Shown here: positions 1 to 64,000 of the stretch, in pieces
Layout of the letters: each line of letters opens with the position of its first letter
Numbering within the stretch: position 1 is the first letter of the stretch
Assembly: GCA_028408365.1 (NCBI GenBank)
Contig: JAOOLD010000004.1
Span: forward strand, 1-64,000
Reading direction: 5' to 3'
DNA: 64,000 bases
Source: Bacteroidota bacterium
Lineage (GTDB): Bacteria; Bacteroidota; Bacteroidia; Flavobacteriales; BACL11
Made by a program: the position numbers and the translations under genes
The notes under the pieces: model-generated
What the model saw: only the letters and a program-made list of their open reading frames with translations
Told to the model about the DNA's origin: nothing
The model's database searches: none

Positions 1-2
1 AT

Positions 3-134
3 CAGCAATATGTTTGGATTTCAGGAAAATGGAAGAAAAAAAAGATAGGTTACAAATGGCAAAAAGGGTATTGGGAAAGCATGCCAACTGGTTTTTTGTG
101 GGTTGATGGCTGTTGGGCTCCGATGACCTACTAA
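3..134 (+). CDS. C-terminal fragment of a Trp/Tyr-rich hypothetical protein (5' end outside window)
   Basis: The third frame is open from the window edge to a TAA at 132-134 and gives 43 residues. The fragment is rich in W, Y, G and K and contains spaced W-x-x-G-x-W-like units (WISGKW, then WQKGYW, then WVDGCW). Such units occur in short tryptophan-repeat secreted proteins of Bacteroidota, so it is probably the end of one of these. The other two frames read in this direction stop sooner or look less protein-like. The family assignment rests on composition and motif spacing only. No function is proposed. Confidence 0.5.
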   Translation, partial: QQYVWISGKWKKKKIGYKWQKGYWESMPTGFLWVDGCWAPMTY

Positions 135-145
135 ATTTTATTAAC

Positions 146-153
146 TATCTTTG
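146..153 (+). promoter_or_regulatory. Predicted -7 box (TATCTTTG) for the arylsulfotransferase-like gene
   Basis: The octamer matches the Bacteroidota -7 consensus TAnnTTTG and lies 21 nt before the ATG at 175. No clear -33 TTTG is visible at the usual spacing. It overlaps the possible TTG start at 151, which favours the ATG at 175 as the true start. Confidence 0.45.
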
Positions 154-174
154 ATTTTATCAAAGATTTATTTA

Positions 175-1740
175 ATGAATTTAAAAATAAAGAGGATTGT
201 AAAAATAATTGTTGTCTTAATCTTTTTTACTAACGAAGTTTTTGCTCAATTTAGTGGCTTTGCTCTATATAACAGACAAGGCAACACTACAACATATTTA
301 ATTGATGAGAATGAAAATATAGCTCATACATGGAATTTAAGTACAGAATGCAATTACACCGTTCTTCTTAAAGACAATGGAAATATTGTTAGAGGAACAA
401 AAAATAATATTCAGACAGGAGGAACAAACAATTCATTGGGAGGTGCTGCGGATGCAGGGAGAGTACAAGAGATTGATCCAAATGGAAATGTTGTTTGGGA
501 TTTTATTTATTCAAGCTCAAGTGTTTTGTCGCACCATGACATATGTCTAATAGGGGATAATGTTTTATTAACTGCCTGGGAAGTCAAGTCACAAGCTGAA
601 CTTATTAATGCAGGCTTTACAGGAAATGTTTCTAACTCTGGAAAGTGGCCAACTCATTTTGTTGAAATTGAGGGAAATCCAAATACAGGCACAGCCCAAA
701 TTGTTTGGGAGTGGCACATTTGGGATCATTTATGTCAAGATGTAGATCCAAATAAGCCAAATTATGTAAATGATATTTCAGATCACCCTGAGCTAATTGA
801 TATCAATATGATACAAAACAGTGGAGGAGGACCAGGAGGAGGTGGAGGTGATTGGTTTCATGTCAACGGAGTAGATTATAATCCTGATTTGGATCAAATA
901 GCCTTTTCTTCGAGATTCTCAAGCGAAATATATATAATAGATCATAGTACCACAACTGCAGAAGCTGCAAGTCACACAGGTGGTAACTCTGGTATGGGTG
1001 GAGATATCCTTTACAGGTGGGGAAATCCTGCTAACTATGGTATGGCTGGCCAAAGAGTAATCCCTAATGCAGTACACGATGTAAGATGGATCAAAGACGA
1101 TGGGAGACCTTTCGGTGGGCACTTACAAATTTTTAATAACTCTGGAGGAGGTAATAATCAGTCAACTGTTGATGCTATTCTGACTCCAGTAAATGGATAT
1201 ACTTATTTTAGAAATCCTGGTCAACCCTATGGTCCAAGTAGCTACACATCCAGATATTTTTGTCAATATTCAGCACCTGGTCAATCAGCATCTGATAGAA
1301 TGTCTAATGGTAATATTTTTGTTAATGCATCTGGAGGTCAAGGTGGTGCTGGTGTAATGTATGAAGTTGACTCATTAAATAATATCATTTGGGGACCATA
1401 CAATGCTCAATCTCAAAAAGCGTTCAGATATGAGTGTGATCACCTAGGAATACAAGTCCTTAAAGACTATATGAACACAAGTAGTACATCATGTTTTAAT
1501 GCCTCTAGTATTGAGGAATTAAATAATCCGATACGTTTTTATCATCACAATAGCTTAATAAAATGTGAAAATATAAATGAAATTGCTGTAGAACTTATGA
1601 TTTTCTCATCAGATGGAAGAGTAGTTTATAAGAGTAAAGATTCAAAATCTAACATTAGCACAAAATTTATAAGAAAAGGATTATATTATATCAAATATAA
1701 ATTTAGGGACCGACAATTCATACAAAAGTTAGTTATATGA
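175..1740 (+). CDS. Secreted arylsulfotransferase (ASST)-like protein with T9SS tail
   Basis: The product is 521 aa and begins with a signal peptide (MNLKIKRIVKIIVVLIFF, cleavage after FAQ). The body resembles the bacterial arylsulfotransferase family. It has repeated blades of the form 'DxNGNIVW', a SHHDI motif, an 'NGVDYNPDLDQI' segment, NAVHDVRW, and a late 'YECDHLGIQVL' segment. A Gly-rich stretch (GGGPGGGGG) sits near residue 220. The last 70-80 residues resemble a type A T9SS sorting domain, ending in IKYKFRDRQFIQKLVI, so the protein is probably exported and attached to or released from the cell surface. ASST enzymes move sulfate between phenolic compounds, but the substrate here cannot be read from sequence and many ASST-like Bacteroidota proteins are uncharacterised. 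ATG 175 is preferred to TTG 151. The gene ends in a 4-nt ATGA overlap with the next gene. Confidence 0.75.
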   Translation: MNLKIKRIVKIIVVLIFFTNEVFAQFSGFALYNRQGNTTTYLIDENENIAHTWNLSTECNYTVLLKDNGNIVRGTKNNIQTGGTNNSLGGAADAGRVQEIDPNGNVVWDFIYSSSSVLSHHDICLIGDNVLLTAWEVKSQAELINAGFTGNVSNSGKWPTHFVEIEGNPNTGTAQIVWEWHIWDHLCQDVDPNKPNYVNDISDHPELIDINMIQNSGGGPGGGGGDWFHVNGVDYNPDLDQIAFSSRFSSEIYIIDHSTTTAEAASHTGGNSGMGGDILYRWGNPANYGMAGQRVIPNAVHDVRWIKDDGRPFGGHLQIFNNSGGGNNQSTVDAILTPVNGYTYFRNPGQPYGPSSYTSRYFCQYSAPGQSASDRMSNGNIFVNASGGQGGAGVMYEVDSLNNIIWGPYNAQSQKAFRYECDHLGIQVLKDYMNTSSTSCFNASSIEELNNPIRFYHHNSLIKCENINEIAVELMIFSSDGRVVYKSKDSKSNISTKFIRKGLYYIKYKFRDRQFIQKLVI

Positions 1741-3989
1741 GAAAAATATATATAATATACTTAACTTTTGTTTTGATTTTTATATCTAATCTTTCAAAGG
1801 CTCAATCTTCTTTTTATGAGACTGATTCACTAAAAGAGATAAGAATTTATTTTTATGAACCCAATTGGCAATCCACTTTAGATAGTTTGTATATTATTGG
1901 TAATGATGAAAGAACATTCGCATATTTAATTATTGATGGAGAACAATATGATAGTGTAGGAATTAGGTATAAAGGGTTTAGTTCTGTTTCAGTAAATACA
2001 ATAAAGAATCCTCTTAACATAAAAATAGATTACGTTAAAGGTAAACAAGATTTAGACGGTTACAGAAAAATAAAGTTGGCAAATTCAATATATGATCCGA
2101 GTTTTTTGAGAGAGGTTTTATCATATGAAATTGCCAGAAAGTACATGCCAGCACCTAAAGCAAATTTTGCTAATGTATTTATTAATGACACATTATGGGG
2201 TTTATATACTAATGTTGAGGCAATTAATAGAGATTTTGTAAGTACAAACTTTGGAGAGAGACACAATCCGTTTTTTAAATGTGAGCCTGACAACCTTGAT
2301 ATAAGTATTGGTGGTGAAAACTCAAATTTGAGTGATTCACACGGTAGTGACAGCACTGATTATTATGACTATTACAGATTAGAATCTTTATATGGTTGGT
2401 CTCAATTATACGGACTAATTGATACACTTAATAATTTCCCAAACTCATTAGATGATAACTTAAACATTGACAGAACGTTGTGGATGCATGCATTCAATTA
2501 TGTTCTAGTTAACTTTGACTCCTACATTGGCTATTCACAAAATTATTATTTGTATGAAGAATTAACCAACCAATTTAGTCCTCTTGTTTGGGATTTAAAT
2601 ATGTCATTTGGAGGTTTTAGATTGACGGATGCGTCTGCACTTTATTTTAATGGCTTTTCAATTCCACAAGCTCAAAATATGAATCCATTTGTGCATCATA
2701 ATAATATGTCACTATCACCTAGACCTCTAATGAGAAATTTATTTGCTAGTGAGAGAAATAGAAAAATGTATCTTGCTCATATTAGAACTATTGTTAGTGA
2801 AAACTTTACTAATCAGAGTTACATAAATAGAGCTAATCAAATGAGATTACTGATAGATACTCATGTCCAAAACGATACAAATAAATTTTATACATACTCT
2901 GATTTCCTTTCAAATCTTAATAATTCTGTAAGTCTGGTGAATGGAGATTGTCCAGGAATCACTCAGTTAATGAGCAGCAGAGAAAATTATTTATCTAATT
3001 ATGCAGGCTACAATGGACATCCAGATATTACTAATGTTAATTATCCAACAAATTATAATTTAGGAGATGACATCTTTATTAATGCAACAGTTTCTAGTGC
3101 TGACAGTGTATTTCTAAATTTTAGGTTTGGTGATAATATGAAATTTACAAGTATTACAATGCTTGATGATGGTGATAATAATGATGGATTGCCAAATGAT
3201 GGTATTTTTGGTGCAAAAATTTCAAATACTTGCAATAAGATTGATTTTTATGTGTATGCTGAAAATAATATTGCTGGAGAATTTTCCCCTGCAAGAGCAG
3301 CTTTTGAGTATTACTCAGTTAATGTGAATCTTCCAGTTTCAAGTATTGTTATCAACGAGCTGATGTCAAATAATGTTAGTGCTGTTGAAGATCCTGCTGG
3401 TGAAACAGATGATTGGATAGAGTTATATAACTCCACTAGCTTTTATATTAATGTTGAAGATTTATTTTTATCAGATACATCAACAAATCTTTTTAAATGG
3501 CAGTTGCCTTCAATTGCCATTGAGCCGGATGGTTACTATATAATTTGGGCTGATGAGCAAAAGCAAGAAGGTTTTAATCATGCGAATTTTAGACTTTTCA
3601 ACTTTGGAGAGAAAATTACTTTATCAAATTCAAGTGGTGTAATACTTGATTCAATCACAATAGCTCCTCAACCTGCCGATATAGCATTTGCAAGATCTCC
3701 GAATGGTTTCGGTTCATTTATTTTGCAACCACATACCTTCAACAGAAGCAATAATTTATTGACAAACAACAATGAAATAATTAAAGAAAAGATTCAAATT
3801 TTCCCTAATCCCTCCAATAAGTATTTGAATTTTAGTCAGAAATCTAATTTTATAATTTTCGATATGTTTTATAGAGAAGTGATGAAAGGAAAAAACACTG
3901 ATTTTATTTCAATTGAAACACTTAATAAAGGAACTTATTTCATTCGCATTAGTAATACTGATCAAATAGTTAAATTGATTAAAATATAA
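1737..3989 (+). CDS. Secreted CotH kinase-family protein with lamin-tail domain and T9SS tail
   Basis: The 750-aa protein starts with a signal peptide (cleavage near SKAQ, residue 23). Residues about 30-400 match the CotH kinase fold. There is an 'SVGIRYKGFSS' segment, a KLANS motif at 113-117 followed by a helix ending EIARKY, a 'GLYTNVEAINRDF' segment, and WDLN at 285-288, equivalent to the metal-binding Asp of CotH-type kinases. Residues about 560-680 resemble a lamin-tail domain (INELMSNN, DDWIELYN). The final 80 residues resemble a T9SS sorting domain. CotH of Bacillus spores phosphorylates a coat protein, but the target of this secreted version is unknown. The start codon overlaps the upstream stop (ATGA), so the two genes are probably translationally coupled. 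Confidence 0.82.
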   Translation: MRKIYIIYLTFVLIFISNLSKAQSSFYETDSLKEIRIYFYEPNWQSTLDSLYIIGNDERTFAYLIIDGEQYDSVGIRYKGFSSVSVNTIKNPLNIKIDYVKGKQDLDGYRKIKLANSIYDPSFLREVLSYEIARKYMPAPKANFANVFINDTLWGLYTNVEAINRDFVSTNFGERHNPFFKCEPDNLDISIGGENSNLSDSHGSDSTDYYDYYRLESLYGWSQLYGLIDTLNNFPNSLDDNLNIDRTLWMHAFNYVLVNFDSYIGYSQNYYLYEELTNQFSPLVWDLNMSFGGFRLTDASALYFNGFSIPQAQNMNPFVHHNNMSLSPRPLMRNLFASERNRKMYLAHIRTIVSENFTNQSYINRANQMRLLIDTHVQNDTNKFYTYSDFLSNLNNSVSLVNGDCPGITQLMSSRENYLSNYAGYNGHPDITNVNYPTNYNLGDDIFINATVSSADSVFLNFRFGDNMKFTSITMLDDGDNNDGLPNDGIFGAKISNTCNKIDFYVYAENNIAGEFSPARAAFEYYSVNVNLPVSSIVINELMSNNVSAVEDPAGETDDWIELYNSTSFYINVEDLFLSDTSTNLFKWQLPSIAIEPDGYYIIWADEQKQEGFNHANFRLFNFGEKITLSNSSGVILDSITIAPQPADIAFARSPNGFGSFILQPHTFNRSNNLLTNNNEIIKEKIQIFPNPSNKYLNFSQKSNFIIFDMFYREVMKGKNTDFISIETLNKGTYFIRISNTDQIVKLIKI

Positions 3990-3995
3990 CTTTAA

Positions 3996-5210
3996 GTGAG
4001 ATTAGTACTATTTTTTTTACTGCTTAGCTTTTCTTTATTTACAAAATCACAAAACATTGAAAATTTTTATAGTGCTGATGGATTAGTTAGTGATTTTATT
4101 ACATGCATCGACACAGACAATAGCGGTAATATATGGATTGGCACAAATAATGGAGTTTCATATTTTGATGGAATATCCTTTACTAATTATAATGTTTCAG
4201 ACGGTATTATTGATAATAATATATTATCTATTAAATGCGGTATAAATAATGAAGTATATGTTGGGACAAACTTTGGGTTAAGTGTTTATAACGGTAGTAA
4301 TTGGCTGTCATATGACATGCTTTCAGGACTATCAGACAACAAAATTGTAAATATAGATATTAATCAAAGTGGTGATGTTTGGTGCTCACACGCAAACTTT
4401 AGCTCTGGAGTTAGTGTTTTTAATGGTACCAGTTGGTCAGTAATTAATCCAGGTAATTTTATTCTTTCGTGTGATTTTGATGATCTAGAAAATGCATGGT
4501 TTGCAAGTTTGTTAGACGGAGTAATAGTAGAAAGCGCGAATAATAATTTCTCAAATATTAATACAAATAACAGTAATCTGATTAGTAATGGAATTACCGA
4601 TATATTAATTGATCAATACAATAGAAAATGGGTAGGGACAAATAGTGGGTTGTCAGTATTTGATAACAACAATAATTTTGTAGAAAACCATACAATTATG
4701 TATTCCCTTCCACCTCCTGATACTTTAAATCCAGTAGTAGAGATTGATATTGATTCCTGGAACAGGATATGGGTGGCAATTTATGTAGGTTATCTTGCCG
4801 AAGGTGGTGTCGCTTTTTACAATGGTTCAATTTGGCAAGATTTTGATATTTCTGATGGAGTTGCTGGCCCCAATGTAACTTGCTTAAAAGTAGATTATAA
4901 CAACAATGTTTGGGTTGGGACATCAACGGGTCTATCTAAAATCACCCCGCTGCCTAGTAACTCATTAATCTTCGAACAAAATAAAAAGCATAAAGTATTC
5001 CCCAATCCTGCAAAGGATTATGCAATTATACATTCAAGTACTAATCAAAAATTATTTATTACTGATTTATATGGGAAAAAAGTCAGTTCACAAATAGATA
5101 AGTTCTCAAGTTACTCGAAGATTAATACTAGAAGCTTGTCATCAGGTATCTATTTTATAAATTTAATTGAAAATCATCAAAGGACAGTTCATAGATTAAT
5201 AGTTAACTAG
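3996..5210 (+). CDS. Secreted two-component-regulator-type beta-propeller protein with T9SS tail
   Basis: The start is a GTG six nt after the CotH gene. A short signal peptide (LVLFFLLLSFSLFTKSQ) is followed by about seven propeller units of the form 'D..GNIWIGTNNGVSYFDG'. Recognisable units include NEVYVGTNFGLSVYNG, NRKWVGTNSGLSVFDN and NNVWVGTSTGLSKI. These match the Reg_prop repeats that form the sensor domain of hybrid two-component systems. Here no histidine kinase or DNA-binding domain follows. The protein instead ends in a T9SS-like sorting domain, with VFPNPAKDY and LSSGIYFINL motifs. It is therefore probably an extracellular or surface propeller, perhaps for binding. It is the third gene of a likely operon with the ASST-like and CotH-like genes. 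Confidence 0.78.
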   Translation: MRLVLFFLLLSFSLFTKSQNIENFYSADGLVSDFITCIDTDNSGNIWIGTNNGVSYFDGISFTNYNVSDGIIDNNILSIKCGINNEVYVGTNFGLSVYNGSNWLSYDMLSGLSDNKIVNIDINQSGDVWCSHANFSSGVSVFNGTSWSVINPGNFILSCDFDDLENAWFASLLDGVIVESANNNFSNINTNNSNLISNGITDILIDQYNRKWVGTNSGLSVFDNNNNFVENHTIMYSLPPPDTLNPVVEIDIDSWNRIWVAIYVGYLAEGGVAFYNGSIWQDFDISDGVAGPNVTCLKVDYNNNVWVGTSTGLSKITPLPSNSLIFEQNKKHKVFPNPAKDYAIIHSSTNQKLFITDLYGKKVSSQIDKFSSYSKINTRSLSSGIYFINLIENHQRTVHRLIVN

Positions 5211-5291
5211 TTGTTCAATTGAATTTGTTGAAAAATAAGTACCTCATTTATATTTCAAAGTGAATTCATTAATAAATTTATAAAAATTCAA

Positions 5292-6284
5292 ATGATGAAA
5301 AAGTTATTAGTATTCTCATCGATATTTTTGTTTTCATGTGTAACCCCTACGATTCATAACGATCTTGTTAAGCAAAATGAGTACAACAAGAACAGAGCAA
5401 ATGAAAAAGATTTAAAAAACTTAAAACTTCAAAATGAAATCATAGAGTTAAAAAATTCAGTTAGGCTAGCACAAGAAAATCTCAAAAAAATCAAAGAAGA
5501 TTCAATAAATAATGGCCAAGCATATAAAAGTTTGAATAGCAAGTATCAAGACCTAAGTGAGGCATATGATTTGTTGTCATCAAAAAGCTCAAGATTTATG
5601 TCAGAAAAAGCCAAAGAAACAAAAAGACTTATTGAGAAGTTAGATGATTCACAAATGAAATTAATTTCTAAGAAAGAAGAACTAAAATCACTCTCTGATT
5701 CAATTCAGTTTCAAAAAGATATGATCACAAAAGCAAATCAAGAACTTGATTACAGATCTTTGAGAGTTAAAGAGCTTGAATCAATCATAAATAATAAAGA
5801 TTCTATGGTTACTGCTTTAAAGGCAAGAATTTCAAATGCACTTTCTGGACTAGAGGGAAATGGCTTAACAATTGAAAAAAGAAACGGAAAAGTATATTTA
5901 TCGTTAGAGGAAAGTTTACTTTTTGCCTCAGGAAAATATGATGTAAACAATGAAGGCATAAGTGCGCTAAATAAACTGTCAGAAGTTTTATCAAATCAAC
6001 AAGAGTTAGAGATTATTGTCGAGGGGCATACGGATAGTATACCTTTGAGTGGCAGAGGCTTAGTAAAAGATAATTGGGACTTGAGTGTTTTGAGAGCTAC
6101 CTCTGTTGTTAAGGTTTTAACTAACAATTCGCAGATTAAATCATCTCAATTAATGGCTGCTGGTAAGGGTGAGTTTTCACCTATAATGACTAATTTAACT
6201 GTAGAAGGAAGAAGTGCAAATAGAAGAATAGATATCATACTATCACCTAATCTTGATGAATTTTTTAATTTACTTGACGAATAG
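5292..6284 (+). CDS. OmpA-family outer-membrane lipoprotein with coiled coil
   Basis: The 330-aa product has a lipoprotein signal (LLVFSSIFLFSC, lipid-carrying Cys16). Residues about 30-185 are charged, Leu/Lys/Glu-rich and predicted to form a long coiled coil. The C-terminal 120 residues are an OmpA/MotB-type peptidoglycan-binding domain, with an 'LLFASGKYDV' strand, VEGHTDSIPL, a conserved RA pair, AAGKGEFSP and NRRIDIIL. It would tether the outer membrane to the cell wall. A MM start gives ATG at 5292 or 5295. An 81-nt gap separates it from the propeller gene and holds a palindrome (TTCAATTGAA, about 5216-5225), so it is probably its own unit. Confidence 0.85.
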   Translation: MMKKLLVFSSIFLFSCVTPTIHNDLVKQNEYNKNRANEKDLKNLKLQNEIIELKNSVRLAQENLKKIKEDSINNGQAYKSLNSKYQDLSEAYDLLSSKSSRFMSEKAKETKRLIEKLDDSQMKLISKKEELKSLSDSIQFQKDMITKANQELDYRSLRVKELESIINNKDSMVTALKARISNALSGLEGNGLTIEKRNGKVYLSLEESLLFASGKYDVNNEGISALNKLSEVLSNQQELEIIVEGHTDSIPLSGRGLVKDNWDLSVLRATSVVKVLTNNSQIKSSQLMAAGKGEFSPIMTNLTVEGRSANRRIDIILSPNLDEFFNLLDE

Positions 6285-6324
6285 GTTACTTTTTTTCATT
6301 TAATATTTAGTTTAAAGTTTTATT

Positions 6325-6332
6325 TAAATTTG
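6325..6332 (+). promoter_or_regulatory. Predicted -7 box (TAAATTTG) for the second CotH gene
   Basis: This is an exact TAnnTTTG match ending 10 nt before the ATG at 6343. No TTTG was found at the -33 position. A promoter is expected here because the preceding gene ends at 6284. Confidence 0.5.
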
Positions 6333-6342
6333 CATAACTTTT

Positions 6343-8130
6343 ATGAAGCATTTTTACATAATATTATTGTTTTTTTCTTGCTACCTAGTAAGTGCTCAGT
6401 CAATTTACGATCCAACTGTCAAGTATGACGCAAGTGGCGGATTATTTGATCATGATTCATTAAGAAGTATCTATTTAGATTTTTATGATCCAAACTATCA
6501 TCAAGTATTGGTTAATTCTTGGTTTTATAACCCTGATTTAAGGATACCAGCAGTTTTAACAATTAATAATATTGATTATGATAGTGTCGGTGTTAGATAC
6601 AAAGGTAACTCAACATTTTGCTTACCTAATGATGCTTCAAATCAAAAGGTCCCATACAATATTGATATTAACTATTTTGTTGGAGGTCAAAAGGTGATGG
6701 GATATAAGAAAATGAAATTAGCTAATGCATGGATGGACCCAACATTTATGAAGCAAGTCATATCTGCAAAAATTTATCAAGAATATTTGCCAACTGGGGA
6801 ATCAAATCTTATTAAATTATTTTCTCAAGGCAATTATGTAGGAATGTATGTTAATGATGAGTCAATTAATAAACAGTTTTTAGATAAGCACTTTGATGAG
6901 AAAAACGGACCCTTATTTAAATGTGATAACATAGATCGATTTTGTGATACTACTGGGGCACCATCTGCTATGCCTCCTAATCTAAACTTTTTAGGAGATG
7001 ACTCAACTCTATATTATAATTCATATGATATGAAATCTGATCACGGTTGGACTAAGCTTGTTGATTTAATAAGAACTATTGTTTATGAATTTCAAAATAT
7101 TGATAGTGTGTTGAATGTAGATCGCACCTTATGGGCTTTCGCAGCTAATCAAACTCTACAGAATCTAGACTGCTACAACACTTATTATGTTCATAATTAT
7201 TATTTGTATCAAACTGAAGACGGTCTTTTTCAAATGATACCATGGGATTTAGATAATAGCTTCGCAGGAGCAATCATGGGTTGGAATTTTTGGAACCAAT
7301 CTGCAATTTATGAATACGATCCGTATTATGTGGGTGGTCCATACACTGGACCAATGGGAGCACCACAGCCATGGGAATGGAGGCCATTACTTGATAAGCT
7401 TTTAAATAATGACTTCTACAGAAAAATATATACAGCTCATTTAAGAACAATTTTAAATGAGTCTTTTGACACAACCACAATTAGAACATACATAAATGAC
7501 TATCAAGTAAGAGCTAATAATGATGTAAATAGTGACATCAATAAACAATTTAGTCTTTCACAGTACTATAATAATACAGAAAGTCCGATTTGGACAGGAT
7601 GGGGATTTGGTGGTATTATGAAAACAATGATTGAAAGAAAGCAGTTTCTCATGAGCCATCCTGAGATTAATTATGTTCCACCTGTTTTAACTTCTCACAA
7701 CTTTAATAATAACGTTTTTACAGTATATTCTTCAAATACTGATAAGGTTGAGCTAATGGTATCAATTAATAAACAAAAATCAAAGTTCAAATCATTTTTA
7801 ATGAATGATGATGGAATTAATGGAGACCTAACTGCAGGTGATGGGTTTTTTAGCACAACTTTTGATTTACAAAACTACAGCGATACAATTAATTATTATT
7901 TTAGGTCTGAAAATATTGATGCGATATCATTACTTCCTGAGAGAGCTGAATATTTTTTCTTCCAAATGGCTCCCGTAAGTGTATCTTCAACAAATCCGGT
8001 GAAAGTAACAGGAAAGAAATTAATAGAAGTAGTTGATGTTCTTGGAAGAGCAACAAATAATATTCTTGGTAGGCCAGTAATCTATATTTATGATGATGGA
8101 AGTGTTGAAAAGAAAATTTTGATAAAATAA
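6343..8130 (+). CDS. Second secreted CotH kinase-family protein, VDVLGR-type C-terminal tail
   Basis: The 595-aa protein has a signal peptide ending SAQ (residues 1-19). The CotH kinase domain covers about 40-430: SVGVRYKGNS, KLANAW at 125-130, 'GMYVNDESINKQF', PWDLDNSFAG near residue 300, and a segment around LNVDRTLWAFAANQT. It keeps the same key elements as the CotH protein at 1737-3989 but lacks the lamin-tail domain. The last 45 residues contain EVVDVLGRATNN, a YIYDDGSVEKK segment and a short basic end. This form is common at the C-terminus of T9SS cargo in marine Flavobacteriia. The protein target is unknown. Two CotH proteins in 7 kb suggest a family expansion. Confidence 0.82.
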   Translation: MKHFYIILLFFSCYLVSAQSIYDPTVKYDASGGLFDHDSLRSIYLDFYDPNYHQVLVNSWFYNPDLRIPAVLTINNIDYDSVGVRYKGNSTFCLPNDASNQKVPYNIDINYFVGGQKVMGYKKMKLANAWMDPTFMKQVISAKIYQEYLPTGESNLIKLFSQGNYVGMYVNDESINKQFLDKHFDEKNGPLFKCDNIDRFCDTTGAPSAMPPNLNFLGDDSTLYYNSYDMKSDHGWTKLVDLIRTIVYEFQNIDSVLNVDRTLWAFAANQTLQNLDCYNTYYVHNYYLYQTEDGLFQMIPWDLDNSFAGAIMGWNFWNQSAIYEYDPYYVGGPYTGPMGAPQPWEWRPLLDKLLNNDFYRKIYTAHLRTILNESFDTTTIRTYINDYQVRANNDVNSDINKQFSLSQYYNNTESPIWTGWGFGGIMKTMIERKQFLMSHPEINYVPPVLTSHNFNNNVFTVYSSNTDKVELMVSINKQKSKFKSFLMNDDGINGDLTAGDGFFSTTFDLQNYSDTINYYFRSENIDAISLLPERAEYFFFQMAPVSVSSTNPVKVTGKKLIEVVDVLGRATNNILGRPVIYIYDDGSVEKKILIK

Positions 8131-8136
8131 TTTTAA

Positions 8137-8544
8137 ATGAGTTTGTCAGAGCCAAACACTCACTTTAGTGTTTTTATTTCAGGTATAATTTTTGGAATAA
8201 TTTTTTTTCAATCTTTTATTTCTGCTCCTTTAATCTTTAAACATATTGATAAAAAGAACTCTAGTACCTACATAAGGAAAGTCTTTCCAAGAATATTTTT
8301 AATCATACCTCTTTTGTCAATAATTTCATTACTAGTTTCTTATTTTCAATCAAAATTTTATTCAACAGATTTATTGATTGTTTGCCTTACTAGCATATTT
8401 CTTCCATTAATTTGTTATTTGTTAATTCCTTCCACCAATCAAGCCACTGATAGTGGTAACTCAAAAAAATTTAAGATACTACATACGGTAAGTGTTCTTT
8501 TAACATTTATAGTTTTTTTAATTAATTTATATTGGATATTCTAA
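8137..8544 (+). CDS. Small DUF4149/TMEM205-like integral membrane protein
   Basis: The 135-aa protein is strongly hydrophobic, with about four predicted transmembrane segments (residues about 10-32, 50-70, 78-96 and 112-134). The first segment and following loop (FFQSFISAPLIFKHID and KVFPRIF) resemble the DUF4149 family, whose role is unknown. It begins six nt after the CotH gene and its stop overlaps the start of the nitroreductase gene (TAATG). Assignment is by pattern only. Confidence 0.6.
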   Translation: MSLSEPNTHFSVFISGIIFGIIFFQSFISAPLIFKHIDKKNSSTYIRKVFPRIFLIIPLLSIISLLVSYFQSKFYSTDLLIVCLTSIFLPLICYLLIPSTNQATDSGNSKKFKILHTVSVLLTFIVFLINLYWIF

Positions 8545-9101
8545 TGCTAGATAAAAATGTCATTCAAATTATAAAATCAAGAAAATCTATCTACCCTAGT
8601 CAATTTTCAGGAAAAATTTTAGAGAATAGTATAATATCAGAGCTTATTGATATTTCTAATTATGCACCAAGTCATAAAATGACTCAACCATGGGTTTACA
8701 GAGTTTTTACTTCAAAAACAAAAGATAAATTGTTAAATCATATTTTAAATATTAACTATGAAAACTTCAGAAAACACCAAGTTGATAAAATGAAAGTAAA
8801 ATTTCAACTCACTAGTCATATTATCTGTATCTGTATGAGAAGAGATAAATATAAATCTGTTCCTGAATGGGAAGAGGTAGCAGCAACATCTATGGCCGTT
8901 CAAAACCTTTGGATAGCTATGGTTAATTCAAAAGTAGGAGGCTACTGGAGTACCCCAAAGTATTCCAAAGATTTATCTTCTTTTTTGAAACTTAATGAAG
9001 GTGAAAGGTGTTTAGGACTTTTTTATTTGGGATATGTGGAGAACGAGATTTCAAAAAACTTACTTAGAAAAGATATTTCTAAGGATACAAAATGGCAATA
9101 A
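8544..9101 (+). CDS. Nitroreductase-family flavoprotein
   Basis: The ATG at 8544 shares its A with the upstream stop, so translation is probably coupled. A TTG at 8532 would extend the protein but is less likely. The 185-aa product starts IIKSRKSIYPSQF, typical of the FMN-binding N-terminus. It has the SNYAPSHKMTQPW substrate/FMN segment, then an 'AATSMAVQNLWIAM' helix and an 'LGLFYLGYVE' strand typical of nitroreductases. These enzymes reduce quinones, nitro compounds or other acceptors with NAD(P)H. The true substrate is unknown. The length fits the family. Confidence 0.85.
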   Translation: MLDKNVIQIIKSRKSIYPSQFSGKILENSIISELIDISNYAPSHKMTQPWVYRVFTSKTKDKLLNHILNINYENFRKHQVDKMKVKFQLTSHIICICMRRDKYKSVPEWEEVAATSMAVQNLWIAMVNSKVGGYWSTPKYSKDLSSFLKLNEGERCLGLFYLGYVENEISKNLLRKDISKDTKWQ

Positions 9102-9113
9102 ATAAAATTTAAA

Positions 9114-9278
9114 ATGTTTGGATTATTTAAGAAAAAATCAAAAAAAGAGAAACTTCAAAATCAATATAATAAGTTAAAAAAAGAGGCGTTTGAAACGTCA
9201 AAGTTTGACAGAAAAAAAAGCGACGAGCTAGAAAAAAAAGCAGATGATGTCTTAAAGGAAATTCAAAAATTGAATTAG
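9114..9278 (+). CDS. Lacal_2735-family small protein
   Basis: A 54-aa frame starts at ATG 9114 and stops at TAG 9276-9278. It opens MFGLFKKKSKKEKLQ and continues as a very charged, probably helical peptide, ending VLKEIQKLN. This matches my memory of the Lacal_2735 family, a short Flavobacteriia-restricted protein of unknown role with the same MFGLFKKKS opening. It lies 12 nt after the nitroreductase and is probably co-transcribed. Confidence 0.8.
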   Translation: MFGLFKKKSKKEKLQNQYNKLKKEAFETSKFDRKKSDELEKKADDVLKEIQKLN

Positions 9279-9298
9279 TTTATTCTTTCAAACTAATT
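9273..9298 (+). terminator. AT-rich perfect stem-loop after the small protein gene
   Basis: AATTAGTTT at 9273-9281 pairs over nine bases with AAACTAATT at 9290-9298 around an 8-nt loop. It overlaps the stop codon and is followed by an A run and then a short T run, so it could end transcription in either direction. The stem is AT-rich and the T tract is displaced, so the call is tentative. Confidence 0.4.
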
Positions 9299-9339
9299 AA
9301 AAAGCTATTTTTACCAAATTATTAACTAAAACATAAAAA

Positions 9340-9843
9340 ATGAAAAATTTATTTTATGCATTGTTCTTTGTCTTATTTGCATGTACATCACCAAATAATG
9401 TTCCAGATATGACATTATACAATGCTAATCTTGAAATTGTAAAAAAAGCATTAGCGTGTTATGAAACACCTCAAGATTTCGAAACATTTAAATCTTTAAT
9501 CTGCGAAAGCGTTCAACATCAATCACCAATGTATGGTCAAGGAGTTGTAGACTATGATGGTGTAATGGGGCAAGCACAGTTTTACATGAACGGATTTTCA
9601 AATGTAAAGTTTGAAAATGCCAAGTGGTTACCTGGCGTCGACACTGTAAATTATCAAAATAATGGAAGTGTGAGGGTCTACGGAACTTGGACTGGAACCA
9701 GTAACGCTTCAGGAAAAGAATTTGCTGTTGATGCTTATCACTATTTTTATGTTAAGGATGGTAAAATTACTGCATCAGGAGATTATTTCGATGCAACTGG
9801 TATGGTAATGGCACTAGCTCCAGATTTAGAAATGGTTAAATAA
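9340..9843 (+). CDS. Lipoprotein with SnoaL/NTF2-like domain
   Basis: The 167-aa product has a lipobox (LFAC, Cys15). The mature part has the alternating helix and sheet layout of the NTF2-like/SnoaL superfamily. It includes a helix 'NLEIVKKALACYETPQDFETF', an 'SPMYGQGVVDYDGVMGQ' loop, a 'VRVYGTWTGTSN' strand, and a last pair of strands 'AYHYFYVKDGKITASGDYFD'. SnoaL-like proteins range from enzymes to binding proteins, and no catalytic identity is clear. It is probably in the outer membrane facing the periplasm. It is followed by a good terminator, so it ends a unit. Confidence 0.72.
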   Translation: MKNLFYALFFVLFACTSPNNVPDMTLYNANLEIVKKALACYETPQDFETFKSLICESVQHQSPMYGQGVVDYDGVMGQAQFYMNGFSNVKFENAKWLPGVDTVNYQNNGSVRVYGTWTGTSNASGKEFAVDAYHYFYVKDGKITASGDYFDATGMVMALAPDLEMVK

Positions 9844-9856
9844 GAATTTGATTTAT

Positions 9857-9894
9857 AAAAAAAAAGCCCCTAGTTTTTACTTGGGTTTTTTTTT
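9857..9894 (+). terminator. Rho-independent terminator after the NTF2-like lipoprotein gene
   Basis: An A run plus AAGCCC pairs with GGGTTT (one G-T wobble) around a loop of about 14 nt. A run of nine T follows at 9886-9894. It is 13 nt after the stop codon, the usual layout for an intrinsic terminator. Confidence 0.75.
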
Positions 9895-10072
9895 GCGGTG
9901 AGCAAGGCACCCTAATCAGTTCTAGCGAAAGTTTTCAACTAATTTAACATTTCCCTAAATAATACAGTTTTAAGTAAGCCCTTATTACTAATAATTTCAA
10001 ACACTTAGATTACTAAAGAGGAGCAAGTATGTATGTAATTATGTACATATAAAAACATAAACTACAACTATA
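9895..10072. other. Intergenic region between the terminator and the amt promoter
   Basis: No ORF with coding character was seen. The stretch begins with 16 nt (9894-9909) that match the 3' end of the tRNA-Ser gene at 14669-14684 at 14 positions, but no further tRNA structure follows. The rest is AT-rich with no clear hairpin. Confidence 0.4.
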
Positions 10073-10102
10073 TAGAGTCAAAGTAAAAATTGTTAAGTTT
10101 GA
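10073..10102 (+). promoter_or_regulatory. Promoter-like element of amt, nearly identical to one upstream of the gene at 13790
   Basis: The 30-nt segment contains TAAGTTTG at 10094-10101, an exact -7 consensus. It is identical at 28 of 30 positions to 13739-13768. The -33 region here reads TATA rather than TTTG. The start codon is 34 nt downstream of the box. The upstream conserved part (TAGAGT, then AGTAAAAATTGT) could be a shared regulator site or an extended promoter. Confidence 0.6.
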
Positions 10103-10135
10103 TAAATAATAAAATAATTTAATAAAAAATATTAG

Positions 10136-11455
10136 ATGCTATTACATAACAGAAAGACGTTTTTTATAATACTTACATTAATTGTTTTAATCATAACGTT
10201 TTTTTCAAATCAAAAATCGAATTCTGATCTATTGATAGATATAAATAATGCTGACACTGCTTGGATGATTGTTGCAAGTGCTCTTGTATTATTAATGACC
10301 CCAGGTTTAGCTTTTTTTTACGGTGGTATGGTGAGTAAAAAAAATGTGATTTCTACTATGCTTCAAAGCTTTATTGCATTAGGAGTTATTTCTTTAGTTT
10401 GGGTATTATTCGGTTTTAGTCTTGCATTTGGTGACTCTATAAACGGATGGGGAATTATTGGTAATCCAACACAATTTGCTATTCTTGATAACCTTAATTC
10501 TCGTAATAGTAATATTCCATATTTATTATTTGCTCTTTTTCAACTAAAATTTGCAATAATTACACCTGCAATCATCACTGGTAGTTTTGCCGAGAGAATT
10601 CGATTTAGGAGTTACTTATTGTTTATGATATTTTTCTGCGTCTTTATATATACTCCGCTTGCACATATGACTTGGTCATCTGGAGGATTGTTTGCTAATT
10701 TAGGTGATATTGTTGGTGGTTCCTTCAAAGGATTACACGTTCTTGATTTTGCAGGAGGAACAGTTGTGCATATGAGTGCAGGTTTGGCTGCTCTTGCTGG
10801 CGCACTATATTTAGGTAAAAGAAGAAAGGAAAAAACAGAACCTGCTAATATACCATACGTTATTCTTGGAACTGGACTATTGTGGTTTGGTTGGTTTGGT
10901 TTCAATGCTGGCTCTGCACTAGCTGCTAATTATGATGCTGTTATTGCTTTTGCTAATACAAATATCGCTTCAGCAAGCTCTATGATAACCTGGGTACTTT
11001 TCGATAGATTTTTAAATAAAAAAATATCAGCTGTTGGAGCTTGTATAGGTGCTATTGTTGGACTTGTTGCTATAACTCCCGCAGCAGGTTATGTTACTAT
11101 TAATCATTCAATTGTCATTGGCTTTATTACAGCTCTAGTTTGTAATTTATCTATAATTCGTATTAAAAAATCAAAAAAACTTGATGACACGCTTGATGTG
11201 TTTGCTTGTCACGGCATTGGTGGTATCTGCGGTATGATTTTAACAGCTATTTTTGCTAAAGAGGTTGGTTTAATTTATGGAGAATCTAAGACTTTAGTTC
11301 TACACATTGGTGCATCAATTTTTGTGATATTATTTGCATTCTTCGGCTCATTATTTATATATAAAATTGTTGATTATATTCTTCCAGTTCGTGTAAGAGA
11401 AGATCAGGAAGAAAGAGGTTTAGATCTTTCACAACACGGCGAAGAGATAAACTAA
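10136..11455 (+). CDS. amt: Ammonium transporter, Amt family
   Basis: The 439-aa protein has an N-terminal hydrophobic segment (residues 8-24) that may be a signal peptide, then the usual eleven membrane helices. Diagnostic features include TPGLAFFYGGMVSKKN in the second helix, an 'LDFAGGTVVHMSAG' segment with the first pore His, and ACHGIGGICGM with the second pore His. The C-terminal tail (VREDQEERGLDLSQHGEE) is the cytoplasmic region that usually contacts GlnK. It imports ammonium at the inner membrane. No glnK/glnB gene follows, which is unusual but not rare in Flavobacteriia. Glutamate dehydrogenase is encoded 10 kb away. The gene stands alone behind its own promoter. Confidence 0.95.
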   Translation: MLLHNRKTFFIILTLIVLIITFFSNQKSNSDLLIDINNADTAWMIVASALVLLMTPGLAFFYGGMVSKKNVISTMLQSFIALGVISLVWVLFGFSLAFGDSINGWGIIGNPTQFAILDNLNSRNSNIPYLLFALFQLKFAIITPAIITGSFAERIRFRSYLLFMIFFCVFIYTPLAHMTWSSGGLFANLGDIVGGSFKGLHVLDFAGGTVVHMSAGLAALAGALYLGKRRKEKTEPANIPYVILGTGLLWFGWFGFNAGSALAANYDAVIAFANTNIASASSMITWVLFDRFLNKKISAVGACIGAIVGLVAITPAAGYVTINHSIVIGFITALVCNLSIIRIKKSKKLDDTLDVFACHGIGGICGMILTAIFAKEVGLIYGESKTLVLHIGASIFVILFAFFGSLFIYKIVDYILPVRVREDQEERGLDLSQHGEEIN

Positions 11456-11665
11456 GTAAACACCACATACTAAAAACTAATAAAGAAATTAAACTCGCAT
11501 TCAAAAGTAAAAATAAAATTGGTTTCAATCTAAAAATAGTAAACTCTGACTTGAGCAAAATTGAGGATTTTTAACTTTTATTAAACTAAAATAGTTGTCA
11601 ATCTAGCTCAATCTTTTAAAAATTTTAAGCTAAATTTATAGTGAATTTTAAATTTAATATTTATA

Positions 11666-13222
11666 GTGAAAATTGCTAATAAAATTAATATCACTGACTA
11701 TTTGGTCGGAGGAGAGTTAAAAGAATGGAATGGAGATAAATCTGAAGTTTTTTCTGTAATCAAAAATGAAAATAATTTGCCTACTCATTTAGGTACTGTT
11801 CCAAGTTTAGATGAAGATGCTGCAATTTCTGCAATTGAAGAAGCTGATAAAGCTTATAATCGTGGCCGAGGGAAATGGCCTACAATGAGTGTGCAAAATC
11901 GAATAGATTGTATGCAGAAATTTGTAGTTGAAATGGAGAAATATAGACATGAAATCTCTAAATTAATAATGTGGGAAATTTGTAAGTCTAAAAAAGATGC
12001 ATATAAAGAATTTGATAGAACAATAGATTATATCAAAGATACAATTGAAGCCTGTAAAGACTTTGATCGCAAGGGAGCACGATTTATAAAAGAAGATGAT
12101 ATTTTTGCTCATATTAGAAGAGGACCAATTGGTATAGTCTTCTGTCTAGGCCCTTATAATTACCCTTTAAACGAGACATTCTGTTTACTAATACCAGCGC
12201 TAATAATGGGTAATGCTGCTATTTTAAAACCTGCAAAATACGGAGTCTTGTTCTTTAACTATTTATTGAAGGCTTTCAAGGAGTGTTTTCCCGCAGGTGT
12301 TGTTAACATTATTTTTGGAAGAGGTCGAGCGATTGGCCCTCCGATTATGAAAACAGGAAAAGTTGATATCCTTGCTTTAATTGGCCATAGCTCATCTGCA
12401 GTAGCGTTGCAAGACTATCATTCAGATAAAAACAGACTTAGATTAGTTTTAGGACTTGAAGCTAAAAATCCAGCAATAATTTTGAAAGATGCCAATTTAA
12501 AACTTGCAGTAGATGAGTGTTTAAAAGGAAGTTTATCATACAACGGACAGCGGTGTACTGCAATAAAAGTCATATACGTACATAAAAATGTAATAGATAA
12601 TTTTTTGAAGTCTTTTAATGAAAAAGTTGATGAACTAATAATTAAGAACCCAAACCAAGAAGATGCCTTTATCACTCCTTTACCAGATCCTAAGCAACCT
12701 AAGTATCTAAAAGAACTTATTGATGATGCATGCCTAAAAGGAGCTAATATTGTTAATAAAAAGGGTGGTGAAATTGGAGATAATTTTGTTTTTCCAACAG
12801 TTCTTTTTCCAGTCAAAAATGACATGAGAATTTTTCATGAGGAGCAATTTGGTCCTATTATACCGATCATTGAATTTGATGATATAAATATGCCTTTACG
12901 TGATATGTCCGACTCTAATTATGGACAGCAAGTATCTGTTTTTGGAGAAAATAGCAAAGAATTAGGCCCTTTGGTTGATGCTTTAGTCAATTTAGTTTGT
13001 CGAGTCAATTTAAATAGTTCTTGTCAAAGAGGTCCTGATGTGTTTCCATTTACAGGAAGAAAAAATTCAGCTGTAAGTACCTTGAGCATATATGATGCCT
13101 TAAGATCATTTTCCATACGAACTTTTGTAGCTTCAAAAGATAATCGAATCAACAATGATTTAATTAGTGATATGACAAAAACAAATAAAAGTGCATTTAT
13201 TTCTACTGATTATTTACTGTAG
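11666..13222 (+). CDS. gapN: NADP-dependent glyceraldehyde-3-phosphate dehydrogenase-like aldehyde dehydrogenase (GapN type)
   Basis: The only suitable start is a GTG at 11666. The 518-aa product is a full-length aldehyde dehydrogenase. It has the oxyanion-hole Asn in GPYNYPLNE (162-170), general base Glu265 in [10 protein letters not shown], and catalytic Cys297 in NGQRCTAIK. The cofactor region shows LKPAK (187-191). The length, 'GPYNYPLNE' motif and '[21 protein letters not shown]' region are most like the non-phosphorylating GapN branch. That branch oxidises glyceraldehyde-3-phosphate directly to 3-phosphoglycerate and makes NADPH. A different aldehyde substrate cannot be excluded. It stands alone between amt and a tRNA-like gene. 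Confidence 0.8.
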
Positions 13223-13373
13223 AAGGGTTCATTTAGATAGGGTCAAATGTAAATTATGGCAGCTATTAAACTCAAAAATTATTTTTAGAAACTGAAAGTC
13301 ATTATGATATACAAGAACAAGTGATTTCATTTGTAATGAAAACAAAAATCACAAAAAGTATAGTTTAAATTAG
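13223..13373. other. Non-coding stretch with inverted repeat downstream of gapN
   Basis: No coding frame was seen. GTGATTT at 13321-13327 pairs with AAATCAC at 13346-13352, with a further CAT/ATG pairing inside. The hairpin lies between the gapN stop and the tRNA-like gene and could terminate transcription from either side. No strong T tract follows it. Confidence 0.35.
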
Positions 13374-13531
13374 CTGTACGGGAAGGATTCGAACCTTCAT
13401 GTTGAGGTTAGTCAAAAAACAAAAAACGCCTTGCAAGACTTAGTGGTCAACCCTCTAAATATTTTATGATTTATACCTTTGTCAACGCCCCCGAGACAGG
13501 AGGGTATGTCTGCCAATTCCATCACCGTACA
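13374..13531 (-). tRNA. Unusual class II tRNA-like gene: Leu-type body, GTC anticodon, 89-nt variable region
   Basis: Read on the minus strand, the ends form a perfect 7-bp acceptor stem (TGTACGG at 13531-13525 with CCGTACA at 13381-13375) and leave a G discriminator at 13374. A TG link precedes a 3-bp D-stem (ATG/CAT) with a Leu-like loop, GAATTGGCAGA, including the conserved GG. The anticodon stem is CCCTC/GGGGG with loop CTGTCTC, so the anticodon is GTC (13497-13495). This loop differs from a usual Asp loop (CTGTCAC) only at position 37. The T-arm is canonical: GAAGG, TTCGAAT, CCTTC. Between anticodon stem and T-stem lie 89 nt (13399-13487). They are closed by GTTGA/TCAAC and contain the palindrome CTTGCAAG. 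CCA is not encoded. It could be a true divergent tRNA, a pseudogene or a tRNA-like regulatory RNA. Confidence 0.6.
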
Positions 13532-13734
13532 TTTAATTTATATAAATATAATACATAAAATTTAATTGATGTTTTAATAATTAAGAAGTTTGAAGAATTC
13601 TATGACACATGCTATTAGCAAAAGTTTTGATTGAAGAATGACTTGCTTAAATTTATGTTTATTTCATTTAAAAATTATATATTTTTATGATTATTAATAG
13701 CATAAGTTCAGTACATAGTTAAGAAGAATTCAAA
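13532..13734. other. AT-rich intergenic region upstream of the lipoprotein gene
   Basis: No ORF or strong hairpin is visible. The first 30 nt would hold the promoter of the minus-strand tRNA-like gene. They contain TATATTTA, close to but not matching the -7 consensus. Confidence 0.3.
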
Positions 13735-13768
13735 TTTGTAGAGTTATAGTAAAAATTGTTAAGTTTGA
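13735..13768 (+). promoter_or_regulatory. Predicted promoter TTTG-N21-TAAGTTTG for the lipoprotein gene
   Basis: TTTG at 13735-13738 lies 21 nt before TAAGTTTG at 13760-13767. This is a full match to the Bacteroidota -33/-7 promoter pattern. The ATG is 22 nt after the -7 box. Positions 13739-13768 match the amt element at 10073-10102 at 28 of 30 bases. Confidence 0.7.
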
Positions 13769-13789
13769 ATATTACTAAAAAAGATACAT

Positions 13790-14650
13790 ATGAAAAATCT
13801 ACAAATACTTTTACTTTTTTTAATGGTAATTAGTTGTAAAACTCCAACTTTTTATCAATTAATTGAACTTGAATCTGAAACAATAAAAGATGGATATTCA
13901 TCAAATGAGGATATTGAATTAAATTTAAATTTCTGGTCAAATAATGGTAATACAGAATACTTTATTAAGAATATATCCCAAAATACAATCTATATTAAAT
14001 TTGATGAATGTCAAATAATAAAGAATGGATTAGTACATGACCTTTTTGACAATTCAGAATACACTTCATCAAAAGGATCAATTGTTGGAAGAAGAGCAAA
14101 AAGAATTGTGCAATATGGCGCAGCTATTTCTCAATCTGACGTTTACAGCAATAATTTGAATACTACTTTTGGAGCAGCAGCAACAATTTTATCTGCCGGA
14201 TTAAATGCATCTGTATCTTCGTCTCAAGCCGCTTCAAGATCAACATCATTTTCAAGTTCCGTTACTACAAAGGATAAAAGAGTTCTTGCTATTCATCCCT
14301 CAAGCAGCAGGAAAATCCATGGAATAAATTTACAGAGTGGAATTTTTCGAGACTGTGACGTTGATAATAAGATTTCAAGTAAAAAATCAAATATAGAAAA
14401 TGGACTTACTTTCGATAAAAATGATACCCCTCTAAAGGTTAAAATTATTGTTAGATACTCAAACGATGAAAATTTTAATGATATTAAAACTTATGAATTA
14501 GAAACATACGTTTTTCGTTTTTCAAATTGGAACTCAAAAGCATTTGTTAAGCGAGAAAAGTTCCAAGAGTGTGATGATGATATTTCTTATTACTACAAAA
14601 ATGTTACTGATTGGTATTCTCCAATGAGATATTACGTGAAATATCGATAA
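13790..14650 (+). CDS. Lipoprotein of unknown function with Ser/Ala-rich central segment
   Basis: I do not recognise the family. The 286-aa product has a lipoprotein signal (LLLFLMVISCKTP, Cys16). Residues about 25-100 look beta-rich, with 'YFIKNISQNTIYIKFDECQIIKNG' resembling an immunoglobulin-like or DUF-type sheet. A small-residue segment at about 118-165 (AAATILSAGLNASVSSSQAA and the serines after it) may be membrane-active or flexible. The C-terminal part has 'VKIIVRYSNDENFND' and YVFRFSNWNSKAF strands. The two Cys in FRDCD and FQECDDD could pair. The gene lies alone between two tRNA genes and shares its promoter element with amt, so co-regulation with nitrogen supply is possible but unproven. 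Confidence 0.75.
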   Translation: MKNLQILLLFLMVISCKTPTFYQLIELESETIKDGYSSNEDIELNLNFWSNNGNTEYFIKNISQNTIYIKFDECQIIKNGLVHDLFDNSEYTSSKGSIVGRRAKRIVQYGAAISQSDVYSNNLNTTFGAAATILSAGLNASVSSSQAASRSTSFSSSVTTKDKRVLAIHPSSSRKIHGINLQSGIFRDCDVDNKISSKKSNIENGLTFDKNDTPLKVKIIVRYSNDENFNDIKTYELETYVFRFSNWNSKAFVKREKFQECDDDISYYYKNVTDWYSPMRYYVKYR

Positions 14651-14670
14651 TAATTTTAAATTTTATTGTG

Positions 14671-14757
14671 CGGTGAGGAAGGGATTCGAACCCCCGAAAC
14701 AGTTTCCCGTTTACACGCTTTCCAAGCGTGCGCCTTAAGCCGCTCGGCCACCTCACC
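14671..14757 (-). tRNA. tRNA-Ser (anticodon GGA)
   Basis: On the minus strand a 7-bp acceptor stem (GGTGAGG at 14757-14751 with CCTCACC at 14678-14672) is followed by the Ser-type D-arm GGCCGAGCGGCTTAAGGC. The anticodon stem is CACGC/GCGTG with loop TTGGAAA, which reads UCC and UCU serine codons. A long variable arm (about ACGGGAAACTGTTT) and the T-arm with TTCGAAT complete a class II tRNA. The discriminator is G at 14671 and CCA is not encoded. The 5' end directly adjoins the tatD stop codon, so the tRNA is probably processed from the tatD transcript. Confidence 0.93.
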
Positions 14758-15540
14758 TTATGTTTTAAGTTTTAAATCAAATAGTTTATTACAATTATAA
14801 GTTGTTATTTCGGCAACTTCCAATATATCACAGGTTTTTATAATTGATATTCCTTCTGCTATTGTTAATATATTTTTAGGTTCATTTCTTTTTCCTCTCA
14901 AAGGGTGGGGTGACAGATATGGTGAATCCGTCTCTAAAATGATGTGCTTTAAGTCTATATCTCTCAAAATTTTATCCAGATTAGAATTCTTAAAGGTAAC
15001 AATACCACCAATACCTAAATAGAATCCATTTAAATTAATTACTCTATTTGCTTGATTCAAATCACCACTGAAGCAATGAAAAACTCCAGACAAGTTTTCG
15101 TCATTTTCAGCCTCTATTATTTCAATGACCTCATTAAAAGATTCTCTTAAGTGTATTACAATGGGTAAAGAATATTTCTTTGCTAATTTAATCTGAAATA
15201 GAAGTGCTTCTTTTTGTATTTCGAGTGTTTCTTTATTCCAATATAAATCTATTCCAATTTCTCCGACTGCAATAAAATTATTATTTCTTAGAGATTCTTC
15301 AACATGTTTTAACTCGCTTTCATATGTGTTATTATTTACTTCACAAGGATGTAAGCCCATCATGGGTAAACAATTAGAAAATCTACTACAAACGCTAAGC
15401 ATAGCATCTGTTGTTTGGGATGAAATGTTTGGTAAAAGTATTTTTTTTACATTATTATTTATTGATTGCTGAACCACCTTTTCAATATCATCTTCAAAGT
15501 TCTTAGCATATAAATGACAATGACTATCAATTAGATACAT
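14758..15540 (-). CDS. tatD: TatD-family metal-dependent hydrolase (DNase)
   Basis: The 260-aa protein carries all TatD metal ligands: His7 and His9 in DSHCHLY, Glu94 in GEIGIDLY, His130 in PIVIHLRES, His155 in GVFHCFSGD and Asp205 in LETDSPYLSPHP. TatD proteins are cytoplasmic TIM-barrel hydrolases with 3'-5' exonuclease activity on DNA or RNA, and some act as D-tyrosyl-tRNA deacylase-like enzymes. The length matches the family. The TAA stop at 14758-14760 touches the first base of tRNA-Ser. The gene is divergent from the GT9 gene across 36 bp and has an excellent promoter only 4 nt from its ATG. Confidence 0.93.
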   Translation of the reverse strand: MYLIDSHCHLYAKNFEDDIEKVVQQSINNNVKKILLPNISSQTTDAMLSVCSRFSNCLPMMGLHPCEVNNNTYESELKHVEESLRNNNFIAVGEIGIDLYWNKETLEIQKEALLFQIKLAKKYSLPIVIHLRESFNEVIEIIEAENDENLSGVFHCFSGDLNQANRVINLNGFYLGIGGIVTFKNSNLDKILRDIDLKHIILETDSPYLSPHPLRGKRNEPKNILTIAEGISIIKTCDILEVAEITTYNCNKLFDLKLKT

Positions 15541-15544
15541 GAAG

Positions 15545-15577
15545 CAAAATTAGTATTATTTACCTAATTTTATCAAA
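15545..15577 (-). promoter_or_regulatory. tatD promoter TTTG-N21-TAATTTTG, leaderless arrangement
   Basis: On the minus strand TTTG (15577-15574) lies exactly 21 nt before TAATTTTG (15552-15545), the same geometry as at 13735. The -7 box ends 4 nt before the tatD ATG, so transcription would start at or beside the A of the start codon. The -33 box overlaps the first base of the GT9 start codon on the other strand. Confidence 0.72.
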
Positions 15578-16518
15578 TGATGGAAGAACTAAAAATTTTA
15601 GTTATTAGGTTTAGCTCTATTGGTGATGTTGTTTTGACATCTCCTGTTTTAAGATTACTAAATAGTTCGAAAAAATATGAGGTTCATTTCTTAACTAAAA
15701 ATGAATACTATTCTTTAGTAAGTGAAAATCCAAATATCCACAAAATACATTTACTCAAAGACTCGATTAAAAATATTTTTTTTGATTTAAAAAAAGAAAA
15801 ATTTGATTTTATAATAGATCTTCACAATAACATTAGATCTAATATTTTGACTTTTATGTTATTCAAAAAAACATTTAAGCTAAAGAAAAGCTTGTTAAAT
15901 AAAACAAACAATATGCATATAGCAGAAAGATACTTATTGGCATTAAAAAAATTACAAATCAAGAATGATAATCTAGGCTTAGATTTTTTCTTATCAAAAG
16001 AGTTAGAAAAAAAGTTTAATTACAATGAAAATTTTATTGCATGGTGCATTGCTTCAAAGCATGACAATAAAAAGTTAAGTGCAAATAAAATTTTAGAGGT
16101 TAGCAACGCAATAAACTATCCAATTATTTTTATTGGAGGTTCTGATGATATTGAAATAGCGGATTATATCTTAAATCAATCTTCAAATAAGAAAATAAAA
16201 AATTTTTGTGGCAGTCTAAGTATACAAGAAACAGCATCAATAATAAAAAATTGCAATTTGCTAATTACTAATGACACTGGATTCATGCATATTGGAGCCT
16301 CTTTCAAAATACCAATTATTTCACTATGGGGCTGTACAAAGCCAGACTTAGGATATACCCCTTATCAAACTAATAATCATTCAATTTATATAGTTTCAGA
16401 AAAGTATGTAGATTCTTGTCACAGATATGGTAAAAAATGCAGATCAATGACAAAATGTATTGATTATATTTCAACTCAAAAGTTAAAAGATGCTATCGAA
16501 CTAATTTTTTGTAAATAA
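15577..16518 (+). CDS. Glycosyltransferase family 9 (heptosyltransferase-like)
   Basis: The 313-aa product shows the GT9 layout. The N-terminal motif is ILVIRFSSIGDVVLTSPVLR, with the conserved Gly-Asp. Domain two contains IIFIGGSDDIEIAD, then CGSLSIQETASIIKNC, NDTGFMHIGASF and 'PIISLWGCTKPDLGYTP'. GT9 enzymes add heptose or a related sugar to the lipid A core at the inner face of the inner membrane, and the exact donor here is unknown. The start follows a 36-bp divergent region. The last 18 nt overlap the convergent thioesterase gene. Confidence 0.85.
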   Translation: MMEELKILVIRFSSIGDVVLTSPVLRLLNSSKKYEVHFLTKNEYYSLVSENPNIHKIHLLKDSIKNIFFDLKKEKFDFIIDLHNNIRSNILTFMLFKKTFKLKKSLLNKTNNMHIAERYLLALKKLQIKNDNLGLDFFLSKELEKKFNYNENFIAWCIASKHDNKKLSANKILEVSNAINYPIIFIGGSDDIEIADYILNQSSNKKIKNFCGSLSIQETASIIKNCNLLITNDTGFMHIGASFKIPIISLWGCTKPDLGYTPYQTNNHSIYIVSEKYVDSCHRYGKKCRSMTKCIDYISTQKLKDAIELIFCK

Positions 16519-17016
16519 TGCTTTTAGCTCTGTTGCATCATCTGCTTTCATTCTTCCTGATAAAATAAGACTTAACTGCCTTCTTCTTAAAGCACCATCA
16601 TATCTTTCCTTTTCTTTTTTAGTTTCTGGTACTAGTTCAGGAATTTCTATGGGATTACCTAACTGATCTACAGCTACAAAAGTATATATAGCTTCATTAC
16701 ATTTTATTTTGCCTTTTTCAGCTCTATTTTCCATCCATACATCCACAAAAACTTCCATTGAAGAGTTAAATGCTCTTGAAACTTTTGCTTCAAGAGTAAC
16801 AATACTTCCTCTTGGGATAGCTTTATTAAATGAAACATTGTTTACTGATGCGGTAACAACTATTCTTCCACAATGACGATGTGATGAAATTGCTGCAGCA
16901 ATATCCATCCAATGAAGTAGCCTACCACCCATTAAGTTGTCAAGGTTATTAGTGTCGTTTGGAAGTACTATTTCAGTTGTGATTGAAGCAGATTCACTTG
17001 CTTTTTTTGATTTCAT
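16501..17016 (-). CDS. Acyl-CoA thioesterase, hotdog fold (YciA-like)
   Basis: The 171-aa protein has the hotdog-fold sequence pattern of YciA/BACH-type thioesterases: NLMGGRLLHWMDIAAAI (active-site helix region), then VVTASVNNVSFNKAIPRGS and SSMEVFVDVWMEN. Such enzymes hydrolyse acyl-CoA to free acid and CoA in the cytoplasm. Residues about 125-171 form a charged tail (KKEKERYDGALRRRQ) common in Bacteroidota members. It is the last gene of a four-gene minus-strand operon, one nt after the HU/SPOR gene. Confidence 0.88.
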   Translation of the reverse strand: MKSKKASESASITTEIVLPNDTNNLDNLMGGRLLHWMDIAAAISSHRHCGRIVVTASVNNVSFNKAIPRGSIVTLEAKVSRAFNSSMEVFVDVWMENRAEKGKIKCNEAIYTFVAVDQLGNPIEIPELVPETKKEKERYDGALRRRQLSLILSGRMKADDATELKALFTKN

Positions 17017-17017
17017 G

Positions 17018-17914
17018 CTAATTTGTTAAAATCCAAGCGGATTTGTTAATTCTCTTTAGTTTTTCCAATTCAATTATAGCATTTTCTTTGCTTTCAAATG
17101 AGTTGTAAGAAACTCTGTGATAACCATTTTGAGACAATAGAATTTTAGAGTTAAAGTTTGACTCTATTAATGAATTATTTAGCTTTTCAGCATTGCTCTT
17201 TTCGATAAAAGCACCCGCAATGACATGATAATTTTTCATTTTTGGAGTAGTTATAGTTTCAATTTTATCTATTTCTTTTTCAATCTTATTTTCAGCCACA
17301 TTTAATTTTGGCATTTTAATCTTTTTAAAAAAATTTAAATCAGATTTTTGAATGTTAATATTGCTAGTGCTTGTATCTAATAGTATATTAGTTAGAGATA
17401 GAAGAATTAACGGGATTAGTACTGCAGCTGCCTTATATGAGATTTTTTTTGTTGTGCTCGATTGATTAATATCAATTATTTTCTTTGTTATTGTCTTTTT
17501 TTGAATTTGAAAACTTTCAAAACCAAAAGAGTTTAAGTCAAAGTTGTTTGCAATATCTTGGTGAAATATAATATTATCCTCACTTCCTAAGGTAAAAAGC
17601 CCAATATTATTCAATCTCATACTTCTTTCCGTCATCAAGGAATTAGTTATTTTTTTTGAAAAATCAAAAACTATATTCTTTGAGTCATCAATGGAAATCT
17701 TTTCTTTTTTTGAAATATGATTAATTAATAATCCATCGTTAATTGACAGATTTTTGTTAAAAACAATTAGTTTGCTTGGAGGAAAAATAGTGCCAGAGGC
17801 AGTATTTATTTTTGATGAAACAGGATTGGAAACTAAACCTCCAAAGTTTGGAATGATAACACAATCATGTCTGAATAAGAGTTCTTTTATATGATCCTCT
17901 ACGCTGTAAATCAT
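17018..17914 (-). CDS. HU/CCDC81-like and SPOR domain membrane protein
   Basis: The ATG at 17914 is preferred. A TTG at 17920 lies inside the -7 box and would add two residues. The 298-aa protein has three parts. The N-terminal 100 or so residues match the paired HU-domain CCDC81-like region of Bacteroidota (HDCVIIPNFGGLVSNP, RSMRLNNIGLFTLG). A single transmembrane helix follows at about 170-190. The C-terminal 75 residues are a SPOR domain (NYHVIAGAFIEKSNAEKL, then YHRVSYNSF). SPOR domains bind denuded septal peptidoglycan, so the protein probably sits in the inner membrane at the division site. It lies 6-13 nt after the kdsB-like gene. Confidence 0.85.
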   Translation of the reverse strand: MIYSVEDHIKELLFRHDCVIIPNFGGLVSNPVSSKINTASGTIFPPSKLIVFNKNLSINDGLLINHISKKEKISIDDSKNIVFDFSKKITNSLMTERSMRLNNIGLFTLGSEDNIIFHQDIANNFDLNSFGFESFQIQKKTITKKIIDINQSSTTKKISYKAAAVLIPLILLSLTNILLDTSTSNINIQKSDLNFFKKIKMPKLNVAENKIEKEIDKIETITTPKMKNYHVIAGAFIEKSNAEKLNNSLIESNFNSKILLSQNGYHRVSYNSFESKENAIIELEKLKRINKSAWILTN

Positions 17915-17917
17915 ATA

Positions 17918-17925
17918 CAAATTTA
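17918..17925 (-). promoter_or_regulatory. Possible internal -7 box (TAAATTTG) for the HU/SPOR gene
   Basis: This is an exact TAnnTTTG match ending 3 nt before the ATG, in the 12-nt gap after kdsB. No -33 TTTG is seen. If used it would give a leaderless mRNA from inside the operon. Confidence 0.4.
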
Positions 17926-17926
17926 A

Positions 17927-18634
17927 TTATTTATCTGATAATAAATAGGATTTATTTAAATCTTCAATCCTGTCTATTGAATGAGAGTCGCTTTCACTGA
18001 TTACAACCCTAATCTGGAAGTCATTTTTTATCCATCTTAGTTGTTCAAGATTTAACCTTCTCTCATCAGTATCTACTTTCAGATTGCTAATTTCATATAC
18101 TATGCTTTTGTTAAATCCGTAAACTCCTCTATGTTTAAATTCAGACTTCTTAAACTCTGAATTTCTGTAAAATGATGTAGCCATCTTATTCTTATTAAAA
18201 CTTACTTTTACAATGTCCCTATCACTATTTTCTAATTCATTAACAATTTTATTTGCAATAGTTATTATTTGTGGTTTTTCTTTTTTGAATATTAAACAAA
18301 GCTCATCGATTTCTCTTGGATTGAAAACTGCAATATCCCCTTGAACATTTATGAAAAAATCATATTCGTCATAATTTTCTTTTATTACATCAAAGCATCT
18401 TTCACTTCCGTTTTCATATGCTTTCAAGCTGTATGAGCAATCTGCATTAATTTCTTTTGCAAAATCATGTATTCTTTTATCGTCTGTAGCGATAATTACA
18501 TGATCAACTACGCTTGATTTTTTTACTTGTTCATAAACTCTTTGCACCAACGGAATGCCTTTAAACTTAGCAAGAGATTTTCCTGGAAATCTACTTGAAT
18601 TATACCTACAGGGAATTATTACAAGAGTTCTCAC
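17927..18634 (-). CDS. KdsB-like sugar cytidylyltransferase (CMP-Kdo synthetase family) with divergent motif
   Basis: The 235-aa protein has the nucleotide-binding start VIIPCRYNSSRFPGKSLA and the partner motifs VIIATDDKRI, ENGSERCFDV, NVQGD (96-100), HRGVYGF, LEQLRW and SIDRIEDL. These follow KdsB in order and spacing. KdsB activates Kdo as CMP-Kdo for lipid A. However, the normal QGDEP reads QGDIA (98-102) here, and the N-terminal PAR reads PCR. It may be a diverged KdsB or an enzyme for a related acidic sugar. The GTG start shares one base with the stop of the TonB receptor gene, showing tight coupling. Confidence 0.72.
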   Translation of the reverse strand: MRTLVIIPCRYNSSRFPGKSLAKFKGIPLVQRVYEQVKKSSVVDHVIIATDDKRIHDFAKEINADCSYSLKAYENGSERCFDVIKENYDEYDFFINVQGDIAVFNPREIDELCLIFKKEKPQIITIANKIVNELENSDRDIVKVSFNKNKMATSFYRNSEFKKSEFKHRGVYGFNKSIVYEISNLKVDTDERRLNLEQLRWIKNDFQIRVVISESDSHSIDRIEDLNKSYLLSDK

Positions 18635-21042
18635 TAAATTTTTAAATTAAGCTGAAAAGCGAAAGTTCTTGGAGGCATCATATTTGCTGGTCTACTCATA
18701 TATTCTCTATTAAACAAGTTATTTACAACAAACCCAATTTTTGATATTTCATCAAGCTGATAGCCAACTCTTATGTCAAAAACTAAATCACCATCTTTAA
18801 ATTTTTTTCTAGATTCATTAATACCAGGAATTAGCGCATCAACTCCAAAATTTGGATCTCCGTTATTGATTAAATCTGTTGTAAAAATGTAATCTATGTT
18901 TGACATAAAGTCATTATATCTAACGCTAGAGCCGATTGAAAATTTATCTCTTAATACTTCAATATCAATTTTAGCTACATTTCTATATCTATATTTTAAA
19001 ATTGTTGAGTCAGAGCTACTGTTATTGTATGTAATTGGATTACCATAGTAATCATTTGCATATGATTTGTTAAGCTCTAATGATACTGGATTCATAAATG
19101 TGTACCCTCCAATAAAATTAATTTTTGTTATCTCATTAATTTTTCCCTCGCCAGTTATACTAAGCTCAATGCCACTAATTTCTGTTTTTCCAACATTAAC
19201 TGACTTAAAACCTAAACCAAAGAAGTTTGATACGTTTCCATTTTCATCAAATTCAGGTTCCCCCCATTGACCAAAAGTGAATTCCATCATATCATCATAT
19301 CGCATTATGAAAGCTGCTATGTCAATAAAAGATCTAAATCTACCAAATTGAACTGCTTGTTTGAGACCTATTTCCGAGCTCCATCCCTGTTCAGACCTGA
19401 GCTCTGGGTTAGGAAATATTTCAATGTCAGATACATTAGTAGTCACAAATAGTTCTGCCATTGATGGAAATCGATAGCCTTGTCCCCATGACGAACGAAT
19501 AAAAGTTCCATCTGCAATTTGATAATTAAGACCCCCTCTAAAAACAGGCTTTGCCTCAGCAAAATGATAAATTGTGTCTCCATTAATTTCATGTCCATCC
19601 TCTGAGTCTAGACTAAAATATTCATATCTAGCTCCAGCAGAAATGTTTAACTTGCCTAATTTCTTATCAATTTGACTGTATAATGAGTGATTACTTCTTG
19701 AGTTCTTGCCTTGAAAAATTTTAGATTGAGCATAGACTATTTCATTTGTTGTACCAGTTGTAATAAGTAAATTAATTTTTTCAAATCTTTTTTGCCATTG
19801 ATAATCTGTATAAAAAAGTCGTGATCTGTTGTCATCATTGGTTTCGCTTCCTTTAGTCTCATTATCGTTAATTAAGTGAAGATATCTAGTGTTAAGCGAG
19901 TGCCTATTGTTTCCAATTGTGTATTTAACATAGGGGTCAACATTGAATACATCACCGCTAGTAGTAGTAATCTTGTCATCAAGCGGAATATATCCATTTT
20001 CATAAGAGTCCCAGATAAGTGCAGAGCCTGTTGATTGAAATAAAAAGTTTCCTTTGATACCATATATCAGATTTTTAATTTTTTCGTCTTGTTTCTCTAA
20101 ACTAAAATTAAATCTCTTTCTGTCTGTAACTTCTCCTTTTCTGTACCCTTGGTCTTTAAAAACATTACCTCCAATTGTCAAGCTAATATTATCTAATTTT
20201 TGAGCATGAAAAAACTCAAGACCCTTATAGACCCTTCTTTTGTATTGATTCCACCATATTAAGCTAGATCTTTGAGGAAAATCAATAAATCCATAATGAG
20301 TGTTAATTTTTGTATATCCAACTGAAGGATGCTTGTCAATATCTTTTTTAGAAGGGAAAGCTGTTCTTATGTTTATAACCCCATTCAAAGCTGAGGAGCC
20401 ATATAAAACCGATGAAGCACCTTTAATAACTTCAACTTGGTTAATATTTTCTGTAGCAATTAGCTTCCATTGAACTTGACCTGCATCGCCAGAAATTAAG
20501 GGCATATCATCAACCATCACTAGAACTCTGCTGCCAGCGCCGTAACTCCATCCACTACCACCTCTGATATTAGCTTGTCCATCAGTAATGTTAACGCCAG
20601 GTATTTGTTCCATTGCAGTCTGTATTTCTGTTGTATTTTTATTTTCTATCATCTGTGGTTTAATAACTTCCATTGAAACAGTCGTTTCTTCAATTCTTTG
20701 TTCAAACTTTCCAGCTGATATTACAACAACATCTAATTTTTTGGATACTTCATTTAAAATAATTTTTACATTTTTTAGTTCGTTCACTTCTAAAAAGTAT
20801 TGCTGAGATAGTGTTTCAAATCCAATGTAGCTAAAATTAATTTTTGTAATGACCGGCTCTAATGTTAATGTAAAATTACCATTGATATCAGTAATTATAC
20901 CTTTACCAGAATCATTAAAAACATTAACACCTATTAGCGGGACATTATTTTTATCTGTAACAATTCCAGTCAAAGTTTGACCATTAATTATGAAGCTGAA
21001 TAAAGTAAAAATAAGAAGTAAGGCTCTTTTTTTAAAAGTCAT
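18634..21042 (-). CDS. TonB-dependent outer-membrane receptor with N-terminal CarboxypepD_reg domain
   Basis: The 802-aa protein starts with a signal peptide (cleavage near NGQ, residue 22). A carboxypeptidase-regulatory-like domain (about 23-105) starts LTGIVTDKNNVPLIGVNVF. A plug domain (about 115-230) carries 'IEVIK'-type sequence: INQVEVIKGASSVLYGSSAL. The rest is a beta-barrel ending in NLFNREYMSRPANM and FAFQLNLKI. It imports a large ligand through the outer membrane using TonB energy. The ligand cannot be read from sequence, and there is no SusD partner, so it is not a SusCD pair. It heads an operon with the KdsB-like gene. Confidence 0.92.
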   Translation of the reverse strand: MTFKKRALLLIFTLFSFIINGQTLTGIVTDKNNVPLIGVNVFNDSGKGIITDINGNFTLTLEPVITKINFSYIGFETLSQQYFLEVNELKNVKIILNEVSKKLDVVVISAGKFEQRIEETTVSMEVIKPQMIENKNTTEIQTAMEQIPGVNITDGQANIRGGSGWSYGAGSRVLVMVDDMPLISGDAGQVQWKLIATENINQVEVIKGASSVLYGSSALNGVINIRTAFPSKKDIDKHPSVGYTKINTHYGFIDFPQRSSLIWWNQYKRRVYKGLEFFHAQKLDNISLTIGGNVFKDQGYRKGEVTDRKRFNFSLEKQDEKIKNLIYGIKGNFLFQSTGSALIWDSYENGYIPLDDKITTTSGDVFNVDPYVKYTIGNNRHSLNTRYLHLINDNETKGSETNDDNRSRLFYTDYQWQKRFEKINLLITTGTTNEIVYAQSKIFQGKNSRSNHSLYSQIDKKLGKLNISAGARYEYFSLDSEDGHEINGDTIYHFAEAKPVFRGGLNYQIADGTFIRSSWGQGYRFPSMAELFVTTNVSDIEIFPNPELRSEQGWSSEIGLKQAVQFGRFRSFIDIAAFIMRYDDMMEFTFGQWGEPEFDENGNVSNFFGLGFKSVNVGKTEISGIELSITGEGKINEITKINFIGGYTFMNPVSLELNKSYANDYYGNPITYNNSSSDSTILKYRYRNVAKIDIEVLRDKFSIGSSVRYNDFMSNIDYIFTTDLINNGDPNFGVDALIPGINESRKKFKDGDLVFDIRVGYQLDEISKIGFVVNNLFNREYMSRPANMMPPRTFAFQLNLKI

Positions 21043-21047
21043 ACGAG

Positions 21048-21055
21048 CAAATATA
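21048..21055 (-). promoter_or_regulatory. Predicted -7 box (TATATTTG) for the TonB receptor operon
   Basis: This is an exact TAnnTTTG match on the minus strand ending 5 nt before the ATG at 21042, again a leaderless-type spacing. No clear -33 TTTG. Confidence 0.5.
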
Positions 21056-21114
21056 GAAATTTGAAATTTACTGTAATGTGTAAAATTAACACTAACTTGA
21101 ATTAATTGAATTTG

Positions 21115-21146
21115 TTGAATTAATTTAAAATTATAATATAAATTTG
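21115..21146 (+). promoter_or_regulatory. Predicted gdhA promoter TTG-N21-TAAATTTG
   Basis: TTG at 21115-21117 lies 21 nt before the -7 box at 21139-21146. The ATG is 18 nt downstream. The possible TTG start at 21144 lies inside the box and is therefore rejected. Confidence 0.6.
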
Positions 21147-21164
21147 CTTAATAAAAACCAATTC

Positions 21165-22499
21165 ATGGATAAACATATAAGTAGCTTCATGAAGCTTGTT
21201 GAGTCAAGAAACTCTGGTGAAAAAGAGTTTTTACAAGCAGTATTAGAAGTTTCAGAAGTAATCATTCCCTTCATTAAAGAAAATAAAAAATATCAAACTC
21301 ACAATATACTGGAAAGGCTTGTTGAGCCAGAAAGAACAATTATGTTTAGAGTTCCATGGCAAGATGATAGTGGAAATATACAAGTCAACAGAGGATATAG
21401 AGTTGAATTTAACTCTGCAATAGGACCTTACAAAGGGGGGTTAAGATTCCACCCAAGTGTCAATTTATCAATACTGAAATTTTTAGGTTTTGAACAAGTA
21501 TTTAAAAACTCACTTACTAGTCTACCCTTGGGTGGTGGAAAAGGGGGATCTGATTTTGATCCTAAAGGAAAGTCGGAAAGTGAAGTCATGCGCTTTTGTC
21601 AATCATTTATCACTGAATTGTATAGACATATCGGTGCAAATACTGATGTGCCAGCTGGCGACATTGGTGTTGGAGCAAGAGAAATTGGATTTATGTTTGG
21701 TCAATATAAAAGGATAACTAATGAATTTTCTGGTGTTCTAACAGGTAAGGGAATAAACTGGGGCGGTTCTCTCATGCGTCCTGAGGCTACTGGCTATGGA
21801 AATATTTATTTTGCTCAAAATATGCTCAATCTTGCCGATGAAACATTTGATGGAAAAACAGTTGTAATTTCAGGCTCTGGAAATGTAGCTCAATATTCAT
21901 GCGAAAAAGCTATTGAGTTAGGAGCAAAAGTGATTTCATTTTCTGATTCATCAGGCTATATTTATGATCCAGATGGTATTAATGAAGAAAAACTGGAGTA
22001 CGTCAAAGAACTAAAAAATATTAAAAGAGGTAGAATTAAAGAGTATGCGAAAAAATATGGTTGTAAATTTTCAGAGGGTAATCCTTGGCAATTGAAATGT
22101 GAAATTGCTCTTCCGTGTGCTACTCAAAACGAACTCAATCTAAATGATGCAAAAGCTTTAGTTTCAAACGGTTGTATTGCTGTTTGTGAAGGTGCTAACA
22201 TGCCATGTACATCAGATGCTATTAATCACTTCCAAAATTCAAATGTACTTTATGCACCCGGTAAAGCTTCAAATGCTGGTGGCGTTGCTACATCAGGATT
22301 GGAAATGAGTCAAAACTCTTTGAGGATAAATTGGACAAGAGAAGAGGTAGATCAAAGGTTGAAAGATATTATGTCAACTATTCACAGTTCATGCGTTGAG
22401 TTTGGTAGAGCTGGAAAATCTGTTGATTATGTTAAAGGTGCAAACATTGCTGGTTTTGTTAAAGTTGCTGATGCAATGATTGACCAAGGTATCGTTTAA
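21165..22499 (+). CDS. gdhA: NADP-specific glutamate dehydrogenase
   Basis: The 444-aa protein is a typical hexameric GdhA. It has the substrate-lysine region 'GPYKGGLRFHP', then 'LPLGGGKGGSDFDPKGKS' and PAGDIGVGAREIGFMFGQ. The cofactor-domain entry is GINWGGSLMRPEATGYG and the Rossmann motif is SGSGNVAQYS. It makes glutamate from 2-oxoglutarate and ammonium with NADPH, or the reverse. The size and the 'KGINWGGS' motif point to the NADP-type biosynthetic branch. It ends 2 nt before kbl, so the two are probably co-transcribed. Confidence 0.95.
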   Translation: MDKHISSFMKLVESRNSGEKEFLQAVLEVSEVIIPFIKENKKYQTHNILERLVEPERTIMFRVPWQDDSGNIQVNRGYRVEFNSAIGPYKGGLRFHPSVNLSILKFLGFEQVFKNSLTSLPLGGGKGGSDFDPKGKSESEVMRFCQSFITELYRHIGANTDVPAGDIGVGAREIGFMFGQYKRITNEFSGVLTGKGINWGGSLMRPEATGYGNIYFAQNMLNLADETFDGKTVVISGSGNVAQYSCEKAIELGAKVISFSDSSGYIYDPDGINEEKLEYVKELKNIKRGRIKEYAKKYGCKFSEGNPWQLKCEIALPCATQNELNLNDAKALVSNGCIAVCEGANMPCTSDAINHFQNSNVLYAPGKASNAGGVATSGLEMSQNSLRINWTREEVDQRLKDIMSTIHSSCVEFGRAGKSVDYVKGANIAGFVKVADAMIDQGIV

Positions 22500-22501
22500 C
22501 A

Positions 22502-23692
22502 ATGATTACCAAAGATTTTCTAGAAAAATTAAACCAGGATCTAAATAGTTCAAAAAGTTTAGGCTTATTTAAAAAAGAAAGGATTATTCTTGAGGAGCAA
22601 GGGTCTAATATAAAAGTAGAGGATGGTTCTGAAGTGCTTAATTTTTGTGCAAACAACTACTTAGGGCTTTCATCCGATAATAGAGTAGTGAGTGCTGCGA
22701 AAAGAACATTGGATAAGTTCGGTTATGGAATGTCTTCTGTAAGATTTATTTGCGGAACACAGACAATACATAAAGAACTTGAGAAAAGACTCTCAAATTT
22801 TTTATCAACGGAAGATACGATTTTATATGCCGCTGCTTTTGATGCAAACGGAGGTTTTTTTGAACCACTATTTGACAAAGAAGACGCTATAATTTCAGAT
22901 TCCTTAAACCACGCTTCAATTATTGACGGCATTAGGCTTTGTAAAGCTGTCAGATATAGATATCACAATAACGATATGGCTGATTTAGAATCAAAACTTA
23001 TAGATTCACAATCCCAAAGAAATAGAGTGATTGTTACAGATGGAGTATTTTCAATGGACGGCTACATAGCTAAGCTAGACCAAATTTGTGATTTAGCAGA
23101 AAAATACAATGCTCTTGTAATGGTTGATGATTGTCACTCAACAGGATTTCTGGGAAAAACTGGACGAGGGACACATGAGCATTGTGGTGTTGTTGGTAGA
23201 GTGGATATAATTACATCTACACTTGGTAAAGCCTTAGGAGGAGCAATGGGAGGTTTTACTTCTGGCAAAAAAGAAATTATAGATATACTAAGGCAAAAAT
23301 CTAGGCCTTACTTGTTTTCTAATTCACTTGCTCCATCAATTGTTGGAGCTTCAATTGAAGTACTTAATATAATTGAAGAAACCACTAGCTACAGAGATAA
23401 ACTTGAAACAAACACAAATTACTTTAGAACAAAGATGAGCGAAATGGGTTTTGATATAAAACCTGGAACTCATCCAATTGTACCCATAATGTTGTATGAT
23501 GCCAAACTATCACAAAAAATGTCTAACAGATTACTTGAGGAAGGAGTTTACGTAGTTGGCTTTTTTTTCCCAGTTGTTCCAAGGGGTGAAGCAAGAATAA
23601 GAGTACAAATATCTGCATCTCATACTATTAATCAAATAGATAAGGTATTAAATATTTTTAACACGGTTGGAAAAGAACTAAATATAATATAA
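22502..23692 (+). CDS. kbl: Glycine C-acetyltransferase (2-amino-3-ketobutyrate CoA ligase)
   Basis: The 396-aa protein is a fold-type I PLP enzyme of the alpha-oxoamine synthase family. It has NNYLGLSS near residue 51, VDDCHSTGFLGKTGRGT, and the PLP lysine Lys243 in TSTLGKALGG. Family branch features (SRPYLFSNSLAP, then 'GVYVVGFFFPVVPRGEARIR') fit Kbl rather than serine palmitoyltransferase or BioF, though related CoA-dependent synthases cannot be fully excluded. Kbl cleaves 2-amino-3-oxobutyrate with CoA to glycine and acetyl-CoA, the second step of threonine breakdown. No threonine dehydrogenase gene is beside it. Confidence 0.88.
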   Translation: MITKDFLEKLNQDLNSSKSLGLFKKERIILEEQGSNIKVEDGSEVLNFCANNYLGLSSDNRVVSAAKRTLDKFGYGMSSVRFICGTQTIHKELEKRLSNFLSTEDTILYAAAFDANGGFFEPLFDKEDAIISDSLNHASIIDGIRLCKAVRYRYHNNDMADLESKLIDSQSQRNRVIVTDGVFSMDGYIAKLDQICDLAEKYNALVMVDDCHSTGFLGKTGRGTHEHCGVVGRVDIITSTLGKALGGAMGGFTSGKKEIIDILRQKSRPYLFSNSLAPSIVGASIEVLNIIEETTSYRDKLETNTNYFRTKMSEMGFDIKPGTHPIVPIMLYDAKLSQKMSNRLLEEGVYVVGFFFPVVPRGEARIRVQISASHTINQIDKVLNIFNTVGKELNII

Positions 23693-23726
23693 TCTTATAT
23701 TATTTTACAGAGAAGATAAAAAATTG

Positions 23727-23734
23727 TACTTTTG
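23727..23734 (+). promoter_or_regulatory. Predicted -7 box (TACTTTTG) of the rplM operon
   Basis: An exact TAnnTTTG match followed by CCACCC, 22 nt before the rplM ATG. The sequence just before it, AAAAATTGT, resembles the part shared by the amt and 13790 promoters. Confidence 0.65.
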
Positions 23735-23756
23735 CCACCCTTAACAAACAGGAATA

Positions 23757-24212
23757 ATGAAGACATTAAGCTACAAGACGCTTTCAGCAAATAAAGAAAA
23801 TGCCAACAAAAGATGGTATTTAGTTGACCTTGATGGTGAAGTTTTAGGAAGAGCTGCTTCTAAAATAGCAAAAGTGTTAAGAGGAAAATATAAAACAAAC
23901 TTCACACCTCATGCTGATTGTGGAGACTATGTTGTAATAATTAACGCTCATAAGTTTAAAATGACTGGTAACAAGATGACTAACAGAGAAATCTTCTCTT
24001 ACACTGGTTACCCTGGTGGTCAAAAGAAAATAACTCCAACCGAGATGCTTGAAAAAGATGGAACTTCTGTTGTAAGGCATGCAATTAAGGGAATGCTTCC
24101 AAAAAATAAGCTCGGAAGAGCAATACTAAAGAATTGTTACATATATTCTTCAGAAGAACATAATCAAAATGCTCAAAAGCCAGAATTATTAAATTTAAAA
24201 AATCTGAGGTAA
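23757..24212 (+). CDS. rplM: 50S ribosomal protein L13
   Basis: The 151-aa protein shows all L13 landmarks: 'RWYLVDLDGEVLGRAASKIA', 'HADCGDYVVIINAHKFKMTG', SYTGYPGGQKK and KGMLPKNKLGRA. It is part of the large subunit. The stop is directly followed by the rpsI ATG (TAAATG), the usual L13-S9 pairing. Confidence 0.98.
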   Translation: MKTLSYKTLSANKENANKRWYLVDLDGEVLGRAASKIAKVLRGKYKTNFTPHADCGDYVVIINAHKFKMTGNKMTNREIFSYTGYPGGQKKITPTEMLEKDGTSVVRHAIKGMLPKNKLGRAILKNCYIYSSEEHNQNAQKPELLNLKNLR

Positions 24213-24599
24213 ATGGAGAAAATTCACAAAATAGGACGTAGAAAGGCATCGATTGCACGCATATATCTTTCAAAGGGAAGCGGAGATGTTAAAATAAATA
24301 ACAAAGATTTGAACAATTATTTCTCAACTGACGGTTTAAAGACAAAAATCAATCTTCCATTTATTATTACAGAGACAATTGGTAAATTCGATTTGTCTGT
24401 TAATGTTTCTGGAGGTGGAAATACGGGGCAAGCTGATGCTATTAAATTAGCTGTTTCAAGAGCTTTATGTGAAGTTAATGAAGAATATCGCCCATTATTA
24501 AAAAAGGAGGGGTTATTGACAAGAGATTCAAGAGTTGTTGAAAGAAAAAAACCTGGACAAAAGAAAGCAAGAAAGAAATTTCAATGGGTTAAAAGATAA
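24213..24599 (+). CDS. rpsI: 30S ribosomal protein S9
   Basis: The 128-aa protein begins KIGRRKASIARIYLSKGSG and ends in the basic tail GQKKARKKFQWVKR that reaches toward the decoding centre. It includes GGGNTGQADAIKLAVSRAL and LLTRDSRVVERKK. There is no gap from rplM. Confidence 0.98.
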   Translation: MEKIHKIGRRKASIARIYLSKGSGDVKINNKDLNNYFSTDGLKTKINLPFIITETIGKFDLSVNVSGGGNTGQADAIKLAVSRALCEVNEEYRPLLKKEGLLTRDSRVVERKKPGQKKARKKFQWVKR

Positions 24600-24610
24600 A
24601 ATTATATTTT

Positions 24611-24625
24611 GTTTAGAATCTAAAC
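24611..24625 (+). promoter_or_regulatory. Small perfect inverted repeat in the rpsB leader
   Basis: GTTTAG and CTAAAC flank AAT within the 75-nt gap between rpsI and rpsB. There is no T tract, so it is not a typical terminator. It could be an RNA control element for S2 or chance. Confidence 0.3.
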
Positions 24626-24674
24626 TGGTAGAATTTATTAATATCTACAAGTTGCATTTAAAAAGAAAGTAAAC

Positions 24675-25427
24675 ATGAAAACAAATTTCAAAGAATTATT
24701 AGAAGCCGGTGTTCATTTTGGACATCTTAAAAAAAAGTGGAATCCGAAAATGTCTCCATATGTATTTATGGAAAAAAATAAGATTCATATCATCGATCTC
24801 AACAAAACAATATCAAAATTGGATGAGGCCTGTAGATCACTCAAGCAGATTGCAAAATCTGGAAAAAAAATATTATTTGTAGCTACCAAAAAGCAAGCAA
24901 AAACAATTGTTGCAGAATCAGCAAAATCATTAAATATGCCGTACATCACAGAAAGATGGCCGGGGGGTTTATTAACTAATTTTTCCACTATCAGAAAATC
25001 TATAAAAAAGATGAATTCCATTGATAATATGAAGCAGGATGGAACATTTGACACACTTTCTAAAAGAGAAAAGTTGCAGATTGAGAGAACTAGGGAAAAG
25101 TTAGAGCTAAATTTTGGATCAATAGAAAATATGAATAGAATTCCTGAAGCTATTTTTGTAGTAGACATAAACAAAGAGCATATTGCTGTTGCAGAAGCTA
25201 ACAAGCTTGGAATGCGCTCATATGCCATGGTAGACACAAACACAAATCCTAAGCTTATCAATTTTCCAATTCCTGCAAATGATGATTCTACAAAATCTAT
25301 TTCAAAAATAATGGAAATAATTTCTGAAGCGGTAGCTGAAGGCCTTAGTGAAAGATCAAAAACTATTGAGGAAAATGCAAAAATTAAGCAAGAAAAAGCA
25401 AAAGAAATACTAAACAAAGACAATTAA
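24675..25427 (+). CDS. rpsB: 30S ribosomal protein S2
   Basis: The 250-aa protein starts with the S2 signature ELLEAGVHFGHLKKKWNPKM and contains 'LFVATKKQAKTIVAESA', ERWPGGLLTNFSTIR, and IFVVDINKEHIAVAEANKLG. The tail is a charged helix with EENAKIKQEKAKE. It pairs with tsf three nt downstream, the standard bacterial rpsB-tsf order. Confidence 0.98.
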   Translation: MKTNFKELLEAGVHFGHLKKKWNPKMSPYVFMEKNKIHIIDLNKTISKLDEACRSLKQIAKSGKKILFVATKKQAKTIVAESAKSLNMPYITERWPGGLLTNFSTIRKSIKKMNSIDNMKQDGTFDTLSKREKLQIERTREKLELNFGSIENMNRIPEAIFVVDINKEHIAVAEANKLGMRSYAMVDTNTNPKLINFPIPANDDSTKSISKIMEIISEAVAEGLSERSKTIEENAKIKQEKAKEILNKDN

Positions 25428-25430
25428 ACT

Positions 25431-26255
25431 ATGAGCAAAATAACTGCATCTGAGGTTAACAAATTAAGAAAGCAGACAGGAGCTGGAATGATGGACTGTA
25501 AAAATGCTCTTGTAGAGTCGAAAGGCGTTTTTGATAAAGCAATAGATATACTAAGAAAAAAAGGACAAAAAATTGCTGCTAAAAGAGCCGATAGAAGCGC
25601 ATCGGAAGGTGTTGTTATTTCAAGTGTAAATTCTGCAAGAAATCTTGGTATTATAGTATCATTAAATTGTGAAACTGATTTTGTTGCGAAAAATGAAGAT
25701 TTTATTAAACTCGCTAACAGTATATTAGAACTATCAATAAAAAATGAAACAACCACTTTAGATGAACTTAACTCTTTAGAATTTACAAACGGAAAATCTG
25801 TTGAAGATAATATCATAGAACAAACAGGTGTTATTGGTGAAAAGCTCGAGCTAAGTTTGAAATCAATCAAAGCAGAATTTGTTTCATGCTACATACATGC
25901 AGGATCGAGATTAGCTTCAATGGTTGGATTTGACAAGAAACTTGGTGAAAATATTGCAAAAGATATCGCTATGCAAATTGCTGCTATGAACCCTATTGCT
26001 ATTGACAAAGATTCGGTTTCTGTGGATACAATAAATAAAGAAATTGAAATTGGAAAAGATCTAGCTAAACAAGAGGGTAAGCCTGAAAATATGCTTGACA
26101 AAATTGCACAAGGTAGACTAAATAAATTTTTCAAAGAGAATACCTTGCTTAGTCAAGCTTTTATCAAAGATTCAAAAATGTCTGTTAGTAAGTATATTGC
26201 ATCAAATTCTGAAAATGCTAAAGTTGTATCATTTGAAAGAGTTGGACTATCTTAA
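25431..26255 (+). CDS. tsf: Translation elongation factor Ts
   Basis: The 274-aa protein opens with the EF-Ts N-terminal UBA-like region 'VNKLRKQTGAGMMDCKNAL'. Its core motif LNCETDFVAKNEDF touches EF-Tu, and a later 'GKPENMLDKIAQGRLNKFF' is also diagnostic. It exchanges GDP for GTP on EF-Tu. Genes rpsB, tsf, pyrH and frr follow in the usual order with short gaps. Confidence 0.97.
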   Translation: MSKITASEVNKLRKQTGAGMMDCKNALVESKGVFDKAIDILRKKGQKIAAKRADRSASEGVVISSVNSARNLGIIVSLNCETDFVAKNEDFIKLANSILELSIKNETTTLDELNSLEFTNGKSVEDNIIEQTGVIGEKLELSLKSIKAEFVSCYIHAGSRLASMVGFDKKLGENIAKDIAMQIAAMNPIAIDKDSVSVDTINKEIEIGKDLAKQEGKPENMLDKIAQGRLNKFFKENTLLSQAFIKDSKMSVSKYIASNSENAKVVSFERVGLS

Positions 26256-26270
26256 AGCTCATATTCAAGT

Positions 26271-26978
26271 ATGAAGTATAAAAGAATTCTTCTAAAATTA
26301 AGCGGAGAATCGCTAATGGGAAATGAAAACTATGGTATTGACTACAACATGCTTTCATTTTATTCTAAACAAATTAAGTTAATATCTAAAAAAATTCAGA
26401 TAGCTATAGTTATTGGAGGAGGTAACATCTATAGAGGCGATAAATCAAAGAGTGCTGGTTTTGATAGAGTTCAAGGTGATTATATGGGAATGCTTGCAAC
26501 AATCATAAACGGAATTGCATTACAATCTGCTCTTGAGAAAGAAGGTTTGCAAACAAGAATGTTAACTGCTATTAGAATGGAGCAAATTGCAGAACCTTTC
26601 ATAAGAAGAAAGGCAATTAGACATTTAGAAAAATCAAGAATTGTAATTTTTGGAGGAGGTACAGGCAACCCTTATTTTACTACTGATACAGCAGCAACAC
26701 TAAGAGCTATTGAAATAGAGGCGGATGTAATAATTAAAGGAACCAGAGTAGATGGGATATATGATTCTGACCCTGAAAAAAACCCCTCAGCAATCAAATT
26801 TGATAACATTACTTTTGAAGAAATTTATGACAAAAAGCTCAATGTAATGGATATGACCGCCATTACTTTATGCAAAGAAAATAAATTACCATTATGTGTA
26901 TTCAACATGAACAAAGAAAATAATCTTCTTCAAATTTGCCAAGGAAAAAAAGTAGGTACTGAAGTTAAATTTTCATAA
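26271..26978 (+). CDS. pyrH: Uridylate kinase (UMP kinase)
   Basis: The 235-aa protein has the amino-acid-kinase pattern: [14 protein letters not shown] at the start, [11 protein letters not shown], the UMP-binding '[18 protein letters not shown]', and [15 protein letters not shown]. It makes UDP from UMP with ATP in pyrimidine synthesis. It is the third gene of the rpsB-tsf-pyrH-frr run. Confidence 0.97.
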
Positions 26979-26993
26979 ATTGCAATAAAAAGT

Positions 26994-27557
26994 ATGATTG
27001 AAGAGGTCAATTTCAATCTCGAAATTGCTGAAGAGCAAATGAAAGAAACTATAACTCACTTAGACAATGTATTGTCTAAAATTAGAGCTGGAAAGGCTAG
27101 TCCTCAAATGCTAAGAACTATAATTATTGACTACTATGGAGTTAGCACTCCATTATCTCAAGCATCTAATATCACAACTCCTGATTCACAAACTATTTCA
27201 ATTCAGCCTTTTGATAAAGGATTGATTAATGATATTGAGCAAGCAATTATTGAATCCAATTTAGGTTTTAATCCTTCAAATAATGGAGAAAGGGTTATAA
27301 TAAATGTTCCTCCATTAACCGAAGAAAGAAGAAGAGAACTTGTAAAACAAGTAAAGTTAGAGATTGAAAATTCTAAAGTATCAATCAGAAGTATTCGTCA
27401 AAAAGCAAATGATGAGATGAAATTACTTTCTAAGAGTGGTTTGTCAGAGGATTTGTTAAGAGATGCAGAAAGTAGTGTTCAAAAACTAACCGATTCATTT
27501 GTTGTAAAAATTGATGAAATTTTTAAATCTAAGGAGTCAGATATTATGAAAGTTTAA
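26994..27557 (+). CDS. frr: Ribosome recycling factor
   Basis: The 187-aa protein matches RRF: helical start with MKETITHLDNVLSKIRAGKA, then YYGVSTPLSQASNI, ISIQPFDK, 'NDGERVII'-like NNGERVIINVPPLTEERR, and a final helix pair. It separates ribosomal subunits after termination, together with EF-G. It lies 15 nt after pyrH. Confidence 0.97.
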   Translation: MIEEVNFNLEIAEEQMKETITHLDNVLSKIRAGKASPQMLRTIIIDYYGVSTPLSQASNITTPDSQTISIQPFDKGLINDIEQAIIESNLGFNPSNNGERVIINVPPLTEERRRELVKQVKLEIENSKVSIRSIRQKANDEMKLLSKSGLSEDLLRDAESSVQKLTDSFVVKIDEIFKSKESDIMKV

Positions 27558-27563
27558 ACTACC

Positions 27564-28412
27564 ATGAAAGGAATAATTCTTGCTGGAGGATCAGGTACTA
27601 GGCTTTACCCAATAACAAAATCTATTAGTAAACAACTTGTTCCTGTTTATGACAAACCAATGATATATTATCCGCTAACTACATTGATATACTCAGGTAT
27701 CCATGAGATTGCTATTATTTCAACGCCTAAAGATTTGCCAGCCTTCGAAGCATTGTTGGGTAATGGTCAAAAATATGGATGTAAATTTACATACCTAGTT
27801 CAAGAGGTTCCCAACGGCCTTGCACAAGCATTTGTAATCGCTGAAGATTTTATTGGTCAAGATAAAGTTTGTTTGATACTAGGAGATAATATTTTTCAAA
27901 TGAAAATAAATAATTTAAGAGACTGTCAAAATGTAGAAGGTAGTATAGTCTTCGGTTATCATGTCAATGATCCACAAAGATATGGTGTTGTGGAATTTGA
28001 TAATGATAAAAATGTTATTTCAATTGAGGAAAAGCCTAAAAACCCAAAATCAAATTATGCAATACCTGGCTTATACTTCTATGATAACAGCGTTTTGGAA
28101 GTTGCAAAAAATTTAAAGCCATCTAAAAGAGGTGAATATGAAATTACTGATGTTAATAAGCACTATCTAGAAAATAAAAGATTAAAAGTAAAGCTTTTGG
28201 GAAGAGGTACAGTTTGGCTAGACACTGGTACGTTTAGTTCCTTAATGCAAGCTAATAATTATGTTGAAGTTATTGAAAAGAGACAGGGTAGAAAAATAGG
28301 ATGTATTGAGGAGGCATCATATAGAATGGGTTTAATTGACAAAAGTCAATTACATGATTTAGCTAAAGAACTTCTCAATAGCGGTTACGGTAAATATCTC
28401 TTTTCAATATAA
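27564..28412 (+). CDS. rfbA: Glucose-1-phosphate thymidylyltransferase
   Basis: The 282-aa protein opens MKGIILAGGSGTRLYPIT, the nucleotidyltransferase signature (GGSGTRLYP at 8-16). It continues SKQLVPVYDKPMIYYPL, VQEVPNGLAQAF, LGDNIF and the late WLDTGTFSSLMQA. These features fit RmlA/RfbA, which makes dTDP-glucose for rhamnose and related sugars. The other rml genes are not here. It starts 6 nt after frr and could be read through from the translation block. Confidence 0.95.
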   Translation: MKGIILAGGSGTRLYPITKSISKQLVPVYDKPMIYYPLTTLIYSGIHEIAIISTPKDLPAFEALLGNGQKYGCKFTYLVQEVPNGLAQAFVIAEDFIGQDKVCLILGDNIFQMKINNLRDCQNVEGSIVFGYHVNDPQRYGVVEFDNDKNVISIEEKPKNPKSNYAIPGLYFYDNSVLEVAKNLKPSKRGEYEITDVNKHYLENKRLKVKLLGRGTVWLDTGTFSSLMQANNYVEVIEKRQGRKIGCIEEASYRMGLIDKSQLHDLAKELLNSGYGKYLFSI

Positions 28413-28422
28413 GTAAATTATT

Positions 28423-29385
28423 ATGGACTTGAGTAATTTTGAAAGTCTGGTAAATAAACATTTATCAGCAATTAAATTTCCCACATCTCCCAAAAATCTT
28501 TATGAACCAATCAAGTATTTTATAAGTATTGGTGGCAAAAGAGTAAGGCCAATAGCGAGCTTAATTACTTTTTCATTATTTAAAGAAATCAATACTGATA
28601 TCATTAATGCCTCACTAGCAATTGAAATCTTCCATAATTTTACTTTAGCTCATGATGATATAATGGATGATTCAAAATATAGAAGAGGAAAAGATACCAT
28701 CAATAAAAAATGGAACAATAATATTGCAATTCTCTCAGGAGATGCATTATTAATTAAATCTTACCAGTTTTTAAACAAGATAAGTTCAGAAAAAAAAGAT
28801 GATATTATTAATTTTTTCAACGAAATTGCATTAAAAGTTTGTGAAGGACAGCAAATGGATATGGACTTTGAAACAAAAAAAGATGTAACTATTGACAATT
28901 ATTTATTTATGATAGAGCTTAAAACAGCTGTTTTGTTTGCAGCCTCTTTAAAAGTTGCTGCAATTTTATCTGGCGCTACAAACAATGATATTGATTCTCT
29001 TTACAACTTTGGTTTAAATATTGGAATAGCTTTTCAGTTAAGAGATGATTATTTAGATACTTTTGGTAAATCTGACAGCTTTGGTAAAATAATAGGTTCA
29101 GATATAAAGTCAAAGAAAAAAACTGTACTTTTTATCAACGCAATGCAAAAATCTAGCGATGAAGATCGGATTTTTTTAGAAAAAATATATAGCGAAAAAT
29201 CAATAGTAAATAATGAGGATGTTCAGCTAGTCACAAAGATTTTTAAAAAATATGGAGTTGATGAATATTGTAATCAATTAAGTCAGAGCTACTATGAGTT
29301 AGCTAGTAGTAATATCAAAAAAGTTAGTGTGCCTTATGATACGCTAAAAAATTATTCAGAATTATTATTTAAAAGGAAAAATTAG
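28423..29385 (+). CDS. Polyprenyl diphosphate synthase, trans-isoprenyl type
   Basis: The 320-aa protein has the first Asp-rich motif DDIMD at 78-82 and the second in LRDDYLDTFG, followed by a KKKT stretch. The N-terminal GGKRVRP binds IPP. It elongates isoprenoid diphosphates, probably for the menaquinone side chain or as a general prenyl donor. The chain length cannot be decided from the visible residues. It lies 10 nt after rfbA. Confidence 0.92.
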   Translation: MDLSNFESLVNKHLSAIKFPTSPKNLYEPIKYFISIGGKRVRPIASLITFSLFKEINTDIINASLAIEIFHNFTLAHDDIMDDSKYRRGKDTINKKWNNNIAILSGDALLIKSYQFLNKISSEKKDDIINFFNEIALKVCEGQQMDMDFETKKDVTIDNYLFMIELKTAVLFAASLKVAAILSGATNNDIDSLYNFGLNIGIAFQLRDDYLDTFGKSDSFGKIIGSDIKSKKKTVLFINAMQKSSDEDRIFLEKIYSEKSIVNNEDVQLVTKIFKKYGVDEYCNQLSQSYYELASSNIKKVSVPYDTLKNYSELLFKRKN

Positions 29386-29408
29386 GACCATGTATGGTTA
29401 AAATTAAA

Positions 29409-29416
29409 TAATTTTG
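29409..29416 (+). promoter_or_regulatory. Predicted -7 box (TAATTTTG) of the sucAB operon
   Basis: An exact TAnnTTTG match 15 nt before the sucA ATG, in a 46-nt gap after the prenyl synthase gene. A short inverted repeat (ACCATGTATGGT) lies just upstream. Confidence 0.55.
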
Positions 29417-29431
29417 CTAGATATTTAGACT

Positions 29432-32128
29432 ATGGACAAATTCCCCTTTCTTGGTTCTTCACATACTTCACTAATAGATAAAATGTACGAAGATTATCTA
29501 AAAGATAGTTCAAGCGTCCATAAGCAGTGGAGAGATTTTTTTCAGGGTTATAACTTTGCAAAAGAAGTATATAATGAAGATGACATTCCAAGAGCTCTAC
29601 GCAAAGAGTTTAAAGTGATTGATCTAATAGAGGCATACAGAAAAAGAGGGCATTTATTTACTAAAACTAATCCAGTTAGAGAAAGAAGAAAATATTCTCC
29701 AAATCTTGATTTTAGAAATTTTCAACTAATTGATGCTGATCTAGAAATTACTTTCCAGGCGGGAAATGAAATCGGTATTGGTGCAGCAAAATTAAAACAA
29801 ATAATTCAGCATCTTGAAAAGGTATATTGTCAGTCAATTGGAGTTGAGTTTACTTATATTAGAAATCCAATTGAGGTGAACTGGTTCAAAAAAAGATTGC
29901 ATGTTAATGATAATAATCCATCTTTTTTATCCAGCAAAAAGATTCATATTTTAAATAAACTGAATCAGGCTGTTTCTTTTGAAGCCTTCTTACATAAAAA
30001 ATTTGTAGGCCAAAAAAGATTTTCTCTGGAGGGTGCAGAATCTTTAATACCTGCACTTGATTCGTTAATTGAGCATGGTTCAAGCATTGGAGTTAAAGAG
30101 TTTATTATGGGAATGGCTCACAGAGGTAGACTTAATGTACTTGCCAATATTTTTAATAAAACTTACAAAGAAATTTTTTCGGAGTTTGAAGGAAATAAAT
30201 ACGAAGATGACACAATAGCTGGTGATGTAAAATATCATTTAGGTTTTACCTCAGTTCAGAAATGTGACAATGGAAAAAAAGTGAAATTAAGTCTTTGTCC
30301 TAACCCATCACATCTTGAAGCAGTAGACCCTGTTGTTGAAGGAATAACTAGAGCAAAAATAGATAATGTATACTCTGGAAACGAAAGTAGTATTGTTCCA
30401 ATTTTAATTCATGGAGATGCAGCTTTAGCAGGTCAGGGTGTAGTTTATGAGGTCATACAAATGGCAAACCTTAAGGGTTTTAAAACTGGTGGTACAGTAC
30501 ATATTGTTATTAATAATCAGGTAGGTTTTACTACAAATTATATTGATGCTAGATCAAGTACATATTGTACAGATGTAGGGAAAGTTACACTATCTCCAGT
30601 TTTTCATGTAAATGGAGATGATGTTGAAGCGGTAGTTCACACTTTAGAAATAGCTATTGAGTATAGACAAAAATTTAATAAAGATGTATTTATTGATTTA
30701 TTGTGCTACAGAAAATATGGTCATAATGAAGGAGATGAGCCAAGATTTACTCAACCATTACTATATAAAATTATTTCAAAACATCCCAATGCAAAAGAAA
30801 TTTACGTTAAAAAATTGTTGAACGAAAATTTAATGGATTCTAATTTGCCAATTGAAATAAAAGAGGAGTTTAAATCAATGCTAGAATCCAGATTTGACGA
30901 ATCAAAGAAAGTCAGTAGAGCAGTTATTACCCCCTTTATGGAAGAAGAATGGAAAGGATTTCAGCAGTTAAAGGATTGTTTTGAAAATGTAAAAACTTCA
31001 TTAAGTGAGACTAAACTTAAAAGTCTCGCAAAATTTCTTTACGAATTCAAAGAAAAAGATAAGCTGTTCAAAAAAACAATTAAGCTGTTGAACGATAGAA
31101 AGAGGATGCTTGAAAATGACTCACTGGACTGGTCGATGGGTGAGTTGCTTGCGTATGCAGGTATACTGAATGATGGTTATAATATTAGGATATCTGGTCA
31201 GGACGTAGAAAGAGGTACATTTTCGCATAGACATGCAATATTAACTTATGAAGATTCAACAGAAACAATCTCTCCACTGAACAACATTTCTAAAGAAGCT
31301 AATTTTGAAATATATAATTCTCACTTATCTGAATATGGAGTTTTAGGCTTTGAATATGGTTATTCAATTAGTATGCCAAAAACCTTGGTGATTTGGGAAG
31401 CTCAGTTTGGAGATTTTAGTAATGGAGCTCAAATTATTTTTGATCAATTTGTTTCAAGTGCTGAGGATAAGTGGAGGTTGAATAGTGGTCTAGTAGTATT
31501 ACTTCCACATGGATACGAAGGTCAAGGAGCTGAACATTCTTCGGCACGAATTGAAAGATATCTTCAGCTGTGTGGTCAATATAATATGGAGGTAGTAAAT
31601 TGTACAACCCCTGCAAACTTTTTTCATTTGCTCAGAAGACAAATGATAAGAAGCTATCGAAAACCATTGATTGTTTTTACTCCAAAAAGTTTATTGAGAT
31701 ATCCTAGCTGCAAATCAAAAATTAAAGATTTTACATCAGGTTCATTTCAAACAATAATTGATGATAATATTTCTGCAACTAATATAGATAACTTAGTGCT
31801 CTGCTCTGGAAAAATATTTTACGATTTAAAAAAGAAAAGAGAAGATATAAAATCTACCAACTGTGCAATAGTAAGGCTAGAACAACTATATCCTTTGGAT
31901 TTTAGTAAAATTAAAAAAATAATCAATAAATATAATCCTAAAAAAATTATCTGGGTTCAGGAAGAGCCTGAAAATATGGGGCCATGGACCTATATTTTAA
32001 GTAACTTAGTAAAGTATAATATACAGTTAATTTCTAGACCTGTCAGTGCTGCTACTGCTAGCGGATCAAGTCAAGATTTTTTACAAAAGCAAGAAAATTT
32101 ATTAAATAAAGTTTTTGAAAATGAGTAA
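29432..32128 (+). CDS. sucA: 2-oxoglutarate dehydrogenase E1 component
   Basis: The 898-aa protein is a typical ThDP-dependent E1o. The N-terminal peripheral segment is '[20 protein letters not shown]'. Then come [32 protein letters not shown], '[19 protein letters not shown]', [23 protein letters not shown] and '[14 protein letters not shown]'. It decarboxylates 2-oxoglutarate in the TCA cycle and passes the succinyl group to SucB. The last 8 nt overlap sucB. Confidence 0.97.
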
Positions 32129-33308
32129 ACTATTAAATATGAAAGTTCCAAGTCCGGGTGAATCTATTTCTGAAGTTGAATTGATAGAATGGCTTGTTTC
32201 AAGTGGTGATTATGTTGAAAAAGATCAATCAATAGCCGAAGTTGATTCAGATAAAGCAACTTTAGAACTACCAGCAGAAGAGAGTGGAGTAATCAATATT
32301 CTTGTTGATGAAGGTGAAATTGTAAATGTAGGACAGGTTGTATGCACTATTGATACTTCTGTAAAAAAGAAAGAGAAAAAAAATGTCAGTATCTCAGATA
32401 AAAATAATGATAATAGAATAGAAGATGAAAAAGTAACGAAGTTAGAAAATGAAAAGAAAAAAAATCTAACACCCTTGGCTAATTCAATTGCCAATGTCGA
32501 GAATGTCAGTATTTCAGATAATGATGAGAAAAAAATTAAAAAACAAGATATAATTGATAATTTATCATCAATGTCTCAAAGTGGAGATCGTGGATTTGAG
32601 AGTAAAAAATTATCCTCGCTTAGAAAAAAAATATCTAGTAGATTAGTAAAAGTTAAGAATGAAACTGCTATGTTAACAACCTTCAATGAAGTTGATATGA
32701 GTAGTATAATAACTTTAAGGTCAAAATATAAAGAGGATTTTAAAGAAAAATTTGAAGTAAGTTTAGGTTTTATGTCTTTTTTTGCTAAAGCTGTTACCAA
32801 AGCTGCAAATGAATTCTCTCATGTAAATTCATTAATCGATGTTGATAAAATTATTAGCTATAAGTATGTAGATTTAGGAATTGCAGTTAGTGCTCCCAAA
32901 GGCCTAATGGTTCCTGTTCTTAGAAATGCCGAAAAAATGACTTTTTCTCAAATTGAATTAAATATAAAGAGATTAGCCATTAAAGCTAGAGAAAATAAAC
33001 TTTCAATTGAAGAAATGCAAGGAGGTACTTTTACAATCACCAACGGTGGTGTTTTTGGTTCTATGCTGTCAACCCCGATAATTAACCCACCTCAGTCAGC
33101 AATACTGGGTATGCATAATATTGTTGAAAGACCAGTTGTTGTAGACGGTGAAATTACTATAAGACCAATTATGTATGTAGCACTTTCTTATGACCATAGA
33201 ATTATTGATGGTAAAGAATCAGTTGGATTTTTGTATAACATAAAAGAGTCTTTAGAAAATCCAGTTGAAAAGTTGTTAAACAATAATGAGAAGAATTTGT
33301 TTAGCTAG
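32121..33308 (+). CDS. sucB: 2-oxoglutarate dehydrogenase E2 (dihydrolipoyl succinyltransferase)
   Basis: The ATG at 32121, inside the end of sucA, is preferred to the TTG at 32115. The 395-aa protein has a lipoyl domain with lipoylated Lys45 in [12 protein letters not shown] charged linker follows, then a short E3-binding-type region (about 100-160) that looks degenerate. The catalytic domain contains [22 protein letters not shown] and the active-site SYDHRIIDG. It transfers succinyl to CoA. The E3 gene (lpd) is not adjacent. The end overlaps the convergent 2Fe-2S ferredoxin gene by 8 nt. Confidence 0.95.
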
Positions 33309-33630
33309 GTGGGGCAATTTCAAATTCAAGTCCATCTAAATCCTTTGTTATAGAAATTTGGCAGCTCAATCTGCTATTATCTTTCACAAAAAAAGCTTCA
33401 GAAAGCATTGCTTCTTCATCGTCTTCCATTTCTTTTATTTTATGTGAAGATAAAATATAGCACTGGCAAGATGCGCACATTGCCATTCCCCCGCATGTTC
33501 CTATTGTCCCCTCCTCCTCGATTTCGTAGCTTCTAACTAATTCCATTAAATTCATCGCCATATCAGTAGGAGCACTCACAGAATGAATTTTACCTTTCCG
33601 GTCTTTTATTGAGATAGAAATATCATCCAT
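33301..33630 (-). CDS. 2Fe-2S ferredoxin (adrenodoxin-type)
   Basis: The 109-aa protein has the cluster-binding pattern C-x5-C-x2-C...C (Cys46, Cys52, Cys55, Cys90), with [14 protein letters not shown] and 'SRLSCQI'. This is the vertebrate/ISC-type ferredoxin, used in electron transfer to iron-sulfur assembly or oxygenases. Its ATG shares one base with the stop of the reductase gene, so the two form an operon and are probably redox partners. Confidence 0.93.
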
Positions 33631-34685
33631 TAAGAATTAATAGATTTTACAACAGCTTTTTCCGCTTCTTTTTTTGTTCCATCAAAGCCTTGAACTCCAC
33701 TAACAGTTGTGTATTTTAGTATTAAATTCTTTCCAGGATTTAATATTTTGTAAGCAGATTGACACATTAATGTTGCTTCGTGAAATCCACATAAAATTAA
33801 TTTGAGCTTTCCCTTATATGTGTTTATATCTCCAATTGCAAATATACCTGGAATGTTAGTTTGATAGTCAAATGTATCAACTTTGATAGCATTTTTTTCA
33901 ATTTCAAGTCCCCATTCTGATAATGGACCAAGCTTTGGAGATAATCCAAAAAGTGGTATAAAAAAATCAGTGGAAATTTCTTTTTCTAAGTCGTTATTTA
34001 TTTTTATTGTTAATTTTTCAAGTTTTTCTTTTCCATGTAATTTTATAATCTCTGCTGGAGTAATAACATTAACTTTATTTTTGTTTTTTAGTTCAATTAC
34101 TTTATCAACTGAATCAAGAGCTCCTCTAAATTCATTTCTTCTATGAACCAAAGTTACAGATTTACAAATGTCAGCTAAATAAATAGTCCAATCTAAGGCA
34201 GAGTCACCTCCACCAGCAATAACCACACTTTTATTTTTGAATTTTTGAGGATCTTTAATTATGTAGTTAACTCCATTATCTTCATACCTCTGAAGATTTT
34301 CAAGAATAGGCTTTCTAGGCTCAAAGCTACCCAGACCACCTGCAATTGCTATGATTTTTGCGTGATGTTTTGTTCCTTTATTAGTAGAAACAATAAATGT
34401 TCCATCATCTAGTTTTTTAAACTTATCAGCTCTTTCACCAAGTGTGAAGCCTGGTTCAAATTGTTTGCACTGGTTCATAAGATTGTCAACTAACTCTCCA
34501 GCTAAAATTTCAGGAAAGCCAGGAATATCATAAATAGGTTTTTTTGGATAAATTTCTGCGCATTGACCACCAGGCTGTGCTAAAGCATCAATTAGATGGC
34601 ATTTCATTTTTAAAAGTCCTGCTTCAAAAACAGTAAAAAGACCAGTAGGACCAGCTCCAATTATTAAAATATCTGTTTTAATCAT
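33630..34685 (-). CDS. Ferredoxin-NADP reductase, thioredoxin-reductase-like
   Basis: The 351-aa protein has the FAD motif IIGAGPTGLFTVFEAG, then QPGGQCAEIYPKKPIYDIPG, the NADP motif VIAGGGDSALDW, and FAIGDINTY near the end. It lacks the CxxC redox pair of thioredoxin reductase. These features match the YumC/TrxR-like ferredoxin-NAD(P) reductases of Firmicutes and Bacteroidota. It moves electrons between NADPH and ferredoxin, probably the one encoded next to it. Confidence 0.93.
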   Translation of the reverse strand: MIKTDILIIGAGPTGLFTVFEAGLLKMKCHLIDALAQPGGQCAEIYPKKPIYDIPGFPEILAGELVDNLMNQCKQFEPGFTLGERADKFKKLDDGTFIVSTNKGTKHHAKIIAIAGGLGSFEPRKPILENLQRYEDNGVNYIIKDPQKFKNKSVVIAGGGDSALDWTIYLADICKSVTLVHRRNEFRGALDSVDKVIELKNKNKVNVITPAEIIKLHGKEKLEKLTIKINNDLEKEISTDFFIPLFGLSPKLGPLSEWGLEIEKNAIKVDTFDYQTNIPGIFAIGDINTYKGKLKLILCGFHEATLMCQSAYKILNPGKNLILKYTTVSGVQGFDGTKKEAEKAVVKSINS

Positions 34686-34698
34686 AAAGAAATTTACG

Positions 34699-34706
34699 CA
34701 AAAATA
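34699..34706 (-). promoter_or_regulatory. Predicted -7 box (TATTTTTG) for the ferredoxin reductase operon
   Basis: An exact TAnnTTTG match on the minus strand, 13 nt before the ATG at 34685. It lies in the 90-bp divergent region shared with the 4Fe-4S ferredoxin gene. Confidence 0.5.
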
Positions 34707-34760
34707 CGAAGCAAAAACTTAATATTGAAATGCTAATAATAAATTTTATTAAAATATCTG

Positions 34761-34768
34761 TAATTTTG
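34761..34768 (+). promoter_or_regulatory. Predicted -7 box (TAATTTTG) for the 4Fe-4S ferredoxin gene
   Basis: An exact TAnnTTTG match 7 nt before the ATG at 34776, so the 5' leader would be very short. Confidence 0.5.
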
Positions 34769-34775
34769 TAAAACT

Positions 34776-35123
34776 ATGGCTATAAAGATAACAGATGATT
34801 GTATAAACTGCGGAGCTTGCGAGGCAGAATGCCCAAACAATGCGATATATGGACCTGATGAGCTTTGGAAATATTCCGAAGGAACATCGTTATCTGGAAA
34901 TGTGAATTTACATAACGGACAATCTGTTGATGCTGATGCATCTAATCAACCTGTTTCTGAAGAATTCTTTTTTATTGTAACGGACAAATGCACTGAGTGT
35001 GTTGGTTTTCATGAGGAGCCACAATGTGCTGCAGTATGCCCTGTAGATTGTTGTTTGCCTGATGAAAATAATGTAGAAACAAATGAAACATTATTAAAAA
35101 AGAAGGATTTAATGCATACTTAA
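34776..35123 (+). CDS. Ferredoxin, 2x[4Fe-4S] type
   Basis: The 115-aa protein has two Cys clusters: C9-x2-C12-x2-C15-x3-C19 (CINCGACEAECP), and a second at C72, C75, C84, C88 (CTEC...CAAVCP). The long loop between them resembles the Bacteroidota form of the YfhL/Fdx family. It carries low-potential electrons in the cytoplasm. Its end lies one nt from the convergent NFU gene. Confidence 0.93.
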   Translation: MAIKITDDCINCGACEAECPNNAIYGPDELWKYSEGTSLSGNVNLHNGQSVDADASNQPVSEEFFFIVTDKCTECVGFHEEPQCAAVCPVDCCLPDENNVETNETLLKKKDLMHT

Positions 35124-35124
35124 T

Positions 35125-35727
35125 TTAGCCATTATAAGCCGTAACTTCTTTAATTTGACTTCCGAGCTTTTGCTTTAAAAGATTCTCTATTCCTTGCTTG
35201 AGTGTAATCGTTGATGATGGACAACCACTACAAGCTCCTTTTAAAATTACATATACAATACCATCTTGATAAGATTTAAAAACAATACTTCCACCGTCTG
35301 CAGCAACTGCAGGTTGTATATATTGATCGATTATTGAAACTATTTCTTTTTCAATATCACTTAGATTTTCGGTATCAATTGCTGTACCTTCAATAATATT
35401 ATCATTTTTAGGCTTTACCTCAGTGTTGGCATAACTTTTAAAGTTATTTACAAAACCATTTTTATTAAGATAGTTGTTTATGAACTCTCGAACTTCTGTT
35501 GATATTTCGTACCAATCAATATCATTATATTTTGTAATTGAAATGAAGTTATAGCTAATAAAAATAGACTTAATAAATGGAAATTTAAAAAGTTCCATTG
35601 CCAACGGAACTTGGTCGCTATTTTTATTATTTAACAGTTCTATACTATCCTCAGTTAAAATCTTATTTGCAACAAATTTCATAACCTCGGGGTTAGGTGT
35701 GCTTTCCATGTAAATTGTAAAATTCAT
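35125..35727 (-). CDS. NFU-type iron-sulfur cluster scaffold/carrier protein
   Basis: The 200-aa protein has an NFU N-terminal domain (about 1-90, opening YMESTPNPEVMKFVANK). The C-terminal NifU-like domain has the cluster-binding pair Cys166/Cys169 in GACSGCPSSTITLKQGIE. Its partner protein at 51336-51584 has only the C-terminal domain. NFU carries 4Fe-4S clusters to target enzymes. It starts 9 nt after murI's stop on the minus strand. Confidence 0.92.
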   Translation of the reverse strand: MNFTIYMESTPNPEVMKFVANKILTEDSIELLNNKNSDQVPLAMELFKFPFIKSIFISYNFISITKYNDIDWYEISTEVREFINNYLNKNGFVNNFKSYANTEVKPKNDNIIEGTAIDTENLSDIEKEIVSIIDQYIQPAVAADGGSIVFKSYQDGIVYVILKGACSGCPSSTITLKQGIENLLKQKLGSQIKEVTAYNG

Positions 35728-35736
35728 ATTAATGTT

Positions 35737-36522
35737 TTAGGACCATATTTTAATTTCTTTTAATTTAATTTTTTCTTTAAAAAATAAACTTGCAGTTTTT
35801 TCAAACGAATCAGTGAAGTTAGAGGCATAGAAATCATATTTTGGAGATGAATTTAAAGATAGTAAATCCAAAGATTCTAAGCTGTCTTTTATAAATTCTG
35901 AGATTATATCTACTGTATTGATTATTTCAATTTCAGTACATACTTCCGCTATTTGTTTTTCAATAAGAGGATAATGTGTGCAAGCTAAAATAAGTTTATC
36001 TATTTTTTCAAACTGTTTTCTTGTTAAGTAATTTTTAATTATTGTTTTACTAATTATTTCATTTACAAATCCCTCTTCTATCATTGGCACTAGCAGTGGT
36101 GTTGACATTTGTTCAACAGATAAATCTCTGTTTAAACTTTTAATTTTATTAAAATATACTTTTGAAGATATGGTTGCTTTAGTTCCAATAATACCAATTT
36201 TAAGTTTTTTGAATTTTTTCAAATATTTTATTACTGGATCTATTACGTTAAAAATATTTTGACAATCTTTTGAAATGGGTAAATACGATGAGGCGCTATT
36301 GCAAGCAACTATTATAGCTTTACATTTTTTTTTTCTGAGAAAATTTATTATTTGTTCAGAAAAAAAAACTATTGATTTTGATGATTTATCACCGTATGGT
36401 AAATGCTGAGTGTCTCCAAAATAAATTAAAGATTCATTTGGTAATTTTCTTTTAATTGCTCTTGCTATTGTTAAACCACCAATTCCCGAATCAAATATAC
36501 CTATAGGGTTATTGTTTTTCAA
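35737..36522 (-). CDS. murI: Glutamate racemase
   Basis: The 261-aa protein has IGIFDSGIGGLTIA at the start, GDTQHLPYGDKS, and the two catalytic Cys: Cys74 in VACNSAS and Cys181 in ACTHYPLI. It makes D-glutamate for peptidoglycan. The apparent start is TTG (36522). A downstream start would remove the first strand, so TTG is probably correct. It follows ompH by 9 nt. Confidence 0.93.
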   Translation of the reverse strand: MKNNNPIGIFDSGIGGLTIARAIKRKLPNESLIYFGDTQHLPYGDKSSKSIVFFSEQIINFLRKKKCKAIIVACNSASSYLPISKDCQNIFNVIDPVIKYLKKFKKLKIGIIGTKATISSKVYFNKIKSLNRDLSVEQMSTPLLVPMIEEGFVNEIISKTIIKNYLTRKQFEKIDKLILACTHYPLIEKQIAEVCTEIEIINTVDIISEFIKDSLESLDLLSLNSSPKYDFYASNFTDSFEKTASLFFKEKIKLKEIKIWS

Positions 36523-36531
36523 AAAAATGGA

Positions 36532-37026
36532 TTAAAGATCAAGTTTTTTCTTGACTTTTGAAATTATGTTTTCACTATCTTCAGCATATAGCAATGTCCC
36601 CATACTTTTATCAAAAATGTAAGTGTATTTTCCTTCCTTTGCAACTTCATTAATCGCATTTCTTGCTTTTTGCAATATAGGCTCAAGCAGTTCTTGTTCT
36701 TTACTTTGTAAAGCTTGCTGGGCATTTTGTTGAAATGACTGAATCCTTTGTTCCAGACCAGTAATTTCGGCGATTTTATCTTGTTTTACTAAATCAGTAT
36801 ATGTTGATTCATTGGACTGATAATTTTCAACACTTTGCTGATATTCAGAAGTCATAGCTGCAAGCTGAGATTCTAGACTTTTCGCAAATTCCTGCACTTC
36901 AGTTTCAGCAGTTTTTCTTTCAGGCATCAAAAGAAGTAGTTCCTGAGAATCAATAAACCCAAACTTTTGAGCGTGTAATGAAGTTAATGTTAAAGTTGAA
37001 ATTAAAAGTATTAATATTTTTTTCAT
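36532..37026 (-). CDS. OmpH/Skp-family periplasmic chaperone (copy 2)
   Basis: The 164-aa protein has a signal peptide (cleavage near LHAQ, residue 19), then FGFIDSQELL and a Glu/Gln-rich coiled coil (about 50-120), as in Skp. Skp holds unfolded outer-membrane proteins for BamA. The ATG is preceded by 12 A residues with no Shine-Dalgarno. It lies 14 nt after copy 1. Confidence 0.92.
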   Translation of the reverse strand: MKKILILLISTLTLTSLHAQKFGFIDSQELLLLMPERKTAETEVQEFAKSLESQLAAMTSEYQQSVENYQSNESTYTDLVKQDKIAEITGLEQRIQSFQQNAQQALQSKEQELLEPILQKARNAINEVAKEGKYTYIFDKSMGTLLYAEDSENIISKVKKKLDL

Positions 37027-37040
37027 TTTTTTTTTTTTAG

Positions 37041-37547
37041 TTAATAACCCATTAGTTCTAACACCTTGTCGCTCTTGTCTAAATTATTATTTGTATATAG
37101 CATAATTAAATCACTAGAGCTATCAAATATAACTGAATATTTGTTATTGGTCGCTACCTGTTGAATAGCATCATAAATTTTGTCTTGTATAGGTTTTATT
37201 AGCTCTTGTCTTTTTGAAAAAAGCATACCTTCAGGACCAAAATATTTCATTTGTAAATCTTGAACTTTTTTCTCCTCAGCAAAAATCATATCTTCTCTTG
37301 CACTTTTCATCTCTTTAGTCAGTAAAATTTGTTCACTTTGGTAAGATCTATACATTTTTTCAATTTTTTGCATAGTCATTTCAATTTCCTCTTGCCATCC
37401 TTTTGAATAATTATCAAGTTTGTCTTGAGCTTGATTGTATTCAGGTATTTTTCCGAGGATATAATCAGTGTCAACATATGCAAACTTTTGAGCAAGAGAG
37501 TAATTTGTAATTAGGAAAAATAAGATTAAAAATTTGATTTTTTTCAT
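37041..37547 (-). CDS. OmpH/Skp-family periplasmic chaperone (copy 1)
   Basis: The 168-aa protein has a signal peptide (cleavage near SLAQ), then FAYVDTDYILGKIPEY and a charged coiled coil. The first strand and spacing match the OmpH family. Two copies behind bamA is the usual Bacteroidota arrangement. The gap to bamA is 13 nt and contains a possible promoter box. Confidence 0.93.
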   Translation of the reverse strand: MKKIKFLILFFLITNYSLAQKFAYVDTDYILGKIPEYNQAQDKLDNYSKGWQEEIEMTMQKIEKMYRSYQSEQILLTKEMKSAREDMIFAEEKKVQDLQMKYFGPEGMLFSKRQELIKPIQDKIYDAIQQVATNNKYSVIFDSSSDLIMLYTNNNLDKSDKVLELMGY

Positions 37548-37551
37548 ATTA

Positions 37552-37559
37552 CAAATTTA
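37552..37559 (-). promoter_or_regulatory. Possible internal -7 box (TAAATTTG) for ompH copy 1
   Basis: An exact TAnnTTTG match in the short bamA-ompH gap, ending 4 nt before the ATG. No -33 TTTG. If used, the mRNA would be leaderless. Confidence 0.4.
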
Positions 37560-37560
37560 A

Positions 37561-40113
37561 CTAAAATTGTTGACCAATTGAAAAATGAAATTGTCCTCCG
37601 TTTGCATCAGGGTTATTTATGATGTCATCAAATCCCCAGCCATAATCTATACCCATCATTCCAACCATTGGCAGCATAATTCTTACACCAAATCCTGCTG
37701 ATTTTTTTATTTCAAAAGGATTATAAAAATCAAAGTTATCCCAAGAATTACCCCCTTCTAAAAATGCTAAAACATAAACGGTTGAAGTGGGGTTAAGACT
37801 TAGAGCATATCTAAGTTCAGATGTATATTTTGTATATATTGTACCTCCAGTTTGGGGAGAGACAGAATTGTTACTGTATCCTCTTAAAGAAATTAGCTCT
37901 CTTCCATCAAAAACATATCCCATTCCGCTTAAACCGTCACCACCAACATAAAACCTCTCAAAGGGTGAAACTCCGATTTGGCTATTGTAAGCCCCTAAAA
38001 GTCCCATTTCTGCTCTATTGTTTAAAACAAGCTTGTCATTAAAAGCTGAAAACCAAGAGGAGGTAAATTTCCATTTGTAATATTCTACCCACTTAAATCT
38101 TTCTTGGTCTGTCATATTAGCAAAATCCTCATTTTTTGAGAATAGTGAGTATGGTGGTGTCAACTTTAAACTCAAATTAAACTTAGATCCACTTCTTGGA
38201 TAAATCAACTGATCGATAGAATTTCTACCTATGTTTATATTAAGATTAAAATTATTAGAGTATCCATTATTAAAACTAAAAAATGATTGTGAATTATTTA
38301 AATCATACCTCTGAAATGTAATACCGTTATATAAAGTAAAATAATCATCAGGAATCTTTAATCTTTTACCCAAACCCAAAGAAACTCCAGTTATTTCAAT
38401 TGATTGTCTATCATTACCGGTTTGTCCGTTTGAACTTATTGACTTGTATGCAGACACTGAAAGAGAATTTGGGTTCTTACCTCCAAGCCAAGGCTCTACA
38501 AAAGTTAAATTATAGTTCTGATAATAAATCCCATTGGATGAGGCCGAGATTGATAAAGTTTGCCCATCACCAGATGGAAGAGGTCTCCAAGCTTCCTTGG
38601 TAAAAAACTTTTTACTTGAAAAGTTTGTAAATCTAAAACCGAGGGACCCAACAACTCTTCCAGCACCCCAACCACCTTGTAAATTAATTTGATCTGTTGA
38701 TTTCTCTGAGACAACATAAGTGATATCTACTGTATTTCTGCTCTGATTAGGTTCAATTTTAACATCGAACTTTTCCGGATCAAAATATTGTAAATTGTTC
38801 AATTCTCTTTGAGATCTCATTATATCTGATCGCTTAAATAAATCACCAGGTTTCGTTCTAATTTCTCTCATGATCACATGATCATTAGTTTTAGAATTAC
38901 CAATCACATTTACCTTGTTTACTTTTGCTTTATCACCTTCGTAGAGTTTAATATTTAAATCTATATAATTATTTTCTTTAACAATTTCTGAGGGACTTGC
39001 ATTAAAAAATAAATAACCATCGTCTAAATATAAAGAACTAATATCATCTCCATTCGCGTTACCAAAAAGTTTCTCCTCAAGAAATGTTTGGTTGTATATA
39101 TCCCCTGACTTAATCGAAAGTCTTTTTGATAATTCATCATTTGAATAAATCTTATTTCCAATCCAAAAAATATTACCAAAAAAGTATTTTTCGCCTTCAT
39201 CAACCTTAATATTGATACTAATAGTGTTGTCATCATTTATTAAAATAGTATCAAATGAAATTTTTGCATCTCTGTAACCAAGTTCATTATATTTTTTAAT
39301 TATTGAGCTTTTATCATTTTCAAAATTTTCATCAATATACTTTGAAACCTTGAAAAATCTCCACCACTTCTTTTCTTTTGTTTCTTTCAGTAGTCGCTTA
39401 AATTTTGAATCGCTAATAATAAAAGTTGAATCAGTTTTATCTAAAAACTTTTTTGAAGAATTTAAAATCTTTTTTCTACCTGATATTTCAATATTTTTAA
39501 TTTTTACTTTTTTGCCTTTGTCAATCTTAAATACTAAAATTTTAGAATTCTTACTTTGTTTGTCATCTTCTACTTTACTATCTATTTTAATGCTGTAAAA
39601 GCCCTTGCTTATGTAAAAGTTTCTTATTACGTTGGAACTATTTGAAATAGTATTTTTACTTATTACACTACCGCTAATTAGCTTTAAGTCCTCTTTTAAT
39701 GAACTAATATCTGATTTACTAATTTTTCCTTCAAATTTAAATTTCGAGAGTCTTGGCAACTCGGTCAAATTAATTTCTAAGTTTATTTTATTACTATCAA
39801 TTTTACTTACTGAAATCTTAATGTCAGAAAATAAATTTTGATCCCAAAGTTTTTTTATTGATTCAGAAACGAGGTCTCCCGGTACATCAATAATTTTTCC
39901 AACTTCCAGCTCAGTCATCTTAATTATATTAGATTCATCGATGAACTCTAAGCCAACGACATCTATAACCTTAATTGTATATGACTTTTTGTTTGAATAA
40001 TCAATAATTTCATTGTTTTGTGCATTAGAGGAATAAGAACATGTTAGTAAAACAATTGTTACAATATTCAAAAATAATTCTTTGCATGCTATGTGTTTAA
40101 GCTGTTTTGCCAA
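37561..40113 (-). CDS. bamA: Outer-membrane protein assembly factor BamA
   Basis: The 850-aa protein has a signal-like N-terminus (about 1-32, ending SSNAQ) and several POTRA domains (about 45-450). They include IKVIDVVGLEFID, KNIEISGRKKIL and 'VNKVNVIGNSKTNDHVIMREI'. The C-terminal Omp85 barrel contains LRGYSNNSV and ends HFSIGQQF. It inserts beta-barrel proteins into the outer membrane. The start appears to be a TTG that overlaps uppS by 17 nt, and no ATG lies near it. Confidence 0.95.
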   Translation of the reverse strand: MAKQLKHIACKELFLNIVTIVLLTCSYSSNAQNNEIIDYSNKKSYTIKVIDVVGLEFIDESNIIKMTELEVGKIIDVPGDLVSESIKKLWDQNLFSDIKISVSKIDSNKINLEINLTELPRLSKFKFEGKISKSDISSLKEDLKLISGSVISKNTISNSSNVIRNFYISKGFYSIKIDSKVEDDKQSKNSKILVFKIDKGKKVKIKNIEISGRKKILNSSKKFLDKTDSTFIISDSKFKRLLKETKEKKWWRFFKVSKYIDENFENDKSSIIKKYNELGYRDAKISFDTILINDDNTISINIKVDEGEKYFFGNIFWIGNKIYSNDELSKRLSIKSGDIYNQTFLEEKLFGNANGDDISSLYLDDGYLFFNASPSEIVKENNYIDLNIKLYEGDKAKVNKVNVIGNSKTNDHVIMREIRTKPGDLFKRSDIMRSQRELNNLQYFDPEKFDVKIEPNQSRNTVDITYVVSEKSTDQINLQGGWGAGRVVGSLGFRFTNFSSKKFFTKEAWRPLPSGDGQTLSISASSNGIYYQNYNLTFVEPWLGGKNPNSLSVSAYKSISSNGQTGNDRQSIEITGVSLGLGKRLKIPDDYFTLYNGITFQRYDLNNSQSFFSFNNGYSNNFNLNINIGRNSIDQLIYPRSGSKFNLSLKLTPPYSLFSKNEDFANMTDQERFKWVEYYKWKFTSSWFSAFNDKLVLNNRAEMGLLGAYNSQIGVSPFERFYVGGDGLSGMGYVFDGRELISLRGYSNNSVSPQTGGTIYTKYTSELRYALSLNPTSTVYVLAFLEGGNSWDNFDFYNPFEIKKSAGFGVRIMLPMVGMMGIDYGWGFDDIINNPDANGGQFHFSIGQQF

Positions 40114-40813
40114 ATCTTCTTTCTCTTTTTTGATATTCTAAAATTGCATCTTTTAAGTCTTCCTTTCTAAAATCTGGCCAAAACTTCTTACAGAAATAAA
40201 ATTCAGTATATGCAATTTGCCAAAGTAAAAAATTACTTACTCTATTTTCGCCGCTTGTTCTAATTAAAAGCTCAGGGTCAGGAACGTTTTTTGTAGCTAA
40301 ATATTGTTCAATTATGTCTTCACTTATTTCATTTACTTTCAAGCCATCACCAATAATTTTTCTAATTGCATTTTTTATTTCCCACCTACTACTGTAACTA
40401 AGTGCTAAAATTAAATTTAATTTAGTATTTCCACTTGTAAGTTTAATGGATTCATTGAGTTCCTTTTTACATTTTTCAGGTAACATATTCATGTTACCAA
40501 TTGAAGAAAGTTTAATGTTATTTTCCATCAATGTCTTAGTTTCACCTCTTATTGTTGATACTAAAAGAGACATTAATCCAGAAACCTCTTTTTTTGGTCT
40601 TTGCCAATTTTCAGTTGAAAAAGCATATAGTGTTAAATAATTAATTCCTATTTCCGCTGCATATTCTACAGTTTCTCGAACTGCTTTAACACCATTTCTA
40701 TGGCCAAAAATTCTAGATTTATTTTTTTGTTTTGCCCATCTACCATTTCCATCCATAATTATTGCAATGTGTTTTGGTAAATTATTTTGATCTAAAAACT
40801 GATCCTGTGCCAC
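40097..40813 (-). CDS. uppS: Undecaprenyl diphosphate synthase
   Basis: The 238-aa protein has catalytic Asp21 in IIMDGNGRWAK, FGHRNGVKAVRETVEYAA, YAFSTENWQRP and the late LLIRTSGENRVSNFLLWQ and YTEFYF motifs. It makes the C55 carrier for peptidoglycan and O-antigen. The start is a GTG. It is the upstream partner of bamA, as is common in Bacteroidota. Confidence 0.96.
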   Translation of the reverse strand: MAQDQFLDQNNLPKHIAIIMDGNGRWAKQKNKSRIFGHRNGVKAVRETVEYAAEIGINYLTLYAFSTENWQRPKKEVSGLMSLLVSTIRGETKTLMENNIKLSSIGNMNMLPEKCKKELNESIKLTSGNTKLNLILALSYSSRWEIKNAIRKIIGDGLKVNEISEDIIEQYLATKNVPDPELLIRTSGENRVSNFLLWQIAYTEFYFCKKFWPDFRKEDLKDAILEYQKRERRFGKTA

Positions 40814-40830
40814 ATTAATTAATTTTCTAA

Positions 40831-41670
40831 TTATTCGTAATCACAACCCTTGTTATTATCATTAAGCTTAAATGATATTGTTATTCCAATGTATGAATAC
40901 CAGTCATTTTTTTCTGAATTACCTCTTTGGTCTCCAGCAATGAAGTTGCCAGTTGGATCCGACATATATACTGATTCATTTCCAAATTCTGGTCTTAACA
41001 CGTTCTCTCCTGGATATGTTGTGCTGACATCATCTAAGTAATCAGTAAACGTCTTTCTAATAGAGTATTCCAGTATAATATTAGAAACCTTATTTAATGA
41101 AAATTTAAATCCTCCTCCAAATGGAATTGCGAATTGAGCAAGCATATATTTCTTCCTGTCAGGAAACGAGGTGGTTCCTTGACCTTCAGTTGAAAGAGGT
41201 TGTAGGTCAACCCATTCTCCATTTGCATTTTCACCTTGAGGATTAAAATAAAACATTGAAAGTCCAGAAAAAAGATATGGAGTCCATTTATACCTTGGAT
41301 TTCCAAGTTCATAAGGTAAAAAGTTAAATTCAACGTTACCTGAAAGTTCATAAATGTTTGATTTAAAGTTAAGGCCGCGAGCTTTACTTAGTGAATCTCT
41401 ATTTTCTAGTCTATCATCTCCAGAAATTTGTCCAAGCAATATATTTGCTCTATATGAAACTCTTTTGTCAATATTTTGCTTGTAATTTAAACTAATGAAT
41501 GGTTTAGATTCTTGAAAATGTCCGTTAGAAAAACAACCATCACATTTGTTCAAATCACCTAGATAATACATGATTCCTGTCTGAATTCCCAGTTCATTGT
41601 TTGTTTTAAATTGACCGTAGCAAAGTTGCGAGATTAGTATGCAGAATATTACTACTATTTTTCTTTTCAT
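40831..41670 (-). CDS. porG: PorG-like T9SS outer-membrane protein (DUF6089 family)
   Basis: The 279-aa protein has a signal peptide (cleavage near CYGQ) and a predicted small beta-barrel. Its opening 'NELGIQTGIMYYLGDLN' and mid segment 'NPRYKWTPYLFSGLSMFYFNP' match the DUF6089/PorG proteins that sit between nadK and uppS in Flavobacteriia. PorG is an outer-membrane component of the type IX secretion system. The match is by pattern and gene order. It fits with the T9SS cargo tails seen at 175-8130. Confidence 0.78.
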   Translation of the reverse strand: MKRKIVVIFCILISQLCYGQFKTNNELGIQTGIMYYLGDLNKCDGCFSNGHFQESKPFISLNYKQNIDKRVSYRANILLGQISGDDRLENRDSLSKARGLNFKSNIYELSGNVEFNFLPYELGNPRYKWTPYLFSGLSMFYFNPQGENANGEWVDLQPLSTEGQGTTSFPDRKKYMLAQFAIPFGGGFKFSLNKVSNIILEYSIRKTFTDYLDDVSTTYPGENVLRPEFGNESVYMSDPTGNFIAGDQRGNSEKNDWYSYIGITISFKLNDNNKGCDYE

Positions 41671-41686
41671 TTTTAAATAATTAATA

Positions 41687-41694
41687 CAAATATA
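41687..41694 (-). promoter_or_regulatory. Predicted -7 box (TATATTTG) for the porG-uppS-bamA unit
   Basis: An exact TAnnTTTG match on the minus strand, 16 nt before the porG ATG, in the 45-nt gap after nadK. Confidence 0.5.
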
Positions 41695-41715
41695 AAATAT
41701 ACTACAAGAAAAAAG

Positions 41716-42594
41716 CTAATTCCTTTTATCAATTCCCCACATAAGCTTGTTTCTTACTGTAGATAAAAATGAGTTAAAAGGTGGATTTATCAATTTTATA
41801 TTAAAACTAGCTTTTTTGATTGTGATTTCTGTAGATGAGTCAAAAGCTCTGGAGCGAGAATCTAATGAGATTAGTGCTAAATCGTCACGGTCAACAACTT
41901 TTAACTTTATTACTGATTCATCATCAATAACAATAGGTCTTACATTTAGATTATGCTGTGCAATTGGGGTAATAATAATATTTCCAGATTGTGGCATAAT
42001 TATTGGGCCTCCGCAACTCAATGAATATCCTGTTGAGCCAGTTGGTGTAGATACAATTAAACCATCTGCCCAATATGAATTTAAAAATTCATCATCAACA
42101 TATGCATCAACTTTAATCATGGAAGAAGTATCTTTTTTAGTTACAGCAACTTCATTTAATGCAAAATTTTGATTACCAAACAACTCGTTCGAGGTGTTAA
42201 GCTCTAGTAATGTTCTGTTGTCAATTTTATAATTTTCCCTAAGCAAATCATTTATTGCAGCATCTATTTGATCTGTTGAAATACTTGAAATAAAGCCTAA
42301 TCTGCCAGTGTTGATTCCCATAATGGGAATATTACTATTTTTTACATGAGTTGCGGCTTTCAATAATGTACCATCACCTCCAATACTTATTAAAAAATCA
42401 GCGTTACCTCTTAAACCATCATGATCTTCGTAAGAAAGTGGAGGTTTTTTGAAGCTGATATTTTTTTTAAATGTCTTTAAGAACTGTTCCTCAATTATTA
42501 CTTGAGAATTTTCATTCTCGATTTTTTTAATTAAGTGTTGTAGATAATTTTTTGAGGTCTCAGGAAATGTCATTCCAAAAATTGCAATTCTCAT
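41716..42594 (-). CDS. nadK: NAD kinase
   Basis: The 292-aa protein has the GGDGT motif at 72-76 (catalytic Asp74), GINTGRLGFIS, a central 'NEVAVTKKDTSSMIKVDAYV' sheet, and SYWADGLIVSTPTGSTGYSLSCGGP (shown in two parts: SYWADGLIVSTP and TGSTGYSLSCGGP). It makes NADP from NAD. It starts 2 nt after the stop of the Omp85-like gene, so it is translated from the same mRNA. Confidence 0.96.
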   Translation of the reverse strand: MRIAIFGMTFPETSKNYLQHLIKKIENENSQVIIEEQFLKTFKKNISFKKPPLSYEDHDGLRGNADFLISIGGDGTLLKAATHVKNSNIPIMGINTGRLGFISSISTDQIDAAINDLLRENYKIDNRTLLELNTSNELFGNQNFALNEVAVTKKDTSSMIKVDAYVDDEFLNSYWADGLIVSTPTGSTGYSLSCGGPIIMPQSGNIIITPIAQHNLNVRPIVIDDESVIKLKVVDRDDLALISLDSRSRAFDSSTEITIKKASFNIKLINPPFNSFLSTVRNKLMWGIDKRN

Positions 42595-42596
42595 AT

Positions 42597-44039
42597 TTAC
42601 TTTTTTCGTTTAACTTTTGTGTCTCCAAACGGATTTGAAAAATGCAAAAATATTCCTTTTTCTCCTAATTTATTAACAGAAAACTCAATTCTGAGAATTT
42701 TATCATAATAAGTGATAAAATCAAGTGAAAGTCCTCTTCCAACTAAAGTAGAGTTAGATAAATTATTTCTTTGCTCTAAAGCTAGACGCTCACTTTCCCA
42801 TACATATCCTATATCACAAAATAGAGAAATATACATGCTGTAATGAGATTTTTTAAATTGATTTTTGTTAAAGAAAGGAATTTCAGCTTTTGTTTTTTCA
42901 AATATTTGATATTTAAAAATATTTTTTGAAATAAAATGTTCATTTCCTGAGATAACGTAATACTCATAAGATCTAATATAATCGTTAAACCCAATTGGTA
43001 GTGAGTAAAAGTATGGAGTGTTATTATTACTACTAATTTTACTTCGAAGGCTAGAACCAAAAAAAAGTTTATCGTAAATATTTTTGTGCAGCTCTAACTT
43101 TAAATTTATTTCAGAATTGTTAATATTTGATTCAATTCCAAAATTTTTTGAGACTGTAATTTCAGCTAGAGATCCATTAAGTGGATATTCAATATTATCT
43201 CTTTGTTCATTTTTAAAACTATATGACAGTTTAAAATAACTACCAATATTATTTTTATTTGAACTATTTAAATACATTCTGTTTAGCATATTAATCTCAT
43301 TATCGACAACACATCTGTGGTATTTTAGAAAAATTGAATTACTTATTCTAAATTCTTTTTTGTTTATTAACTTTAGTTCAGCAATTAAGTCTCTACTAGT
43401 AAAGTCATTTTCATTATTTAAATACTGTAACTGATTATTTGAAATTAAATAATCAGTTTTTTTTCTTCTAAAAAAATCCATTTCACTCTCTACGAAAAAG
43501 CTTCTACTCTTGCCTAATGACCTGCTTATGTGAGTTATATTATAATGTTCTTTATACCCTTTTCTAAATTTTAATTTTATTAACTCATTAGCACCTCGAA
43601 AATTTTGCCAATCAAGCATAATTCCATAATTGATTTTTGACCAGTCTTCATAATTAGATTTTTTAAAATCTCTATACCATGAATTAAAATTTCTATCTGA
43701 AATTTCAAAAATAGGATAGGGCCATAAATACCACCTTTCAGTTAAAAAAATCTCTATCTGTATTTCATCTTCTTGAGCGTACCAAAATGAAATTTCAACA
43801 TAATTGAAAATTTGTAAGTTACTTAAATTCTCCTCAGAAGTTTGTATGTTTTTAATTAGTTTTTCTAGCGAGTATTCTTGATTTTTTTTAAATGTGATAT
43901 GTTCTAAAACAGTTTCATTTTTAGTAATATTATTACCATTAATGACAATCTTTTTAATTTTAAGCTTTTCAGTATCTGCCAAACAAGATGCTGAAAAAAT
44001 TAAAAAATTTATGAATAAAATTAATTTTCTGAAAGGCAT
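42597..44039 (-). CDS. Omp85-like outer-membrane barrel protein with one POTRA domain
   Basis: The 480-aa protein has a signal peptide (cleavage near CLAD, residue 22) and a single POTRA-like domain (about 24-100, KIKKIVINGNNITKNETVL). A beta-barrel follows from about residue 105. The linking motif ERWYLWPYPIFEISDRNFN is typical of Bacteroidota BamA/TamA-family proteins. The barrel ends near FGDTKVKRKK with a basic tail. The substrate is unknown; it may insert or export proteins. It is translationally coupled to the CBS gene (TGATG) and 2 nt from nadK. Confidence 0.78.
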   Translation of the reverse strand: MPFRKLILFINFLIFSASCLADTEKLKIKKIVINGNNITKNETVLEHITFKKNQEYSLEKLIKNIQTSEENLSNLQIFNYVEISFWYAQEDEIQIEIFLTERWYLWPYPIFEISDRNFNSWYRDFKKSNYEDWSKINYGIMLDWQNFRGANELIKLKFRKGYKEHYNITHISRSLGKSRSFFVESEMDFFRRKKTDYLISNNQLQYLNNENDFTSRDLIAELKLINKKEFRISNSIFLKYHRCVVDNEINMLNRMYLNSSNKNNIGSYFKLSYSFKNEQRDNIEYPLNGSLAEITVSKNFGIESNINNSEINLKLELHKNIYDKLFFGSSLRSKISSNNNTPYFYSLPIGFNDYIRSYEYYVISGNEHFISKNIFKYQIFEKTKAEIPFFNKNQFKKSHYSMYISLFCDIGYVWESERLALEQRNNLSNSTLVGRGLSLDFITYYDKILRIEFSVNKLGEKGIFLHFSNPFGDTKVKRKK

Positions 44040-44701
44040 CAGGTATTTAGATATCTCATTAAGCTGTCATATCGCTCCTCAATGTTTGAAAGGTCATTTT
44101 CTTTGTTAAAAGATGCAGAAACATGATAGTTAAAACGTTTAAAATCTTTTAGCAATCTATCTAAATTATGGCTATTTAATTTTAGAGTAACTTCTATGTT
44201 TTTTGATTCATTGAATGAGGTTATGTATGAGCTTAAAATATTAATATTGTTCGACTCAGTTATTGAAGATATTTTGGATAAACTATAATCCTTTTCATTC
44301 ATTTCTAAAACTATTATTCCTCCATTGTTCCTAACAGCAGAACTTTTTGCTAGAGTAAATAAAATCTTTGAGCTAGTAATTGAGCCAATATACTTTTTAC
44401 TTCTACTTAAAACAGGCAATACTGACAATGAATGTTTATCAAAATAATCAACTATGTTAAATAGATGTTGATCCTCAAATATGTAAATGTCTTCGCTTGT
44501 TTTTAATAAATCTTTAACAAATAATTTATCTTTTTTCATGTTCATTATATCGTTTTCAGAAATAAGCCCCAGGAATTTGTTTTTTTCAACTACAGGTAGA
44601 TTGTATACGTGTAAATCTTGCATTATTTTTAATGCAATATCAGCGCTATCTTTTTGCTTTAAAGGTAAGATTGAAGATGAAATTATTTCTTTAGCTTGCA
44701 T
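44039..44701 (-). CDS. CBS-domain protein
   Basis: The 220-aa protein has a pair of CBS domains. The first (about 1-60) contains 'LHVYNLPVVEKNKFLGLISENDI'. The second (about 65-120) contains LSVLPVLSRSKKYIGSITSS. Residues about 125-210 resemble an ACT-like or regulatory domain (GGIIVLEMNEKDYSLSKIS). CBS pairs bind adenosyl nucleotides and sense energy state. Placement beside nadK and pdxJ is common in Flavobacteriia. It may act with one of them, but this is unproven. Confidence 0.88.
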   Translation of the reverse strand: MQAKEIISSSILPLKQKDSADIALKIMQDLHVYNLPVVEKNKFLGLISENDIMNMKKDKLFVKDLLKTSEDIYIFEDQHLFNIVDYFDKHSLSVLPVLSRSKKYIGSITSSKILFTLAKSSAVRNNGGIIVLEMNEKDYSLSKISSITESNNINILSSYITSFNESKNIEVTLKLNSHNLDRLLKDFKRFNYHVSASFNKENDLSNIEERYDSLMRYLNT

Positions 44702-44720
44702 TTGGATATAAACAATTAAT

Positions 44721-44728
44721 TAATTTTG
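44721..44728 (+). promoter_or_regulatory. Predicted -7 box (TAATTTTG) for pdxJ, leaderless spacing
   Basis: An exact TAnnTTTG match ending 4 nt before the GTG start at 44733, in the 31-bp divergent gap with the CBS gene. Confidence 0.5.
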
Positions 44729-44732
44729 AAAT

Positions 44733-45443
44733 GTGAAAAATTTAAGTGTAAACATAAACAAAATTGCTACAATTAGAAATGCCAGAGGTGGTCAAGTTCC
44801 CTCTGTTGTTCAAGCAGCTATTAATTCTGAAAAGTTTGGAGCAGACGGAATAACAGTTCATCCAAGGCCTGATGAAAGACATATTACAAGAGAAGATGTA
44901 TATAGTCTCAAAAAAGTTATTAAAAAGGAGTTTAATATTGAGGGTAATCCTACCAAACAATTCATCGATTTAGTTTTGGATATAAAGCCTACTCAAGTAA
45001 CTTTGGTTCCGGACGCCCCCGACGTTTTAACATCAAACAAAGGATGGGACATTAAATCAAATTATAATTTTTTAAAAGAAATTGTTTCTGAGTTTAAAAG
45101 ATTAAAAATTAGAACATCAATTTTTGTTGACCCAAAAGAAAAAATGGTTGAGCTAGCAAAAAAACTTGAAGCTGATCGAGTTGAGCTTTACACCGAGACG
45201 TACGCAAAAAAATTTCCAATTAACAGAGAAAATGCAATAAAAGACTTTTATAAATGTTCGCTACTGGCAAAAAACATAAATATAGGTTTGAATGCTGGTC
45301 ATGACCTCAATTTAGATAATTTGAAATATTTCAGTAGTAAAATAGATAATTTGCTAGAGGTTTCAATTGGACATGCTCTCATTTCTGATTCAGTCTATTT
45401 TGGACTACAGAACACAATATCAATGTACAAACGTTTACTATGA
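44733..45443 (+). CDS. pdxJ: Pyridoxine 5'-phosphate synthase
   Basis: The 236-aa protein has the PdxJ pattern: 'NINKIATIRNARGGQVPSVV', GADGITVHPRPDERHITREDV, 'VTLVPDAPDVLTSNKGWD', 'VELYTETYA', and a late GLNAGHDLNLDNL. It makes pyridoxine phosphate from 1-deoxyxylulose-5-phosphate and amino-acetone phosphate. The start is GTG. An ATG two nt earlier is out of frame and stops at once (ATGTGA). It overlaps the next gene by 4 nt (ATGA). Confidence 0.96.
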   Translation: MKNLSVNINKIATIRNARGGQVPSVVQAAINSEKFGADGITVHPRPDERHITREDVYSLKKVIKKEFNIEGNPTKQFIDLVLDIKPTQVTLVPDAPDVLTSNKGWDIKSNYNFLKEIVSEFKRLKIRTSIFVDPKEKMVELAKKLEADRVELYTETYAKKFPINRENAIKDFYKCSLLAKNINIGLNAGHDLNLDNLKYFSSKIDNLLEVSIGHALISDSVYFGLQNTISMYKRLL

Positions 45444-46198
45444 AGCTTTTTTCTAGGATTTACGGAAGTGGTAAGGATATAATAATTATACATGGTCTTT
45501 TTGGAATGTCAGATAACTGGGCAACATTTGCAAAAAGATTATCTCAGAAATTTAAAGTTCATTGTGTTGATATTAGAAATCATGGTAACTCTCCTCATTC
45601 TAATTTTTTTGATTATGATTTTATATCAGAGGACATCATAAATTATATTAATCAAAATAATATATACAAACCTCACTTGCTTGGCCATTCGTTAGGTGGG
45701 AAGGCTGTAATGAAGTTAGTTTTAGAGAATAAAATCATCTTCGATAAAAGTATTGTTATTGATATTGCACCTAAAGAGTATGATATTTCTTTTCATCAAT
45801 TTTTGCTTGAAAAAATTTCAAAGTTGCGTCTAGAAAATTACACGTCAAGAAATCAAATAGAATTAGATTTATTAAAAAGTTTAAAAAATAAAGTGATCAC
45901 CCAATTTGTTCTAAAAAATTTAAAAAGGGATAATGAAAGATTTTTATGGAGATTTAACTTGTCAGTTTTGAAGTATAATCTTAAAAAAATTAGTCATGCA
46001 AATTTCTGTAAAGGTGTTAGTGATTTGGATATGATGTTTGTAAAAGGTGAAAATTCAGATTATATAGACTCTAAAGATCTGAATAGAATAAGAAATCATT
46101 TTTCAAACTTAAAATTTTGTGAAATAAGTAATGCTGGGCACTGGGTTCATGCAGAAAACCCCAATGATCTTTATGATGAAATTATTAATTTTTTATAG
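45440..46198 (+). CDS. Alpha/beta-hydrolase fold protein
   Basis: The 252-aa protein has the alpha/beta-hydrolase layout: an oxyanion 'IIHGLFGMSDNW' segment, the nucleophile elbow GHSLGGKAV with Ser, and the catalytic His in NAGHWVHAENP. It resembles YbfF-like esterases. The substrate is unknown. It follows pdxJ with an ATGA overlap and its last 6 nt overlap the convergent MBL gene. Confidence 0.88.
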   Translation: MKLFSRIYGSGKDIIIIHGLFGMSDNWATFAKRLSQKFKVHCVDIRNHGNSPHSNFFDYDFISEDIINYINQNNIYKPHLLGHSLGGKAVMKLVLENKIIFDKSIVIDIAPKEYDISFHQFLLEKISKLRLENYTSRNQIELDLLKSLKNKVITQFVLKNLKRDNERFLWRFNLSVLKYNLKKISHANFCKGVSDLDMMFVKGENSDYIDSKDLNRIRNHFSNLKFCEISNAGHWVHAENPNDLYDEIINFL

Positions 46199-47044
46199 AT
46201 AAAAGTTATCGCCCTCTTTAGCGATTCCAAACCCCTTTGATAAAACTTCTTCATGCTCTTTTGAGCTCTCGTCAATCAGTGGATTTGTATGATTAAAATG
46301 TGTGAAAATAATTTTATTCCTTTCTATAGCTTTTAGATTTGAAAATAATTTTAAACTGTCCTTAACTAGAGGATGAGGAATTAAGCTAATATCTCTTTCT
46401 ATTTCTTGTTCGGAAAAAAAAGTACCATCAACTAATGCAAAATCAATGTTTTTGATTAACTCAGTTATGGAAATATTCCATTTTTCCCAATTATCAATAT
46501 CAGGAATATAAATTAGTTTTTTTTCAGAGGTTGCGATTTCAAAACCAACAGTTTCAGAGTAATCTTCTCTATGCGGGACAAGAAATGGTTTTATTTTAAG
46601 ATTAGCGCTAATTTTTATTGTTTTGTTTTTAGAGAGTTTTATTAATTTGATATTCCTTTGTTTTAATAAATGGTTCCAAGGTCCATTATTCTCCAAAAAT
46701 CTTTTCATTTTAGGCATTGCATAAACTCTTAAATCTCTCGATCCTGCAGCTTCATTGCCATAATACATTAAGCCTGTATAGTGTCCAATATGGGCATGTG
46801 TTAAAAAAACTCCTTCAATGTCTTTGATATTTGTTTTTCCCTTTAGAAGTTTTGTTTGAAATTTAATTTCTGGTGATGCATCTATTATCCACTGTTTTTT
46901 TTCAGATTCGTCAACTACAGCTATGCTTGAAACAAATTTTTTTTTAGGATTTAACCATTGATTTAGACAACATGCTTTATTACAATCAATCTGAGGAAAT
47001 CCCCCATCTTGAATTGTTCCAAGAACTTTAACATAATTTCTCAT
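46193..47044 (-). CDS. PqqB-like metallo-beta-lactamase fold protein
   Basis: The 283-aa protein begins VKVLGTIQDGGFPQIDC, close to PqqB. The MBL motif is THAHIGHYTG (82-91), so the usual HxHxDH reads HAHIGH, with Gly in place of Asp. A Cys group (Cys21, Cys25, Cys26) and later HREDYSETVGFE, DGTFFS and FTHFNHTNPL fit the family. PqqB acts in PQQ synthesis, but no other pqq genes are seen here, so it probably has another role. It lies 4 nt after the GNAT gene. Confidence 0.8.
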   Translation of the reverse strand: MRNYVKVLGTIQDGGFPQIDCNKACCLNQWLNPKKKFVSSIAVVDESEKKQWIIDASPEIKFQTKLLKGKTNIKDIEGVFLTHAHIGHYTGLMYYGNEAAGSRDLRVYAMPKMKRFLENNGPWNHLLKQRNIKLIKLSKNKTIKISANLKIKPFLVPHREDYSETVGFEIATSEKKLIYIPDIDNWEKWNISITELIKNIDFALVDGTFFSEQEIERDISLIPHPLVKDSLKLFSNLKAIERNKIIFTHFNHTNPLIDESSKEHEEVLSKGFGIAKEGDNFYL

Positions 47045-47048
47045 TCTT

Positions 47049-47543
47049 TTATTTGATCATTTTTTCGTAACAATAATAAAATTTTTTATGTGCCTTGAGC
47101 AATATCTTACCTTTAAATTTGTATCCTAAACCAATGTAAAAACTATTAGCTATGGTGTTGTCAAAATAAGTGTCAAGGCGTAAAGATTTTTTATTATTTT
47201 TTTTTGCTAACTCTTCAGCAAAGTACATTAATTTTTTACCGATTCCAATTCCCCACTTGTTATGCTTAACAACAAGTCTGTGAATCGTATAAAAACAATT
47301 ATTTTTCCATTTAACATTTTTATATGCTGTATCAATATTTTCATCAATTGTTACACCACCAATTATTTCATCTTGATCAAAAAAAACATAATAATTTTGA
47401 GCTAAAATATCCTTTTTTAATACTTCTTTGTTTGGATATTCATAATCCCATTGGCTAATTTTTTTTGAAATCATTTTTTTTATACTACTTATGTAAAGCT
47501 TAATTAGCTCATCTAGATCTTCTAAAGTGGCTTTTCTAATCAT
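47049..47543 (-). CDS. GNAT-family N-acetyltransferase
   Basis: The ATG at 47543 shares its A with the LuxE-like stop (TAATG) and is preferred. A GTG at 47561 would add six residues. The 164-aa protein opens MIRKATLEDLDELIKLY and has the acetyl-CoA binding segment HKWGIGIGKKLMYFAEEL (R/Q-x-x-G-x-G/A form) plus SLRLDTYFDNTIANSFYI. It transfers acetyl from acetyl-CoA; the acceptor is unknown. It lies between an acyl-protein synthetase-like gene and an MBL gene. Confidence 0.85.
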   Translation of the reverse strand: MIRKATLEDLDELIKLYISSIKKMISKKISQWDYEYPNKEVLKKDILAQNYYVFFDQDEIIGGVTIDENIDTAYKNVKWKNNCFYTIHRLVVKHNKWGIGIGKKLMYFAEELAKKNNKKSLRLDTYFDNTIANSFYIGLGYKFKGKILLKAHKKFYYCYEKMIK

Positions 47544-48490
47544 TATATTAGGTTGTTGCACCCTCTTAATTCAGAACTGCTTAGTCTGCCAATGATATCA
47601 ACACCCTCTTTTTTTTGTATTGCAAAATCTTCAGTAGCAATAAAAGGACAGCTATGCTTATTTGCTAAATCAATAACATTAACAAAACCTCTATTGCATC
47701 CAATTTTGTAGGGATTATTTATATCTCTAATTAAAAATTTCAACCATTTAGGTGTCATATAGTAACTGTCTTTTCTGTAAGCTTGCGACAGCATTTCTGT
47801 CATCCCATATTCTGAATAGACATTTTTTGTTTTAAAATTTTTTTTAAGTAGCTCTATAATTTCGGTCTTTGATTTACTTAGCTTAGAGTTCTTTGCTCCT
47901 CCTGTTTCAATAACAATAGTATCTTCAATTTTGATATCGCAAATTTTAGAAAATTCATACAAAGCAAAAGATACACCAAATAAGATTGTTGGAATTTTGT
48001 TTTTGTTATTTTCTAATATCTGACCCTTTAGTTTATCATAATTTTTCAGGTAATAATCACTTGATGAATACTTACTATTCTTTATAAAATGATTCATCAT
48101 GTAAATGAGTGATGAGTTTTTATTATCTAAATAATTGGGAAGTAAAGCCAAAAAACAATAATCTTTGCTTCTACCAAAAAAACTTTCAAAACAATTAACA
48201 AAGCTTTCTATATAGTTGTTTTTCTCAGCTATATAATGTGTACTTCTTTTACCACCAGTACCACTGCTTAGAAATTTTAGTTCAAAACTAGTTTTTGTGA
48301 GAATTTTTTTAGACTTAAAAAATTGAATTGGCAAAAATGGTATTTCAGTAATTTTCTCAGGTACTTTCGTCTTTTTTATAAGTTTGCAAAAATCAAAATA
48401 TAACTTATTGTTTTGTAATTGATAGTGATAAAGATCAAGACACTGATCAACAAAATCTTTATTGTTATTAATTTGATTGAAGCTATGCAT
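47543..48490 (-). CDS. LuxE-like acyl-protein synthetase/acyltransferase
   Basis: The 315-aa protein matches the LuxE/PaaK-type group. It has EIPFLPIQFFKSKKILT, FLSSGTGGKRSTHYIAE (the serine/glycine motif of acyl-adenylate enzymes), VIETGGAKNS, and YSEYGMTEMLSQAY. LuxE activates a fatty acid and holds it as an acyl-enzyme. There is no luxCDAB here, so it probably serves a cell-envelope or small-molecule acylation. It overlaps the glycosyltransferase by 8 nt and the GNAT by 1 nt. Confidence 0.82.
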   Translation of the reverse strand: MHSFNQINNNKDFVDQCLDLYHYQLQNNKLYFDFCKLIKKTKVPEKITEIPFLPIQFFKSKKILTKTSFELKFLSSGTGGKRSTHYIAEKNNYIESFVNCFESFFGRSKDYCFLALLPNYLDNKNSSLIYMMNHFIKNSKYSSSDYYLKNYDKLKGQILENNKNKIPTILFGVSFALYEFSKICDIKIEDTIVIETGGAKNSKLSKSKTEIIELLKKNFKTKNVYSEYGMTEMLSQAYRKDSYYMTPKWLKFLIRDINNPYKIGCNRGFVNVIDLANKHSCPFIATEDFAIQKKEGVDIIGRLSSSELRGCNNLI

Positions 48491-49535
48491 GCGCTATAAT
48501 TTTGAAAATATCTTTCCAGTTTACAAAATCTTGTTCATAGTTTGCAAAACCATGAATTTCATCTAATTTACCAATAATTTTCTCTAAATCAATTTCTTCT
48601 AATTTAGAAGTTAAACAAAAACCATCCTGACTAAGGTAGCTGCTTAAGTATTCTTGCTCATACTGACCATTTGTTGCAATTAAACATGATTTTTTTTTCA
48701 ATTTTGCTAAATCCATAACTGTTGTATAACCAGATCTCGAAATGACATATTTAGATTCTAGAATCAGTTTATTGAGGGCTTCAGTTTGTAAGTGAGATAT
48801 AGTTCTAGTATTTCCTTGCTTATTAACCAAACTTAGAGAAGGTTTGCATTGTAAAATAATAGACTTTATTTTTAATTTCTTAACAGCCTTGATTAATTTT
48901 TTTTCAAAAATACTTCTTTGTGGTTCAGGTCCAGATACTAATACTAAAAGTTGTTTTTTTGTTATTGTTTTAAAATATTTAAATCTAGAAAGATTAGATA
49001 GGTGCCGAGTTTTTATATATAATTTTGATGAATCTGACAGCGATCCAGAAAGTCGATTTTTTTTGTCATCTACAATCCAACACTCATTAAACCTATTAAT
49101 TAAATTGATGTTTACATAGTTAATTAAAGACATAAAATATTTTGAGCGAATTTCAACTTGATGTGTTACAAAAATTGAGGGTATTTTTTTTGATCTAACA
49201 CCAAATCTGTTATCAGTAATTATTGCATCTATCTTAAATTGATTAATTATTTTATCAGTTATGTATCTTTCATAAATATAATTATATATCAGCTTGTAAA
49301 TCTGTAAAAATATAGCAAAACTTGCACCTATGTATTTGCTGTAAAGAATTGGCATTGCTTTTAACCTTACAAAATCATGATTAGGAAATTCTTTTTTTAA
49401 AAAGTGTAAAGGTTTATTGTCGCATCCAATAATAACTTCATATCCATATTCATTCAATTTTCTAATTATCTTAACACATCTACTTGCATGACCTAAGCCC
49501 CAGTCCATAGGAGTGATTAAAACTCTTTTTTTCAT
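48483..49535 (-). CDS. MurG-like/GT28-type glycosyltransferase
   Basis: The 350-aa protein starts MKKRVLITPMDWGLGHASR, the glycosyltransferase B-fold opening, and has 'SKYVISRSGYTTVMDLAKLKK' and 'KSCLIATNGQYEQEYLS' that bind the nucleotide sugar. These fit a family of UDP-GlcNAc-like transferases in Bacteroidota. Donor and acceptor are unknown. It heads a four-gene operon with the LuxE-like, GNAT and MBL genes and is divergent from trmB. Confidence 0.82.
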   Translation of the reverse strand: MKKRVLITPMDWGLGHASRCVKIIRKLNEYGYEVIIGCDNKPLHFLKKEFPNHDFVRLKAMPILYSKYIGASFAIFLQIYKLIYNYIYERYITDKIINQFKIDAIITDNRFGVRSKKIPSIFVTHQVEIRSKYFMSLINYVNINLINRFNECWIVDDKKNRLSGSLSDSSKLYIKTRHLSNLSRFKYFKTITKKQLLVLVSGPEPQRSIFEKKLIKAVKKLKIKSIILQCKPSLSLVNKQGNTRTISHLQTEALNKLILESKYVISRSGYTTVMDLAKLKKKSCLIATNGQYEQEYLSSYLSQDGFCLTSKLEEIDLEKIIGKLDEIHGFANYEQDFVNWKDIFKIIAHA

Positions 49536-49548
49536 TATATGAAATGAT

Positions 49549-49556
49549 TATTTTTG
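49549..49556 (+). promoter_or_regulatory. Predicted -7 box (TATTTTTG) for the trmB operon
   Basis: An exact TAnnTTTG match 10 nt before the TTG start at 49567, in the 31-bp divergent gap. Confidence 0.45.
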
Positions 49557-49566
49557 AAAAAAAATT

Positions 49567-50241
49567 TTGGGTAAAAATAAATTAAAAAAATTTGATGATT
49601 TAAATAATTTTTCCAATGTGATTCAGCCAAAAATTGAAGAGCTCAAAAAAGATTATTTACATAAAGGATTGTGGAGAAGGAAAATCTTTAAAAATAATAA
49701 TGAAATATGCCTTGAGCTGGGGTGTGGTAAAGGTGAGTATACTGTTGAGCTTGCAAAAAGAAATCCTCATATAAACTACATAGGCATAGATATAAAAGGA
49801 GCGAGAATTTGGTCTGGTGCCAGTGAATCTAAAAAATTAAAAAACATTTTCTTTTTAAGAACAAGAATAGAGTTTTTAAATAATTTTTTTGATGAGGAAG
49901 AAATCAATTTAATTTGGATTACTTTTCCAGATCCTCACATAAAAAAAAGAAATGAGTCAAGAAGATTAACTCACAAGAATTTTCTTAATATTTACAAAAC
50001 TATTTTGTCAAGAAAAGGGTTTATTAATTTAAAAACTGACAGTGAGTTTTTGCATGGATACACGCTTGGGGTTTTGTCAAATTTAAACTGTAAGATTATA
50101 CAATCAACTAATGACTTGTATAATTCTCAAATTTGCTCAAAAGATTGTGAAATCAAAACTTTCTATGAGCAAAAATTTTTGAAATTAGGTAAGAAAATTA
50201 CATATATAAAATTTAAATTTGAATATCAATGTCTAAGTTAA
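49567..50241 (+). CDS. trmB: tRNA (guanine-N7)-methyltransferase
   Basis: The 224-aa protein has the SAM motif CLELGCGKGEYTVELAKRNP, then 'NYIGIDIKGARIWSGASES' and the family signature TFPDPHIKKRNESRRLTHKNF. It methylates G46 of tRNA. The start is TTG: the reading from it (MGKNKLKKFDDL) matches the usual TrmB start and no nearby ATG is in frame. It overlaps mrp by 13 nt. Confidence 0.94.
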   Translation: MGKNKLKKFDDLNNFSNVIQPKIEELKKDYLHKGLWRRKIFKNNNEICLELGCGKGEYTVELAKRNPHINYIGIDIKGARIWSGASESKKLKNIFFLRTRIEFLNNFFDEEEINLIWITFPDPHIKKRNESRRLTHKNFLNIYKTILSRKGFINLKTDSEFLHGYTLGVLSNLNCKIIQSTNDLYNSQICSKDCEIKTFYEQKFLKLGKKITYIKFKFEYQCLS

Positions 50242-51335
50242 CAAAAGATAATGTTTTTAAACTGTTAAATGACGGGTTCAATGATAACCATTTCAATCTA
50301 TCAGTCGATAATATTACCAACCTTCAGCTGTTTGGAAATGATATAATCATAGATGTTAAAATTCAAAACCCTACCCTCTCTTATAAAAAGAAGTTAGAAA
50401 AGTTTATCAATGAAATTATTTTAAGTCAATTTTCAACTTGTAGAATTAAGCTTAATTTCAACCTTGAAGTTTCAAAAAATAATGTTCAAATCAAAGGAGA
50501 ACGAATAAAAGGAGTTAAAAATATTATAGCTGTGAGTTCTGGTAAAGGAGGTGTAGGGAAATCAACAATTACATCAAATTTAGCTGTTGGATTATCTGAA
50601 AATGGATTTAAAGTTGGGGTTGTTGACGCAGATATTTATGGTCCGTCAATGCACTTAATGTTAGACTTAGAAGGAAAAATCCCTAAATCAATTAATGTTG
50701 ATGGGATAAATAAGATTGACCCTTTAGAAAATTATGGTGTAAAAGTTTTAAGTATTGGTTTTTTTGCTCAATCAAAGCAAGCTTTAGTATGGAGAGGCCC
50801 TATGGCTACCAAGGCATTGAATCAGCTAATTTGGGATGCTCATTGGGGAGACTTAGACTACCTTCTTGTAGATTTGCCACCTGGAACTGGAGATATTCAT
50901 CTTTCTTTAGTTCAATCAATACCGGTTACAGGTGCAATCGTTATTTCAACACCTCAGCCTATTTCAGTCGCAGACGCAAGAAAAGGGATAAATATGTTTC
51001 AGATGGATAGTATTAAGGTTCCAGTTGTTGGGTTAATTGAAAACATGTCATATTTTGTAGATGAAAGTAAAATCAAGCATCATATCTTTGGAAAAGATGG
51101 TGGAAAAATTCTAGCTGATAATATGAATGTAAATTTTCTTGGTGAAATCCCACTTATTGAATCAATTAGAGTAGCTTCTGACATTGGAAGACCTGCTGTT
51201 TTGCAAGGTGATACTGATATTGCGAAAAGATTCTTAAATTTGTGTAGAAAGTTAGTGGATTTTGTCGAAGAAAGAAATAAAAAAATTCAAGAAACAGAAT
51301 CAGTTAAGATAACACACAACAAAGGCTGCTCTTAA
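50229..51335 (+). CDS. Mrp/NBP35-family P-loop iron-sulfur carrier ATPase
   Basis: The 368-aa protein has an N-terminal MIP18-like domain (about 1-85) and then a P-loop ATPase with Walker A GKGGVGKST (105-113), 'VVDADIYGPSMHLML', VWRGPMATKALNQLIWD and LLVDLPPGTGDIHLSL. The usual CxxC of ApbC is not seen in the region around ENMSYFVDE, which is common in this branch. It loads iron-sulfur clusters onto target proteins. Its stop directly adjoins the next ATG. Confidence 0.94.
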   Translation: MSKLTKDNVFKLLNDGFNDNHFNLSVDNITNLQLFGNDIIIDVKIQNPTLSYKKKLEKFINEIILSQFSTCRIKLNFNLEVSKNNVQIKGERIKGVKNIIAVSSGKGGVGKSTITSNLAVGLSENGFKVGVVDADIYGPSMHLMLDLEGKIPKSINVDGINKIDPLENYGVKVLSIGFFAQSKQALVWRGPMATKALNQLIWDAHWGDLDYLLVDLPPGTGDIHLSLVQSIPVTGAIVISTPQPISVADARKGINMFQMDSIKVPVVGLIENMSYFVDESKIKHHIFGKDGGKILADNMNVNFLGEIPLIESIRVASDIGRPAVLQGDTDIAKRFLNLCRKLVDFVEERNKKIQETESVKITHNKGCS

Positions 51336-51584
51336 ATGAAAACATCAAAAAAAAACAAGTTATACTACAAAGTTGACCAAGCATTAGATAATATCAGGCC
51401 ATACTTAAAGGTTGACGGAGGTGATATTGATTTAATTGAAGTAACAAAAGATAAAATAGCTAAGGTTAAGTTCACTGGATCTTGTGCGACTTGTGACGTG
51501 AGTATGATGACCTTTAGAAACGGTATTGAAACAACAATAAAGAAAAACGTACCTGAAATCAAAGAAGTTATCGAAATTATTTAG
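51336..51584 (+). CDS. NifU-like C-terminal-domain protein
   Basis: The 82-aa protein has IRPYLKVDGGDIDLIEV and the cluster-binding CATC in FTGSCATCDVSMMTFRNGIE. It is the minimal NifU C-domain form and probably passes clusters with Mrp, whose gene ends at the preceding base. The window thus encodes two proteins of this type. Confidence 0.93.
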   Translation: MKTSKKNKLYYKVDQALDNIRPYLKVDGGDIDLIEVTKDKIAKVKFTGSCATCDVSMMTFRNGIETTIKKNVPEIKEVIEII

Positions 51585-51625
51585 ACTAATTCTAAATAAA
51601 TAATTCATCAATTTTTTTAGAGATT

Positions 51626-51661
51626 TTTGCTTTACCAAACAAAAGAAGTGTGGTATATTTG
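51626..51661 (+). promoter_or_regulatory. Predicted promoter of the act-cox operon
   Basis: The -7 box TATATTTG at 51654-51661 is an exact match 18 nt before actA. A TTTG at 51626-51629 lies 24 nt before it, a little wider than the 21 nt seen elsewhere in this window. Confidence 0.55.
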
Positions 51662-51679
51662 TTATAGAATAAAAAACTG

Positions 51680-52894
51680 ATGAATAAGGTGTTGCATTTA
51701 GGTAGAAAAATCTGTTTAGCTCTAACATTTTCGTTTTTATTTTCCAATATACTTTTTGCCCAAATCGATGGTGAAGAGCTCTATAAAACAAATTGTACTG
51801 CTTGTCATTTGATGACTGACAAAAGATTAGTAGGTCCGGGACTTAAAGGTGTAACTGATAAGTATTCAAAGGACTGGCTTAAAAAATGGATTATTAACTC
51901 TCAGGAGTTTATTGCATCAGGAGATGAAAAAGCAATTGCTATATATGAAGAGTACAACAAGCAAATCATGCCAGCTTTTTATTTTACTGATGAAGAATTC
52001 GATGCTCTTTTTGCTTATTTAGAAAATCCACCCGTTGAAGAAATTGCTGAAGCTGTTGTTGCCTCAACAGAGCAAGTTTCCTCATCAAACAAATACCTAC
52101 CCATCATTATTCTAATATCAATCTTATCAATATCATACATATTGCTGATACTAAAAAATAAACTAAAATCAAGCTTAGGAGAGGAAACTGAATCAATACC
52201 ACAGACATTTTATAATCAATACAAACTTTTTATTTCCAACAAAACAAATTTAGTTTTTACTGGTATTATTGCATTTGTTGTAATATCAAATTTTGCCTAT
52301 TCAACAATGATGGGAATTGGAGTATATGCTCAGTATCAACCTGAGCAGCCAATTGCTTTCTCACACGAACTGCATTCAGGAATTAACGGTGTTGATTGTA
52401 ATTATTGTCATTCCTCAGCCAGACACAGTAAGCACTCTGGAATACCATCTGCTAACGTATGTATGAATTGCCATACATATATTAACGAAGGAACCGATGA
52501 AGAAGGAACTAAAGAGATAGCTAAAATATATGAAGCTGTTGGTTTTGATCAAGACTCAAGAACATACATTGAGGGGTACACACAAAAACCTATTGAGTGG
52601 GTTAGAATTCATAATTTACCAGACCATGCTTATTTTAACCATTCTCAGCATGTTGTTGCTGGGCAAATAGAGTGCCAAGAATGTCATGGTCCTATACAGG
52701 AAATGGAAGAGGTATACCAGTACAGTGAACTAACTATGGGGTGGTGTATTGAGTGTCATAGAGAATCTGAGGTTAAAATGGAAGGTAACGAATATTATGC
52801 CAAATTACACGAAGAGCTCAAAGCAAAGCACGGTAAAGACGTTTTTACTGTTGAAGAAATTGGAGGCTTAGAATGTGCAAAATGTCACTATTAA
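51680..52894 (+). CDS. actA: Alternative complex III subunit A, multihaem cytochrome c (ActA)
   Basis: The 404-aa protein has a signal peptide (cleavage near LFAQ) and six CxxCH haem motifs. The first, CTACH, lies in an N-terminal monohaem domain. After a transmembrane helix (about 130-155) and a second one (about 190-212) come CNYCH, CMNCH, CQECH, CIECH and CAKCH. The last five form the pentahaem ActA domain. It collects electrons from the complex and passes them on in the periplasm. A fused monohaem domain in front of the pentahaem part is common in Flavobacteriia. Confidence 0.93.
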   Translation: MNKVLHLGRKICLALTFSFLFSNILFAQIDGEELYKTNCTACHLMTDKRLVGPGLKGVTDKYSKDWLKKWIINSQEFIASGDEKAIAIYEEYNKQIMPAFYFTDEEFDALFAYLENPPVEEIAEAVVASTEQVSSSNKYLPIIILISILSISYILLILKNKLKSSLGEETESIPQTFYNQYKLFISNKTNLVFTGIIAFVVISNFAYSTMMGIGVYAQYQPEQPIAFSHELHSGINGVDCNYCHSSARHSKHSGIPSANVCMNCHTYINEGTDEEGTKEIAKIYEAVGFDQDSRTYIEGYTQKPIEWVRIHNLPDHAYFNHSQHVVAGQIECQECHGPIQEMEEVYQYSELTMGWCIECHRESEVKMEGNEYYAKLHEELKAKHGKDVFTVEEIGGLECAKCHY

Positions 52895-52898
52895 ATTT

Positions 52899-55868
52899 AT
52901 GAGTAATAAAAAAACATATTGGAAAGGTGTTGCTCAATTAGAGAGTAAGGAGTTTGCAAATGAGATTGCAAGTAATGAATTTTCAGAGCATTTGCCAGTA
53001 AACGATTTTTTAAAAGAAAAGAAAACATTAGAAGAATCATCAACAAGCAGAAGAGATTTTTTAAAATTTATGGGTTTTACAACTGCAGCAGCGACTCTTG
53101 CAGCATGCGAAACGCCTGTAGTCAAATCAGTACCTTACCTAATCAAGCCAGATGAGATCATTCCTGGAGTTCCCAATTTTTACGCAACAACTATCTATGA
53201 TGGAAGAGACTATGCCAGTGTGCTTGTTAAAACTAGAGAAGGTAGGCCAATTAAAATTGAAGCAAATCAAAGCAGTACAAGTGCAAGAAGCCAAGCTACA
53301 ATATTATCATTCTATGATTCAAATAGAGCTAAGGAGCCTATGTATGGTGGTAAATCTATCTCCTGGTCAAAATTAGATAGACAAATTAGACAAAACCTTA
53401 GTGAGGTCAAGGACAAAAAAATAGTACTATTAACAACTTCTGTAATAAGTGAAACTACTTTAAATTTAATAAAGAAGTTTAGTTCTAAATATTCAAATTT
53501 TGAGCATATAATGTATGACTCTGTTGCTTATGATGCAATACTAGATGCAAATCTTGAGAGTTTTGGACAACGAGTAGCTCCAAAATATCACTTTGACAAA
53601 AGTGATGTAATTGTATCTTTTGGAGCAGACTTTCTTGGAAATTGGCTGTCTCAAGATTACTCTAAAGATTATGTAAATGGCAGAAACCCTAAGAACGGAA
53701 AAATGTCAAGGCATTTTCAAATTGAGACTAATATGTCACTCAGTGGTGCGAATGCTGATAAAAGAATACTAATCAAACCATCCGAGCAAGCTTATCTTAT
53801 TTCCAACTTGTATAGAGCATTAATTGGTACTGATCAGATTGATGAAAGACTAAAAGATGTTTATCTAAACCTTAAAAAATCAAAATCTTCGATTGTTATA
53901 ACTGATAGTACAAACAAAGAAGTGCAATTAATTGTCAATGCAATCAATCATAGACTAGGCAATTACAAAAAAACGATAAATATCAATAATCCTTGTTTTT
54001 TGAAAAAAGGTAAAACTGATGATTTAAAGCAATTAGTGAAAGAAATGAATAGCGGAAATGTACAAGTTCTAATTACAAACGGTGTTAATCCTGTTTATAA
54101 TTATGAAAATTCAAAGAAATTTGTTTCAGCATTAAATCAGGTTGAGACATTTATTTCTTGTTCACTTTATAACGACGAGACCTCTTCTTTAGCTGATTAT
54201 CTATGTCCACTTCATCACAATCTTGAAAGTTGGGGTGATGCAAATCCAAGTCTAAACACATACACTTTGATGCAGCCTACAATAGCACCCTTGTTTGATA
54301 CAAGGCAGTTTGAGACTAATTTACTTTCATGGGCTGATGAGAGCAAAGACTTTCACAAATATTTGAAGAATTACTGGAGTAATAAGGGAATTGATTGGAA
54401 CAAAGCTCTGCACGATGGTTATTTTAAGTTCAACCAGTCAATTAATGCAGCTAGCTATAGAAAATCAAATCTTCGAAATTTTGAAAAAGTTGATGATAAT
54501 CGCCTAGAGCTATGCCTATATGAAAAAATAGGTCTTGGAGATGGGGCTTTAGCCAACAATCCATGGTTACATGAATTGCCTGATCCAATCACAAGGACGA
54601 CTTGGGACAATTATGTTACCATTTCGGCATCAACAGCAAGAGAATACGGTTTAATGAACAAAACTGTTGCTAACGGAGCATTGAACGGAAGTCTTATAAA
54701 TTTAAAAGCTGATGATGTAGAACTAAAAAATCTACCTGTCATTATTCAGCCTGGACAAGCTAAAGGAACAATTGGCATAGCACTTGGTTATGGAAGAAAA
54801 AAATCAGGTAAAGTTGGTGATGATGTTGGATTTAATGCTTTCCCACTAACTTCAAAAAAATATGTGGACATAGAATTAGCTGAAGGTGAGCATGAATTTG
54901 CTTGTATACAGCTACACCACACAATGATGGGAAGAGACATGGTGAAAGAGACTAATTTAGATAAGTACATAAAGAATCCTGGCTCTGGTAATTATAGAGA
55001 GAAATATTATACTTATAAAGGAAAACTACCTTCAGACCAAGTTTCGTTATACGAAGAACATGACTTAGAAACAGGACATTTTTGGAATCTTTCGATTGAC
55101 CTTACATCATGTACTGGCTGTGCTGAATGTGTAATAGCATGTCAAGCAGAAAACAATATACCAGTCGTTGGAAAAGAGGAAATGAGAAAAAGTAGAGATA
55201 TGCATTGGATGAGAATTGATAGATATTATTCATCTGAAATGACCAAAGAAAATGCTAAAAAACAAGACATATCTTCAATTAAAATGTATGCTCAAATGGA
55301 AGAGCCATCTGAAGATCCTGAAGTTGTTTTTCAACCTGTAATGTGTCAGCACTGCAATCATGCACCATGTGAGAATGTATGTCCTGTGGCTGCAACAACA
55401 CATAGTAATGAAGGACTGAATCAAATGACATATAACAGATGTATTGGTACAAGATATTGTGCTAACAACTGCCCTTATAAAGTAAGAAGATTTAATTGGT
55501 TCTTATATAGTGAAAATGATCAGTTTGATTATCACATGAATGATGATTTAGGTAAAATGGTTTTAAATCCTGATGTAGTTGTTAGGTCCAGAGGAGTTAT
55601 TGAGAAATGTAGCATGTGCATCCAAAAAATACAAGCATTAAAGCTTGAAGCAAAGAAAAACGGAGTAACAATAAAAGACAAAGATGCTCAGACTGTTTGT
55701 TCATCGGCATGCTCCACTAATTCAATAGTTTTTGGTGATGTTACTAACAAAGACAGCGAAGTATATAAACTAAGAAAAGATGATAGAGCATATGATTTAC
55801 TTGATCATTTAAATGTGAGGCCATCTGTATTTTATCAAACAAAAGTAAGAAACAAACAAAATGCATAA
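52899..55868 (+). CDS. actB: Alternative complex III subunit B, iron-sulfur/molybdopterin-like protein (ActB)
   Basis: The ATG at 52899 is chosen (a GTG at 52875 overlaps actA). The 989-aa protein has a Tat-like motif SRRDFLKFMGF ending LAAC. A molybdopterin oxidoreductase-like region without clear catalytic ligands follows. The C-terminal ferredoxin-like part has four Cys clusters (CTGCAECVIAC, CQHCNHAPCENVC, CIGTRYCANNC, CSMC plus CSSAC). In ACIII this subunit has lost the molybdopterin and holds the iron-sulfur wire. It overlaps actC by 8 nt. Confidence 0.94.
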   Translation: MSNKKTYWKGVAQLESKEFANEIASNEFSEHLPVNDFLKEKKTLEESSTSRRDFLKFMGFTTAAATLAACETPVVKSVPYLIKPDEIIPGVPNFYATTIYDGRDYASVLVKTREGRPIKIEANQSSTSARSQATILSFYDSNRAKEPMYGGKSISWSKLDRQIRQNLSEVKDKKIVLLTTSVISETTLNLIKKFSSKYSNFEHIMYDSVAYDAILDANLESFGQRVAPKYHFDKSDVIVSFGADFLGNWLSQDYSKDYVNGRNPKNGKMSRHFQIETNMSLSGANADKRILIKPSEQAYLISNLYRALIGTDQIDERLKDVYLNLKKSKSSIVITDSTNKEVQLIVNAINHRLGNYKKTININNPCFLKKGKTDDLKQLVKEMNSGNVQVLITNGVNPVYNYENSKKFVSALNQVETFISCSLYNDETSSLADYLCPLHHNLESWGDANPSLNTYTLMQPTIAPLFDTRQFETNLLSWADESKDFHKYLKNYWSNKGIDWNKALHDGYFKFNQSINAASYRKSNLRNFEKVDDNRLELCLYEKIGLGDGALANNPWLHELPDPITRTTWDNYVTISASTAREYGLMNKTVANGALNGSLINLKADDVELKNLPVIIQPGQAKGTIGIALGYGRKKSGKVGDDVGFNAFPLTSKKYVDIELAEGEHEFACIQLHHTMMGRDMVKETNLDKYIKNPGSGNYREKYYTYKGKLPSDQVSLYEEHDLETGHFWNLSIDLTSCTGCAECVIACQAENNIPVVGKEEMRKSRDMHWMRIDRYYSSEMTKENAKKQDISSIKMYAQMEEPSEDPEVVFQPVMCQHCNHAPCENVCPVAATTHSNEGLNQMTYNRCIGTRYCANNCPYKVRRFNWFLYSENDQFDYHMNDDLGKMVLNPDVVVRSRGVIEKCSMCIQKIQALKLEAKKNGVTIKDKDAQTVCSSACSTNSIVFGDVTNKDSEVYKLRKDDRAYDLLDHLNVRPSVFYQTKVRNKQNA

Positions 55869-57246
55869 AGAGTCAAGGATAAGAGATCCGCTAATTGACG
55901 GTAATAAAACATTCCATGATATTACTGTTGAAGTTGCATATCCTGTTGAAGGAAAGGCTAACAAGTATTGGTGGATACTATTCGGATTATCCGTTATCCT
56001 CATGCTTTGGGGATTCGGTTGTATTGCATACACAATAGGAACAGGAATTGGTGTTTGGGGATTAAATAAAACAGTCAATTGGGCTTGGGATATAACAAAC
56101 TTTGTTTGGTGGATTGGTATTGGTCATGCAGGAACTCTTATTTCAGCGGTTCTTTTACTTTTTAGGCAAAAATGGAGAATGGCTATCAATAGGTCTGCAG
56201 AAGCAATGACAATTTTTGGGGTTATTCAAGCAGGATTGTTTCCATTAATCCACATGGGTAGACCATGGCTAGCATACTGGGTATTTCCAATTCCAAATCA
56301 ATATGGTTCGCTATGGGTTAATTTTAACTCACCTTTACTTTGGGATGTTTTTGCAATTTCAACATATCTAACCGTCTCAACTGTTTTTTGGTACATTGGA
56401 TTAATTCCAGATTTTGCAATGATTCGTGATAGAGTTAATGAAAAAATTAATCCCCTTAAGAAGAAATTATATTCTTTGTTATCTTTTGGATGGTCAGGAA
56501 GGGCCAAGCATTGGCAGAGATTTGAAGAGGTGTCACTTGTACTAGCGGGATTAGCTACTCCTTTGGTTTTTTCAGTTCATTCAATCGTATCAATGGACTT
56601 TGCTACTTCTGTTATCCCTGGCTGGCATACAACAATTTTTCCACCATACTTTGTATTGGGAGCACTTTTCTCTGGATTTGCAATGGTTGAAACACTTCTT
56701 ATAATTGTAAGAAAGGTTGTAAGTATGGAAGCCTATATCACTATAAAACATATAGAGTACATGAATGTAATTATCTTATTTACTGGCTCAATGGTCGGAA
56801 TTGCATATATCACTGAACTATTTATGGCATGGTACTCTGGAGTTGAATTTGAACAATATGCTTTCTTAAATAGAGCAACGGGCCCTTATTGGTGGGCATA
56901 TGCTAGTATGATGACCTGTAACGTCGTTATTCCGCAGCTTTATTGGATTTATAAGATAAGAACAAATATAATTGCAACTTTTATCTTATCAATCTTCGTA
57001 AATATAGGTATGTGGTTTGAAAGATTTGTAATTATAGTAACTTCTTTACACAGAGATTTTCTTCCATCAAGTTGGACTATGTTCTCTCCCACCTTTGTAG
57101 ATATAGGAATATTTCTTGGAACTATTGGTTTCTTCTTTGTGTTATTCTTGATGTATGCAAGAACTTTTCCTGTAGTTGCTCAGGCTGAGATGAAGACAAT
57201 TTTAAAATCATCAGGATCAGAATTTAAAAAAATAGAAAATGAATAA
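55861..57246 (+). CDS. actC: Alternative complex III subunit C, NrfD-like quinol-oxidising membrane protein (ActC)
   Basis: The 461-aa protein has about ten transmembrane helices and NrfD/PsrC features (GIGHAGTLISAVLLLFRQKWR, 'HMGRPWLAYWVFPIPNQ', 'VSMDFATSVIPGWHTTIFPP'). In ACIII this subunit holds the quinol site. It overlaps actB and actD by 8 nt each. Confidence 0.95.
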   Translation: MHKESRIRDPLIDGNKTFHDITVEVAYPVEGKANKYWWILFGLSVILMLWGFGCIAYTIGTGIGVWGLNKTVNWAWDITNFVWWIGIGHAGTLISAVLLLFRQKWRMAINRSAEAMTIFGVIQAGLFPLIHMGRPWLAYWVFPIPNQYGSLWVNFNSPLLWDVFAISTYLTVSTVFWYIGLIPDFAMIRDRVNEKINPLKKKLYSLLSFGWSGRAKHWQRFEEVSLVLAGLATPLVFSVHSIVSMDFATSVIPGWHTTIFPPYFVLGALFSGFAMVETLLIIVRKVVSMEAYITIKHIEYMNVIILFTGSMVGIAYITELFMAWYSGVEFEQYAFLNRATGPYWWAYASMMTCNVVIPQLYWIYKIRTNIIATFILSIFVNIGMWFERFVIIVTSLHRDFLPSSWTMFSPTFVDIGIFLGTIGFFFVLFLMYARTFPVVAQAEMKTILKSSGSEFKKIENE

Positions 57247-57772
57247 TAACATAGTTTACGCATTATACGATGATGATGATATCCTTTTAAATTCTGTCAA
57301 AAAGATGAAAGAAAAAAATCTAAATGTGAAAGAAGTTTATACTCCTTTTCCAGTTCATGGTCTTGACAAAGTTTTAGAACTAAAAGAAACAAGAATGGCT
57401 ATTACTGCTTTCATCTATGGATGTGTTGGGCTCATTTTTGGCTCTGTTTTAATCTACTATATTATGATTTCGGGAGAATATAAAAGTTGGCCAATGAATA
57501 TTGGAGGTAAACCCAACTTTACTTTTTTTAAGAACTTGCCATCATTTGTTCCTGTTTTATTTGAACTTACTGTTATGTTTGCGGGGCACTTAATGGCTCT
57601 AACATATTTTTACAGATGTAAGCTTTTTCCTGGTTCACAGGAAACTAGTCCCGACCCTAGAACCACAGACGATAAGTTTTTAGTTGAAATTGAACATGAA
57701 AATTTTAAAGAAGTTGAAAAATTTTTAAAAACTACAGGTGCAATAGAAATTAAAAAGAAAGATGATAAATAA
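57239..57772 (+). CDS. actD: Alternative complex III subunit D (DUF3341)
   Basis: The 177-aa protein has an N-terminal soluble part (VYALYDDDDILLNSVKK and VYTPFPVHGLDKVL), then two membrane helices (about 57-77 and 96-118) and a charged tail. This is the ActD/DUF3341 layout, a membrane-anchoring subunit of ACIII. Confidence 0.93.
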   Translation: MNNNIVYALYDDDDILLNSVKKMKEKNLNVKEVYTPFPVHGLDKVLELKETRMAITAFIYGCVGLIFGSVLIYYIMISGEYKSWPMNIGGKPNFTFFKNLPSFVPVLFELTVMFAGHLMALTYFYRCKLFPGSQETSPDPRTTDDKFLVEIEHENFKEVEKFLKTTGAIEIKKKDDK

Positions 57773-58328
57773 ATTAATTGCAATATTATTTTTTAGCATA
57801 ATCATTTCTGCATGTAACAATCAAAGCGGCTATGAGTATATGCCAAATATGTACAGGTCACCATCATTAGAGACATACTCAACAAATACATATTTTAAAG
57901 ATAGTATAAATGCTAGGCTTCCAGTTGAAGGTACGATAGCTAGAAATTATCTTTCTACTTTTTACTTTGATGGAGACTTGGAGGGGTATCTACAGTCTGG
58001 AAAATTTGCAAAAAACCCATTAGAGATTAATGAAAAGAATTTAAAAGAGGGAGAAGCATTATATGGCATGTTCTGTTCTCATTGTCATGGCCCTGAGGGT
58101 AACGGAGGTGGAAGTATCGGTCATCCAATTTATTCAAATATTCCTCATTATAATGACAAAAAGCAAATTAGAAGAACAGGAAAAACAATGTCTGAACTTA
58201 AAGCTGGGCATATTTTTCACTCAATAACTTATGGAGTAAATGCTATGGGGCCTCATTCTTCACAACTTAGCGAAGACGAAAGATGGAAATTAGTAATGCA
58301 TGTTCAAAAACTACAAAAATTAGAATAG
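57762..58328 (+). CDS. actE: Alternative complex III subunit E, lipoprotein monohaem cytochrome c (ActE)
   Basis: The 188-aa protein has a lipobox (FSIIISAC) and one haem motif, CSHCH, in the CSHCHGPEGNGGG region, with a later Met in YGVNAMGPHSSQL as likely axial ligand. The class I cytochrome c domain fits ActE, which carries electrons from ActA. It overlaps actD by 11 nt. Confidence 0.93.
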   Translation: MINKLIAILFFSIIISACNNQSGYEYMPNMYRSPSLETYSTNTYFKDSINARLPVEGTIARNYLSTFYFDGDLEGYLQSGKFAKNPLEINEKNLKEGEALYGMFCSHCHGPEGNGGGSIGHPIYSNIPHYNDKKQIRRTGKTMSELKAGHIFHSITYGVNAMGPHSSQLSEDERWKLVMHVQKLQKLE

Positions 58329-58332
58329 ATAA

Positions 58333-59523
58333 ATGTTTCAGCTAAATAAAAAATTATATTTTGCTTCAATCTCAATGATAGTATTAGGATTACTCTCATT
58401 AGTAATTGGATTCATGAGTGATGCTCATTCAACATGGACTAATTTACTGTTCAATAACTATTTTTTCCTTGGTATTTCTCTTTTTGCAGTAGTTTTTGTT
58501 GCTATACAATATGTAGCAGAGGCAGGATGGTCGACAGTATTTAAAAGAGTTCCTGAAGCTATGATGGCATTTTTGCCTTACGCAGGTATTATTATGCTAT
58601 TTATTGTTATCGCTGCTGTTATGCACTGGAACCATATCTATCATTGGTTAGAGCCTGGAATAATGGATCCAAATGAACCAAATTATGATAAAATAATTGC
58701 AGGTAAAGAACCTTACTTAAACGCACCTTTTTTTCTTATAAGGTCGATAGTATACGTCATTATTTGGATTTATTGTGCCAGAAAACTAAGACAGCTTTCT
58801 ATAAAAGGTGATCTTGAAGGAGATATTGGAGAACGATCATTTTTTAAAGGGTTAAGAGTTTCTGGATGGTTTTTAGTCTTTTTTGCGGTCACTTCATGTA
58901 TGGCATCTTGGGATTGGATTATGTCAATTGATACACACTGGTTTAGTACACTGTTTGGTTGGTATATATTTTCTGAGTGGGCAACAATAGGATTTACAAC
59001 AATTCTTTTAATTGCTCTTTTCTTGCAGAAAACAGGACACTTACCTGATTTAAATGATAGTCATATTCATGACTTAGGAAAATTCATTTTTGCCTTTTCA
59101 ATTGTATGGACGTACATGTGGTTCTCACAGTTTATGTTAATTTGGTATGCCAATATTCCTGAAGAAGTAACATACTTTATGCAACGTATAGAACAATCTA
59201 ACTATAGTTTTTTGTTCTGGTTTAGTATGGTAATCAATTTTGTTGTTCCGCTAATAATGCTAATGAGTAGAGATGCTAAAAGGAACAAAACTATACTTGT
59301 TATAGTCTCAACTATTATTTTAATAGGACACTGGATAAATTCTTATTTGTTATTTGCTCCTGGAACACTGTTTGAACACGGGCATTTAGGGCTACTTGAG
59401 GTTGGTGTATTTTTAGGTTTTATTGGGCTATTTATTCAGATTGTTTCCCGAACTTTGTCAAAAACTTCAGTTGTAATAAAGTCGCACCCTTATTTAGACG
59501 AAAGTAAAAACTTACATACATAA
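58333..59523 (+). CDS. actF: Alternative complex III subunit F, NrfD-like membrane protein (ActF)
   Basis: The 396-aa protein has about ten membrane helices, with MHWNHIYHWLEP, 'FFAVTSCMASWDWIMSIDTHWFST' (two parts: FFAVTSCMASWDW, IMSIDTHWFST), and TWMWFSQFMLIWYANIPEE-like segments (TYMWFSQFM, LIWYANIPEEV). It is the second NrfD-like subunit of ACIII and contacts the oxidase in known supercomplexes. It starts 4 nt after actE. Confidence 0.93.
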   Translation: MFQLNKKLYFASISMIVLGLLSLVIGFMSDAHSTWTNLLFNNYFFLGISLFAVVFVAIQYVAEAGWSTVFKRVPEAMMAFLPYAGIIMLFIVIAAVMHWNHIYHWLEPGIMDPNEPNYDKIIAGKEPYLNAPFFLIRSIVYVIIWIYCARKLRQLSIKGDLEGDIGERSFFKGLRVSGWFLVFFAVTSCMASWDWIMSIDTHWFSTLFGWYIFSEWATIGFTTILLIALFLQKTGHLPDLNDSHIHDLGKFIFAFSIVWTYMWFSQFMLIWYANIPEEVTYFMQRIEQSNYSFLFWFSMVINFVVPLIMLMSRDAKRNKTILVIVSTIILIGHWINSYLLFAPGTLFEHGHLGLLEVGVFLGFIGLFIQIVSRTLSKTSVVIKSHPYLDESKNLHT

Positions 59524-59528
59524 GCCAA

Positions 59529-60506
59529 ATGATTGAAAAAATTATATATGTTATAATGCCAATTGCAGTTGTAGCCTTATTGGTACAGATCACTAGAGTA
59601 ACTGAATTATTATCAAAGATCAATAAAGAAGAACCTAACAAGGTAACTACTAGAGACAATGATTTTCAAGGAAAGCTATATTTCATAGTTTTGATGGCCT
59701 TTATCATCTTCGTAATTTGGCAAATGATAGTTTGGGGACCTTTACTTCTTCCTGCTGCTAGCTCAGTTCATGGTGAGATAATTGATGGATTAATGAATTT
59801 CACAATGAATCTTATACTAATTGTATTTTTTGTATTAACACCATTACTCGGATTTTTTTTGTACAGGTACAGAGCAAAGGAAAGAAAATTCGCGTATTTC
59901 TACTCACATAATAACAAGTTAGAAATTGTTTGGACAATAATACCGGCTATTGTTTTAACTGGTGTAATAGTTTATGGACTTAGAGTTTGGGATCAGGCTA
60001 TGAACCCTGATTTAACAAATGCCTCAGTAGTTGAGGTTTATTCTAAACAATTTGGTTGGACAGCAAGATACTCTGGTGGTGACAATACATTAGGTAGTGC
60101 AAACTACAGATTAATACAAGGGCCAAATCAATTAGGTATAGATCTATCTGATTCTACATCTCATGATGATATAATCGTAAGAGAGGTACATTTAGTAAAA
60201 GACAAACCAGTATTATTAAAATTTAGATCTCAAGACGTTATTCATTCAGCTTTTATTCCACATTTTAGAGTTCAAATGAACTGTGTTCCAGGAATTACAA
60301 CACAATTTGGTTTTACCCCAACAAAAACAACATCTGAAATGAAAGCTCAAGAAGGTGAAGATTTTGAGTACATGCTTGTTTGTAATAAAATATGTGGTGG
60401 AGCACATTACAATATGGGTATGAAATTTATTGTTGAGAGCCAGGAGGAGTATGAGATGTGGCTTTCACAACAAAAAAACATAAAAAATACATTACTTACA
60501 TTATAA
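59529..60506 (+). CDS. coxB: Cytochrome c oxidase subunit II
   Basis: The 325-aa protein has an extra N-terminal helix, two further helices, then the periplasmic CuA domain. The copper ligands lie in HSAFIPHFRVQMN and CNKICGGAHYNMGM (two Cys, His and Met). It receives electrons from cytochrome c. It starts 5 nt after actF, making one act-cox operon. The extended N-terminus is usual in Flavobacteriia. Confidence 0.94.
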   Translation: MIEKIIYVIMPIAVVALLVQITRVTELLSKINKEEPNKVTTRDNDFQGKLYFIVLMAFIIFVIWQMIVWGPLLLPAASSVHGEIIDGLMNFTMNLILIVFFVLTPLLGFFLYRYRAKERKFAYFYSHNNKLEIVWTIIPAIVLTGVIVYGLRVWDQAMNPDLTNASVVEVYSKQFGWTARYSGGDNTLGSANYRLIQGPNQLGIDLSDSTSHDDIIVREVHLVKDKPVLLKFRSQDVIHSAFIPHFRVQMNCVPGITTQFGFTPTKTTSEMKAQEGEDFEYMLVCNKICGGAHYNMGMKFIVESQEEYEMWLSQQKNIKNTLLTL

Positions 60507-60515
60507 TCCAAAGTT

Positions 60516-62267
60516 ATGGCGGATCATCATCACAAAGAAACATTTTTAACTAAGTACGTCTTTTCACAAGATCACAAAATGATTGCAAAGCAGTTTCTAA
60601 TAACAGGAATGTTTATGGCTTTATTAGGAATGGCAATGTCCGCACTATTTAGAGTTCAGCTTGCAAATCCCGGAAAAGCTTACCCGATTCTTGAAACACT
60701 GCTAGGTAAATGGGCTCCTGGAGGAGTATTAGATCCAAATTTTTATCTTGCATTAGTAACAATGCACGGAACTATTCTCGTTTTTTGGGTTTTAACGGGG
60801 GGGTTATCAGGAACTTTTGCTAATTTTTTGATACCACTTCAAATAGGAGCAAGAGACATGGCATCAGGATTTATTAACATGTTATCATATTGGTTTTTTA
60901 ATCTAGCAACTATAGTGCTTATCTGGTCCTTATTTGTAGAGACAGGACCTGCTTCTGGAGGATGGACAATTTATCCACCACTAAGTGCATTACCTCAAGC
61001 AATGCCTGGTTCAGGTCTTGGTATGGATTTATGGTTAATTGCAATTGTGTTGTTTGTTGTTGGATCACTGCTTGGTGGATTAAATTATATTGTAACAATA
61101 TTAAACTTAAGAACTGTTGGTATGAGTATGCAAAGATTACCGTTAACTATATGGGCTCTTTTTGTTACTGCAATTCTTGGTGTTTTATCTTTTCCTGTTT
61201 TACTATCATGTGGATTGTTATTAATTTTTGATAGAACTTTTGGTACTTCTTTCTATTTATCTGATATAGTCATTGGTGGAGAGGCTCTTCATTATAGCGG
61301 TGGATCACCAATATTATTTGAGCACTTATTTTGGTTTTTAGGCCATCCCGAAGTTTATATAATTCTTTTACCTGCACTTGGTATTACCTCTGAAGTAATA
61401 TCAGTTAACTCAAGAAAACCAATATTTGGTTATAAAGCTATGGTTGCTTCACTGCTAGCCATTGGATTCTTATCATTTATTGTTTGGGGACATCATATGT
61501 TCTTGACCGGAATGGATCCATTCTTAGGTTCTGTATTCACATTTACAACGTTGCTGATAGCAATTCCGTCTGCTGTTAAAGTTTTTAATTTTTTAACAAC
61601 TCTTTGGAAAGGAAATATCAGGTTTACCACGGCGATGTTATTTGCTATTGGTACTGTTTCAACTTTTATCACTGGCGGTTTAACTGGAATTATTTTAGGT
61701 GACAGTGCACTTGACATCAATGTTCATGACACTTATTTTGTTGTTGGGCATTTCCATATTGTAATGGGGCTTTCTGCTATATATGGAATGTATGCGGGCG
61801 TATATCACTGGTTTCCTAAGATGTATGGTAGGATGATGAACAAGGGTCTTGGATATTTACACTTCTGGGGAACTTTTATTTGTGCTTATGGGGTATTCTT
61901 TCCTATGCATTTTTTAGGTTTAGCAGGACTTCCTAGAAGATACTATCAAAATAGTTCATTTCCGATGTTCGATGGCTTAGCAGATATAAATGCAGTAATC
62001 ACTTTTTTTGCACTTGCAGGAGCAGTTTTTCAATTCATTTTTATTTTTAATTTCTATTATAGTATTTTCAAAGGGACAAAAGCTAGCAAAAATCCTTGGC
62101 AGGCAAATACACTTGAGTGGACTACCCCAGTTGAAAGGATTCATGGAAATTGGCCAGGGGAATTACCAACTGTCCACAGATGGGCTTATGACTACTCAAA
62201 GCCTGGTGCGGATAAAGATTTTATACTTCAGACAGAACCTTTAAAAGAAGGAGAAGAAGAGCATTAA
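60516..62267 (+). CDS. coxA: Cytochrome c oxidase subunit I
   Basis: The 583-aa protein has about twelve helices. The haem and copper ligands lie in TMHGTILVFWVL, FWFLGHPEVYI (CuB His with cross-linked Tyr), WGHHMFLTG and HDTYFVVGHFHIVMG. The GHPEVYI motif is the A-type form with the D-pathway Glu. It reduces O2 and pumps protons. Subunit III and assembly genes are not in the window. Confidence 0.97.
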   Translation: MADHHHKETFLTKYVFSQDHKMIAKQFLITGMFMALLGMAMSALFRVQLANPGKAYPILETLLGKWAPGGVLDPNFYLALVTMHGTILVFWVLTGGLSGTFANFLIPLQIGARDMASGFINMLSYWFFNLATIVLIWSLFVETGPASGGWTIYPPLSALPQAMPGSGLGMDLWLIAIVLFVVGSLLGGLNYIVTILNLRTVGMSMQRLPLTIWALFVTAILGVLSFPVLLSCGLLLIFDRTFGTSFYLSDIVIGGEALHYSGGSPILFEHLFWFLGHPEVYIILLPALGITSEVISVNSRKPIFGYKAMVASLLAIGFLSFIVWGHHMFLTGMDPFLGSVFTFTTLLIAIPSAVKVFNFLTTLWKGNIRFTTAMLFAIGTVSTFITGGLTGIILGDSALDINVHDTYFVVGHFHIVMGLSAIYGMYAGVYHWFPKMYGRMMNKGLGYLHFWGTFICAYGVFFPMHFLGLAGLPRRYYQNSSFPMFDGLADINAVITFFALAGAVFQFIFIFNFYYSIFKGTKASKNPWQANTLEWTTPVERIHGNWPGELPTVHRWAYDYSKPGADKDFILQTEPLKEGEEEH

Positions 62268-62305
62268 CTTCGTAAGCATAACATAATTTAGCTAAATTAG
62301 CCTAT

Positions 62306-63334
62306 ATGAATGAGGAGCTAAATCCAAATATTGATAACTTTTCAAATGAGGATAAGGAATTTGAAAATGTTCTTAGACCTAAATTGTTCAACGATTTCAA
62401 AGGTCAAAATAACATTGTAGAAAATCTTAAAGTTTTTATTGAAGCTGCAAAAAAAAGAAATGAATCACTTGATCATGTACTGCTACATGGTCCTCCTGGT
62501 CTAGGTAAGACAACTTTAGCTAATATAATCGCAAATGAGCTTGGAGTTAATTTAAAGACAACTTCAGGACCAGTGTTAGATAAGCCAGGAGACTTAGCCG
62601 GGCTATTAACAAATTTAGAAGACAGGGACGTATTATTTATTGATGAAATACATAGACTAAATCCTGTAGTTGAAGAATATTTATATTCTGCTATGGAAGA
62701 CTTTCAAATTGATATTATGATTGAATCAGGCCCAAATGCCAGAACTGTACAGATTCAAATTAGTCCTTTTACATTAATTGGAGCAACAACGAGATCAGGA
62801 TTACTTACTGCTCCCTTAAGAGCAAGATTTGGAATCAAATCAAGACTAGAATATTATGATTCTAAATTATTGTCAAATATTGTAAACAGATCAGCAAAAA
62901 TTTTAGAGGTTCCAATAAATAGTAATGCAGCATTTGAAATTGCAGGTAGAAGCAGAGGGACTCCTAGAATTTCTAACTCACTGCTAAGAAGAGTTAGAGA
63001 TTTTGCACAAATCAAAGGAACCGGTGAAATTGATCTAAAGATTACAACCTATTCGCTTAAAGCACTAAATGTTGATCAGCATGGTTTGGATGAAATGGAT
63101 AATAGAATATTATCAACAATAATTGATAAATTTAATGGAGGACCAGTTGGTTTAACAACAATTGCAACGGCTGTAGGTGAGCAGGCTGGAACAATTGAAG
63201 AAGTATATGAGCCTTACCTTATTCAGCAAGGTTACTTAATGAGAACTCCAAGGGGAAGGCAAGCTACTGATTTGGCTTATAAGCACCTTGAGAGAGAATC
63301 AGGAGACCAATTACAAAAAGGACTATTTAGTTAA
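62306..63334 (+). CDS. ruvB: Holliday junction branch migration helicase RuvB
   Basis: The 342-aa protein has Walker A GPPGLGKT (62-69), Walker B IDEIH (112-116), sensor [18 protein letters not shown] and the C-terminal winged helix with '[20 protein letters not shown]'. It drives branch migration with RuvA. It is 38 nt after coxA. The last 4 nt overlap the small minus-strand ORF. Confidence 0.97.
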
Positions 63335-63516
63335 TAAATAGAGTCGAAAACATCAATTATTATTTTTTTGTGGGTTGAAAAAAATGTTAATGCCCAAATT
63401 TTAAGTTTAATTGCATCATTTTTTTCAAGCCAGTTCATACTTTTTGTTAATTCTTTCTTGAACAGCAAAGAATCAAAACTGACTTTGGATAATATTTTTT
63501 TACAAAAATCTAACAT
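63331..63516 (-). CDS. Small conserved-looking hypothetical protein
   Basis: The 61-aa frame starts at an ATG at 63516 and ends on the ruvB stop. It contains [21 protein letters not shown] and a W-rich middle (MNWLEKN, IWALTFF), which resembles a short Bacteroidota protein family that I recall only by pattern. It is helical, with no signal peptide or membrane helix. It occupies the whole gap between ruvB and the next gene and has a fair ATG, so it is probably real, but no function is known. Confidence 0.6.
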
Positions 63517-63542
63517 AAATCTATAACGAAAAATCTTAATAA

Positions 63543-64000
63543 TTATTGTGAATTGATAAAATAATAATTTATGATGAATGATATTACAGTATTGTATTGA
63601 CCTTGATTATACCAGAGTCTTGCACTTGAAGCATGTTTTCTGATAGGCGTAAAGAATAGAGTATTTGAAAATTTAGTATTTAAGCTTATTTGATTATTAA
63701 CATAATATTCAATTCCAAGTGATGTACTAAAGTCAATAGCGTTAAAATTGTCCCTTAATTCAACGTTACTACCAAAGTTGTCTGTTTCTTTTTGTAAAAG
63801 TAAAAATCCAGTATGAAAGCCAAATTTGATAGAAGTATTTTGTTGCACCAAATAACTAAAATAAAAAGGAGCATCAATATAGTCAAGTTTGAAGCTGTTC
63901 AAGTTCAAATTTAAGTTATTGTTCTTGCTACCTTTTTGAAAATAGGATAATTCAAATTTTAATTTAGATTTTTCAGAAATATTTCTTTGTGTGAAGATAC
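63543..64000 (-). CDS. PorT-family-like outer-membrane beta-barrel protein (5' end outside window)
   Basis: The minus-strand frame runs open from the window edge to a stop at 63543 and gives about 151 residues. There is alternation typical of beta strands: 'KFELSYFQKGSK', 'YIDAPFYFSYLVQQNTS', IKFGFHTGFLLL, TSLGIEYYVNNQISLN and VISFIINYYF. This pattern matches the outer membrane beta-barrel (PorT-like) family. The start lies beyond 64000, and the TTG at 63908 is inside the continuing frame. Role unknown. Confidence 0.7.
   Translation of the reverse strand, partial: IFTQRNISEKSKLKFELSYFQKGSKNNNLNLNLNSFKLDYIDAPFYFSYLVQQNTSIKFGFHTGFLLLQKETDNFGSNVELRDNFNAIDFSTSLGIEYYVNNQISLNTKFSNTLFFTPIRKHASSARLWYNQGQYNTVISFIINYYFINSQ

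Follow-up and report, generated by a model that had tools for sequence, protein, structure and literature searches.

The allo-tRNAs are non-canonical class II tRNA-like genes, often with a GUC anticodon, that were found in metagenomes; they have an 8/4 or 9/3 branch and stem from Clostridia, Proteobacteria, and Acidobacteria (Mukai et al., 2017; reviewed in PMC7609411). The RNA family discussed here resembles them in the former respects, but the acceptor/T branch is 7/5 in every aligned member, the hosts are Bacteroidota, and a large conserved variable domain is present. In tmRNA, tRNA-like ends are likewise combined with an extra domain. However, the family member described below has complete D and anticodon arms, no tag reading frame was seen in it, and a tmRNA covariance model gave no match at its position. 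ROOL and GOLLD are large, structured, phage-linked RNAs that form homo-oligomers (PMC12286853). The phage link is shared with the family, and the homo-oligomers invite a comparison with the palindromic loops of its viral members (see below), but ROOL and GOLLD are not tRNA-shaped and are far larger, and the family has no Rfam match. YrlA and bacterial Y RNA were considered as well, owing to a UUGACC motif, and were compared by a general Rfam scan only.

The locus was found in the genome of a Bacteroidota bacterium (GCA_028408365.1), in a window that comprises the first 64,000 nt of contig JAOOLD010000004.1. On the minus strand, from 13531 (position 1) to 13374 (G73) and followed by an encoded C74 at 13373, lies a complete tRNA fold. 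From 5' to 3', it consists of TGTACGG, TG, ATG-GAATTGGCAGA-CAT, A, CCCTC-CTGTCTC-GGGGG, C, the 86 nt of GTTGA...TCAAC, AT, GAAGG-TTCGAAT-CCTTC, CCGTACA, G, and C. The acceptor stem is perfect over 7 bp, the D stem has 3 bp, the anticodon stem 5 bp with a single U-G pair, and the T stem 5 bp; the anticodon-like loop is CUGUCUC. The parts are located as follows:

13373..13532, minus strand: the whole tRNA-like RNA gene, from position -1 to the encoded C74; matches covariance model R2 with 132.6 bits (E 9.8e-38)
13525..13531, minus strand: 5' strand of the acceptor stem, TGTACGG; pairs perfectly with 13375-13381, and the pairs covary throughout the family
13375..13381, minus strand: 3' strand of the acceptor stem, CCGTACA; pairing partner of 13525-13531
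13373..13374, minus strand: G73 and the encoded C74, without CA; GC in 230 of 233 members
13506..13522, minus strand: D arm with the 3-bp stem ATG/CAT and the loop GAATTGGCAGA with the conserved GG; the stem covaries (ATG/CAT, GTG/CAC, GCG/CGC)
13488..13504, minus strand: anticodon arm CCCTC-CTGTCTC-GGGGG, with GUC at 13497-13495; the stem covaries
13401..13486, minus strand: extended variable domain of 86 nt, closed by GTTGA/TCAAC; helices PV1-PV3 show compensatory changes
13401..13486 plus 13487 and 13399-13400, minus strand: the 89-nt variable region (positions 44-48, i.e., 1 + 86 + 2 nt)
13443..13450, minus strand: TTGACCAC motif in the optional distal module (GGGTTGACCAC at 13453-13443); present in all pattern-selected members, partly by ascertainment
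13430..13437, minus strand: palindrome CTTGCAAG in the distal loop; palindromes of at least 6 nt are enriched in viral members
13382..13398, minus strand: T arm GAAGG-TTCGAAT-CCTTC; the stem covaries

The element thus has the complete cloverleaf, the T loop and the D-loop GG of a canonical bacterial tRNA, but it was not called by ARAGORN, and the Rfam tRNA model matched its T arm only, with 14 bits against a cut-off of 29. The single-sequence folding energy had a z of -1.6. Model R2 was built from 46 homologues with the window element left out and therefore constitutes an independent test. It scored the element at 132.6 bits, the next match in the window being a real tRNA-Ser with 37 bits; this score from a model trained without the element excludes chance. 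The first-pass annotation had described a real tRNA-like gene whose stems are intact, with a D loop of the Leu type, a loop like that of tRNA-Asp apart from an odd U37, and a variable region of 89 nt. All these features are present on the minus strand, the length being exact, and its argument against simple decay is borne out by the R2 match and by the covarying family.

A sensitive search of phage records detected a homologue in LR756504.1, an uncultured huge phage of 636 kb, where 95% of the element can be aligned at 68.5% identity. The two sequences have the same CUGUCUC loop, and their acceptor, anticodon and T stems differ by compensating changes. Among viral contigs, pattern scans produced more than 120 matches, of which 118 distinct viral members were left once look-alikes had been removed. 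A single scan over 85,000 prokaryotic species returned at least 119 matches, nearly all in Bacteroidota chromosomes; two or three matches outside this phylum look like chance. The combined set comprises 233 distinct sequences, of which 115 come from chromosomes and 118 from viruses, including one extreme outlier in the tree (L185) that is probably a false member. Chromosomal members were found in Pedobacter, Chitinophaga, Spirosoma, and Saprospiraceae. With a family model, 44 of the 247 genomes of the class were positive at E <= 1e-15, and a single weak match among them (65 bits) is uncertain, as long members score above 84 bits and ordinary class II tRNAs at most 61. Isolated phages and plasmids gave no further family matches.

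When the window and ten member loci were searched with the 4227 families of Rfam 15, none exceeded its gathering score at the family RNA, and no description of the family was found in open-access papers. Apparently, it is a large, undescribed set of tRNA-shaped RNAs in Bacteroidota and their phages, best filed as a new family among the non-canonical tRNAs and tRNA-like RNAs. It has hundreds of members, a conserved chromosomal context, and phage copies, yet Rfam offers no model for it, and ARAGORN fails to detect it.

The structure and its conservation can be read directly from the alignments. RNAalifold predicted 34 pairs from 57 sequences (56 viral ones and the window element), 28 of them with double compensatory changes. 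In a further alignment (A3), which also includes the window element, 97.7% of the cells of a 40-pair structure were paired, and double changes were found in 29 of the 40 pairs; none of 500 shuffles, and no slid version of the structure, came near. The sequences thus establish as conserved a class II, Leu-type body (7/5 branch, 3-bp D stem, D-loop GG, and T loop) with a GUC loop and G73. The first-pass annotation had proposed to look for homologues with conserved stems and compensating changes, and these were encountered many times over. That this family exists and has a function is almost certain. If the element were a decaying tRNA-Leu pseudogene that had acquired a random insertion, or if an intron were spliced from its variable region, this would agree with the lack of a match by tRNA finders and with the absence of the element from 51 other genomes searched in the host's family. 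However, this explanation is contradicted by the family-wide covariation and is hardly credible: the insert is homologous and covaries in phages as well as in many genera, no ordinary spliced version was encountered, and the size varies around the same core.

The variable domain measures ~40 to 120 nt across the family and has conserved helices of its own. Its core consists of PV1, PV2, an internal loop (GAUAAA opposite CUAA), and PV3, on which long members carry a distal module, GGRUUGACCAC (R is G or A). The base pair flanking this module covaries, with 78% paired vs. 43% in shuffled sequences. Since short members of 110-125 nt, which were found by the model, lack the module, it is optional. 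The apparent invariance of TTGACCAC is partly due to ascertainment, as this motif was in the search patterns. Intramolecular pairing between the GUC loop and the GAC in TTGACCAC was rejected as a family-wide rule: it is invariant in long members, but short ones keep GUC without the module. Covariation between position 33 and a purine in the internal loop was rejected as well, as it reflects two viral clades and does not hold in chromosomal members, e.g., L269.

Palindromes of at least 6 nt were found in 45 of 52 viral distal loops, as against 28% of shuffled loops, whereas chromosomal members (14 of 47) did not differ from shuffled ones. The viral palindromes, seen in members such as L073, L077, and L084 and usually 6-10 nt long (GCGCGC, GCATGC, GCCGGC, among others), suggest that these RNAs could form kissing dimers; with the enrichment limited to viral members, a universal kissing dimer was rejected. 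The D loop of many viral members (L073, L092, L106, L139, and others) contains an extra small hairpin between GAAA and GG, which differs in sequence with pairing kept.

With class II tRNA-Leu, the element shares the 3-bp D stem, the D loop, and the unpaired bases on either side of the variable stem (one before, two after), but it differs by G73 instead of A73, by the GUC loop, and by its 89-nt variable region as compared to about 15 nt. Charging by LeuRS, as envisaged in the first-pass annotation, appears unlikely from the sequences, because nearly all members have G73, an antideterminant for LeuRS, in place of A73. The same annotation had considered SerRS. The large arm and G73 would suit this enzyme, but position 72 is A, and two bases separate the variable stem from the T stem, as in tRNA-Leu, instead of the single base in the window genome's tRNA-Ser, which makes charging by SerRS less likely. 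This spacing also bears on the possibility that the RNA is comparable to an allo-tRNA that is charged by SerRS and places serine at Asp codons. GUC is among the commonest anticodons of the 8/4 allo-tRNAs (PMC7609411), and G73 together with a long variable arm would be fitting. Nevertheless, with its 7/5 branch, two-base spacing, and A72 where tRNA-Ser has C72, the family is very unlikely to function in this way.

The identity bases that are conserved are those of tRNA-Asp itself, which is at odds with the earlier suggestion that Asp codons are misread. Asp identity depends on five strong determinants, i.e., G73, G34, U35, C36, and C38, with a minor role for G2-C71 (PMC9976931). By sequence, the family carries all five, as well as G2-C71. 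GUC at positions 34-36 is constant in the pattern-based set, and position 38 is C in 221 of the 233 members and A in 12; one short copy found by the model (L407) has the loop CTTTCTC with anticodon TTC. Unlike tRNA-Asp, the family has a class II body with a long variable domain, U37, C33 in many members, U1-A72 (in 56 of 57 sequences) where AspRS features include G1-C72, and a variable position 10 where they include G10. AspRS, like other class II synthetases, approaches the tRNA from the side of the variable loop, where a long arm might clash.

The gene end, discriminator plus C74, is that of ordinary tRNAs. Ordinary tRNA genes encode C74 in 25 of 25 cases in the window genome (L051-L070) and in 703 of 733 cases in the viral loci, as a rule without CA; a full CCA is encoded in 1 and 84 genes, respectively. 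The RNA would thus be processed by RNase P and receive its CCA like a tRNA.

Viral members are located within tRNA arrays, and all 228 neighbouring tRNAs within 2 kb are on the same strand, which likewise favours maturation as a tRNA. Capsid protein Gp23 was detected in 12 of 19 viral records tested, confirming that these derive from tailed phages; terminase PF17289, taken as another phage marker, was found in none of the 19. In the matched Gp23 region of G668 and G673 (loci L146 and L211), there are two and one in-frame TAA codons, respectively, possibly in an insert between the matched pieces. A phage tmRNA gene is present near approximately one third of the viral loci (L084, L100, L109-L112, L129, L131, and others). 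Three viral loci (L101, L120:9624-9768, and L138:457-606) contain a different tRNA-like gene, in which a D arm of the normal class I type is combined with a long insert; TTGACCAC occurs in this insert, too.

Of the 23 larger phage arrays, 14 also contain an ordinary tRNA-Asp(GUC), and the idea that the family RNA replaces tRNA-Asp there was rejected on this ground. These ordinary genes also speak against the misreading of Asp codons and against a functional Asp elongator whose variable arm is oversized, employed, e.g., during stress or phage infection. Such a role would account for the complete tRNA body, the Asp anticodon and determinants, the tRNA-type 3' end, and the neighbours in the arrays. 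However, canonical elongators have U33 and a purine at position 37, whereas position 37 is U in 231 of the 233 members, and position 33 is U in 151 and C in 80; the window copy has U33 but U37. A decoding role is therefore improbable, and the function of the family RNA is probably different from ordinary decoding. Phage tRNA arrays would then hold non-decoding members.

In 76 of the 115 chromosomal loci, a gene of the Lrp/AsnC family is oriented divergently from the RNA at a distance of about 170 nt (118-392 nt). This synteny is common to Chitinophagaceae, Sphingobacteriaceae, and Cytophagales, and the neighbour was confirmed with Pfam at one locus. The other 39 loci lack it, some of them owing to contig ends, and no family RNA was found at the loci of flavobacterial AsnC orthologues. 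Of 98 upstream regions, 51 contain TAnnTTTG, the consensus of the Bacteroidota -7 box, at a distance of ~35-41 nt from the RNA, where 3.6 would be expected. Lrp/AsnC regulators are amino-acid-sensing proteins. Antisense pairing of the RNA with the start of the AsnC mRNA was rejected, as the motifs were at chance level. Tandem copies are common in the chromosomes, often one long and one short.

Considering the Asp determinants, the neighbouring regulator, and the conserved variable domain together, the RNA may be a dedicated tRNA mimic or aminoacyl-RNA. AspRS would charge it, as we infer from the presence of G34, U35, C36, C38, and G73, but it would not be used as an elongator, since U37 is near-invariant, C33 occurs in a third of the members, and an ordinary tRNA-Asp is present alongside. 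Its variable domain could serve as a docking site for a putative partner, its level in chromosomal hosts probably depends on the Lrp/AsnC regulator encoded divergently, and phages would carry spare copies. The chances are about even that it is a non-elongator, tRNA-like RNA of Asp identity with a partner-binding variable domain and a level tied to the AsnC regulator, aspartylation and purpose being the weak steps. More tentatively, many Bacteroidota could possess a long-conserved, unrecognised aminoacyl-RNA gene that encodes an Asp-identity tRNA mimic with a regulatory domain, is controlled by Lrp/AsnC, functions in signalling or translation control and not in elongation, and has been copied by large phages. 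Should the RNA carry an amino acid without decoding, it would represent an aminoacyl-RNA that occurs naturally outside translation elongation, and since it is found in genera that can be cultivated, such as Pedobacter and Chitinophaga, the question is directly testable.

The alternative raised in the first-pass annotation was a non-translating tRNA-like regulator, which the RNA may be. In an uncharged version, the GUC loop, G73, and the elbow would bind a tRNA-handling protein or nuclease, with the RNA acting as a decoy, sponge or scaffold that never carries aspartate. U37 and C33, which argue against decoding, would be explained, phage copies could act as decoys for host defences that cut tRNAs, and the conserved variable domain resembles a binding platform. 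However, a decoy role in phages leaves unexplained the chromosomal copies, which have a promoter of their own and are syntenic with AsnC, as well as the retention of the whole set of Asp determinants, including C38 and G73. An uncharged mimic is rather less likely than the aspartylated, AsnC-linked RNA favoured above.

The window copy has a particular context:

9895..14682, no strand assigned: island with the element; the site is empty in sister species G037, and the content was assigned with Pfam
14670..14757, minus strand: tRNA-Ser(GGA), whose 3' end is the integration site, according to the tRNA call and the comparison with the empty site

The 4.8-kb island contains genes for an ammonium transporter, an aldehyde dehydrogenase and a lipoprotein-like protein besides the element, and it is flanked at 9895 and 14670 by a 13-nt direct repeat with one mismatch, GCGGTGAG[C/G]AAGG. 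The 3' end of tRNA-Ser(GGA) serves as a hotspot for integration (L048, L049, L050): the site is empty in G037, G036 has a different insert of 5.6 kb, and in G034 there is an element that encodes a phage integrase, a replication protein similar to ORF2/G2P, and an HTH_17 protein. A model search of 51 other genomes of the host's family revealed no copy, the best matches being ordinary tRNA-Leu-like genes of 85 nt, and a plain DNA search of the same genomes gave tRNA-Leu D arms and chance matches only. An AsnC orthologue is absent from the host. In a tree of which few branches are resolved, the family members nearest to the window copy by path are viral. A phage or island origin of this copy is likely, because the island lies at the end of a tRNA-Ser gene, the site is empty in G037, and the nearest members are viral; the copy would have reached this metagenome-assembled genome on the mobile island. 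At 8137-9101, the window has DUF4149 and nitroreductase genes, which are missing from the same place in the sister species G036 and G037.
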